Source: Baia soyae (GTDB lineage: Bacteria > Bacillota > Bacilli > Thermoactinomycetales > Thermoactinomycetaceae). From it: a stretch of DNA of 41,228 nt. The position numbers were made by a program, and so were the translations under genes. The stretch is from NCBI RefSeq assembly GCF_004341445.1, contig NZ_SLXV01000024.1:1-41228 (forward strand), in the 5' to 3' direction. The first letter of the stretch is position 1. Each line of letters opens with the position of its first letter. A model generated the notes under the pieces. It was not told the origin of the DNA. It worked only from the letters and a program-made list of their open reading frames with translations, and did no database searches. Positions 1 through 41,228 of the stretch are shown here, piece by piece.

Positions 1-44
1 AAGCTATCCCTCCATGTAGTCGATTCTATATAATTAGAATTCGA

Positions 45-93
45 CAAAAAAGACCGCAAACCTTGTCTATAAAATAGACTTTGTCTGCGGTCT
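45..93 (-). terminator. Hairpin with T-run on minus strand
   Basis: AGACCGCA (51-58) pairs with TGCGGTCT (86-93), and an inner GTCTA/TAGAC stem lies between them. On the minus strand the stem is followed by six T residues (45-50 are mostly A on the plus strand). It lies beyond the longer hairpin at 95-159 and probably acts as a back-up terminator for the xyl operon. Confidence 0.6.
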
Positions 94-94
94 G

Positions 95-159
95 AGTTAA
101 TAGAATAGAAGAAGCCCACAATCCTCTCTAGGATGTGGGCTTCTTCTATTCTATTAACT
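95..159 (-). terminator. Very long hairpin after xylH
   Basis: The arms 95-125 and 130-159 are complementary over about 30 base pairs with one bulged base, leaving a 4-base loop. The hairpin begins 5 bases past the xylH stop. It most likely terminates or stabilises the 3' end of the xylFGH transcript. The stem is much longer than a usual intrinsic terminator. Confidence 0.75.
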
Positions 160-164
160 ATCTA

Positions 165-1328
165 TTAACTATTCTTCGCCTTACTTCTACTATATATATC
201 AAACCATACAGCAAACACCAATATGGATCCCTTTACAATCAACTGCCAGAAGGAATCGATATTCAAAATACTCATCCCGTTATCCAAACTCGCCATGACA
301 AGTGCCCCAATCATAGCTCCAGGAATGGTACCGACTCCGCCCATGAGGCTGGTTCCACCGATTACACATGCAGCGATGGCGTCAAGTTCATACATCGTAC
401 CCGCACCAACGGTCGCAGCGTTTACCCGTGCAGTGAGAATGAGACCCGCTACGGCGGCAAGTGTATTACATAGTACAAAGATCAGCATAATTTTCCGCTT
501 CACGTTAATTCCAGATAAGACGGCCGCTTCGGGGTTCCCGCCGATCGCGTATACTTGACGACCAAATACGGTTTTCTTCGCAATAAAGGTAAATACAATC
601 GCTAAGAAGATAACTACCATAAAGGGAATCGGAATTCCTTGGTATGCATTCATCACGGAAACGACGACGAAAATTAAGGCGCTGATTCCTAGCCAGATTA
701 AGCCAGTCACCCATGATGGAGCAACGGAAAAACCAAACTTCACTCTCGATTGACGCTGACGAAGTAGGAAGATTCCTGTTATCACAATCGCAACTCCAGC
801 AACGATGTACCCCATAAAAGGAAGAATGAATCCTTGTCCGAGTGCTTTAAAACTCTCTTTTAAAGGTGCGATCGTTTCACTCTTCGTAATCCCTTGAAGC
901 GCACCACGGAAAATCATCATCCCACCTAATGTGACGATAAAAGCAGGGACAGCCCGATATGCGACCCACCATCCTTGGATGAGACCAATGATCGCTCCTA
1001 GTAAAATCGTCACGATCACGACGGGAACCGTATCCCAACCGTACCAAACATGCAGGATTCCTGCGATCCCACCTGTTAATCCCACCAGAGAGCCGACGGA
1101 TAAGTCAACTTGTCCCGCTACTAATACGAGCACCATTCCAATTGCTAGAATGGAAGTAACCGACATCTGAACAAATAGATTAGAAAAGTTACGAGCTGTT
1201 AAGAAGCTATCATCCATAAAAGAAAAAAATGTCCAAATCGCGATAATAGCAATGATCATAGAATATGCACGTACATCTAAGCGAAACAAATCTTTATTAA
1301 ATTTAGCTGAGCCTGTTTTCGTTGTCAT
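165..1328 (-). CDS. xylH: Xylose-type ABC transporter permease XylH
   Basis: Membrane permease of a sugar ABC importer of the XylH/RbsC/MglC family (BPD_transp_2). The protein has 387 residues, many hydrophobic segments starting around residue 22, and the family-typical stretch GQVDLSVGSLVGL in the first third. I place the start at the ATG at 1328 rather than further upstream, because AGGAGGGG precedes it and the ATG overlaps the stop of xylG by four bases (ATGA), a sign of translational coupling. It works with XylG (ATPase) and XylF (binding protein) encoded just upstream. D-xylose is the likely substrate because the neighbouring binding protein looks like XylF. Another pentose cannot be excluded from the permease alone. 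Confidence 0.9.
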   Translation of the reverse strand: MTTKTGSAKFNKDLFRLDVRAYSMIIAIIAIWTFFSFMDDSFLTARNFSNLFVQMSVTSILAIGMVLVLVAGQVDLSVGSLVGLTGGIAGILHVWYGWDTVPVVIVTILLGAIIGLIQGWWVAYRAVPAFIVTLGGMMIFRGALQGITKSETIAPLKESFKALGQGFILPFMGYIVAGVAIVITGIFLLRQRQSRVKFGFSVAPSWVTGLIWLGISALIFVVVSVMNAYQGIPIPFMVVIFLAIVFTFIAKKTVFGRQVYAIGGNPEAAVLSGINVKRKIMLIFVLCNTLAAVAGLILTARVNAATVGAGTMYELDAIAACVIGGTSLMGGVGTIPGAMIGALVMASLDNGMSILNIDSFWQLIVKGSILVFAVWFDIYSRSKAKNS

Positions 1329-2848
1329 ATCTGGTCCCCTCCTGTCGCCGCAGTCATTATTCGTTCTTGAGTCGCATCTTCCGCTTTCCATTCAGCGGTA
1401 ATCGAGCCTTCTGCCATAACGAAAATGCGATGACTCATTCCTAAAACTTCTGGTAACTCGGAGGAAATCATTAAAATCGAAACTCCCTCGCGTACCAATT
1501 CATTCATAATTTGATAGATTTCGTACTTCGCCCCGACGTCCACACCACGGGTTGGTTCGTCTAAAATGAGCACTTTTGGCTTCGTCATCAACCACTTACC
1601 CAACACGACTTTTTGTTGATTCCCTCCACTTAATGTCCCCACTACTGTCTCTAGCGAAGTAGCCTTTACTCCTAGCTTTTGAAAATAGGACATAGCCTGA
1701 GAGACTTCTTTGCTAGAATCAATTCCCGACCAACTTGATACTTGCTTCAGGCTTGGCAACGTGATGTTATCTTGAATGCTTCTCTCTAATACAAGCCCTG
1801 TCCGTTTACGATCTTCAGTTACTAACGCAATCCCATGTGCGATAGCGTGATCTGGTTGTTTAATGGTGACCGGTTTGCCTTCTATTTTCACAGTACCTGA
1901 CGTACGACCGTCCAATGCTCCAAATAAGCTCATCGCTAGCTCCGTACGTCCTGAACCCATTAATCCCGCGATCCCTACAATCTCACCTTTTCGTAATTGA
2001 AAGGAAACATCGCGAATGATCTTCTTGTTCGGGTTTTTTCGGTCCGGTACGTTGTAATTAGCAAGCTCTAGCACCACATCACCGGGAGTAGATTCTTCAC
2101 GAGGAAAGCGGTCTTTTAACTCACGACCTACCATGAGAGAAATCACTTGATCCTCGTTTACCTCACCAATCGATTTCGTCGCAATTGTTTTCCCATCCCG
2201 TAAAATCGTAACCGAATCTGAAATGGAGAAGACTTCGTTTAATTTGTGAGAGATGTAGATACAAGAAACCCCACGTTCTCTAAACTTCCGTAGGATATCG
2301 AGCAAAATCTCAACTTCTTTTTCAGTTAGAGCTGCCGTTGGTTCATCTAAAATCAGGATTTTCGCATCTTTCGAGAGCGCTTTCGCAATCTCTACAAGCT
2401 GTTGCTGTCCAATTCCAAGCGTCCCCGTTACCGTCTCTGGATGAATACTGGACAACCCTACTTGCTCCAGCCAATATTCCGTTTCTTTATGCTGACGATG
2501 GGCATCGATGACACCAAACTTGGCATGCTCTTTACCGAGAAATAAATTTTCCGTAACCGACATCTCTTTTACCAGTGCCAGCTCTTGATAAATGATTGCA
2601 ACTCCCGCTTTTTCAGCATCCTTAATCGAGCGAAACGTTTGCTCCGTGCCCTCAATCTCAATGGAGCCCTCATACGAGCCATGCGGGTATACACCACTTA
2701 GCACCTTCATCAAAGTCGATTTCCCCGCACCATTCTCTCCACAAAGAGCATGGATCTCGCCTTTTTTCACTTGAAATGTCACACGATCCAGTGCCTTTAC
2801 TCCGGGAAACTCCTTCGTAATCTGTTTCATCTCCAAGGCGATTGTCAT
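1325..2848 (-). CDS. xylG: Xylose-type ABC transporter ATP-binding protein XylG
   Basis: Cytoplasmic ATPase of the sugar importer, with two fused ABC domains in 507 residues, the normal length for XylG/RbsA/MglA. The first Walker A is GENGAGKST at residues 37-45, with a Walker B ILILDEPTAAL. The second domain has the degenerate Walker A GLMGSGRTE near residue 290, then LSGGNQQ and VLILDEPTRGVD. A degenerate second site is normal in this family. The start at 2848 (ATG, preceded by GGGAGGAAATAAG) is preferred over an in-frame ATG 36 bases upstream, which has no ribosome binding site. It lies 118 bases after xylF and overlaps xylH by four bases. Confidence 0.92.
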   Translation of the reverse strand: MTIALEMKQITKEFPGVKALDRVTFQVKKGEIHALCGENGAGKSTLMKVLSGVYPHGSYEGSIEIEGTEQTFRSIKDAEKAGVAIIYQELALVKEMSVTENLFLGKEHAKFGVIDAHRQHKETEYWLEQVGLSSIHPETVTGTLGIGQQQLVEIAKALSKDAKILILDEPTAALTEKEVEILLDILRKFRERGVSCIYISHKLNEVFSISDSVTILRDGKTIATKSIGEVNEDQVISLMVGRELKDRFPREESTPGDVVLELANYNVPDRKNPNKKIIRDVSFQLRKGEIVGIAGLMGSGRTELAMSLFGALDGRTSGTVKIEGKPVTIKQPDHAIAHGIALVTEDRKRTGLVLERSIQDNITLPSLKQVSSWSGIDSSKEVSQAMSYFQKLGVKATSLETVVGTLSGGNQQKVVLGKWLMTKPKVLILDEPTRGVDVGAKYEIYQIMNELVREGVSILMISSELPEVLGMSHRIFVMAEGSITAEWKAEDATQERIMTAATGGDQI

Positions 2849-2966
2849 CTTATTTCCTCCCTCCTGATAGAAAATGTGGAACATCTCTGCTCCACAGGTT
2901 CATGAAATTACATAATTTGTATATATTTGATCGGTGAGCGAAACTCGATCATCCAATAGACATGCC

Positions 2967-4019
2967 TTACTTTTTAGAGATATCCTCTTTCTTATGGAAC
3001 CCATCCGCCACAACCGTAGTATCAATATTTTCCTTCGTCACTACAATCGGATCTAGCAAAATAGAAGGAATATCTTTCTTACCATTGTTTACCGTTTTTT
3101 TATCCGTTGCTACCTTCTCACCCTTTGCCAATGAAACAGCTAACTCCGCTGCTTTTTCAGCAATCAGCTTAATCGGCTTATAAACTGTCATCGTTTGTGT
3201 ACCTTCTACGATCCGTTTAATCCCTGCCAACTCCGCATCTTGACCTGACACTGGAACCTTACCCGCCAATTTTTGCGCAGATAGTGCTTGAATCGCTCCA
3301 CCAGCAGTACCATCGTTAGCCGCTACGACTGCATCGATTTTATTCTGGTTGGCCGTTAAAGCATTTTCCATGTTAGAAAGCGCATTCGCTGGATCCCATT
3401 CTTTCGTCCATTGATCATAGACAACTTTGATATCGCCTTTATCAACCAATGGCTTTAACACTTTCATCTGACCTTTTTTAAATAGGTGGGCGTTATTATC
3501 CGTATCCGCACCTTCGATTAGAGCATAATTTCCTTTAGGAGCTTTCTCTACAATCGCTTTCGCCTGCATTTCTCCAACACGTTCGTTATCAAATGAAAGG
3601 TATAAGTCCACATCAGAGTTTTTGATTAAACGATCATAAGAAAGTACTTTTACGCCTTCTTTATGGGCTTTTTCCACGATTGCCGCAGCTACTTCCGCAT
3701 TATGTGGAACGACCACGAGTACGTCTACCCCTTGGCTAATTAAGTTTTCGGCTTGAGAAATCTGCTTCGCGTCATCTCCATTTGCCGCTTGTACCTTTAC
3801 TTCGGCTCCTAGCCCCTTCGCCTTGGATACAAAAATATCACGGTCTTTTTTCCAACGCTCTTCTTCTAAAGTATCTAATGAAAAACCAATCACAGTCTTT
3901 CCATCGTCTTTTTTCAACTTGCCACCACTTTGATCAGCGGCTGGTGCCCCTGTGCTACATGCCGTAACCGAAAGAGCAAATGCACTCAATAAGCAAAATG
4001 CTTGGATTTTTTTAAACAT
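2967..4019 (-). CDS. xylF: D-xylose-binding lipoprotein XylF
   Basis: Extracellular solute-binding lipoprotein of the xylose importer, 350 residues. The N-terminus has a type II signal peptide with lipobox LSVTAC, so Cys21 is the lipidated residue. The body is a periplasmic-binding-protein I fold. The stretches GQDAELAGIKRI and TQTMTVYKPIKL are very like those of enterobacterial XylF, which is why I name the substrate as xylose rather than ribose or galactose. It is first in the xylFGH operon and has its own regulatory region with a perfect cre site 45-60 bases upstream. The second binding protein at 7118-8125 is a sensor component, not a duplicate transporter subunit. Confidence 0.88.
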   Translation of the reverse strand: MFKKIQAFCLLSAFALSVTACSTGAPAADQSGGKLKKDDGKTVIGFSLDTLEEERWKKDRDIFVSKAKGLGAEVKVQAANGDDAKQISQAENLISQGVDVLVVVPHNAEVAAAIVEKAHKEGVKVLSYDRLIKNSDVDLYLSFDNERVGEMQAKAIVEKAPKGNYALIEGADTDNNAHLFKKGQMKVLKPLVDKGDIKVVYDQWTKEWDPANALSNMENALTANQNKIDAVVAANDGTAGGAIQALSAQKLAGKVPVSGQDAELAGIKRIVEGTQTMTVYKPIKLIAEKAAELAVSLAKGEKVATDKKTVNNGKKDIPSILLDPIVVTKENIDTTVVADGFHKKEDISKK

Positions 4020-4063
4020 CTAGATCTTTCCCCCTTTACTTTCATAATTTGACTGTACCATGA

Positions 4064-4079
4064 TAGAAAGCGTTTACAT
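4064..4079 (-). promoter_or_regulatory. CcpA cre site upstream of xylF
   Basis: Read on the minus strand, ATGTAAACGCTTTCTA fits the Bacillus cre consensus WTGNAANCGNWNNCWW at every fixed position. It lies 45 bases upstream of the xylF start and overlaps a weak possible promoter (TGTTTA, 17-base spacer, TATCAT). It implies carbon catabolite repression of the xylose importer by CcpA-HPr(Ser-P). Confidence 0.8.
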
Positions 4080-4133
4080 GGTTAAACATTCTTCACTTTT
4101 TTGTTATTAGTAGCATTTTTATTTAAACTGTTT

Positions 4134-5687
4134 TCATTTCTTATCTCGATATTGTGAAGGGGAAAGTCCACATATTTTCTTAAACACCCGACTAAAGTAA
4201 TTCGGATCATGATAGCCTACAGCATAAGCGATCTCCTTAAAGCTAAGTCCTCCTTGGCGAATATACTCTTTGGCACGAGAAATACGACATTGGGTCATAT
4301 AATCCACATAACTAATTCCAAATTCCTCTTTAAAACATTTGCTCAAATAAAATGGGCTCAACTGAACTAACTGCGCTAATTGCTCTAGCGAAAGATCTTC
4401 CATAAAATGTTCCTCTATGTATTTCTTTACTTGATCAAAGACATCAAATTGAGCATTTTGTTGAAAACGTTGGTATGCAACGTCCAGCTCCTCCACTTTC
4501 CCCTTCGCTTCTTGCCATAATTCCATATAGGACTGTCCACGCAAAAGAATGTTAGCTGAGACTTCTTTTACTCCCATCTCATCTAATAAATGAGTTAATA
4601 GAAGAAAATGACCATACAAACGTTGTTTCGCTTCGACCAAAGGAGTTTGTCTTTGTTCGATCACAGATAGCAACAAAAAGATAATCTCCTTTGTATCTTG
4701 CCATCGCTCATTCCGTATCGCTTCAATTAATTGCCGTTCATATCGTAATCTCTTATCGTTCTTATCTTGCTCTTGGGACAGATCATCATAAAATCGGATC
4801 CGGAACCCTTGAACCATCCCTATATCCGAACAGGCCATCAAAGCTTCCTGATAGGAGAAGCGCAAATCATCCAGTCCATCCTTTGCACCGCCGATCCCTA
4901 GCCCTATATCCAATCCAGGATAGCGTCTGCCGATTCGACGAGCTTGTTCCATCAGGTTGATCGCTTGACGCCGCTCTTCTCCCTTTCGATGAAAAAATAA
5001 GATTGGTAGGATATGACCCGAGATACTTCCCACCATCGTGTCATCACAGTCCCGAAACTCTGCTTGCATTTCACACATGAGATTCTTAATAGATAAATCC
5101 TGCTGGTCCTGGTCTTCTCTCGTACGTATACTCACCACGATAACCGAAGCGGGAGGATGTACCACTACCCTCATGAGATTCGACATCTCTTCCAAATCCA
5201 TTAGTTGCACTTGATCAAAGAGCAGGCGCGAGACAAGCTCCGATTCGATGATGGGTAAGATTTTTCGGATTCGATTGTCAGTCTCCTGCTGTGACTCCAA
5301 GTGGGATCGCTCTTGACTGATCTCCTCGCATACCTTCCGAATCGTCTCCACGATCACTTGCACCTTACTCGGTTTTAGCAAATAATCTTTTACACCTAGT
5401 CGAATCGCCTGTTGGGCAAAGGTAAATGTATCGTACGACGACACAATCACCACTTTTGTAGTAGGAAACTTCTCCCGAATCTGTTCAATCGCTTCTAAAC
5501 CATTGATTCCTGGCATCTGAATATCCATCAATAGTAGATCTGGCTTCAGCTCTTCAGCCTTCTCAATCGCTTCCCGGCCATTCCCAACAGTCGCAACCAC
5601 TTCCGCTTGATCTAGATGGGTTGTCAATATTTTCTCCAGCGCTACTCGTTCAATCTCTTCATCATCTGCGATCAAAATCCGAATCAT
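4134..5687 (-). CDS. YesN-type response regulator (REC + AraC HTH)
   Basis: Two-component response regulator of 517 residues. The N-terminal receiver domain has acidic residues DDE at 9-11, phospho-acceptor Asp55 in LLLMDIQMPG, and Lys105 in LLKPSK. A long middle region follows, and the last ~100 residues are an AraC-type double helix-turn-helix (LSLEQLAQLVQLSPFYLSKC ... FKEIAYAVGYHDPNYFSRVF). Its start overlaps the end of the kinase gene by 26 bases, so the two are coupled. The xylF operon follows 115 bases downstream on the same strand, so the likely target is xylFGH. Substrate and target are inferred from position, not seen directly. Confidence 0.9.
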   Translation of the reverse strand: MIRILIADDEEIERVALEKILTTHLDQAEVVATVGNGREAIEKAEELKPDLLLMDIQMPGINGLEAIEQIREKFPTTKVVIVSSYDTFTFAQQAIRLGVKDYLLKPSKVQVIVETIRKVCEEISQERSHLESQQETDNRIRKILPIIESELVSRLLFDQVQLMDLEEMSNLMRVVVHPPASVIVVSIRTREDQDQQDLSIKNLMCEMQAEFRDCDDTMVGSISGHILPILFFHRKGEERRQAINLMEQARRIGRRYPGLDIGLGIGGAKDGLDDLRFSYQEALMACSDIGMVQGFRIRFYDDLSQEQDKNDKRLRYERQLIEAIRNERWQDTKEIIFLLLSVIEQRQTPLVEAKQRLYGHFLLLTHLLDEMGVKEVSANILLRGQSYMELWQEAKGKVEELDVAYQRFQQNAQFDVFDQVKKYIEEHFMEDLSLEQLAQLVQLSPFYLSKCFKEEFGISYVDYMTQCRISRAKEYIRQGGLSFKEIAYAVGYHDPNYFSRVFKKICGLSPSQYRDKK

Positions 5688-7131
5688 CCAGTTTCCTCCT
5701 CTCTCCTAGTGTAGTGGGTATGAAAATCGTAATCGAGGTTCCCTTCCCAGCCTCACTCTGTATCTGCAAAAGATCCTCTCTGCGATAGTACAAACTAAGT
5801 CTTCGAATCACATTCGACAAGCCTACACTTCCTGTTTTTCCTTGTGTGGCGGGCATTCCTTGTAGGATTTGTCTTACCCGATCTGGTGACATTCCGACTC
5901 CATCATCCGTCACTTCCAACTGTACCCCGTACTCTATCGCCCGTACACCAATCGAAATCGTTCCTCCTTCTTCCTTTGACTCAATTCCATGAATGAATGC
6001 ATTTTCTACCAGAGGTTGCAAGAGAAAACTGGGCACTGGTACATGTAAACAGGCAGGATCTATCTTCTCCTCACCTTTTAATCGATCCGTAAATCGCGCT
6101 TGTAGAATCGTCATATAATGACGGATCATCTCAATCTCTTCTGCTAACGTTACTTCTACATCTGCTTTTGCCAATTGATAACGCATTAGTTCGGCAACCG
6201 TCGTAATAAGATCACTCGTCTCATATGATCCTTCTAGATATGCCTTTTTGGCCAATGTATTTAAGGTATTAAATAGAAAATGGGGCTTCATCTGATTCTG
6301 TAAATTACGCCATTCCATCTCTTTTAATAAATATTGATACTCCTTTACCTCTTGCTCTAACTTCCCTTTCGCCTCTAACTCCTCAAACGACTGCTTCACA
6401 CTTATTCGCATCTGATCAAAGGTTTGCGCGAGAAAAGCCGTTTCATCCTTGGATTTCACTTCAATCGGCTTATCATAAACACCAGAAGAAATGAATCTAG
6501 CCCCCTTTGTTAACTTAGCGATGGAACGAGTGATTCCGCGTGAAATCCAATAGGCACAGCCGAGTAATATGACCATGATGATAAGAAACCCTTCCCAGCC
6601 TACTATTTGTAGCTCCTTTGATGATTGAATCATTTGCGCATAGAGTCGTTCATGAATGGTTAGCTCATGCTCTAACAAGGAAAGAGTTGTCTCTGTAATA
6701 AATGAGCGTCCTTGCTCTGCTTTTCGATAAAACCGAGTGGCATCATCAGAACGTTCCTGTTGATGCGCTTGGATGGACAAATCAGTACTTTCAATAAAAC
6801 TATCAATCAGATGGGTATAATCACTCACACCTGCTGTATTCTCATCATTTTGTAGACGTTTGACCTTACTTTGAGCTTGACGTAGTAAGCTTCGAGTCGA
6901 TACATAATTTTCTTTCGATTTCTCCGATTCCTCATGTATAAAATCATTCGTCCGAATCAGCAATTGCTCTGATTGGACAGAGACTTGTTGAAAAATCAAA
7001 TATCGCTCTAACACCTGATTATATTGTTGTAAAAATAGCTGATGAAAGTACTGAAACATCAACCAAAACAGCCCGAAAACAAGTAACAAACAGCACGCTA
7101 ATAACAAGATTTTCCCCTTAATGCTCTTCAT
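5662..7131 (-). CDS. LytS/YesM-type sensor histidine kinase
   Basis: Membrane histidine kinase of 489 residues. It has a transmembrane helix at about 8-26, an extracytoplasmic segment of ~150 residues, a second helix at about 177-197, a HAMP domain (to ~250), then a His_kinase domain with the phospho-accepting His284 in QMKPHFLFN. A HATPase_c domain follows (LVENAFIHG, DDGVGM, GSVGLSN). I chose the ATG at 7131 because the protein then begins MKSIKGKILLLACC, directly at a membrane helix, with AGGGAG upstream; the longer reading adds 17 polar residues. It overlaps the sugar-binding sensor gene by 14 bases and the response regulator gene by 26 bases. Confidence 0.9.
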   Translation of the reverse strand: MKSIKGKILLLACCLLLVFGLFWLMFQYFHQLFLQQYNQVLERYLIFQQVSVQSEQLLIRTNDFIHEESEKSKENYVSTRSLLRQAQSKVKRLQNDENTAGVSDYTHLIDSFIESTDLSIQAHQQERSDDATRFYRKAEQGRSFITETTLSLLEHELTIHERLYAQMIQSSKELQIVGWEGFLIIMVILLGCAYWISRGITRSIAKLTKGARFISSGVYDKPIEVKSKDETAFLAQTFDQMRISVKQSFEELEAKGKLEQEVKEYQYLLKEMEWRNLQNQMKPHFLFNTLNTLAKKAYLEGSYETSDLITTVAELMRYQLAKADVEVTLAEEIEMIRHYMTILQARFTDRLKGEEKIDPACLHVPVPSFLLQPLVENAFIHGIESKEEGGTISIGVRAIEYGVQLEVTDDGVGMSPDRVRQILQGMPATQGKTGSVGLSNVIRRLSLYYRREDLLQIQSEAGKGTSITIFIPTTLGERRKLDDSDFDRR

Positions 7132-8125
7132 TACGGAATCGGCTCCCTGTCGATGTCTCCAAAGTCGAATCTGTATAAACATGACTTGGTAATGGCAGCT
7201 GTTCTCCTCGAATCCAAGAAAGAAGATGTGTTATGCTTTCTACACCCATCTTTCGAGGACTATCTACTACCACAGCTTGTACTTGCCCTTTTTCAAATAA
7301 ATCCGTTAACTGTGCAACATCTTGAAACGTATATATTTGAATCTTATTCAATCCCACACGCTGCTCGATCACACGGGTGACCGCTTCTAATTCCTCTCCC
7401 TTCGACACAATGATTGCATCGAGATTTGAAGTTCGATTTAATAATTCATGGGTCTGGCTCATCGTTTGCATCGTCCCATTTCTCTCAGAAGAACTGTAAA
7501 TTTGTTTCACAATTTGCATGCTCTTCTGGCTTGCTAAACTTTGCTCCACACCTTTTATCCGTAACATCGCTACCATTGGATCCGATGACTGGCCAATGAT
7601 ACCAACAGTCGAATTCGACTTCTTTTCTAAATCAACCCGCACCTTATCACCCAGAAGACGCCCCGCCGCTACATGGTCTGATCCCACATACATCTTACGG
7701 AGCGAATTAGGTATATCGGTTCCGATTAAAATAACCGGAATTCCGCTTTCTGTTGCTTGGTTGACCGCTTGTATAAAAGCAGGATCATCCATACCCATGG
7801 CGATAATACCATCTACTTTGGCTGAAGTAACTCTCTGTACATCTCGTGCCATCTCCGATGCATTTCCACGGTATCCTCCATGCACCTCAACCATAGCCTG
7901 TTGTTTCTTTGCTATCTCTTTGATACCAAGCTGTACCTCTTTCCAATACAAATCACGTATAGCTGGAGAAATCAAAGCAATTCGCAAAGTTTCTTTTGCA
8001 GGTGAAGCTGGTTTATGAATCTGTTGAAGAGATCGATATGTATGAGTAAGTTGGTAGATAGGAAGCAAAATCAATACCACACAAGCTAGACTGACCGCTC
8101 CTATTAAAATGGTTCTTTTTTTCAT
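7118..8125 (-). CDS. Membrane-anchored sugar-binding sensor (XylFII-like)
   Basis: A 335-residue protein with one N-terminal membrane segment (about 5-27) that lacks a lipobox Cys, followed by a periplasmic-binding-protein I domain (LRIALISPAIRDLYWKEVQ, DGIIAMGMDDPAFIQAV, GIPVILIGTDIP). It leads a tightly overlapping operon with the histidine kinase and response regulator. Known three-component systems in Clostridia (XylFII-LytS-LytR type) use such a protein as the ligand-binding partner of a LytS kinase to control xylFGH. The same role is inferred here. The ATG at 8125 follows GGAGG with a short four-base gap. It could alternatively sense another sugar. Confidence 0.8.
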   Translation of the reverse strand: MKKRTILIGAVSLACVVLILLPIYQLTHTYRSLQQIHKPASPAKETLRIALISPAIRDLYWKEVQLGIKEIAKKQQAMVEVHGGYRGNASEMARDVQRVTSAKVDGIIAMGMDDPAFIQAVNQATESGIPVILIGTDIPNSLRKMYVGSDHVAAGRLLGDKVRVDLEKKSNSTVGIIGQSSDPMVAMLRIKGVEQSLASQKSMQIVKQIYSSSERNGTMQTMSQTHELLNRTSNLDAIIVSKGEELEAVTRVIEQRVGLNKIQIYTFQDVAQLTDLFEKGQVQAVVVDSPRKMGVESITHLLSWIRGEQLPLPSHVYTDSTLETSTGSRFRNEEH

Positions 8126-8322
8126 ATATCCTCCGCCCAGTAAAAATCAATTAACTACAGAATACATGATTTATCAAATTCATAGCCCTCTAAATAAAAG
8201 AGAATATCTACCAGCTAATGATTTCTTATTTTTTACCGTTCTAAAACATCATTTAGCGAAATATACAGTATATTGTGTTTCTAAAACACACATGAAAACG
8301 GGATAGGGAGATGATCTGTTTT

Positions 8323-8853
8323 ATGAAAAAGACATGGTTATACAGTATGATCGGAGCCTTACTTTTCACTGTAACATTTGGATTTTCCACAGTGGATGCC
8401 TCCTCAATTAAACAAGACCGACTCGTTGTAAATCTATCGGCTGACACGAGCGTAGGGAAATATCAAATTGTGGATACGGATGGAAGCATTTATACGTATG
8501 CTGACAGACAAAGCTATGAAGCAGCAGAGCAAACATTTAAAGCAAAGTGGGCGATTGTCTCTAAGAACGTAGTAGGTGTACTCGCTTCTGATTATGCAAC
8601 GGATTCCTACGAGCACAGTGGCTTTGGAGGATGGAACTATGCAACACCTGTTGGCTACTCAACTAACTTCAATAACAGTAAGTACAATGATGAGGTTTCC
8701 TCCATTAAAACGGCACGTAGAAGCTCTGGAACTAAGGTTTGCTACCATAAAAGTGGCGGCGAGCCTTGTAAAACATTTGGCCCAGGACTAGACATTTCCT
8801 ATGTAGGAAGTGGCTGGAATGATCAAATCTCGTATGTAAATGTATATCGTTAA
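8323..8853 (+). CDS. Secreted beta/gamma-crystallin-like protein
   Basis: A 176-residue secreted protein with a Sec signal peptide (MKKTWLYSMIGALLF ... cleavage probably after VDA). The C-terminal half contains two copies of a motif like the beta/gamma-crystallin (N/D)(N/D)xx(S/T)S calcium-binding signature: NDEVSSIKT and NDQISYVNV, about 45 residues apart. Two Cys (KVCYHK and EPCKTF) lie between them and could form a disulphide. The fold may also be that of peptidase inhibitor family I36, which shares it. I start at 8323 because the upstream in-frame ATG at 8311 touches the AGGGAG ribosome binding site. It stands alone between two minus-strand genes. The function is unknown. Confidence 0.7.
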   Translation: MKKTWLYSMIGALLFTVTFGFSTVDASSIKQDRLVVNLSADTSVGKYQIVDTDGSIYTYADRQSYEAAEQTFKAKWAIVSKNVVGVLASDYATDSYEHSGFGGWNYATPVGYSTNFNNSKYNDEVSSIKTARRSSGTKVCYHKSGGEPCKTFGPGLDISYVGSGWNDQISYVNVYR

Positions 8854-8863
8854 TCAATAAAAA

Positions 8864-8894
8864 AGCAGAGCCTATCAATCCGGTAGGCTCTGCT
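8864..8894. terminator. Bidirectional terminator, overlaps uvrC 3' end
   Basis: AGCAGAGCCTA (8864-8874) pairs with TAGGCTCTGCT (8884-8894) across a 9-base loop, with an A-run before it (8859-8864) and T-rich DNA after it. It serves the convergent crystallin-like gene and uvrC. The arm at 8884-8894 and the loop are made of the last codons and stop codon of uvrC. Confidence 0.85.
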
Positions 8895-10668
8895 CTCCTT
8901 TTTCCCTTAATACCTGCATAATCGTTTTCGCTAGCTGGTCTCCGAGCCCAGCTTTGCGAAAATCCTCTAGACTCGCGCTCCTCATCTCATCAATCGATCC
9001 AAAATGACGGTAAAGTTGCTGTTTCCGCTTCTCTCCTACCCCTGGAATCTCATCGAGAGCTGATTGAATCATCGATTTCCCACGCGCTTGCCGATGGAAC
9101 GTGATTGCGAAGCGGTGAACTTCTTCTTGAATTCGCTGGATCAGATAAAATTCTTGCGTCCCCCTGCGTAGATCAACTGCATAAACAGGATCACCATATA
9201 GAAGTCCAGCTGTTTGATGCTTTTTATCTTTCACCATCCCCGCAATCGGGACATACAATCCTAATTCATTCTCCAGCACATCACTCGCAGCGGACATTTG
9301 GCCTTTTCCGCCATCCACTAATATCAAGTCAGGTAACGGTAGATTATCTTTTAACACTCTCGTATACCGTCTGCGAATGACCTCACGCATCGTTCCATAA
9401 TCGTCGGGGCCATCGACCGTACGAATCTTATACTTACGATACTCCCTCTTATCCGCTTTCCCATCGATAAATACAACCATCGCTGAGACTGGATCAGCCC
9501 CTTGAATATTCGAATTATCAAATGCTTCGATCCGCCTTGGCAACCCAATATTTAACTCTTCTCCCAAGTTACGAATCGATTCATCCGTCTTCGCCTGATT
9601 TCGTTCTAGTAACTGAAAACGTTCCGATAGGGCAATTTTGGCGTTTTCCGTAGCCATCTCGACTAAATTTTTCTTGATTCCTCGCTGAGGGATACGAACC
9701 TTCACACTCGGAACCAATTGTGCCACTAACTCCGCATCGACTCCAGCTGGCAAATGAATCTCTTTCGGCAACACAGGTGACTCATGATAAAACTGCCCTA
9801 CAAAAGTAAGAAAATCCTCCGTAGCTTCCCCATAGTATGGAAAAATCGATACTTCTCGCTCAATCAATTTCCCCCGGCGTACAAAAAAGACCTGTACACA
9901 CATACAACCTTTGTCTACATAATATCCAAACACATCTCGATCTATATGATCTTGAATCATCACATTTTGCCGTTCCATCGTCGCTTGGATATCCTGTATC
10001 AAATCCCGTAATTCCTTCGCACGTTCAAACTCCATCGCTTCGGCCGCCTCTTCCATCTTTTGGCGAAGCTCCTTTTGTAGCTCTGGATAGCCACCACCTA
10101 GAAAGCGCGTGATCTTCTTCGTAATCTCTTCGTAGCTCTCAGGCTCAACCTCAAATTCACAAGGAGCTAAACACTGATTCAGATGATAATAAAGGCATAC
10201 CCGCTTAGGTAGATTGTGGCATTTTCGCAGTGGAAATAAACGATCAAGCAATTTTTTAGTCTGTTGAGCCGCACCTGCATGGGGATAAGGACCGAAATAC
10301 TTAGCCCCATCCTTCCGTACCTTCCGGGTCACTTCTAGACGTGGGTGCTTCTCTTTCGTTAATCGAATATAGGGATAAGACTTATCATCCTTTAACATAA
10401 TGTTGTATCTAGGGCGATGCTTCTTAATCAGATTTAATTCCAAAATAAGTGCTTCCAGTGGACTATTCACAACGATATATTCAAAGTCCACGATATCCAT
10501 GACAAGACGTTGTGTTTTTGCATCATGAGAACCCGTAAAGTAGGAGCGCACTCGACTCCTAAGACTCTTTGCCTTACCCACATAGATGATCTCTTGGTCT
10601 GCATTTTTCATCAAATAGCAACCAGGTTGATCGGGTAATAAGGCCAGCTTATCTTTTAATAACGACAC
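8875..10668 (-). CDS. uvrC: Excinuclease ABC subunit C
   Basis: Nucleotide excision repair endonuclease that makes both incisions around a lesion marked by UvrAB. The protein has 597 residues, the normal length for the family. It has an N-terminal GIY-YIG nuclease ([20 protein letters not shown], residues ~17-36), a Cys-rich patch ([21 protein letters not shown]), and a UVR domain around residue 200 ([20 protein letters not shown]). The C-terminal RNase H-like endonuclease has [10 protein letters not shown] and [10 protein letters not shown], and helix-hairpin-helix repeats close the protein ([17 protein letters not shown]). The start is GTG at 10668 with GGAGGGG upstream. It appears to be a single-gene unit. 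Confidence 0.97.
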
Positions 10669-10784
10669 AAGCGCCCCTCCATACTGAACCGTACATCTGT
10701 TCTATACAAAACATTTTAACACGATTTCAAACAAAAAAATCAAAATAAAAGCGAAATACCTGTTTTGATCTATATAAAATAAGG

Positions 10785-10836
10785 AAGGATAATCCTTGTA
10801 ACACAATGGACAAATTTATTAGAGTTGTATTACAAT
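10785..10836 (+). promoter_or_regulatory. Promoter and palindromes upstream of membrane protein
   Basis: A likely SigA promoter is TGGACA (10807-10812), an 18-base spacer and TACAAT (10831-10836). Around it are a 13-base palindrome AAGGATAATCCTT (10785-10797) and two near-identical boxes TTGTAACACAA (10796-10806) and TTGTATTACAA (10825-10835), centred 29 bases apart. The second box overlaps the -10 element. The regulator is not known. Confidence 0.45.
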
Positions 10837-10863
10837 ACTAAATGTAATCATTTTTTTACAATC

Positions 10864-10906
10864 AAAGGAGGTGCTGTCTATTAGTGGAATTCCCTAATAG
10901 ACAAGT
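10864..10906 (+). promoter_or_regulatory. Hairpin between Shine-Dalgarno and ATG
   Basis: A strong ribosome binding site AAAGGAGGTG (10864-10873) lies 35 bases from the ATG at 10907, far beyond normal spacing. Between them TGTCTATTAG (10875-10884) and CTAATAGACA (10894-10903) form a perfect 10-bp stem. Folding it out leaves about 6 bases between GGAGG and ATG, an ideal distance. There is an in-frame stop at 10898, so no closer in-frame start exists. Confidence 0.65.
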
Positions 10907-11839
10907 ATGGATATCTTAAAAAAACACGGATTTAAACTTTTTGCTGGATCGTATTTAGGTTTTCTTACTTTCGGGGTACTCATCCTCACTATTTCCCTCA
11001 TCCTATTTGGAATTCTAGGGACAAGTCTTTATCAAGCATTTGATTTTAGTCAATTAGATCTATCCAATCCTGATCTAGAGACCCTTTATGAGTTGATTGA
11101 GCCACTTGGCTATGCACTCATTATCATGATTCCTTTTATGATCCTCATCTATTTCGTATCTACCGCTCTCTTCACTGCCGGGATGACCAGTGCAGTTAAT
11201 GATGCTGTATATAAGGATCAGTCAAGCGTAAGTAGTTTTCTAACATATGGATTCAAGAAATTTTGGAAAGTGCTAAAACTGCTTCTTGCCTATCTTGTTG
11301 TGCTCTACATACCTCTTTTTGTAGTAGAGTCACTGATATCTGCTATCTCAAACCATTTTCCTACACTCGGATTTCTATTATTGATCCTATACTATATCCT
11401 AACCATTCCACTGCATATCTCAATGACACATGGGATCATCCTTTATCTACAAAAAGATTTACGTGTTTGGGCAGCAGTAAAGGCAGGATTTCAAACCCTT
11501 ACTCGTGAATTTGGTCAAACCTTTCTCAGCGGTATATTAGTGTTTGTCCTAGCCTTTGCATTGATGATTGGATTTGGAATCTTAGTGGTTCTCGGGCTTG
11601 TCATCATAGGTACTTCAGATCCAAGTCCACTCGCTGTGGTTATGATGAGTCTCGCCATTGGTTTCCTATTCATGATTGTAACCCCACCTATCACCATGAT
11701 TTATCAAGTAATCATCACCAAACGCCTCAAAGAAATCATTGAGCCTCGTGTGTTTGGCAATCACTCTGAAGCGGAACAGCAAGATTCTGATTTAGACTTA
11801 GACTCCGATTCAAATCCCAACCCATCGAACAAAGAATAA
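10907..11839 (+). CDS. Multi-pass membrane protein, paralogue 1
   Basis: A 310-residue integral membrane protein with about six hydrophobic helices (near 17-38, 71-92, 128-150, 155-172, 207-230 and 240-260). It ends in a hydrophilic tail of ~25 residues rich in Asp, Ser and Asn (DLDLDSDSNPNPSNKE). I do not recognise a specific function. It resembles small Firmicutes integral membrane proteins of the DUF975-like or YesL-like kind only in general layout. It is clearly homologous to the next gene: both start MDILK(K/R)HG(F/L)KL and share a (A/S)VNDAV(Y/F) ... FKKFW/FKNFW segment. Its start is set by the hairpin-bridged ribosome binding site. Confidence 0.8.
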   Translation: MDILKKHGFKLFAGSYLGFLTFGVLILTISLILFGILGTSLYQAFDFSQLDLSNPDLETLYELIEPLGYALIIMIPFMILIYFVSTALFTAGMTSAVNDAVYKDQSSVSSFLTYGFKKFWKVLKLLLAYLVVLYIPLFVVESLISAISNHFPTLGFLLLILYYILTIPLHISMTHGIILYLQKDLRVWAAVKAGFQTLTREFGQTFLSGILVFVLAFALMIGFGILVVLGLVIIGTSDPSPLAVVMMSLAIGFLFMIVTPPITMIYQVIITKRLKEIIEPRVFGNHSEAEQQDSDLDLDSDSNPNPSNKE

Positions 11840-11850
11840 AGCATACGAAT

Positions 11851-11880
11851 AAGAGAACTTCTTTATTGCGAAGTTCTCTT
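11851..11880 (+). terminator. Hairpin after membrane protein 1
   Basis: AAGAGAACTTC (11851-11861) pairs with GAAGTTCTCTT (11870-11880) across an 8-base loop, 12 bases after the stop. The following stretch is AT-rich but has no long T-run, so termination may be partial. The paralogue begins 119 bases later. Confidence 0.6.
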
Positions 11881-11998
11881 ATAGTTTATTCGTTATAAAA
11901 ATAATTTTAATAATTAAATGTATATAATATAGACGGATTTCTACAATGTGTATTAAGATATTGATTGTTGTTCATTCTTATTTAGGGAGTATGTGTAA

Positions 11999-13006
11999 AT
12001 GGATATTTTAAAGCGTCATGGTTTAAAGCTTTCGATCAGCGCATTACTGGGCTGTTTGATAGTGTACGTTACTATTTTTGTTGGAGTTTTGCTATTCGCA
12101 CTCCTGATAGGAGCCTCACTAGGAGGGGTCTTTAGTGGTGATATAGAGGGCAATCTCATCGAAACAGGAGTTGGTGGTTCCCTTATTATCATTGGAATCC
12201 TATGTTTGTTTTTACTATATATTTTTATCGTTAGCTATGTAACTGGAGGGCTAATTGGATCTGTTAACGATGCGGTATTTAGAAATCAATCTACAGTAGG
12301 AAGCTTTATTCGCCACGGATTTAAAAATTTTTGGGAGACATCCAAGATTCTTTTATCAACTGTAACCCTGTTTCTAGTGGTTGGCGGTATCATGAACGTC
12401 TTTGTGGATGCTATTGCCACAACGAATGAGGCTCTAGCAATACTGATTTTTCTTATATACCTACTTTTACTCATTCCAGCTATTATCGCTACTAATCATT
12501 CTCTTATTATCAGTTATGAGCAAAACATAAGTGCTTTTCATTCCATCAAAGCTGGATTTTTAACCTATAGAAAAACATTTGGCAAAAACTTTGCAAGCGC
12601 CATTTTTGCCATCCTCTCATACTTGGGAATATATGTCGCAACCATCCTTATAATACTACTATTAGCACTAATAGATGCATCTTTTGGATTAGCTCAAATG
12701 GAACTTATTGAAGGATTCGAAGGAAGCGCCTTCTTTGGGCTAATCGCTATCCTCCTAATTTTACTAATGATACCTGCTATGTATATTACGGGCCAGTTGG
12801 TCATTACCATTCGTTTTAAAGACAAGATCGCACCGATCGTATTTCCTAACGGTTCACCAAATCAGCAACTATTTAATCAACAGCTTTATCCGCAATACCA
12901 ACCGAATCAACAACCTTTTAACCAACAGCCTTATCCGCAACAGCAACCGAATCAGCAAAAACCTGATCAATCGAATCAGCCTAATAACCCCTTCAACTGG
13001 GGGTAA
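11999..13006 (+). CDS. Multi-pass membrane protein, paralogue 2
   Basis: A 335-residue integral membrane protein, homologous to the preceding gene over its whole membrane part (shared SVNDAVFRNQSTVGSF and HGFKNFW segments). About six membrane helices are followed by a cytoplasmic or surface tail of ~55 residues built from Gln/Pro/Asn/Tyr repeats (FNQQLYPQ, PFNQQPYPQQQPNQQ). The tail type differs completely from the acidic tail of paralogue 1. The start has AGGGAG nine bases before the ATG. It is a tandem duplicate whose function I cannot name. The Q/P-rich tail may mediate protein interaction, by analogy only. Confidence 0.8.
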   Translation: MDILKRHGLKLSISALLGCLIVYVTIFVGVLLFALLIGASLGGVFSGDIEGNLIETGVGGSLIIIGILCLFLLYIFIVSYVTGGLIGSVNDAVFRNQSTVGSFIRHGFKNFWETSKILLSTVTLFLVVGGIMNVFVDAIATTNEALAILIFLIYLLLLIPAIIATNHSLIISYEQNISAFHSIKAGFLTYRKTFGKNFASAIFAILSYLGIYVATILIILLLALIDASFGLAQMELIEGFEGSAFFGLIAILLILLMIPAMYITGQLVITIRFKDKIAPIVFPNGSPNQQLFNQQLYPQYQPNQQPFNQQPYPQQQPNQQKPDQSNQPNNPFNWG

Positions 13007-13058
13007 TGCAATAAAAATAAATCTCCTTTAAAGAAAGTTCATTTTAGGCTACAAACAT

Positions 13059-13095
13059 AACCTCTCCTGAACAAAAGTTTGGAAGAGGTTTGTTT
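13059..13095 (+). terminator. Terminator after membrane protein 2
   Basis: AACCTCTCC (13059-13067) pairs with GGAAGAGGTT (13081-13090) with one bulge, followed by TGTTTT. It closes the second membrane-protein gene before the efflux operon. Confidence 0.6.
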
Positions 13096-13206
13096 TCATA
13101 AAGATAAGCATATTTTTTATTGCATTAGAGGAAAATTAGGATGATCAATTAATATGTAATTGGGTAAAGAGTGATAGCTGTACATATTTCATCATTGGAG
13201 GTCATC

Positions 13207-14292
13207 ATGAAGAAAAAAGCATGGATTTGGATAGCAGTTGTAGCCGTTATTGGGCTACTAGTAGGGATTGCTATCTTCCAACAAGGGAATCAAAAGCCAG
13301 ATGTAGAGGTAACGACGTTGCAAGAGCATACTATCCAAGAAAGTTTCATGACCACGGGAACACTTACTCCTGCTGACGAAGAAGCCATTTTCTTACGTCC
13401 GGAACAAGGAGAATTAAAGAAAGTTTGGGTGAAAGTCGGGGATAAAGTGAGCAAAGGAGATAAATTGGTAGAATATAAAAATCCTGCTTTCACAACCGAA
13501 AGAGATCAAGCCGACCTGCAAGTAAAATCGGCTGAATTAAAATTGAAACAACTGAATACCCAAAAGAGCGCAGGTGCAAGTAAAGGTACACAGCCAACTA
13601 TGCCTCCTAGCGGGGAAAATCTCGATCAGCAGATCCAGCTTGCCAAGCTCGAAGTAACCCAAGCGAAAAAACAGCTAGATATCGTCAAAACCAAAATAGC
13701 GAATCTGGTTGTCAAAAGTAAGGAAAACGGTGTAGTGGCTCAAGTAAATGAGGATAATAGTAGCCCTGCAAATACAAAGCCAATCGTCGTTATCGCCACT
13801 GTTGATAAGTTGAAAATTAAAGCCACCATTTCCGAGTATGATGCTTTAAAGATAAAAGAAGGACAGGAAGCAACCGTAAAAAGTGATGCTATTCCAGACA
13901 AGACATGGAAAGCATCCGTCTCCCAAGTAGGGCTCCTACCCGAAAACAATAGTGCAGGAAACGTACCAAATGAGAAGGCTCAAGCGGCCAACTATCCAAT
14001 CGAGTTGTATCTAAATGATCAAGTCCCCATGAAACTCGGTTCACAGGTAGTCGTAAACATTATCTCTTCTTCCAAAAAAGCAATGAGCGTCCCACAAACA
14101 GCCATTCAAGAGGAGAGCTCTCAAGCATATGTATTTGTCGTGGAAAGTGGTAAGGCGATTCGGAAGCCTGTCAAACTGGGAGCAAAAGATGAAAAAATGG
14201 CTGAAGTCGTATCCGGCATCTCGGCAACCGATAAAGTCATCGTCAAATTACCTTCAAACATTACATCCGGGATGGATGTGAATAGTAAATGA
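13207..14292 (+). CDS. MacA/HlyD-type efflux adaptor
   Basis: Periplasmic-adaptor-like (membrane fusion) subunit of a tripartite-like exporter, here in a Gram-positive. It has 361 residues, an N-terminal membrane anchor (KKAWIWIAVVAVIGLLVGIA), a lipoyl-like half motif (TGTLTPADEEAIFLRPEQGE), and a helical hairpin (about 100-170, rich in K, Q and E). The second half of the lipoyl domain and a beta-barrel follow. I use the ATG at 13207 because GGAGG lies six bases upstream; the GTG 36 bases earlier lacks a site. Its stop overlaps the start of the ATPase gene by four bases. The three genes form one efflux operon. The substrate is unknown; antimicrobial peptides or macrolides are common for this class. 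Confidence 0.88.
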   Translation: MKKKAWIWIAVVAVIGLLVGIAIFQQGNQKPDVEVTTLQEHTIQESFMTTGTLTPADEEAIFLRPEQGELKKVWVKVGDKVSKGDKLVEYKNPAFTTERDQADLQVKSAELKLKQLNTQKSAGASKGTQPTMPPSGENLDQQIQLAKLEVTQAKKQLDIVKTKIANLVVKSKENGVVAQVNEDNSSPANTKPIVVIATVDKLKIKATISEYDALKIKEGQEATVKSDAIPDKTWKASVSQVGLLPENNSAGNVPNEKAQAANYPIELYLNDQVPMKLGSQVVVNIISSSKKAMSVPQTAIQEESSQAYVFVVESGKAIRKPVKLGAKDEKMAEVVSGISATDKVIVKLPSNITSGMDVNSK

Positions 14293-14990
14293 TCCAGCTG
14301 ACTGAAGTTTGCAAGACGTACCATTCTGGAAAATTACATGTGCCTGTACTTCAAAACATTAACTTCCATGTAAAGCAGGGTGAATACGTTGCGATTATGG
14401 GACCTTCTGGTTCTGGGAAATCAACATTGATGAATATAATTGGCTGCTTAGATCGCCCTACTTCAGGAAGTTACCAAATAAATGGGAAAGAAGTTTCACA
14501 AATGGAGGATTTGGAATTAGCGAAGGTACGAAATCGCATGATTGGATTTATCTTTCAACAATTTCAACTTTTACCCCGATTAAGTGCCCAAAAAAATGTA
14601 GAACTTCCTCTTGTTTATGCTGGAATTTCAAAAGGCAAAAGAAGTATTCAAGCAGTAGAAGCCCTTCGAAAAGTGGGCCTTGCGGACAGAAAAAGTCACC
14701 GGCCAAAAGAACTATCTGGTGGCCAACAGCAACGTGTCGCGATCGCGAGGGCTCTGGTAAATGATCCTCACGTCCTCTTAGCAGACGAACCGACTGGAGC
14801 GTTAGATACCAAATCTGGACAAGTCATCATGGAATTATTTGATGAGCTCCATCACGAAGGGCGAACCGTTGTCATGATTACGCATGACCCTGAAGTGGCA
14901 AAGAGAGCCCAGAGACAGATCATCATTCGAGATGGAGAAATCATCGAAGATTCCATGCCCTCCCATGGAGTAGGACGGAGGTCACTATGA
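14289..14990 (+). CDS. MacB-type ABC transporter ATPase
   Basis: A 233-residue cytoplasmic ABC ATPase of the MacB/LolD family. It shows Walker A GPSGSGKST (residues ~38-46), Q-loop FIFQQFQLLP, signature LSGGQQQRVAIARAL, Walker B VLLADEPTGALD, and the switch His in VMITHD. Overlaps of four bases on both sides (ATGA at 14289 and at 14987) tie it to the adaptor and the permease. It powers export by the permease encoded next. Confidence 0.93.
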   Translation: MIQLTEVCKTYHSGKLHVPVLQNINFHVKQGEYVAIMGPSGSGKSTLMNIIGCLDRPTSGSYQINGKEVSQMEDLELAKVRNRMIGFIFQQFQLLPRLSAQKNVELPLVYAGISKGKRSIQAVEALRKVGLADRKSHRPKELSGGQQQRVAIARALVNDPHVLLADEPTGALDTKSGQVIMELFDELHHEGRTVVMITHDPEVAKRAQRQIIIRDGEIIEDSMPSHGVGRRSL

Positions 14991-16189
14991 GTATATGGGA
15001 AAACCTAAAAATGGCGATTGATTCCATTATCTCTCATAAACTTCGTTCGATTCTAACGATGTTAGGGATTATTATTGGTGTCGCTTCCGTCACGATTATC
15101 GTGGCCATCGGACAAGGGGGGACCCAGCAACTAACGGAATCCTTTACAGGGACTCAAAACTCGATTAACTTGATGCCAAAATCAGATAATGAAGCTGGTG
15201 GGTTTGCGATCCCCAATCCAAATGAGAAAGTGTTTACTGAGAAGGATATTGAAAGCCTGAAATTAGTACCAGGAGTCAAGCAAGTACTTACGACAGGCTC
15301 TTCCATGGCTGAGGTTCAGTACCAAAAAGAAAAAGCATCAGGAACCTTTGTAATCGGCTTTAGTAATCCCTCCTATCTCGAAATGTCCAATGTAGCCATT
15401 GACAAAGGGAGATCATTCCAAGGGAGCGACTTCCAGAGTAGCAATGCCGGGGCCGTTATTACGGATGGAGTAGCAGAAAAGTTATTTCCGAACGAAGATC
15501 CCATTGGAAAGATTATCAAGGTGGCGAACAAACCGATTACCGTCATTGGTGTCACAAAGCCTTCCAAAGGAATTGGCTCTTTTATCAAGATGAATGAAGT
15601 ATTTCTCCCTTCTAGGACATGGAAAAGTGTGTTTGGGGTGATGCAAATCGATTCGGTAACCCTGCAAGTAGAAAATACCAACGATATGGAGAAGATCGGA
15701 AAGAAAGCCGTCCAAGTTTTAAATCAGAATCACGGTAAAAAAGATGGCTATGAAGTACAAAACCTGCAACAAATTTCGAAAGGAATCGAAGAAGTCGGTA
15801 ATATCATGACTCTCGTCATTGGAAGTATTAGCGGAATTTCTCTCTTAGTAGGTGGGATTGGTGTCATGAACATCATGTTAGTATCTGTGACTGAACGAAC
15901 GAGGGAAATCGGAATTCGTAAGGCATTAGGTGCTTCACGAGGAAACATCTTAACCCAATTCCTCATTGAATCGATTACGCTATCTTCCATAGGTGGAATC
16001 ATAGGTCTGGCGATCGCTGGACTCGTCACCACGATTCTACAGTCCTTAGATCTTTGGCCTGCTGAGATCTCGTTGCCTGTAGCTCTTGGTAGCATTCTAT
16101 TCTCTATGTTATTTGGAGTCATATTCGGACTTCTCCCAGCTAACAAAGCGGCGAAATTAAATCCAATTGATTGTTTGCGACATGAATAA
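14987..16189 (+). CDS. MacB-type FtsX permease
   Basis: A 400-residue permease with the MacB layout. An N-terminal helix (LRSILTMLGIIIGVASVTII, ~20-42) is followed by a large extracytoplasmic MacB_PCD domain. Three C-terminal helices make up the FtsX domain, with the family motif TERTREIGIRKALGAS between the second and third helices. The protein ends in LLPANKAAKLNPIDCLRHE, typical of the family. It is the last gene of the adaptor-ATPase-permease operon, and a strong terminator starts at its stop codon. Confidence 0.93.
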   Translation: MSIWENLKMAIDSIISHKLRSILTMLGIIIGVASVTIIVAIGQGGTQQLTESFTGTQNSINLMPKSDNEAGGFAIPNPNEKVFTEKDIESLKLVPGVKQVLTTGSSMAEVQYQKEKASGTFVIGFSNPSYLEMSNVAIDKGRSFQGSDFQSSNAGAVITDGVAEKLFPNEDPIGKIIKVANKPITVIGVTKPSKGIGSFIKMNEVFLPSRTWKSVFGVMQIDSVTLQVENTNDMEKIGKKAVQVLNQNHGKKDGYEVQNLQQISKGIEEVGNIMTLVIGSISGISLLVGGIGVMNIMLVSVTERTREIGIRKALGASRGNILTQFLIESITLSSIGGIIGLAIAGLVTTILQSLDLWPAEISLPVALGSILFSMLFGVIFGLLPANKAAKLNPIDCLRHE

Positions 16190-16234
16190 CATAAAAAACG
16201 AGCCTCCCCGAAGGAAGCTCGTTTTTTATGTTAT
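16186..16234. terminator. Bidirectional terminator
   Basis: The outer arms ATAACATAAAAAACGAGC and GCTCGTTTTTTATGTTAT are fully complementary, with a short inner CTCC/GGAA region. There is a T-run on either strand. It serves both the efflux operon and the convergent 53-residue gene, and overlaps both stop codons. Confidence 0.9.
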
Positions 16235-16392
16235 AACGATAATTCTTGTCGTTTATATAATTGATGTAGTAACGATTGAGTTGCCATTTGATCCATCCGC
16301 TTTTGAACCAGTAATTCACGAATTAAGTAATAGGCCGTTTCCACATCTTCTTCTGGCAATAGGTCTACCAATGCGTGGATTTGGTCTCTCAT
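16231..16392 (-). CDS. Small 53-residue protein, function unknown
   Basis: A short gene reading MRDQIHALVDLLPEEDVETA and ending in KRQELSL. It is amphipathic and probably all-helical. The HALVDLLPEEDVETAYYLI segment resembles the short helical region found in many small Firmicutes proteins and antitoxin-like proteins, but no toxin is next to it. AAGGAG lies 11 bases before the ATG, and the 3' end lies in a bidirectional terminator, which supports a real gene. It is downstream of the FAD enzyme on the same strand (70-base gap). Confidence 0.65.
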   Translation of the reverse strand: MRDQIHALVDLLPEEDVETAYYLIRELLVQKRMDQMATQSLLHQLYKRQELSL

Positions 16393-16462
16393 AGTATTCA
16401 CGTCTCCTTAATACTATCTTAGCGCATGATCCCAAATTTGTGCAATTGGTAGAAGCGACAAA

Positions 16463-17887
16463 TTATTGATTTAGATTTTGAAGAATGTGGCGAGCTACAT
16501 GTACACCAGCGGCCGATGCTTGAGCCAAGCCACGGGTAATCCCTGCTCCATCTCCAATGGTATACAGCCCTTTAATCGATTCCGTTTCAAAGTGATCGTT
16601 TATTTTGGGACGAGCACTGTAGAACTTCGCTTCTACTCCGTAGAAAAGGGTATGCTCATCAGCAATGCCCGGTGTTACTTTATCCAGAGCTTTAATCATC
16701 TCGATTAAGGAAACCATCGTGTTGTACGGAAGCACGAGTCCTAGATCGCCTGGTACGGCTTCTTTTAGCGTTGGCTCTAAAAATCCTTCTTGAATTCGTT
16801 TTGGTGTTGACCGTCTACCTTTATAGATATCGCCTACTTTTTGTACAATCACCGATCCGTTCGAAAGATCATTGGCCCGGCGACTAACTTCTTTCGCGAA
16901 TTCAATTGGTTTATCAAATGGATCGGTAAAGGTATGCGATACCAGTAATGCGAAGTTCGTATTTTTACTCCCCATCTTAGGATCCTTATAAGAGTGACCA
17001 TTTACCGTCATCACACCCGAATGATTCTCTACAACCACATGCCCACTTGGATTGGAGCAAAAGGTACGAACACGAGTCCCGACTGAAGTATTGTAAACAA
17101 ATTTTGCCTCGTACAAATACTTATTAATTTCCTGCATGATCACATCTGAAGTCTCTACGCGGACACCAATATCTACTTGGTTATTCGTCATCTCCACGCC
17201 ATTGCGTTTCAAAATATTACTTAGCCATTCGGATCCATCTCTACCTGGACCGATAATCACACGATCTGCTGTGTACTCATCTCCATTTTTCAAACGAACT
17301 CCACGGACAACTTGATCCTCCACGATCAGATCTTCTACATAGGTTTTAAATAAGAAGTCCATTTTATTTTCCATTGTCTGGAATATATTCTGAAGTATTT
17401 TTAGGTTTTCTTCAGTCCCCAGATGGCGAACACGTGCTTTTAATAATTTAAGTCCTGCTCCTGCTGCTTTTTGCTCGATCCGACGAACATCTTCTGTTGT
17501 TGGGTCCGTAATGACAGTCGTACCACCATGTTCGAGGTTAATGGAATCTACATATTCGATTAGCTCCATTACCTTAGAAGGAGCCAAATAATCCTGCATC
17601 CAGCCACCAAACTCTGTTGTTAAGTTGAATTTCCCATCACTGTAGGCACCGGCCCCACCCCAGCCAGCTGTTATCGAACAAGCCGGTAAACATCCTGCAT
17701 ATTCTTTTTTCTTAGTTGCAGGTGGACACTTTGTAATTTTATTTTCTAGGATTGGGCAACGTCGTTGACGAATACTATGCCCTTTATCTATAAGAAGTAT
17801 TTTTAGATTGGGATTACTTTTAGACAATTCATAAGAAGCGAATATTCCGCTCGGTCCAGCTCCGACTACAATCACATCATAATGCAT
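16463..17887 (-). CDS. COG2509-type FAD-dependent oxidoreductase
   Basis: A 474-residue flavoprotein of the COG2509 'uncharacterised FAD-dependent dehydrogenase' type. The N-terminal FAD-binding Rossmann motif is VVGAGPSGIFASYEL (residues ~7-21). The next part has family-typical Cys pairs (RRCPILENKITKCPP, GCLPACS) and the stretch WGGAGAYSDGKFNL. The C-terminus holds a second FAD motif, LYTIGDGAGITRGLAQAS. Substrate and partner are not known for this family. It appears monocistronic, perhaps with the small gene downstream. Confidence 0.88.
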   Translation of the reverse strand: MHYDVIVVGAGPSGIFASYELSKSNPNLKILLIDKGHSIRQRRCPILENKITKCPPATKKKEYAGCLPACSITAGWGGAGAYSDGKFNLTTEFGGWMQDYLAPSKVMELIEYVDSINLEHGGTTVITDPTTEDVRRIEQKAAGAGLKLLKARVRHLGTEENLKILQNIFQTMENKMDFLFKTYVEDLIVEDQVVRGVRLKNGDEYTADRVIIGPGRDGSEWLSNILKRNGVEMTNNQVDIGVRVETSDVIMQEINKYLYEAKFVYNTSVGTRVRTFCSNPSGHVVVENHSGVMTVNGHSYKDPKMGSKNTNFALLVSHTFTDPFDKPIEFAKEVSRRANDLSNGSVIVQKVGDIYKGRRSTPKRIQEGFLEPTLKEAVPGDLGLVLPYNTMVSLIEMIKALDKVTPGIADEHTLFYGVEAKFYSARPKINDHFETESIKGLYTIGDGAGITRGLAQASAAGVHVARHILQNLNQ

Positions 17888-18063
17888 ACGGATCTGCCCC
17901 TTTCATTAATTTCTATTTGTTCGTTTTTAATACAGGCTTAAAAGATCAACCCGATGTATCGTAACATAGATCTCTTATAAAAGCGAACTATTTTTATTCA
18001 TATATCATATTCATTCGTGTTTTAATACGTTTATTGAATAATCAAATAATTAAACCCGAAATA

Positions 18064-18087
18064 AAAGGCCCCACATCGGGAGCCTTT
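18064..18087 (-). terminator. trxA terminator
   Basis: AAAGGCCCC pairs with GGGAGCCTTT with one bulged base. On the minus strand it is followed by TTTTATTTC. It starts 5 bases past the trxA stop. Confidence 0.7.
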
Positions 18088-18092
18088 GTCAT

Positions 18093-18407
18093 TTACTTCA
18101 CCATATCAAGGATTGCTTCTTTTGGTTGTACACCAGATACCTTTTTCACTTGTTCGCCGTCTTTAAAAACGATCAAGGTAGGGATCCCCATAACACCATA
18201 TTTCGTAGCAAGATCTGGATTGTCATCCACATTTACTTTTACTACTTGTACATCTGATCCTACTTCGGTATCCACTTCTTCTAGGATCGGCGCAAGCATG
18301 CGGCAAGGTCCGCACCATGGAGCCCAGAAGTCTACCAAAACGGTACCGGTTCCTTTTGATTCAACTTTTTCACCAAAGTTTTGTGTATTTAATTCAGCGA
18401 TTGCCAT
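18093..18407 (-). CDS. trxA: Thioredoxin
   Basis: Cytoplasmic thiol-disulphide reductant of 104 residues, the usual length. The active site WCGPC is at residues 31-35, after VLVDFWAP. The cis-proline is in GVMGIPTLIVFKDG, and the terminal helix is intact. AAGGAG precedes the ATG by a normal spacing. It is a single gene with its own terminator. Confidence 0.97.
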   Translation of the reverse strand: MAIAELNTQNFGEKVESKGTGTVLVDFWAPWCGPCRMLAPILEEVDTEVGSDVQVVKVNVDDNPDLATKYGVMGIPTLIVFKDGEQVKKVSGVQPKEAILDMVK

Positions 18408-18564
18408 CGTTGAAATCTCCTTTCGAAGTCAGCAAAATCGATCTAAAGATGGCCTTTTACAAAGCGATCTTCACTATGTAGTATACCACTCTCTCGAAAA
18501 AGTTCCAACTGTTTCGTCAGACGAAATAATAAATTGGCATACAATCATTCATACAAAAACCTAC

Positions 18565-18906
18565 TTATATTCCACAGACCCATACATCCATAACATCCTC
18601 AACGTATATCCATTCGACATCCTGGCCTTGATCGAGTTTGATTTTTCGGCTCTGCTGATCAACATTTACTATAACTCCCGTTCGTTCCAGCAAATCAAAC
18701 TCTGTGAATAATACCAGAGTCACCTCATGCTTACATTGCATTGATTCTGAGATGAGTATGTCTATCCGTTCCATTTCTTGATCATCCCGTTGTGGACGTG
18801 ATCTCCGTTGTAAATTTCGCTGATGTGTATGATACGCTTCCTTGTGTTCAGGAAGCATCATTCTGGATGATTCAAACAAGCCATTTCCTTTCAGTTTCTT
18901 ACTCAT
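18565..18906 (-). CDS. YolD-like protein
   Basis: A 113-residue protein with the YolD features: an N-terminal NGLFESSRMMLPEHKEA stretch, a middle region ending MERIDILISESMQCKHEVTL, and a small beta-barrel-like end (GVIVNVDQQSRKIKLDQGQD). YolD proteins are typically encoded beside UvrX/YqjW-type Y-family polymerases and may be UmuD-like partners. Here the start overlaps the polymerase stop by four bases, so both share LexA control. No catalytic function is assigned to the family. Confidence 0.82.
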   Translation of the reverse strand: MSKKLKGNGLFESSRMMLPEHKEAYHTHQRNLQRRSRPQRDDQEMERIDILISESMQCKHEVTLVLFTEFDLLERTGVIVNVDQQSRKIKLDQGQDVEWIYVEDVMDVWVCGI

Positions 18907-20168
18907 TTATAATGTCCTCCGATTTTTTGCGCTCTATTCCGCGCTTGTCCTGATTCAGTTAAAGAGGAGGCTCTCATGATCGCAGCATTTCCGTATTTTT
19001 CCTTGATCCAATCCGTCGTTCTTTCCAATACTAATTTTGTCTCGCGGTTATCAAACAAGGTAAGTTGATACTCCTGATCACTTACCAACTGACTTAGCGA
19101 CACTCCCACTCTACGAATCGGTAGGCCGTCCCAATGCTCTTTAAACAGCTTTTTCGCTATCTCAAACACCTCATCTGTAAGATGGGTTGGATCAGGCAGT
19201 TTCATTTGTCTATGGAATCCAGATGGATGAGCGAAATCAGCTCCTTGGCAACCCACCGAGACCACTTGGCCCATATAACCTTTCATCCGAGCCCGCTGAC
19301 AAACTAATTCCGAGAGCTCGAGCAAGGGAACCAAAATATCCTCAAGCTTCCGGTAATCAAAGGGAAGAGTCATCTGATGACCGATTACTTTTGGCTTACC
19401 ATGTGTATGAGGGTTTACAGGCGAATCATTCTTACCATTGGCAATGAGCCATAGGACTTCGCCATTCACTCCCCATCTAGACCTCAACTTTGTCAAAGAA
19501 GTCTGAGCTAGCTGACCAATGGTGTAGATCCCCATGGTTTGTAAGTGTCGACATGTTCGAGAGCCCACCATAAACATGTGTTGAACCGGCAATGGCCAAA
19601 GCATCTTTTGTAACTCCTTGGCAGGCAAGTAGAAAATACCTACAGAATTACGTTTGGCAAACCGATCGCAGGCCATTTTGGAAAGCACCTTATTTTCACT
19701 CATTCCGATTCGTACACGAACTCCCGTTTCTTGTTGAACTTGATCCTGAATCCTTTTCGCAATCTGATAAGGATCACCAAAGAGATGGATACTTCCCGTC
19801 ACATCCAAAAAATGCTCATCTATGCTGTATGGCTCTACCAAGTCTGTGTAGGACTGATAAATGCCTGTAATTTGTAAAGATACCCTTATGTACTCCTGCA
19901 TACGCGGACGAATCACCACTAGATCTGGACATTTAGCAAGAGATACGCCAAGTCGCTCTGCCGTTGTAATACCATATTTCTTAGCAAGTGGACACGCAGC
20001 GAGGATAATACCAGATCGCCGCGTCGGATCTCCCGCAACTACCAGCGGTTGATCTCTATATTCGGGGTGGGCGGCTTTTTCCACACTTGCGTAAAACGAC
20101 TCACAGTCAGCCAACATCACGATCCGATCGTTATGATTATTTTTCAGATTATCAGCAGGCTGAAACAT
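18903..20168 (-). CDS. Y-family translesion DNA polymerase (UvrX/YqjW-like)
   Basis: A 421-residue error-prone DNA polymerase of the UmuC/DinB superfamily. The catalytic Asp is in VMLADCESFYASVE (residue ~21), and the second acidic pair is in VEPYSIDEHFLDVTG. A steric-gate-type aromatic (SFYASVE) is visible, then a thumb with helix-hairpin-helix (LQTMGIYTIGQLAQTSL), and the little-finger domain closes the protein. Pairing with YolD points to the UvrX/YqjW subgroup rather than housekeeping DinB. The promoter region carries two LexA-like boxes, so it should be SOS-induced. Confidence 0.9.
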   Translation of the reverse strand: MFQPADNLKNNHNDRIVMLADCESFYASVEKAAHPEYRDQPLVVAGDPTRRSGIILAACPLAKKYGITTAERLGVSLAKCPDLVVIRPRMQEYIRVSLQITGIYQSYTDLVEPYSIDEHFLDVTGSIHLFGDPYQIAKRIQDQVQQETGVRVRIGMSENKVLSKMACDRFAKRNSVGIFYLPAKELQKMLWPLPVQHMFMVGSRTCRHLQTMGIYTIGQLAQTSLTKLRSRWGVNGEVLWLIANGKNDSPVNPHTHGKPKVIGHQMTLPFDYRKLEDILVPLLELSELVCQRARMKGYMGQVVSVGCQGADFAHPSGFHRQMKLPDPTHLTDEVFEIAKKLFKEHWDGLPIRRVGVSLSQLVSDQEYQLTLFDNRETKLVLERTTDWIKEKYGNAAIMRASSLTESGQARNRAQKIGGHYK

Positions 20169-20188
20169 ACACTCACTCCCTTATATAC

Positions 20189-20226
20189 GTACATACGTTC
20201 TCTTTATTATATGAGAATATACGTTC
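20189..20226 (-). promoter_or_regulatory. Two LexA (SOS) boxes around the -10 of the polymerase operon
   Basis: Read on the minus strand, GAACGTATATTC (20226-20215) and GAACGTATGTAC (20200-20189) each match the core of the Bacillus LexA box GAACRNRYGTTY with one mismatch. A consensus -10 TATAAT (20211-20206) lies between them. The nearer box ends 21 bases upstream of the polymerase ATG. Confidence 0.72.
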
Positions 20227-20365
20227 TTATATAAGTGATAATTTTTACCAATTTAGTCCGACATTGGATTCTTACAAATACGTAAGGAACTTGAAAGGAA
20301 AATCACTAGGAACAAAGGAAGAATTAACGTAAAGTAAAGGTAACAACAACGCGGAGGTGGAACAC

Positions 20366-20491
20366 ATGAAAGTTCTTAAAACAGTGGCAGAAGTGGTATT
20401 CAACGTTTGGATTGGCAATGAAAGAGGAGAAGCATTTAGAGATGGAAACACCCCTGATAACAACGAGAAGGACATTCTAGAGGAAAAATAG
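20366..20491 (+). CDS. 41-residue small protein, function unknown
   Basis: An ORF of 41 codons that begins MKVLKTVAEVVFNVWIGNER and ends KDILEEK. GGAGGTG sits seven bases before the ATG, and a clean terminator overlaps the last codons. The N-terminal third is mildly hydrophobic and the C-terminal half polar and acidic. I see no family match. It could be a small regulator, a peptide precursor or a stress-induced microprotein. It faces away from the SOS operon, whose LexA boxes lie 140 bases upstream, so shared control is possible. Confidence 0.6.
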   Translation: MKVLKTVAEVVFNVWIGNERGEAFRDGNTPDNNEKDILEEK

Positions 20492-20507
20492 AATGCCCTT
20501 CTTTTTT
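20467..20507 (+). terminator. Terminator overlapping the 41-codon gene
   Basis: GAAGGACATTCT (20467-20478) pairs with AGAATGCCCTTC (20490-20501) with one mismatch, followed by six T residues. The left arm is coding sequence and the right arm begins at the stop codon. Confidence 0.85.
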
Positions 20508-20621
20508 GGCTAGTAGTGTCTACATAATCCCAAAACCCAATATCTCCTGCCCACGTAGCAGAAGATATGATGAAAAACGTGACATTGACCATTCGCTAAT
20601 CGCATTGTAGATAACAAAAAA

Positions 20622-20644
20622 GACCGTAGCTTCTTCCTACAGTC
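20622..20644 (-). terminator. Terminator downstream of secreted VCBS-like gene
   Basis: GACCGTAG pairs with CTACAGTC with one mismatch, and on the minus strand is followed by TTTTTTG. It lies 66 bases past the stop of the gene at 20710. Confidence 0.6.
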
Positions 20645-20709
20645 CAAACAAAAACGAAACGCTATGTGTCCTGCTTATTGCTCCGTGATGCCTGAACTTC
20701 AGATAATCT

Positions 20710-21162
20710 CTACTTACCAACCGTATAGTAATAATTTTCGATAGGACTGTGACCTGTTGCTCCAGAGAAAATTTGAATTTTAATATCGGGTATGTGGTCA
20801 CCGTTGAAATCTTCAAATTTCATACTTGGTTCATATCCGCCATTTCCGACTTCCACCATTACTTTTTTGTGACTTTTCCCATCTACCACACGAAGGTATA
20901 CTTTTTCATTCCAACCGTCCTGCGGAAACTCCTTTTGTCCGATCAGTGTAATAACATCTTTCACTTTATCGCCTGTCACATCTTTTTTGGCTTCAGCGAT
21001 GATATACTGCGTGTGTTTTTTAGAATCCACAGAAAGACCCTTTTGTGATGAACTCGGTGCCGCAAATGCATGTGGAACAATACTAAAACTAGCTAGAGCA
21101 AACATCCCAGAAACCACTAAAAGCCCACTTTTCAACCAACCATTCTTACGTTCTTTTTTCAT
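20710..21162 (-). CDS. Secreted protein with VCBS/FG-GAP-like repeats
   Basis: A 150-residue exported protein with a long signal peptide (basic MKKERKNGWLKSG, hydrophobic core, cleavage probably after AFA). The mature part has two Asp-rich loops, KKDVTGDKVKDVITL and FEDFNGDHIPDIKIQI. Their DxxGDxxxD pattern is that of calcium-binding VCBS/FG-GAP repeats. The C-terminal GATGHSPIENYYYT resembles Bacillus secreted proteins of unknown role with the same layout. It stands alone, with its own terminator. Confidence 0.72.
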   Translation of the reverse strand: MKKERKNGWLKSGLLVVSGMFALASFSIVPHAFAAPSSSQKGLSVDSKKHTQYIIAEAKKDVTGDKVKDVITLIGQKEFPQDGWNEKVYLRVVDGKSHKKVMVEVGNGGYEPSMKFEDFNGDHIPDIKIQIFSGATGHSPIENYYYTVGK

Positions 21163-21250
21163 GATTTCCCTCTATTCTATGTTTTTACATTACTTATTAA
21201 TAGTATACATATTATTCCAGTAAAAGAAAACAAAATATTTATATTAAAAG

Positions 21251-21294
21251 AAACGCTATTCCATCCATATTGTAGATTGAAAGGAATAGCGTTT
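21251..21294 (-). terminator. Terminator after secreted 135-residue gene
   Basis: AAACGCTATTCC (21251-21262) pairs with GGAATAGCGTTT (21283-21294), a perfect 12-bp stem with a 20-base loop. It is T-rich on both sides and lies just past the stop at 21313. Confidence 0.75.
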
Positions 21295-21312
21295 TTCACT
21301 TTTTTGTATATT

Positions 21313-21720
21313 CTAAGGGAAAATAATATCTAGTTTTCCAGATATCCTTGCGGAGGAAAGTTCATCTTTGATATCTACGTTATATCCACCCTTTTTCATA
21401 TTCGTAAAAGTAGATTCTCCGCTACTTAAATTATGAAAAGTGGTGCAAGCTTTTGTTTTATCATTGCACAATCGAACCCACAGCTTGGAGTAGTCAGTAA
21501 ATACTTTTGTTCCAGAGCTCGTTTTGCTATAAAGCGGCTTAACCAGCTCGATCTGGATACTGCTTCCATTATTCTCATTGCCAATAAAGCCATCCCACTT
21601 GCCATCTTCTGTTTGGAACGAATAGCGCGGAACACTTGCATTTGCGGAGCCTATTCCCACTGTAAAAATAGTAACAGCCGAAATCGCACATACACTTAAA
21701 ATGGAAACCGCTTTTTTCAT
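21313..21720 (-). CDS. Secreted protein, function unknown
   Basis: A 135-residue protein with a clear Sec signal peptide (MKKAVSILSVCAISAVTIF, cleavage near ANA-SV). The mature part of ~105 residues is predicted beta-rich. It has two Cys in LCNDKTKACTTF that could form a disulphide. I recognise no family. The pattern of a short, beta-rich, single-disulphide exported protein is common in spore-forming Bacilli. No operon partners. Confidence 0.65.
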   Translation of the reverse strand: MKKAVSILSVCAISAVTIFTVGIGSANASVPRYSFQTEDGKWDGFIGNENNGSSIQIELVKPLYSKTSSGTKVFTDYSKLWVRLCNDKTKACTTFHNLSSGESTFTNMKKGGYNVDIKDELSSARISGKLDIIFP

Positions 21721-21778
21721 TTACTTCATCCTCTTTTCAAAAAAACAGAATAAAAAAACTCTTATCACGTTAAAAATA

Positions 21779-22336
21779 TCACTTGTAATCACTTTTGTCT
21801 AGCATTTCAAATTGAAGATTTGGTGTAGAATTAAGGTCAATTCCGTGTTGTTTATATATTTTTATCGTGTTCTCCCCAGTTAATTGGGAATCTACATATC
21901 CGAGCAAACCCGCAACTTGAACCACTTGTTCCTTCGAATCTGCTTCGATCTCCAGATACGGCGGAATCATCGGCCATTCATCGATTTCCAAGCGAACCCC
22001 GTTTAAGATGAAGCTTGTCCGACGATTTTCTTGATAGGATTTAGCTGTATACCCTAATTTCTCCAAAATCTGATTCGTAATCTCGAAATCTTCTACAATC
22101 GTCTCAAGCTCACGGGTTCCGTCAATTTCATCATGAACGATTTCTTTAATGGTTAAAGTGGACTCTTTCCCATTATCTCTGAGACGAATCCATTTTGACA
22201 TATCACCCGGAATCATGTCGTACACATACCGCCTCATAAAGAATTCTCCTAGCTTCTCGCCACCTAATTCTAGGATTTTTGCAGAAAGATCTTGTGGATT
22301 GATTTCGATTACTTTTGCCTCAAATTCAATGGACAT
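21779..22336 (-). CDS. CYTH domain protein (class IV cyclase/triphosphatase-like)
   Basis: A 185-residue CYTH-fold protein. The signature ExExK is at residues 4-8 (EFEAK), and charged strands follow inside the tunnel (WIRLRDNG, LTIKEIVHD, RTSFILNGVRLEIDEW, YLEIEADS). Members act as class IV adenylate cyclases, thiamine triphosphatases or inorganic triphosphatases, and the sequence does not decide which. It follows the Nudix gene by 43 bases on the same strand, so an XRE-Nudix-CYTH operon with two phosphate-ester enzymes is likely. Confidence 0.82.
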   Translation of the reverse strand: MSIEFEAKVIEINPQDLSAKILELGGEKLGEFFMRRYVYDMIPGDMSKWIRLRDNGKESTLTIKEIVHDEIDGTRELETIVEDFEITNQILEKLGYTAKSYQENRRTSFILNGVRLEIDEWPMIPPYLEIEADSKEQVVQVAGLLGYVDSQLTGENTIKIYKQHGIDLNSTPNLQFEMLDKSDYK

Positions 22337-22379
22337 GCAAACCCCTCCCTGATAACCTGTTAAATGGTAGGAAACAACT

Positions 22380-22922
22380 TTATTTACTTGTGTATAAACG
22401 TAATAGCTTTTTCGTTGTAGGGAAGGCTAGATGGTCCCAAGGAATTTCATGAAAGTGGAAGAAGTAGCCCTTTTGGCTTTCAATGTTGACTACAACTTCT
22501 TCCTGATCCGAAATCGCTTCATAGGCCAATTGGATCAATCCTTCAGCCTGAAAAGAAAATGTGTCGATAATTTCTTTCACTTCAACAGTAAGTCCTGTTT
22601 CTTCTTTGATTTCATTTTTGATCGTGTCAAAAAGGTCTTGTCCACGTTCAACATGTCCACCCGGAAATGCCCACAAGCCCTTTCCCGGTTCTTCATTTCT
22701 TTGTAGCAGAAGTATTTTACTTCGATCTCTATTTAAAACAACCGCCACTACAGCGAGTTTTGGATCTAAGTAAAATACAAATTGACAGTTATGACAAAGG
22801 AGTTGGGGTTGATTCGGAATATGCAAGTCTTCTAATGAAAAAAGATGCCCACATCGAGGGCAGTACTTTAAATCATCTTTTGTATATCTCCATTGATATT
22901 GGAAGTAAAGCTCCTTATTCAT
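22380..22922 (-). CDS. Nudix hydrolase with N-terminal zinc ribbon
   Basis: A 180-residue protein. Four Cys in CPRCG (21, 24) and CHNC (43, 46) form a zinc ribbon, as in NudC-like and related Nudix proteins. A Nudix box follows: GGHVERGQDLFDTIKNEIK, then EETGL. The catalytic EE pair is present. However, the first conserved Glu of the box is Gln and the conserved Arg is Asn, so activity may be altered. The likely substrate is a nucleoside diphosphate derivative; which one is unknown. The ATG lies one base past the XRE stop, so the two are coupled. Confidence 0.8.
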   Translation of the reverse strand: MNKELYFQYQWRYTKDDLKYCPRCGHLFSLEDLHIPNQPQLLCHNCQFVFYLDPKLAVVAVVLNRDRSKILLLQRNEEPGKGLWAFPGGHVERGQDLFDTIKNEIKEETGLTVEVKEIIDTFSFQAEGLIQLAYEAISDQEEVVVNIESQKGYFFHFHEIPWDHLAFPTTKKLLRLYTSK

Positions 22923-22923
22923 G

Positions 22924-23778
22924 CTACATCTCCTTTGTAATAGCTGTGTTATTCCAAATCGAAAAAAACTTATTTTTTACATGTTCAAACATTGTATCTT
23001 TACCGCTAGTCTTATGGAGTGTGAAACGAGGTTGGTTTTTTTCAGGAATATAATCTGTAATCTCAACGACGAGCTTGCCAATTGCTCCATTTTCAAATCC
23101 GGTAATAATATATGGGAAAATAGTGCTGTATGTCTTTATCTTAAGACGTGGGATAAGTTCAAGTGGTAAATTTCTTTGTAACTGATTTAGCTTTCGGATT
23201 GAATTGCGAATCTCGTAATGAAATTCCTTTCTATCTTCTTCATCAGCGATAAATGTAAGAATAGAAAAATTTCTTTTAATCCAATCTGGATCTAAGATAA
23301 GTAAATATATCTTTCCTACATAAAGCTTATCTCTCAAAATATCATTTGAATCTTCTGCCAGATGAATCATCGAAGTTCCTGAGATAAAACAGTCACCTTC
23401 TGCTTCTAGAAGACAGCTTTTGTAGTCTAATATACGATCAGACGAGGTATTAGTAAGCTTAGTTATACCATAGGGGTGGAAATTATCATAGCTAGAAATT
23501 TGGTTACTATCTAGAATTCGGGAATCATCTATACTTGGATCAAATGGATTGTAATCAGAAAGGCCCATTTTCCAGATCGGAATTTGTAAAATGTTACATA
23601 AGCGACGGAGTGTTTGCAAATCAGTAATATTTTTAATTCCTCTTTCTACATCAGATACATAATTCACACTAACACCAATGCCACCTCCTGATTGAGGCCA
23701 TATTTCAGCTAATTGTGCTTGTGTCATTTTTAATTTCTCTCTGCCTTCACGAACAGTAATTCCATAGTGATATTCCAT
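22924..23778 (-). CDS. XRE-family transcriptional regulator
   Basis: A 284-residue regulator. The N-terminal ~75 residues form a helix-turn-helix of XRE/Cro type (LKMTQAQLAEIWPQ ... VSVNYVSDVERGIKNITDLQTLRRLCNIL). The C-terminal ~200 residues are not recognised and have a mixed alpha/beta look. It is transcribed divergently from the lasso-peptide operon, with 176 bases between the two starts, and leads the XRE-Nudix-CYTH operon. It is the obvious candidate to control the lasso cluster, but this rests on position only. Confidence 0.8.
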   Translation of the reverse strand: MEYHYGITVREGREKLKMTQAQLAEIWPQSGGGIGVSVNYVSDVERGIKNITDLQTLRRLCNILQIPIWKMGLSDYNPFDPSIDDSRILDSNQISSYDNFHPYGITKLTNTSSDRILDYKSCLLEAEGDCFISGTSMIHLAEDSNDILRDKLYVGKIYLLILDPDWIKRNFSILTFIADEEDRKEFHYEIRNSIRKLNQLQRNLPLELIPRLKIKTYSTIFPYIITGFENGAIGKLVVEITDYIPEKNQPRFTLHKTSGKDTMFEHVKNKFFSIWNNTAITKEM

Positions 23779-23839
23779 GGTTTTGAAACCTCCGTTCCAA
23801 CCAATTAGTATGAGCTATAAGTGTAAAATTCAAACTTAT

Positions 23840-23928
23840 TAGGATGTTCTAATTCCTATTGTTATCTAGCATAATATTTTTAGATACGTAGTACAAGTGA
23901 TCCAATCTTTAAGTCGAAGAGATCGACT
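23840..23928. promoter_or_regulatory. Divergent control region with inverted repeats
   Basis: The region between the XRE gene and the lasso operon holds two inverted repeats. One is TAGGA (23840-23844) facing TCCTA (23854-23858). The other is AGTCGA (23912-23917) facing TCGACT (23923-23928), 26 bases before the methyltransferase ATG. The second could be an operator or an mRNA hairpin. I could not place a convincing SigA promoter. Confidence 0.35.
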
Positions 23929-23954
23929 AGATTATCCATAAGCGAGGGGTTAAC

Positions 23955-24953
23955 ATGAACAAAATTGATAAGTCTCTCCAACAAGTAGATTACAACTACT
24001 TCGTAGTAAAAGGGGATGGCAAGATGATCACCCAAAGCACGGCAAGTCGAGGAGTAAGGAACGGTTTAGAAATGCTTGATGTTAGAGAGGGACAGCATGT
24101 GATGGAGATTGGGACAGGCTCGGGATTTAGTGGGGCACTTCTCTCTACGCTAGTTGGTCCAACTGGTTCGGTTGTGTCTATCGACATTGAACCTCATTTA
24201 ACAAGTAGAGCTAGAGAGTTGTGTGAGAAAAAGGAACTCAACAATATCTTTCATGCAACCCGCGATGGTCGCAAGGGCTTTGAATCCGGAAAGCCATATG
24301 ACCGTATTATAGCGTGGACAACCCCTGAAAGTTTCCCGATTGCTTGGAGTGACCAATTACAAGAAGGCGGCCTTATCGTCATCCCATTTCAAGTTCTACC
24401 CATTGCTCGTTGTATCGTGACTGTCTGTCTAAGGAAAGTGAACGGGATTTTGCAAGGTGAGGCAGTTGCGAGCGAAAGTTACATTATGATGTCTTCAGAG
24501 CCTATGCAGGACTTGAAAGAACTTGCAGGATATCACGTTCAGGCTGAATTAGTGGGGGAAGGAGACGAAGCGGCATGGGCAAGCTCCAGATGGTTGAAAG
24601 AAAATCCAAGTCAAGAGTGGCTAGATAAATTCACTTCTACTCAACCTGAATCACTGCCTTTTGAAGAAACAGGGGAAGAAATTCGTGCATATCTACTAGG
24701 GAAGAATCCCGAAGGATTTACAAATGCATGTCACCCTGAATCCGGATCTTGGATTGGCTATAGCAGTCCAACTGGATTTGCCCTCGCTTCGGGACATCAA
24801 TCAGGACAGTGGCTTGTAACAGATTCATTGCATGCAGATGTCCTTCGTAATTGGTGGAATGAATGGAAACGGTTAGGTAAGCCCAGATTTAAGCAACTAC
24901 AGCCTGTGTTAGTAGGAGACCAGGTTAAAGTAAAATTGAAGGGAGGTGAATAA
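23955..24953 (+). CDS. Lasso-peptide-associated PIMT-like methyltransferase
   Basis: A 332-residue SAM-dependent methyltransferase homologous to protein L-isoaspartyl O-methyltransferase. It has ITQSTASRGVRNGLEML, motif I VMEIGTGSGFSGALL (49-63), SIDIEP (75-80) as the ribose-binding acidic site, and PYDRIIAWTTPESFP with QLQEGGLIVIPF. It is ~110 residues longer than housekeeping PIMT, with an extra C-terminal domain (from ~165). That is as in PIMTs of the cellulonodin-2 and lihuanodin clusters, which methylate a ring Asp of the folded lasso peptide so that it closes to aspartimide. It begins the operon (GAGGGG before ATG), and the precursor starts two bases after its stop. Confidence 0.88.
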   Translation: MNKIDKSLQQVDYNYFVVKGDGKMITQSTASRGVRNGLEMLDVREGQHVMEIGTGSGFSGALLSTLVGPTGSVVSIDIEPHLTSRARELCEKKELNNIFHATRDGRKGFESGKPYDRIIAWTTPESFPIAWSDQLQEGGLIVIPFQVLPIARCIVTVCLRKVNGILQGEAVASESYIMMSSEPMQDLKELAGYHVQAELVGEGDEAAWASSRWLKENPSQEWLDKFTSTQPESLPFEETGEEIRAYLLGKNPEGFTNACHPESGSWIGYSSPTGFALASGHQSGQWLVTDSLHADVLRNWWNEWKRLGKPRFKQLQPVLVGDQVKVKLKGGE

Positions 24954-24955
24954 GA

Positions 24956-25060
24956 ATGGAATATCAAACTCCAGAATTGGTTGAGATTGGCTCTTTTGAA
25001 GAGATGACTCTAGGAACAAAGCTCAACGACACAGCAGACGAAAATTCACATCGTTGGTAG
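24956..25060 (+). CDS. Lasso peptide precursor
   Basis: A 34-codon gene, below usual size cut-offs. The leader, MEYQTPELVEIGSFEEMTL, carries the lasso leader motif: Tyr3, Pro6, Leu8, Gly12 and the penultimate leader Thr18 needed for cleavage. The predicted core is GTKLNDTADENSHRW (15 residues). Gly1 would be joined to Asp9, giving a nine-residue ring. Asp6-Thr7 in the ring is the expected site for methylation and aspartimide formation by the PIMT. The loop and tail are ENSHRW, with His, Arg and Trp as possible steric plugs. GGAGGTG of the preceding gene's last codons serves as its ribosome binding site, at seven bases. Confidence 0.9.
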   Translation: MEYQTPELVEIGSFEEMTLGTKLNDTADENSHRW

Positions 25061-25071
25061 AAAAAAGAGTA

Positions 25072-25115
25072 GGGGGACGCTGCTTGCTTTGAGAGGTCAG
25101 CAGCGTCTCTCTTTT
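25072..25115 (+). terminator. Attenuator-like hairpin between precursor and cyclase
   Basis: GACGCTGCT (25076-25084) pairs with AGCAGCGTC (25099-25107), and wobble pairs extend the stem to 25072-25111. TTTT follows. It lies 11 bases after the precursor stop and 17 bases before the cyclase start (TTG). It probably lets part of the transcription through, keeping the precursor in excess over the enzymes. Confidence 0.75.
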
Positions 25116-25132
25116 ACTTAGGAGGAACCCGA

Positions 25133-26749
25133 TTGTTTCTTGGACACTATGAAGGAAGTTCGCTATCTTTTGAAGTTATGCAAACTCCGCACCTACATCT
25201 CAAAGAAAACGGGGCTGAATGTTACCTCATTGGTGAAATTCTATCAGATCCAGATGAGATTGATTACGCCTTTCACCAGTTTATAAGGGATCGTCAACCA
25301 GAGCATATCCTGTTTCTTCGTGGAAACTATCAAACGATTATTCGTATATCGAATGAGTTATGGATGTTCTCTGATTTGGCGAATGTGAGACCCCTTTATC
25401 ATGCGAAACAAGGAAATTCATTTCTTTTCTCTTCTCATCTTACACCGATTCAAAAGCAAGTACAATCTACTTGTAATGTATCATGGTTCCAGCGTTCGCT
25501 ATCCGTTAGCGGGTTTTGTATAGAAGAAGAAACTCCCTATCAGCGCATCAAGAGAGTTCCGTCCGGATTTGGACTTTCTATAAGTCCACAAGGAGAACGG
25601 GTTGTACAAGCATGGAATGTGGATCAAGAAGTTCCACTGTCTTGGGAAGAAGCTCAGCGAGATTTACGAGAAGAATTAACGGCTTCTGTCCGATTACGTT
25701 GTCAGGGAAAGCGAGTGACGAGTGATCTAAGTGGTGGGCTTGATTCTTCTACGATTACGTGGATTGCTTCTAGAGAAAAGCCTATTAAAGCACTGACGAT
25801 TATTGGGAAAGAGGAAGACGAAGATGGAAAAATAGCCAGAGAAGTCGCAGGGGTACAGGAAAACATTCAACATTTTATCTGGCAACAGGATGATATCCCG
25901 CTCATTTATTCTCATATGGATCAGATTCGGACAGATACCCCTATTTCATTTCTCTGGTCAGCTAATAAAGTAAAAAAGAAAATGAAGTGGGCGCGTGAAA
26001 ATCAATCCGAAGTCCATTTTAGTGGTGAGGGTGGCGACACCGTTTTAGGTGCGGATTTTACGTATCTCGTTGATCTGCTTCGTCAAGGAAAGTGGAAAAC
26101 GTTTTATTCTCACGTATATGGATGGGCGGTGCAGAAAAAAGAGTCTCCATTTCTTTGGATCTCGGGGGCACTTCGTAGGGTATTTCATCTTCCTTTTCAT
26201 CCACGACAAAGGAATCCGCTTTCGACTGTAGGCAATCAAGCAGATTGGTTCAAATTCAGTCCAATGGTCCGTGATGTGCGATTTTCACGATATCAGGGAG
26301 TCAACAAAACCATGTACGGAATCCAATATCTTGGCTATGTCTCGCAGGGTTTAAAGGATTTGGCTAATCAAGAGCAAGTGCTCCTATGTGTCCCCTATCT
26401 AGATCATAATGTGATTCGGATTTGTATGCGTACTCCATCAGAGCTAAAGATGAATCCGCATGAACTAAAACCCTTGTTAAAGGGAGCTTTCCAAGATGAA
26501 TTGCCGTCCTCTCTCTTAAACCGCAATACAAAAGGCGATTATACGTCTGATGTCTATTACGGGATGAGGCAACAGTTTTCATGGTTTCAGGAGCATTTTC
26601 GAGAAATGGCTTTATCGGACATGGGGTTAGTTGATCTTCCGGCATTTCAAGAATGTGTACATCGTTTATCACTCGGAGTGCCTGTGAAGCTTCCAGAATT
26701 CCATCATACGCTTTCATTAGAACTGTGGCTTCGTCAAAACGTTAGATAG
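25133..26749 (+). CDS. Lasso peptide cyclase (asparagine-synthetase-like, C protein)
   Basis: A 538-residue homologue of AsnB that adenylates the ring acidic side chain and joins it to the core N-terminus. The N-terminal glutaminase-like domain starts MFLGHYEG and lacks the catalytic Cys2, as is typical for lasso cyclases. The synthetase domain has the PP-loop SDLSGGLDSS (197-206) and SGEGGDTVLGAD (297-308). The start is a TTG seven bases after AGGAGG; no better ATG is near, and the protein would lose its first strands if started later. It follows the precursor hairpin, and the B1 gene starts 19 bases after it. Confidence 0.9.
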   Translation: MFLGHYEGSSLSFEVMQTPHLHLKENGAECYLIGEILSDPDEIDYAFHQFIRDRQPEHILFLRGNYQTIIRISNELWMFSDLANVRPLYHAKQGNSFLFSSHLTPIQKQVQSTCNVSWFQRSLSVSGFCIEEETPYQRIKRVPSGFGLSISPQGERVVQAWNVDQEVPLSWEEAQRDLREELTASVRLRCQGKRVTSDLSGGLDSSTITWIASREKPIKALTIIGKEEDEDGKIAREVAGVQENIQHFIWQQDDIPLIYSHMDQIRTDTPISFLWSANKVKKKMKWARENQSEVHFSGEGGDTVLGADFTYLVDLLRQGKWKTFYSHVYGWAVQKKESPFLWISGALRRVFHLPFHPRQRNPLSTVGNQADWFKFSPMVRDVRFSRYQGVNKTMYGIQYLGYVSQGLKDLANQEQVLLCVPYLDHNVIRICMRTPSELKMNPHELKPLLKGAFQDELPSSLLNRNTKGDYTSDVYYGMRQQFSWFQEHFREMALSDMGLVDLPAFQECVHRLSLGVPVKLPEFHHTLSLELWLRQNVR

Positions 26750-26768
26750 CATGAAAGGAGCAACGAGA

Positions 26769-27029
26769 ATGAAACTCGCTTTACCCGACCATGTACAGAT
26801 ATCTGAAGTGGATGGGAAGTACGTTCTACTTGATTGTCGGGGTAACTTCTTTTACACGGTGAGCCAATCTGGAGCTGAATTTATCGAACAAGTTCGACAA
26901 CATGGCGATATGAGAAGAGCGATTGAGAAGATTAGCATGGACCACTTGGTTTTGTTTGAAAGAGTACAAGATGAGATGACTTCTTTCGCAGATCATCTCA
27001 TTCAGAAGGGATTGTTAATTAAAACATGA
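26769..27029 (+). CDS. Lasso RiPP recognition element protein (B1, PqqD-like)
   Basis: An 86-residue PqqD-like leader-binding protein. It begins MKLALPDHVQISEVDGKYVL, with YVLLDCRGNFFYTVSQSGAEF matching the RRE pattern, and a helical C-terminal half. It binds the precursor leader and delivers it to the B2 peptidase. I place the start at the second ATG (26769), since AAAGGAG lies between the two ATGs at an ideal distance. An ATG at 26751 would add six residues. Its stop overlaps the B2 start by four bases (ATGA). Confidence 0.87.
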   Translation: MKLALPDHVQISEVDGKYVLLDCRGNFFYTVSQSGAEFIEQVRQHGDMRRAIEKISMDHLVLFERVQDEMTSFADHLIQKGLLIKT

Positions 27030-27388
27030 TACGAGCTTGGCTTTCACTTTTATTTGCTTCCTTTTTGATCAAAACGCAAAACTTAGAGAGGCTAAAACCG
27101 TTTCTCATCCAACGAAAATTGTCTTGTAAGGAAGCATGGTCATTTGAAGAGGCAGAACAAGCCTTTATACAAATCGAACAAGCAAAGCGCTTTTTTATTT
27201 CTCGAACGGCTTGTTTAGAACAGTCTTTGGCCTTGTTTCTGTTTGCTACATCGCAAGGGAAATCAATTGATTGGTGCGTAGGGATACGGCTCGCTCCATT
27301 TGCTTCCCATGCATGGGTGGAAGCAGAAGGGATAACGGTCCGAGAGTTAGAGAGTGTCCAAAAGTACAGAAAGATTTTAGTGGTCTAG
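27026..27388 (+). CDS. Lasso peptide leader peptidase (B2, transglutaminase-like)
   Basis: A 120-residue cysteine protease of the transglutaminase-like B2 family that cuts the leader after the conserved Thr-x. The catalytic Cys is Cys63 in SRTACLEQSLAL, and the His is His95 in FASHAWVEAEG. The acidic partner is probably Glu107 in TVRELES, where many family members have Asp. The length is normal for a free-standing B2. It is the last gene of the operon, translationally coupled to B1. Confidence 0.87.
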   Translation: MIRAWLSLLFASFLIKTQNLERLKPFLIQRKLSCKEAWSFEEAEQAFIQIEQAKRFFISRTACLEQSLALFLFATSQGKSIDWCVGIRLAPFASHAWVEAEGITVRELESVQKYRKILVV

Positions 27389-27398
27389 ATCAAAAAAA

Positions 27399-27428
27399 GA
27401 CTGTAGACCACCATCATAGTCTACAGTC
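27399..27428. terminator. Terminator between lasso operon and etfA
   Basis: GACTGTAGAC (27399-27408) pairs perfectly with GTCTACAGTC (27419-27428). The T-run is strong on the minus strand (seven A at 27392-27398 on the plus strand), so it chiefly terminates etfA. On the plus strand it ends the lasso operon but lacks a good T-run. Confidence 0.85.
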
Positions 27429-27439
27429 CAAGTAAAAAA

Positions 27440-28426
27440 CTACTTACCTACTAACACCTTTTTCAATTCCTCTGTCAACATTGGCACGACTACAAACAAG
27501 TCACCTACGATTCCATAGTCTGCTACTTGGAAGATTGGTGCCTCTGGATCTTTATTAATCGCGACGATGGTCTTGGATGCGGACATACCAGCCAAATGCT
27601 GAATCGCTCCGGAGATTCCAGCGGCGATGTAGAGATCTGGTGTTACCACTTTACCGGTTTGACCGATTTGCAGTGCGTAATCGCAGTACCCAGAGTCACA
27701 AGCACCACGGGAAGCTCCCACTGCGCCACCTAGTAGGTCAGCTAATTCCTTTAATGGAGCAAATCCATCTTCGCTCTTCACACCACGCCCACCTGATACG
27801 ACAACTCTTGCTTCGGAGAGGTCCACACCATCCGTTGCTTTCTTCACCACTTGCTTGATGATGGTTCGTAATAAAGTTGGATCAAAGTCTACGGATACTT
27901 CAGTCACAGTTGCTGTGCGAGCGGTATCTGCATCCAGTGCCACGATATTATTCGGACGAAGGGTAGCAAATACGGTTTCGTCCTCTTTAAATGCTTTTTT
28001 CACAAATGCTTTTCCGGCATAAATCGGGCGAGTGAAGACTAATTTGCCGTCCACCTCTTCTAAAGCGGTTACATCGGAAATGAGACCGAAACCAAGACGT
28101 GCCGCAATTCGCGGACTTACGTCTTTTCCGACTGCTGTGTGTCCTGTGAAAATTGCTTGTGGTTCTACTGTTTCGATAATTTTCTTTACTGCTTGGAAAT
28201 ATGCGTCCGTTGTATATTGATCTAATTTCGAATCGGTTACTACAACTACTTCATCTGCACCGTGATGTGCAAGTACGTCCACGTGATCTTTTGCAAAGCT
28301 TCCCAAGACTGCTGCTACTACGGTTCCACCTTCGCTTGCAAGTCGTGCCGCTGCTAAGCTCTCAAAAGCCACGTTACGAAGTTTTCCTTCACGAACATCT
28401 GCCAGTACAAGTATTTTTTTGCTCAT
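27440..28426 (-). CDS. etfA: Electron transfer flavoprotein alpha subunit
   Basis: Alpha subunit of the ETF that carries electrons from acyl-CoA dehydrogenases to the respiratory chain. The protein has 328 residues, with an N-terminal ETF domain (KKILVLADVREGKL) and a C-terminal FAD domain (GQTGKVVTPDLYIAAGISGA and IVAINKDPEAPIFQVADYG). It lies 21 bases after etfB in the fadR-etfB-etfA operon under FadR. Confidence 0.96.
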   Translation of the reverse strand: MSKKILVLADVREGKLRNVAFESLAAARLASEGGTVVAAVLGSFAKDHVDVLAHHGADEVVVVTDSKLDQYTTDAYFQAVKKIIETVEPQAIFTGHTAVGKDVSPRIAARLGFGLISDVTALEEVDGKLVFTRPIYAGKAFVKKAFKEDETVFATLRPNNIVALDADTARTATVTEVSVDFDPTLLRTIIKQVVKKATDGVDLSEARVVVSGGRGVKSEDGFAPLKELADLLGGAVGASRGACDSGYCDYALQIGQTGKVVTPDLYIAAGISGAIQHLAGMSASKTIVAINKDPEAPIFQVADYGIVGDLFVVVPMLTEELKKVLVGK

Positions 28427-28447
28427 GTCGATAATCCCCCCAGGTCT

Positions 28448-29227
28448 TTAGATCACTTTCGCTTCGCTCTTTAAAAGTTGAACGAGCTCTGTTACTTGAT
28501 CAGCAAGTTCTCCTTGTAGGATTTTCCCTGCATCTTTTTTAGGAGGTAAGTAGATTTCTAATACCTTCGTTTTGGCTTCAATCTCTTCTTCCTCGATATC
28601 AAGGTCATCAATCTCTACTTCTTCTAATGGTTTTTTCTTTGCTTTCATAATCCCTTGTAGAGATGGATAACGTGGTTCGTTTAATCCTTGTTGAGCGGTT
28701 ACGAGAAGAGGGAGTTTAGATTCAATGACTTCCATGTCTCCTTCTACGTCTTTCTCAACGACTACATTTCCACCATCTACTGTTATCTTCGTAATGGTGG
28801 AGATATGAGGTATATTTAAAAGTTCCGCTAATCGTGGGCCGACTTGTGCAGAACCGTCGTCTACTGCCATCGCACCAGCGAGAATGATATCAAATTCAAG
28901 TTCTTGCTCTTCGATCGTTGCTTTGATGATTTTCGCGATACTATGCTCATCTAAGTCACCATCAAAATCTTCTGTATTAATCCATACACCTTTATCTGCA
29001 CCCATGGCAAGCGCCTTACGCATCGAAGCTTCTACACGTTCTGGACCAACGGTTAAAATCGTTACTTCCCCGCCGTGTTCTTCTTTTAACTTAATGCCTT
29101 CTTCTACGGCATATTCATCATACGGGTTAATCACGAATACTGCGCCGTCTTCTACGACCACACCATTTTCAATCGTGATCCGCTCTTCTGTGTCAAACGT
29201 TTGCTTCAAACAAACTAGGATATTCAT
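28448..29227 (-). CDS. etfB: Electron transfer flavoprotein beta subunit
   Basis: Beta subunit of ETF that binds AMP. It has 259 residues, begins MNILVCLKQTFDTEERITIE, and has AGAMAVDDGSAQVGPRLAEL and the recognition-loop region EKDVEGDMEVIESKLPLL. The start has AGGAGG at eight bases. It sits between the regulator gene and etfA, the usual Bacillus order. Confidence 0.96.
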   Translation of the reverse strand: MNILVCLKQTFDTEERITIENGVVVEDGAVFVINPYDEYAVEEGIKLKEEHGGEVTILTVGPERVEASMRKALAMGADKGVWINTEDFDGDLDEHSIAKIIKATIEEQELEFDIILAGAMAVDDGSAQVGPRLAELLNIPHISTITKITVDGGNVVVEKDVEGDMEVIESKLPLLVTAQQGLNEPRYPSLQGIMKAKKKPLEEVEIDDLDIEEEEIEAKTKVLEIYLPPKKDAGKILQGELADQVTELVQLLKSEAKVI

Positions 29228-29260
29228 GAAGAGACCTCCTGTGCTTTTGTTAGATAGCGC

Positions 29261-29860
29261 TTACATCTCGCGTGTCTGTTGACCAATCCCGTGTACAAAC
29301 AGCTCTAAGATTGGGTCCACTTGGGAGAGCAAACTATATTTGCGATCGTTCATAATCCAAGATGTCACGGTCTCATCAATGGTACCAAAGATTAGCTTGC
29401 GAGTCATGCGAACATCTAGAGTCGAACGATACAAACCCTTTTTTATCCCATCTTCGACGATCCGGTCGATCATATCCAGATATCGCTTTAGAATCTGTCC
29501 AATTCCTTTGCGAACTTCTGGGTTTGATTGACGCAACTCGATTTGTGTCACAATCGCAAGTTCACGATCACTCTCTAGATACTCAAAGTGAAGGCGAATG
29601 AGTTGATGTAACTGTTCAACTGGTGAATCGAAGTGCTGAATCGCTTCCTCCGCCTCGCTGATAAATGAACCCATTTTCTCGCTGAATAGAGAGATCAGCA
29701 CATCGTCTTTGTTTTCAAAATAGAGGTAGATTGTACCATCTGCGACTTTTGCCTCACGAGCAATCTTCGAAACCTGCGCATTATGATAACCAAATTCTGC
29801 GATAACGCGCACTGCAGCATCGATGATCGCTTCGTATTTTTCACCAGTCCGTTTCGCCAT
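29261..29860 (-). CDS. fadR: TetR-family fatty-acid regulator FadR
   Basis: A 199-residue TetR-type repressor with an N-terminal helix-turn-helix (YEAIIDAAVRVIAEFGYHNA, VSKIAREAKVADGTIYLYFENKDDVL) and a C-terminal ligand domain for long-chain acyl-CoA. The assignment as FadR (YsiA) rests on its place beside lcfA and etfBA and on the consensus FadR operator upstream of its own start. It should repress its own operon and lcfA until acyl-CoA accumulates. Confidence 0.92.
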   Translation of the reverse strand: MAKRTGEKYEAIIDAAVRVIAEFGYHNAQVSKIAREAKVADGTIYLYFENKDDVLISLFSEKMGSFISEAEEAIQHFDSPVEQLHQLIRLHFEYLESDRELAIVTQIELRQSNPEVRKGIGQILKRYLDMIDRIVEDGIKKGLYRSTLDVRMTRKLIFGTIDETVTSWIMNDRKYSLLSQVDPILELFVHGIGQQTREM

Positions 29861-29892
29861 GGGATCGAAATTCCTTTCTGCATAAACAATAA

Positions 29893-29910
29893 TGAATGAT
29901 TATTCATTCA
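29893..29910. promoter_or_regulatory. FadR operator
   Basis: TGAATGATTATTCATTCA fits the Bacillus FadR consensus TGAATGANTANTCATTCA at every fixed base. It lies 33 bases upstream of fadR, so the fadR-etfB-etfA operon should be autoregulated. Confidence 0.9.
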
Positions 29911-29962
29911 ATATTATTGTATGGATAAATAAAACGTTTGTCAACGCACACAGAAATGAAAA

Positions 29963-29996
29963 AACCTAACATCATATCCGTTCCGGATGCTAGGTT
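29963..29996 (-). terminator. lcfA terminator
   Basis: AACCTAACATC pairs with GATGCTAGGTT with one mismatch. On the minus strand it is followed by a T-run (29959-29964). It separates lcfA from the fadR operon, so these are two units. Confidence 0.8.
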
Positions 29997-30006
29997 ACAC
30001 ATTCAT

Positions 30007-31713
30007 CTAATTGGCCTCTTTTATCTCTTCTTCGTATTTCTTCTTCTCTTGCTCTTGAAGGACACGACGGAGAACCTTGCCAACAAATGTCTTAGGTAAC
30101 TCATCACGGAATTCATATAAGCGTGGGATTTTATATTTTGCTAGTTTTTCACGACAGTACTGATCTAATTCCTTTTCTGTCAGTTTGACTCCTGGCTTGA
30201 GCACGATGAATGCTTTTACCGTTTCACCTCGATACGGATGAGGAACACCTACCACTGCCGCCTCTTGAATGGCTGGATGTTCAAATAAAACCTCTTCCAC
30301 TTCACGTGGGTAAATATTATATCCCCCTGCGATAATCATATCTTTCTTACGATCCATCACAAAGAAATAGCCTTCTTCATCCATGCGAACAATATCACCT
30401 GTACTTAGCCATCCATCTGCTGTTAGAACTTTCGCCGTCTCATCCTCACGGTTCCAGTATCCTTTCATCACTTGAGGCCCTCGTACTTGAAGCTCACCAA
30501 TCTCACCTACAGGAAGCTCTTCGCCCGTTTCCGCATCCACGACTCTTGATTCCGTATCAGGCCATGGGACACCGATAGTCGATGATCGGACACGATCCCA
30601 TACTAAATTCGAATGCGTTACAGGAGATGTTTCCGTCATCCCGTAACCTTCTATCAGTCTACCCCCTGTTAACTTTTCAAATTTTTCTTGTACCTCTACG
30701 GGTAGTGCCGCTGATCCACTTACACAAGCATCGATCGAAGAAAGATCATACTTTTGGATGTTAGGATGATTAATGATCGCCACATACATCGTAGGCGCAC
30801 CCGGGAACAAAGTAGGACGCTCTTTTACAATCGTCTTCAAGATCATTTCACAGTCAAATCGGGGAATCAGAATCATCGTCGCTGCTTGATACATGGCATA
30901 GTTCATGACAACCGTCATCCCATACACATGAAAAAACGGAAGAACACCTAATATCTTTTCCGTCCCACGTTTCACCTTATATAGCCAATAGGATGCCTGA
31001 ATGCTATTTACAATCAGATTTCGGTGAGTCAGCATAGCCGCTTTGGAAAGACCCGTCGTGCCTCCTGTATACTGGAGCAAGGCTACATCATGGATCGGAT
31101 CAGTCTCTGGTGGGGTCACTGGAGTTGGAAGCGCTTTCGCAATGAGCCGCTTAAAAGCATGTGTATCTTTATCGTACTCATGAGTCAGTTTAATGCCGTC
31201 TTTCCACAGGGTAAGTGGATAAAGCACATTTTTTGGAAATGGTAGATAATCCTTGATACTGGTTACAATCACACGCTTTAACTGAGTCTTTGATTTTACA
31301 TTTTGGACTTTTGGTAACACCAAGTCGAGGCATATAATGGTTTCGGAACCTGAATCAGTGAGTTGATGCTCTAATTCTCGTTCCATGTACAACGGATTGG
31401 TCTGAACGACGACCGCTCCGATAAACAGCGCTCCATAATACGCGATTACAGCTTGTGGGCAGTTTGGTAACATGATCGCAACTCGTTCTTGGGGCCTAAC
31501 GCCAAGCTCTTTTAAGGAGTTCGCAAAACGATAAGATTCTTCCAATAATTGTTCATAAGTAAGCTTTTTCCCCATAAAAAGAACCGCATCTCGCTTAGGA
31601 AAATCCCTTGCGGCATCGATTAAGAATTGGGTTAATAGTACATTTGGATAGTCAATGGTTGATGGTACAGTCGATGGATACTGTTTGAGCCATACTTTTT
31701 CTGCATACGACAT
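30007..31713 (-). CDS. lcfA: Long-chain-fatty-acid-CoA ligase
   Basis: A 568-residue acyl-CoA synthetase that activates fatty acids with ATP and CoA for beta-oxidation. It has the AMP-binding motif LLQYTGGTTGLSKAAMLTH, EGYGMTETSPV, WLSTGDIVRMDEEGYFFVMD, and the C-terminal Lys motif LPKTFVGKVLRR. The start has AGGAGG. A FadR half operator lies 17 bases upstream. Order and orientation with fadR and etfBA match B. subtilis. No fadB-type enoyl-CoA hydratase lies between, unlike in B. subtilis. Confidence 0.94.
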   Translation of the reverse strand: MSYAEKVWLKQYPSTVPSTIDYPNVLLTQFLIDAARDFPKRDAVLFMGKKLTYEQLLEESYRFANSLKELGVRPQERVAIMLPNCPQAVIAYYGALFIGAVVVQTNPLYMERELEHQLTDSGSETIICLDLVLPKVQNVKSKTQLKRVIVTSIKDYLPFPKNVLYPLTLWKDGIKLTHEYDKDTHAFKRLIAKALPTPVTPPETDPIHDVALLQYTGGTTGLSKAAMLTHRNLIVNSIQASYWLYKVKRGTEKILGVLPFFHVYGMTVVMNYAMYQAATMILIPRFDCEMILKTIVKERPTLFPGAPTMYVAIINHPNIQKYDLSSIDACVSGSAALPVEVQEKFEKLTGGRLIEGYGMTETSPVTHSNLVWDRVRSSTIGVPWPDTESRVVDAETGEELPVGEIGELQVRGPQVMKGYWNREDETAKVLTADGWLSTGDIVRMDEEGYFFVMDRKKDMIIAGGYNIYPREVEEVLFEHPAIQEAAVVGVPHPYRGETVKAFIVLKPGVKLTEKELDQYCREKLAKYKIPRLYEFRDELPKTFVGKVLRRVLQEQEKKKYEEEIKEAN

Positions 31714-31729
31714 AGGGACCCTCCTGTCA

Positions 31730-31747
31730 TGAATGAGTATTCACGTC
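31730..31747 (-). promoter_or_regulatory. Partial FadR operator upstream of lcfA
   Basis: TGAATGAGTATTCACGTC has a perfect left half and centre of the FadR consensus (TGAATGANTANTCA) but departs in the last four bases. It lies 17-34 bases before the lcfA ATG. Confidence 0.6.
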
Positions 31748-31931
31748 ATCCATCCGATTTCCTTATTCTTATTTTAGCTAATTTTTATACGCTTTTGAAT
31801 CACTTTATTAAAAAAAGAAGTTTTTTTGATGGTTTTGTACGCTCCCCTTCCCAATTTTCGCGGGGTCTTCTACAATAGGGAAAGTTAGGAAAAGCTAAAC
31901 ATAGCTACGTTTAACCTTAAAGGAGCGCTAT

Positions 31932-33206
31932 ATGAAATATGATGTGATTGTCATTGGTGGTGGCCCTTCTGGTTTGATGGCCAGTGCTGCTGCTGGGATG
32001 CATGGGGCAAAAGTGCTCCTACTTGATAAAGGAGATCAACTGGGGCGTAAGCTTGCGATCTCTGGCGGTGGACGTTGTAATGTCACCAATATTAAAGATA
32101 TAGATGAGCTTATCCGATTTATTCCGGGAAATGGACGATTTCTCTACAGTGTCTTTTCTGTATTTAACAATTGGGATATCGTTCACTTCTTTCGTGAACT
32201 GGGCGTCGAGTTAAAAGAAGAGGATAATGGTCGAATGTTTCCAGTCAGCGACAGTGCTAAATCCGTAGTACAAGCACTCATTCGAAAGGTGAAAGAAGGC
32301 GGGGCACACATCCGTGTCAATACGCCAGTCCGTCAAGTGCTCTATCGAGATGGACAAGTAGCCGGTGTAGAGAGTATGAACGGAGAGATTTTTCATGCGA
32401 ATCAAGTCATCATAGCGGTTGGGGGCAAATCGGTTCCTCAGACGGGTTCCACTGGCGACGGATACGCTTGGGCCGAAGCGGCTGGGCATACCATTACAGA
32501 ATTATTCCCGACAGAAGTTCCTCTTACCTCTGGGGAACCTTGGATCCTAGATAAATCGATGCAAGGATTATCATTACGAGATATCACTGTTACCGTTTGG
32601 AATGCAAAAGGAAAGAAATTGGTAAGCCATGACGGAGATTTGCTCTTTACCCACTTTGGGCTCTCGGGTCCGACTGCCCTTCGTTGTAGCCAATTCGTCA
32701 TCAAGAATCTAAAAAAATTTGGTACTCCGACTACTTTGCTTACTATCGATGTAAAACCAGAGAGTACCGTTGATGAGGTAGAGAGAGAGATTCGTAAACT
32801 GGTCGACGAAAGTCCAAAGCGAGCATTCCGGAATGCATTAAAAGGATATCTCCCTGAGAGAATGATCCCTGTCCTATTTCAGATGAATAACCTTTCGGAC
32901 ACATTAAGTTGTACACAAACTTCCAAAGAAGTCCAACGGAAAGTAGCCGAACACATAAAAGCTTTTCCTGTTCATATCAACGGAACTCTACCACTTGATA
33001 AAGCTTTTGTCACGGGGGGCGGAGTCCATATTAAAGAGATCGATCCGCGTACCATGCAATCCAAAATGATGTCTGGCCTCTACTTTTGTGGAGAGATCCT
33101 AGATATCCATGGTTATACGGGTGGCTATAACATCACTTCTGCTCTATGTACTGGATACGTAGCAGGAAAGAGCTCGAGCGAACAGATTGAGAACTTACAT
33201 ACATAG
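31932..33206 (+). CDS. HI0933/BaiN-type flavoprotein
   Basis: A 424-residue FAD-dependent oxidoreductase of the COG2081 (HI0933, YhiN, BaiN) family. The N-terminal dinucleotide motif is [16 protein letters not shown] (~7-22). The family block [16 protein letters not shown], a C-terminal [11 protein letters not shown] and [20 protein letters not shown] follow. It begins at an ATG eight bases after AAAGGAG. Some family members act on bile-acid-like enones; the physiological substrate here is unknown. The stop lies 17 bases before the methyltransferase start, so the two genes are an operon. Confidence 0.88.
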
Positions 33207-33222
33207 AAAAGAGGGGAGTCTT

Positions 33223-34620
33223 ATGTCTCCTACGATTCCATCCGTTTTCTTAGAACAGATGAAAGAGCGATTACAAGATGAATATGATTCCTTCCTTGCT
33301 ACTTATGAACAGGCACCGGAAAGAAGTTTTCGTGTCAATCGATTACGCACTACACCAGGAGAACTAGTAGAAGAACTCCCTTTCACCACACTAGAAAATG
33401 TCCCTTGGTGCCCAGAAGCGTACTACTATCAACACGAAGTAGACCGCCCCGGCAAGCACCCTTTCCATGCGGCAGGTGTGTACTATATCCAAGATGCCAG
33501 TGCGATGTCTCCAGCCGAAGCGCTTGAAGCAAAGCCAGGAGAAACGATTTTAGATCTCTGTGCCGCTCCAGGGGGGAAAACGACGCAAATCGCATCCCAC
33601 ATGCAAGGAGAAGGAATCCTCGTTGCGAATGAGATTGACGGCAAACGAATCAAAATACTTGTCGAAAACCTAGAGCGCTGTGGAGTCCCCAATGCCGTTG
33701 TCCTAAATGAAGATCCGAATCACCTTACCGATCGCTTCCCTCAATTTTTTGATCGAATCTTAATTGATGCCCCTTGCTCGGGTGAAGGGATGTTTCGCAA
33801 AGATGACGAATCAGGAGAGCGTTGGAGTCCTCGTCTAGTCGAAAAATGTGCCGAGCTACAGATGGAGATTCTTCGTGCAACGGCTCCCATGCTAAAAGAC
33901 GGAGGACGACTCGTTTACTCCACATGCACCTTTAACCCGCTGGAAAACGAAGAAGTAGTCGCTTCTTTCCTCGCCGAATTTTCTGAGTTTGAGTTAATCC
34001 CTGTTCCGCAGGCGTCACATTACCAACCTGGCCGCCTTGACTGGATGGAGAACCCAGATCCGCGATTAGCTCTTGCTGGCCGCTTATGGCCCCATCATCT
34101 GCGTGGCGAAGGTCACTTTGTGGCTGTACTTCAAAAAGGCGACTCCGAAACCTCCCGTAAGACCAAAATCGGGAAAACAGCATCCATCCCGAAAGATCGG
34201 AAAAAGCTTTATGATACATTTGTACAAGATCACTTACTCGATTCTTCGTGGATCGAAGGGGAGTTCACTCTATATGGAGAGCATCTCTATCGGACACCAT
34301 CTGGCTTTCCCTCTCTAAAAGGATTAAAGGTAGAGCGCCCTGGAATGCATCTAGGCCAAATTAAAAAAAGTCACTTTCAACCCTCCCATGCCTTCGCCCT
34401 TGCCCTACAGAGCGACAAGGTAAAGCGTGTGCGTAATCTCAGCTGGAACGGAAATGACTTACTGCTCTATTTACAAGGAGAAACACTTCCCGATCAACAA
34501 AGTGGCTGGACTCTGGTCACAGTAGACAACTACCCGCTCGGATGGGGAAAAGCTTCTGGGGGACTGCTAAAAAATCACTATCCCAAATGGCTCCGTTGGG
34601 AAAAATATCGTACGATTTAA
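33223..34620 (+). CDS. rsmF: RsmF-type 16S rRNA m5C methyltransferase
   Basis: A 465-residue NOL1/NOP2/Sun-family RNA cytosine-C5 methyltransferase. The SAM-binding motif is ILDLCAAPGGKTTQIA. The two catalytic Cys are in LIDAPCSGEGMF and VYSTCTFNPLENEEVV. A C-terminal domain of ~160 residues marks the RsmF/YebU branch. The start at the ATG 33223 follows GAGGGGAG; a longer reading from TTG at 33187 would overlap the previous gene and lacks a ribosome binding site. The exact rRNA position modified is not visible from sequence. Confidence 0.9.
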   Translation: MSPTIPSVFLEQMKERLQDEYDSFLATYEQAPERSFRVNRLRTTPGELVEELPFTTLENVPWCPEAYYYQHEVDRPGKHPFHAAGVYYIQDASAMSPAEALEAKPGETILDLCAAPGGKTTQIASHMQGEGILVANEIDGKRIKILVENLERCGVPNAVVLNEDPNHLTDRFPQFFDRILIDAPCSGEGMFRKDDESGERWSPRLVEKCAELQMEILRATAPMLKDGGRLVYSTCTFNPLENEEVVASFLAEFSEFELIPVPQASHYQPGRLDWMENPDPRLALAGRLWPHHLRGEGHFVAVLQKGDSETSRKTKIGKTASIPKDRKKLYDTFVQDHLLDSSWIEGEFTLYGEHLYRTPSGFPSLKGLKVERPGMHLGQIKKSHFQPSHAFALALQSDKVKRVRNLSWNGNDLLLYLQGETLPDQQSGWTLVTVDNYPLGWGKASGGLLKNHYPKWLRWEKYRTI

Positions 34621-34624
34621 CGCA

Positions 34625-34671
34625 AAATGGCGGTAGACAAGATCCACTCTCGGATCAGTCTACCGCCATTT
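34625..34671. terminator. Bidirectional terminator
   Basis: AAATGGCGGTAGAC pairs perfectly with GTCTACCGCCATTT, with an inner GATCC/GGATC stem. It serves the convergent rsmF and Bcr/CflA genes. Confidence 0.92.
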
Positions 34672-34678
34672 CTTTTAC

Positions 34679-35944
34679 TTAATAGCTATTCTCTTTTTGT
34701 AGAGCACTCGTCGTCCCGATAAAGAAATAATAGCAACTTAGTGAACCAATTCCGCATAGCGTTGTAATGATCCCTAGTGGCACTACCGTATACTCGCCGG
34801 CAATGCCTACAAATGGAGCAACAACTCCACCTAAAACGAGTGCAATAACGCCTAAGACAGCCGCAGCACTACCTGCTGATTTCCCTTGACTTTCCATCGC
34901 TAGTGAAAAAACGGATGTCGAAACAACCCCTACACTTGATACGACTAAAAATAAAGGAATTAAAACCACATAGAGTGGAGCCTGATTTAGGAAAGCGATT
35001 AATAGTAATCCACCGCCTGAAGCAGACATGATCAGCCCCGCCTTAAATAAAGACCGCTCCGAAAATCTTCCTGCCAATTTACCTGTGATCTGACTCGCAA
35101 TCATAATTCCTACACCATTAATGGCAAAAATAATACTAAATGTAGTGGCAGTTCCATGATAGATGTTCTGCACCATAAAGGATGAGCCCGATATATAAGC
35201 AAACATCGCAGCAAACACTAACCCCTGACATATCGCATAACCCATAAAGGTGCGATCTCGTAAAATGCGAGCATAGCTTAATACGGCTGGACGAACTCCG
35301 CTTTGCGCACGATTTTCAGCAGGAAGTGTATCAGGAAGCCCCCACGCCACGATACCAAACATACCAAGTCCGATGATACTCAGTACGATAAAAACTCCCT
35401 GCCATGGAGCAAAGCTTAATAATTGTGCTCCCATAATCGGAGCTAAAATCGGCGCCAATCCGTTAACTAGGGCGAGCAAAGCACAAAAGCGTGTTAATTC
35501 AGTCCCTACATACAGATCACGAACGACTGCACGTGAAATCACAATCCCTGCTGAAGCAGTCAATCCTTGGAAAAATCGCAACAGCACAAACATCCAAATC
35601 GATGGACTCCATATACATAATAAAGATATGATTCCATATGATAATAACCCGATTAACAAAGGCTTCCGTCTTCCGATCATATCACTAAGTGGACCTGTAA
35701 ATAATTGTCCTACACACATACCTATTAAAAAGAGCGTAAGGCTCATTTGAACCAATGATGGACTTGCATGAAATTCATTTGCTATCTCTGGAAACGCCGG
35801 TAAATACATATCAATGGATAAGGCTCCAAATGCGGAAAGCCCACCTAAAATAATCGCCATTCTCCAACGCCCGGAAGAAGACTTCTGATTTTGATTATTA
35901 TTCTCAATTAAAGTTTCGATGATAGTCTCCTCCTTCTTAGTCAT
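34679..35944 (-). CDS. Bcr/CflA-family multidrug efflux transporter
   Basis: A 421-residue major-facilitator drug:H+ antiporter with 12 membrane helices. The first loop motif LSIDMYLPAFPEIA is typical of Bcr/CflA. The motif A region FTGPLSDMIGRRKPLLIG and RAVVRDLY are present. A hydrophilic N-terminus of ~28 residues precedes the first helix. Substrates (bicyclomycin-, chloramphenicol- or cysteine-type) cannot be told from sequence. It is a single gene. Confidence 0.88.
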   Translation of the reverse strand: MTKKEETIIETLIENNNQNQKSSSGRWRMAIILGGLSAFGALSIDMYLPAFPEIANEFHASPSLVQMSLTLFLIGMCVGQLFTGPLSDMIGRRKPLLIGLLSYGIISLLCIWSPSIWMFVLLRFFQGLTASAGIVISRAVVRDLYVGTELTRFCALLALVNGLAPILAPIMGAQLLSFAPWQGVFIVLSIIGLGMFGIVAWGLPDTLPAENRAQSGVRPAVLSYARILRDRTFMGYAICQGLVFAAMFAYISGSSFMVQNIYHGTATTFSIIFAINGVGIMIASQITGKLAGRFSERSLFKAGLIMSASGGGLLLIAFLNQAPLYVVLIPLFLVVSSVGVVSTSVFSLAMESQGKSAGSAAAVLGVIALVLGGVVAPFVGIAGEYTVVPLGIITTLCGIGSLSCYYFFIGTTSALQKENSY

Positions 35945-36082
35945 CCTACTAAGGTTACTACGGAAACCGAAAAACGTAAATGAGAAATCGACAAAAATTG
36001 ACTACTTTTTGTTCGCGTTTCTAGGTTTTTCGCATAGAAATATATGGAAATCATGTATCTCCTTCTGGAAGGATGACAAAAA

Positions 36083-36286
36083 ATGAAGCGTAATCTAGTA
36101 CAGAAAAACGAATTGTATCCCCATATCCAGCTATCTATGGGAATGATCGATCCAGACTATGTACACATTAATCATTTTTTACAGAATCCTGAAGATGGGA
36201 CAGAAGTCTTACTCCTACAGGAGGTAGAAAAGAAAGAGGATGCCCTCCCTAGCATCCAAGTTCATTTTCATTCTAGGCGAGAGTAA
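36083..36286 (+). CDS. 67-residue protein, function unknown
   Basis: Begins MKRNLVQKNELYPHIQLSMG and ends VHFHSRRE. It is soluble and highly charged, without a signal peptide or Cys. A GGAAGG ribosome binding site lies about ten bases upstream, and a strong terminator overlaps its stop, which support expression. I see no family match. It is oriented away from the Bcr/CflA gene across a 138-base gap, and the MFS operon converges on it. Confidence 0.65.
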   Translation: MKRNLVQKNELYPHIQLSMGMIDPDYVHINHFLQNPEDGTEVLLLQEVEKKEDALPSIQVHFHSRRE

Positions 36287-36328
36287 GAAGGGTGCAATTC
36301 ACAACTACATGTGAATCGCACCCTTCTT
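36286..36328. terminator. Bidirectional terminator
   Basis: AGAAGGGTGC/GCACCCTTCT and ATTCACA/TGTGAAT form a long stem with one mismatch and a 6- to 7-base loop. It serves the 67-residue gene and the convergent MFS gene. Confidence 0.88.
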
Positions 36329-36358
36329 CTGTGGTTCATTACACTTTATTAGCTACAT

Positions 36359-37636
36359 CTATTCTGTTTCTGTTTCAGTCTGAGCAACCTGTACGAGATC
36401 GGGTTTAGGAGCTGATAACCGGAGAAGTGGCAAGAGGAACACTACGCCCAGTAACATCAAGATACCTGAGATTTGGTAAATCCATGTCAGGGATAGATTC
36501 TCTTTTAGCAGACCTGTGATACTCATCATGATGACAGTCGCCCCTATGAAGAGCGGAGTTAAGATCCCGTTTACCCGGCCAATAAAATCGGAAGTAGTAT
36601 GTTGCATAATCATCGTATTAATCCCGATCTGGATAACGGGCATCCCCATACCAGCAAAAAACTGCGCGATTAACGTTAACCAGAGTATTTCCGATATGCC
36701 AGAGATGGAAATGACGACGGCATTTACCACAAGACCGATTACTAGTAATCGTTGAGGGGCTATTTTCTTAGCAGCTAAGAGCGCTAGAGCACCACCCGCC
36801 AACATACCAATGCCATTCACCATAATCAGCCACTGAAGATTTTCCTTTGGCAAGTGTAGTTGTTCCGTCACAAGGAAGATCGCTAAAGGTTGAATTAAAC
36901 CGATCGAAATACCTGCCATAAAGAAGGTTCCACCCAGAGAACGGAGCACCTTGCTGGAGAGAACATACTTAATACCTTCCTTCATCTCTTGAACAAGAGA
37001 AGACTGATTCTCTGTTTCTTCTTTGATCTCAGGGTCAGCAGGTAGAAAAACAAGTGAGACCGCAGAAAGTAAAAAGGCCACCACTGTAACACTAATAGCC
37101 GTATTGATTCCAAACTGCTGGAAAACAAATGTTCCTAAAACCGGGCCTAAGATCATAAAAATGGAAAATAACGATTGATACAGCGACATCCCCGATTGCA
37201 TATGCTCTGCTGGCACATGAATCTTAAACAACTTCATTCCGGATGGTTGCGAAAACTGGGAGAGAATCGCTGAAAATAACATGGCAAAAAAGAGGACTTT
37301 CCAAGTAAAAAACAAGAGCGCGATTAATACGAAAAAGATCGAGATCGCACTTAAAATATCGCACCAAATCATGGTCTTCTTCGGTCTCCAACGATCAGCA
37401 AATGTCCCTCCAACAAAGGAGAAAAGAAAAATCGGCGCAAACTCAGCCACAGAGATCATCGACACTGCCACTGGGTCACCGTTGGTCTGATCCACTACAT
37501 ACAACAAAATGGCATAGTTTCGAACCCATATCCCGATTTGTAAAAACAATCCCGAAGCCAGAATCGCTTGGATAAAACGATTTCGGAAGAGGGAGGTTAC
37601 TTTCGGTGATGAGACGTTTTCTTGGTAAGTATCCAT
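36359..37636 (-). CDS. MFS transporter (drug efflux type)
   Basis: A 425-residue transporter with 12 predicted membrane helices, beginning after a ~15-residue hydrophilic N-terminus. It has FVGGTFADRWRPKKTMIW (motif A-like) between helices 2 and 3, and resembles MFS_3-type macrolide/enterobactin exporters such as MefA/EntS. It lies 84 bases after a TetR gene on the same strand, which suggests a regulator-pump pair induced by the pump's substrate. The start has AAAGGA nine bases upstream. Confidence 0.85.
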   Translation of the reverse strand: MDTYQENVSSPKVTSLFRNRFIQAILASGLFLQIGIWVRNYAILLYVVDQTNGDPVAVSMISVAEFAPIFLFSFVGGTFADRWRPKKTMIWCDILSAISIFFVLIALLFFTWKVLFFAMLFSAILSQFSQPSGMKLFKIHVPAEHMQSGMSLYQSLFSIFMILGPVLGTFVFQQFGINTAISVTVVAFLLSAVSLVFLPADPEIKEETENQSSLVQEMKEGIKYVLSSKVLRSLGGTFFMAGISIGLIQPLAIFLVTEQLHLPKENLQWLIMVNGIGMLAGGALALLAAKKIAPQRLLVIGLVVNAVVISISGISEILWLTLIAQFFAGMGMPVIQIGINTMIMQHTTSDFIGRVNGILTPLFIGATVIMMSITGLLKENLSLTWIYQISGILMLLGVVFLLPLLRLSAPKPDLVQVAQTETETE

Positions 37637-37720
37637 ATTCTACGTCCTTTTCATATAAGATAAATTCTTTATAAAACAGCGGTCGTTACATAGAGAGCGT
37701 CCAACCACATCCATACTTTA

Positions 37721-38314
37721 CTATTTTTTCTTAGAAATTCCTTCTAAGAAAAAGGTAACAGCACTTCGATATAAGTCCTTCATTTCTTCGATACTCATTT
37801 CATAATAAGAGAGCGATAATCCCTCTAATAAAGCACGATACGTACGAGCAAGCAGGGTAACATCGGCCGCTACAAATTCTCCTTGCTGTATTCCTTCCTG
37901 AATGATCTCTTGGAAGATTTGAAATGTCCTTTTTTTCATCTCTAAAACTTGCTCAATTACTTCTTCCTTCCCTAACTCTTTGGCTGAGAATTCCTCGGAA
38001 GCCTTTAAGAGTGGGTTCCGAAAGTCTTCTACATAAAACTCAGTGAACCCGTACACTTTCTCAATCACATCGGTATACTGGTTGCTTTTTTGTTGCCATT
38101 TTGAAGTCAAATCTTGTGCATTCTTCTCAATAATATAGAGGAACAAAGTTTCTTTACTTTTAAAATGATAGTATAGGCTCCCTTTACTGACACCTGATTC
38201 TAAGCAGATATCACCAATTGACGTAGCTATATACCCTTTTTTAATGAACAATTCTTTCGCAATCATGGCAAGCTCTTGCTTTGTTTTTTGAGCATCATAC
38301 CTGCGGGAAACCAT
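37721..38314 (-). CDS. TetR-family regulator of the MFS transporter
   Basis: A 197-residue repressor. The N-terminal helix-turn-helix (AKELFIKKGYIATSIGDICL, SGVSKGSLYYHFKSKETLF) is of the QacR/TetR type. The C-terminal ~140 residues form a ligand-binding domain typical of TetR_C_11-like proteins. It is the first gene of the operon with the MFS pump, and an inverted repeat lies 17 bases upstream of its ATG. Confidence 0.88.
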   Translation of the reverse strand: MVSRRYDAQKTKQELAMIAKELFIKKGYIATSIGDICLESGVSKGSLYYHFKSKETLFLYIIEKNAQDLTSKWQQKSNQYTDVIEKVYGFTEFYVEDFRNPLLKASEEFSAKELGKEEVIEQVLEMKKRTFQIFQEIIQEGIQQGEFVAADVTLLARTYRALLEGLSLSYYEMSIEEMKDLYRSAVTFFLEGISKKK

Positions 38315-38330
38315 GAATCAAACCTCCTAT

Positions 38331-38351
38331 AAACAAACCGACCGTTTGGTT
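38331..38351. promoter_or_regulatory. Likely TetR operator
   Basis: AAACAAAC (38331-38338) faces GTTTGGTT (38344-38351) across CGACC; 7 of 8 bases pair. It lies directly upstream of the tetR ribosome binding site. Autoregulation is inferred. Confidence 0.6.
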
Positions 38352-38383
38352 TATTTTAGCGAATGAAGCCTCTGAAGTCAATT

Positions 38384-38428
38384 AAAAAAGAAAGATATCC
38401 ATACTGCATTGGAATATCTTTCTTTTTT
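38384..38428. terminator. Bidirectional terminator after the peptidase gene
   Basis: AAAAAAGAAAGATATCC pairs with GGAATATCTTTCTTTTTT with one bulged base. It lies 18 bases past the peptidase stop and upstream of the tetR promoter region. Confidence 0.8.
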
Positions 38429-38445
38429 GTGCGCTTACGTAGTCC

Positions 38446-40020
38446 CTATTTCACAAATTGAGTAACAAAATGAGCTGGATTCAATGTTTCGCCAGTAGCA
38501 TTTTCAATCAGTTTAGACCATCCATTCCGATCACCTGGGAAGAAGATCTCTTTTAAGAACCAGTTACCTACCTCTTTATTGAAGTAAGTAGGGCTAATAT
38601 GTTGTTTAATGTGTTGATCAAATTGAGAAGCCGTTAGTTCTCCCAGTAAATAGTTTTGATAGTACGCTGGTGCAATCGTAAAGTGAATTTTAGAAGCCCA
38701 ATGTGGCTCATCTACCTGGTTCGGTGGCTCCACAAATTGAACTTCTTTTACGATTTCCCACCATAACTTATTTAGGTCTTGGTCGGGATCGCGATAAAGT
38801 TCCCGTTCAAATCGGACAAAGGTAATAACCCAACGAGCCGTGATTAACATCTGACGTTGCTGCATTTTCTCTAGACCTAGTACGATTTTATCTAATGCAT
38901 CCCCATCTACTTGGGCAATTTCCGACAACCATTCCCGGTTCTTTACCAGGCGACCGAAAAACATCGCCACAGCTTCCGTTGTGAAAATATGGGCATGTGT
39001 ACGTAAAAGAAACGGGATCTTCCGATCGATATATTTGTCATATACCGCATGGCCATATTCATGAAGCATCGTTTCCATCCAGTATTGGTTATCATGAATA
39101 TTGCATAATACCCGCACATCCCCTTCCCGATCCATATCGAGACAGAACGCGTGCTGGTTCTTCCCTTCCCGTTCATAGAGATCGCTCTTAGCTAACATAT
39201 CGCGAATCTCCATTCCCATCGATGTAAACGTATCAGCCGTTAATTTCTCCACATTCCTTCCTTTTAAAAAAGGACTTACATCCGCACCCGGTACTACAGG
39301 AGCATCTTGGAAAAACGGATCTTTATAATGCCATGGCTGCAAAGGGGTATCCTCTGACAACCCATATTGAACGCGAAGTTCATGATCTATTTCATCTTTC
39401 ATCGCTTGGAAAGGACCATCTGTTAGCTTCTTTAGGTCGTCAAAAATCGCGAAAACCTCATCGCGATTTAACTCTTGCAAGTCAAATGACATTTGATGAA
39501 AATCTTCAAATCCTAAGCTTTGGGCTGCTTGATTACGCACACGAACGAGTTCCAATAATCCGGAAGCTACCTCTTGCCCAATCGCCTTGCTAGCGTTCCA
39601 TACTTTCTCACGCAAAGCTACATCTGTGTTAGTGAGGAGAACTTGACGTACTTGGTTCTCCGTCCACTTCTCTCCATTTACTGTAGCGCGGAACGTATTA
39701 AAAATATTGCTTAGCTTAGAAGATAATTTGACCATTTCTTCTAAGGTCTCAGCAGGAAGCTGATTTTCGAGCGCTGATTGATGGAGGCGTTCGTATTGGC
39801 GTCGCTCTATCGAACCTTCTGGAGCCTGAACCATTTTTTCCTTCAACATAGCAAATCGTTTCGAATCCGAACAATATAACCGATACTGTGACTCAGCCTC
39901 TACTTCTTTATCCTGCCAATCTTGCGAACCCGTTGTATTTACCATCCAGATGGCTTCTGTCATCATAGACGATAGCTTACGTAAATGGTTATTTTCTTCC
40001 TGTAAAAAACGATCGGTCAT
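38446..40020 (-). CDS. M2/M3-type zinc metallopeptidase
   Basis: A 524-residue, mostly helical metallopeptidase resembling the peptidase M2 (ACE-like) and M3 families. Zinc site HEYGH is at residues 320-324 in METMLHEYGHAVYDK, and the third ligand is probably Glu349 in TTEAVAMFFGRL. No signal peptide, so it is likely a cytoplasmic oligopeptidase or dipeptidyl carboxypeptidase. It follows the exporter-like gene by 27 bases on the same strand, so the two may be co-transcribed. The final family (M2 or M3) needs a profile search. Confidence 0.82.
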   Translation of the reverse strand: MTDRFLQEENNHLRKLSSMMTEAIWMVNTTGSQDWQDKEVEAESQYRLYCSDSKRFAMLKEKMVQAPEGSIERRQYERLHQSALENQLPAETLEEMVKLSSKLSNIFNTFRATVNGEKWTENQVRQVLLTNTDVALREKVWNASKAIGQEVASGLLELVRVRNQAAQSLGFEDFHQMSFDLQELNRDEVFAIFDDLKKLTDGPFQAMKDEIDHELRVQYGLSEDTPLQPWHYKDPFFQDAPVVPGADVSPFLKGRNVEKLTADTFTSMGMEIRDMLAKSDLYEREGKNQHAFCLDMDREGDVRVLCNIHDNQYWMETMLHEYGHAVYDKYIDRKIPFLLRTHAHIFTTEAVAMFFGRLVKNREWLSEIAQVDGDALDKIVLGLEKMQQRQMLITARWVITFVRFERELYRDPDQDLNKLWWEIVKEVQFVEPPNQVDEPHWASKIHFTIAPAYYQNYLLGELTASQFDQHIKQHISPTYFNKEVGNWFLKEIFFPGDRNGWSKLIENATGETLNPAHFVTQFVK

Positions 40021-40047
40021 TCTTCTCTCCCCTATTCTCTCTCGCTT

Positions 40048-41055
40048 TTAGTTAGGTGATGGGTCCATCTTCTTTGTTGTTGATTTACCAGATGAATCGG
40101 GAGCTGCTTTCTTTTTGGATAATGCTTTTTTGATAATCAGATAACGTTTCATTTCCCCGACAAAGAAATATAAACAAGCCCTCGTTTCGAATTCGATCCG
40201 ATCTACTGGGAGAGGTTGCTCGCGAAACTCTCGTTTCATCTGTTCAAGTCGCTCTAGATAGATATCTGCTGTATTCCCAGGGTGAATGGCATCTGCTAGT
40301 TCTTCTAAATAACAAGCAATCTGTTGGCTTTGGTCGCATGTATGATTCAACATGGATACTGTTGGCATAATTCGTTCCATGATCTCGAATTGCTTCTCCC
40401 TCATTTGGAAGTATCGATACATGGCTTTTTCTTCTTCTGTGCTATGGTTCTCAATGTTATGTAGTGCCATTTCTTTGGCTTCTTTGATCCATTCTGCCGT
40501 TTCCATCAATTCTTTTCCATCCCAATTACTTTCACCGTACCGTAGATAAATAGCCATCTCCCGAAATATCCGCTTAAAATTTTGTTCAATCTTACGTTGA
40601 TGCTCAAGCAGTTTCTTTTCAGAGCTCGGCATATAGCTATTCACTACAAATGCAACTAAAATACCGATCACGATAATCCCTAATTCATTTACAATGACAT
40701 GCCAATCGATATGTTGCAACGTGTATAAATGGGAGATGATGACTGAGGCAGCAGGAATCCCTTCTTTTGCCTTGAGCCCTACCATAATGGGAAATGTGAC
40801 CAATAATAAAAGCGTAATCGTCCATGGATGATATCCGATATTTTGAAAAATCAACCAACTAATGAGCAATCCAATCACACTTGTCAAGAAACGTTCCCAC
40901 GCTGTTTCATACGAACTCTTCCGCGTTTGTTTGATGCAGAGGATCGTAATGATTCCAGCACCGGCGTAGAAATCAAGGTGTAAATACTGTGCGATCGCAA
41001 TCGCAACACCTGCACCAACCGCACTTTTAATGGTACGGTAGCCAATTTTAAACAC
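40048..41055 (-). CDS. Aromatic acid exporter-like membrane protein (FUSC/ArAE)
   Basis: A 335-residue membrane protein. The N-terminal ~140 residues hold about five to six helices starting YRTIKSAVGAGVAIAIAQYL, typical of the ArAE_1 (YqjA-like) domain. A long cytoplasmic helical region with charged coiled-coil-like segments follows to the end. Family members are thought to export aromatic acids or be related to FUSC transporters; the substrate here is unknown. The start is a GTG with GAGGTGA upstream. A group II intron end lies 80 bases upstream. Confidence 0.82.
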   Translation of the reverse strand: MFKIGYRTIKSAVGAGVAIAIAQYLHLDFYAGAGIITILCIKQTRKSSYETAWERFLTSVIGLLISWLIFQNIGYHPWTITLLLLVTFPIMVGLKAKEGIPAASVIISHLYTLQHIDWHVIVNELGIIVIGILVAFVVNSYMPSSEKKLLEHQRKIEQNFKRIFREMAIYLRYGESNWDGKELMETAEWIKEAKEMALHNIENHSTEEEKAMYRYFQMREKQFEIMERIMPTVSMLNHTCDQSQQIACYLEELADAIHPGNTADIYLERLEQMKREFREQPLPVDRIEFETRACLYFFVGEMKRYLIIKKALSKKKAAPDSSGKSTTKKMDPSPN

Positions 41056-41134
41056 TTGTTTTCACCTCAATCATAATAATACGAATGTACCCTATTTACC
41101 TACAATACACAATCACATTATGATGAATACCTCA

Positions 41135-41228
41135 ATCGAGTAGGAGGGGGTGATTAACCCCCGACCTCTCACACCACCTAGCATGCGGTTCCGCACTAGG
41201 CGGTTCACTTAAGTCTGACGAATCCAAT
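41135..41228 (-). mobile_element. Group II intron 3' end (domains V and VI), partial
   Basis: Read on the minus strand, a domain-V-like hairpin lies at 41206-41170. It has a lower stem ACCGCCTAG/CTAGGTGGT, a two-base TG bulge, and an upper stem TGCG/CGCA with a GAAC loop. A domain-VI-like hairpin follows at 41170-41138. Its stem GAG, AGG and GGGGG pairs with CCCCC, CCT and CTC. One A is left unpaired between CCT and CTC, which is the expected branch-point position, seven bases before the likely 3' end (CTCGAT, ending at 41135). The rest of the intron and any reverse transcriptase lie past the window. Confidence 0.7.

What the first reader, a model, noticed from the sequence alone, without database searches (positions are those of the whole stretch)
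23955..27388. Complete lasso-peptide cluster with a PIMT-type methyltransferase
Five plus-strand genes in tight order encode a PIMT-like methyltransferase, a 34-residue precursor, an AsnB-like cyclase, a PqqD-like RRE and a transglutaminase-like peptidase. PIMT-bearing lasso clusters are known (cellulonodin-2, lihuanodin) and make an aspartimide in the ring. This precursor has its own core sequence and so probably encodes an undescribed member. Two features stand out: the methyltransferase leads the operon, before the precursor, and all genes are coupled or nearly so.
Basis: partly seen in the sequence, partly recalled or inferred. Interest (0 to 1): 0.93.

Follow-up and report, generated by a model that had tools for sequence, protein, structure and literature searches.

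The report
Aspartimide lasso-peptide gene cluster
Five neighbouring genes look able to make a small knotted (lasso) peptide carrying a reactive ring called an aspartimide; it is one more member of a family already described in related heat-loving bacteria, with its own peptide sequence.

Summary
The cluster is real and complete: methyltransferase (M), 34-aa precursor (A), lasso cyclase (C), RRE (B1) and leader peptidase (B2). The predicted core GTKLNDTADENSHRW has the published signature of aspartimidylated lasso peptides ("lassimiditides": lihuanodin, cellulonodin-2): DTAD at core positions 6-9 (Asp6 methylated, Asp9 closes the ring). M has the C-terminal extension and the WxxxGxP motif. Function is inferred; nothing was expressed. 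M-first order was found in 14 of 14 clusters of its bacterial family with both M and a DTAD precursor, against M-last in 7 of 7 actinobacterial ones. The genes are not all coupled: A and C are 72 bp apart with a strong stem-loop between them, and a stem-loop follows A in 14 of 14 family clusters (z-scores modest in four). The likely effect is more M and A than C-B1-B2. The core is in no paper text searched, but supplementary lists of the 48-67 known clusters could not be read. New member of a known kind; modest interest.

The parts
23955..24953 (+). M: PIMT-like O-methyltransferase with C-terminal extension, 332 aa
   Evidence: PF01135 E 7e-28; WKRLGKP = WxxxGxP; predicted fold aligns to T. 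maritima PIMT 1DL5 over model residues 1-331, while the other PIMT chains listed end at residue 179-232
24956..25060 (+). A: lasso precursor, 34 aa; leader 24956-25012, core 25013-25057 (GTKLNDTADENSHRW)
   Evidence: NF033521 lasso leader 27 bits vs cut-off 19; Y3, P6, G12, T18 and D25-T26-A27-D28 invariant in 9 aligned precursors
25067..25119 (+). stem-loop with a short T-tract between A and C: candidate partial terminator/attenuator
   Evidence: -29.2 kcal/mol, z -3.5, lower than 20 of 20 control windows; terminator-scan hit 25091-25111, one of 8 in the region against 3.1 expected
25133..26749 (+). C: AsnB-like lasso cyclase, 538 aa, TTG start
   Evidence: PF00733; NF033561 248 bits, cut-off 300; S, G, G, D, S of SGGLDS invariant in 10 cyclases
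26769..27029 (+). B1: PqqD-like RRE (alternative start 26751)
   Evidence: PF05402 23.7 vs 23.4 bits; RBS context
27026..27388 (+). B2: transglutaminase-like leader peptidase, 120 aa
   Evidence: NF033537 72.6 vs 33 bits; Cys63 and His95 invariant in 10 B2 proteins

Best explanation
A lassimiditide cluster. B1 (RRE) binds the leader, B2 cuts it off after Thr-Leu (Thr at -2), and C joins the new Gly1 to Asp9, closing a 9-residue ring threaded by the short ENSHRW tail. M then methylates Asp6 of the threaded lasso, and attack by the backbone amide of Thr7 expels methanol and gives an aspartimide. Shown here: the genes, families, motifs, conservation and gene order. Inferred by homology to lihuanodin and cellulonodin-2: every chemical step, ring size, threading and order of events. 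Further inference: the stem-loop after A partly stops transcription, so M and A exceed C-B1-B2, which would keep the product re-methylated whenever its aspartimide hydrolyses back to Asp.
For: Families of all five genes; DTAD at core 6-9, the motif that a 2026 review gives as shared by both characterised lassimiditides (PMC13001092, section 8); WxxxGxP in M (review sections 8 and 11); C-terminal extension matched by fold to 1DL5; B2 Cys/His and cyclase SGGLDS conserved; D-T-A-D and Thr at -2 invariant in 9 aligned precursors while core positions 2, 4, 5 and most of the tail vary; M together with a DTAD precursor in 14 Thermoactinomycetaceae and 7 actinobacterial clusters.
Against: No expression or mass data. 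The cyclase is below the curated cut-off of its best NCBIfam model, though the 4 cyclases of other such clusters tested are below it too. Strict WxxxGxP is present in 9 of 13 aligned methyltransferases (the W in all 13; counted by eye), and the nearest relative (L033, 79% identical) has WKKLDKP, so the motif is not an absolute marker. Homologues of M that group inside the lasso-linked set occur without lasso genes nearby. The attenuator role is untested: the T-tract is short, the z-score of the fold is only -0.8 to -1.3 in 4 of 14 family clusters, and the signal is mixed in actinobacteria.
Confidence: 0.92

Rival explanations
1. The lasso is made, but M ends at Asp or isoaspartate: the aspartimide is only a passing intermediate, as in some lanthipeptide, graspetide and pamtide systems.
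For: Other RiPP PIMTs give mainly isoAsp after hydrolysis, e.g. the type II pamtide FcaA and fuscimiditide (PMC10787088 passages; PMC13001092 passages).
Against: The core has Thr7 after Asp6; the review says this Thr makes lihuanodin hydrolyse back to Asp and that the lassimiditide aspartimides stay stable in water. DTAD is invariant in 9 aligned precursors.
Confidence: 0.06
2. M is a protein-repair PIMT that happens to sit beside an ordinary lasso cluster.
For: PCMT family match.
Against: Far below the cut-offs of canonical PIMT models (95.1 vs 188 and 91.8 vs 159 bits); extra C-terminal domain; 2-nt gap to A; directly upstream of a DTAD precursor in 14 of 14 family clusters that have both genes.
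Confidence: 0.02
3. The cluster is silent or decayed and makes nothing.
For: The second cluster in the same genome (contig C32, L036) has its cyclase matched in two overlapping pieces, so decay may happen in this genome; no transporter gene adjoins the window cluster (translations judged by eye); promoter-like sites do not exceed chance, 3 found against 8.0 expected.
Against: All five frames are open with plausible start sites; C and B2 are 91% and 93% identical to those of G001.
Confidence: 0.05

Closest known systems
Lihuanodin (Lihuaxuella thermophila), lassimiditide
   Same: DTAD at core 6-9, PIMT homologue with WxxxGxP, lasso enzymes (review); a review of Thermoactinomycetaceae lists Lihuaxuella as a lasso-peptide producer of that family (passages)
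   Different: The published core letters and gene order could not be read (paper not held), so residue differences are not stated. Whether one of the unnamed relatives here (e.g. L034, core GSKYSDTADESSYRW) is that organism was not established.
Cellulonodin-2 (Thermobifida cellulosilytica), lassimiditide
   Same: DTAD motif and PIMT homologue according to the review
   Different: From an actinobacterium. In the 7 actinobacterial clusters with a DTAD precursor read here, M comes last (A-C-B1-B2-M) and the core has 15 or 16 residues; the Thermobifida cluster itself was not read.
Shimazuellins (Shimazuella)
   Same: S. kribbensis DSM 45090 (L055, the same place as L039) carries an M-A-C-B1-B2 cluster with core GSKYDDTADKNAHRY; PMC9774768 (passages) reports shimazuellins II and III as tail-less class II lasso peptides in S. 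kribbensis
   Different: That paper's main text holds 'methyltransferase' 0 times. That shimazuellin II or III is this very peptide is my inference.
Thermotoga maritima PIMT (PDB 1DL5)
   Same: Same two-domain architecture
   Different: According to the review its motif is WxxxG, not WxxxGxP; the relative placement of the domains differs from the predicted M (rmsd 9.0)

Membership tests
Lasso peptide cluster | precursor with YxxPxLxxxG leader motif and Thr at -2 (motif recalled; model tested) | tested here: met
   MEYQTPELVEIG...MTL|G; NF033521 over its cut-off
Lasso peptide cluster | AsnB-like cyclase, PqqD-like RRE and transglutaminase-like B2 | tested here: met
   (cyclase below the NF033561 cut-off; Pfam match clear)
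Lassimiditide, group 1 | D(T/S)AD at core positions 6-9 | tested here: met
   GTKLN-DTAD-ENSHRW; definition from PMC13001092 section 8
Lassimiditide, group 1 | PIMT homologue in the cluster with C-terminal extension | tested here: met
   332 aa; fold aligned to 1DL5 over model residues 1-331
[quoted passage not shown]
   WKRLGKP
Lassimiditide, group 1 | threaded lasso bearing an aspartimide at Asp6 | not testable with these tools
   needs expression, MS and NMR
Canonical protein-repair PIMT | score over curated PIMT models | tested here: not met
   NF001453 95.1 vs 188 bits; TIGR00080 91.8 vs 159 bits
Graspetide-type or FxLD-system methyltransferase | score over TIGR04188 or TIGR04364 | tested here: not met
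   100.7 vs 380 and 107.9 vs 320 bits

The most novel reading that the evidence does not exclude
In Thermoactinomycetaceae the last-acting enzyme (M) and its substrate (A) are placed together ahead of an internal stem-loop/terminator, so M is made in excess over the lasso-forming enzymes and keeps the lasso in its aspartimide form by repeated re-methylation. Actinobacterial clusters, with M at the far end, are wired differently.
Probability: 0.3. Interest if true: 0.45.

Novelty: new member of a known kind. Interest (0 to 1): 0.3.

Why it matters
It adds a peptide with its own ring and tail residues to a family with only two characterised products according to the 2026 review. The comparison of 9 precursors shows which core residues vary (2, 4, 5 and most of the tail) and which do not (G1, K3, D6-T7-A8-D9). 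Two lineage-specific gene orders, with a stem-loop after A in the Firmicute clusters and in some actinobacterial ones, give a testable idea about how aspartimide occupancy is set. The biological role of these peptides was not addressed here.

Tried and rejected
Divergent XRE-type regulator (22924-23778) as part of the cluster: rejected. It sits next to the Nudix gene in L038 too, matches 11 of 23 family genomes including some without an M match (G004, G017), and has no match in G001, whose cluster is closest.

Conserved neighbourhood: the nearest cluster (L033, 11 kb held) shares none of the 8 window flanking genes tested.

Named genomes: the single genome-contig scan with the M alignment kept the best 80 of 570 relatives, mostly at 28-41% identity over the methyltransferase core. 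I inspected six of the 80 for lasso genes (L055, L056, L057, L058, L071, L091); only L055 (Shimazuella kribbensis) and L056 (Nocardiopsis) had them. The other 74 were not inspected.

Core search: 'DTADENSHRW' and 'GTKLNDTAD' occur in no paper of the library; 3 papers hold 'DTADEN', all unrelated by title. Terms from cores of relatives: 8 papers, all unrelated by title.

PDB by sequence: the precursor matched only the TbiA leader peptide (E 0.98); a lihuanodin chain of under 20 residues would not be in that library.

Papers on hairpins between A and C in lasso clusters: two searches (12 of 608 papers listed, 1) showed nothing on point. A precedent for internal terminators setting stoichiometry exists for ABC transporters (PMC9045158, listing and start of abstract only). 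From memory, not from a call: A-C intergenic hairpins have been noted in proteobacterial lasso clusters.

Zn-ribbon-like protein upstream of a lone M homologue on contig C53 as a cysimiditide precursor: left open. Its Cys pattern differs from the published CxxCxGxG, and paralogues exist elsewhere in the genus.

Inverted repeat at 27399-27428 as a repeat family: rejected, one site in the genome.

Rows dropped from the gene-order count: L055 (same record as L039), L182 (precursor without DTAD, no M detected), L183 (DTAD precursor, M fragment only), L041/L043/L044/L045/L049/L051/L052 (M homologue without lasso genes), L169 and L057 (M homologue only; L057), L184 (no hit). L168, L175 and L177-L181 lacked a pattern-matched precursor (L168 and L175 are cut by contig ends), but M lay downstream of B2 in all 7. 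Gaps within the 14 family clusters: C undetected in L047 and only a piece in L048; B2 undetected in L048; B1 undetected by tblastn in L046, L047, L048 and L050; C in two pieces in L036 and L039. Within the 7 actinobacterial ones: C in two pieces in L173 and L176; L172 and L173 carry the same precursor, so they are hardly independent.

Full report
What is there. The window is one whole contig (C24) of a 2.92-Mb genome. A genome listed as the same family (G021) has a contig of the same length, and with the same M match, as Shimazuella kribbensis DSM 45090 (606,309 bases), which by that link places the window in Thermoactinomycetaceae. Five plus-strand genes fill 23955-27388: M, A, C, B1, B2. The precursor is MEYQTPELVEIGSFEEMTL|GTKLNDTADENSHRW. 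Judged by eye from the translations of ORFs of 100 aa or more, no transporter gene adjoins the cluster.

Family. The 2026 review PMC13001092 (abstract, sections 8, 10 and 11, and passages) describes lassimiditides: two characterised members, a shared DTAD motif at core 6-9, Asp6 modified, Asp9 closing the ring, and a WxxxGxP motif in the methyltransferase. The features that a sequence can show are met here. PMC10787088 (passages) counts 67 such clusters and describes the C-terminal extension. The predicted structure of M (mean pLDDT 87.6) aligns with the two-domain T. maritima enzyme 1DL5 over model residues 1-331 (265 aligned, Z 22.0, rmsd 9.0, so the placement of the domains differs), while the other PIMT chains listed end at residue 179-201, or 232 in one (1vbf).

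Comparison. Of 101 genomes (the window's own and 100 relatives), 30 had an M match at E 0.001 or better; all with E below 1e-8 belong to the same family. Twenty stretches around M homologues were read, and 17 more later. With M and a DTAD precursor there are 14 Thermoactinomycetaceae clusters: window, L033-L040, L042, L046, L047, L048, L050. M lies directly upstream of A in 14 of 14. Of the stretches drawn with a Nocardiopsis M from 200 actinobacterial genomes (15 matched), 7 with a DTAD precursor (L056, L170-L174, L176; L172 and L173 share one precursor) all read A-C-B1-B2-M. A precursor search of 398 genomes of the class at E 1e-5 matched 8 genomes, all of the same family. So the M-first order belongs to the lineage, not to this cluster. 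Whether the published lihuanodin cluster is M-first was not verified, since its paper is not held.

Operon wiring. A and C are 72 bp apart. The first 70 nt after A fold to -29.2 kcal/mol in the window (z -3.5). Across the 14 family clusters the fold is lower than all 20 downstream control windows in 12; of the other two, L048 has a clear 12-bp stem but 1 of 20 controls as low, and L038 has 2 of 20 as low because its long stem lies further away, within the 145 nt before C. The z-scores are weak in four (L035 -1.0, L036 -0.8, L042 -1.1, L038 -1.3). Most stem sequences differ between clusters while the position is kept. In the 7 actinobacterial clusters the signal is mixed: L170 (z -3.5, 0 of 20 controls as low), L171 (-3.2, 1 of 20), L174 (-6.8, 0 of 20) and L176 (-3.1, 2 of 20) fold strongly; L172 (-1.1, 1 of 20), L173 (-0.7, 1 of 20) and L056 (0.0, 11 of 20) do not stand out. 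Attenuation is therefore an inference, stronger for the Firmicute clusters.

Tree. In a tree of 31 methyltransferases M groups with L033 (100/100); the 10 clusters of the main type plus three lone methyltransferases (L041, L043, L044) form one supported set (98/96), which suggests loss of lasso genes or change of role in the lone copies. The actinobacterial Ms lie on a separate supported side (100/99).

Conclusion. A complete, probably functional lassimiditide cluster with its own core, ordinary in architecture for its lineage. Its chemistry is inferred from homology. Predicted monoisotopic [M+H]+: linear 1743.80, lasso 1725.79, methyl ester 1739.81, aspartimide lasso 1707.78.

Noticed in passing
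G000 contig C32 (L036:5116-8122, - strand): A second M-A-C-B1-B2 cluster in the same genome, core GRKFADTADENAYQH; its cyclase is matched in two overlapping pieces, so it may be broken or misassembled. The relative in G001 (L035) is matched in one piece.
   Followed up: partly
L041:2645-3628, L043:4133-5116, L044:4351-5322: Methyltransferases 45-48% identical to M, grouping inside the lasso-linked set in the tree, but with no lasso genes found in the stretches read; L041 lies among transposase-like genes (by eye).
   Followed up: partly
L049:1634-3195, L050:3678-7233, L051:3400-4926: Three genomes of one genus share two small proteins (one with a CxC...CxxC Zn-ribbon-like pattern around an I(D/N)PD stretch) directly before a PIMT homologue; only L050 carries lasso genes after it (A, C, B2 matched; a B1-like ORF by eye).
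   Followed up: partly
L046:4956-5246: Two tandem precursors; the first has Asn-Ile (GNRETNIADLKEYYN) where the second has the modifiable Asp-Thr (GDEERDTADLKEYYY).
   Followed up: no
L182:5375 (G013): A precursor with a closely similar leader but no DTAD core (GKRLVDIVDEHECQNEKE), with an RRE and no methyltransferase detected in the 11 kb read.
   Followed up: no
L038:4888-5181 and L039:7259-7570: Partial second copies of the methyltransferase lie just downstream of B2, as if M had once been present at both ends of the cluster.
   Followed up: no
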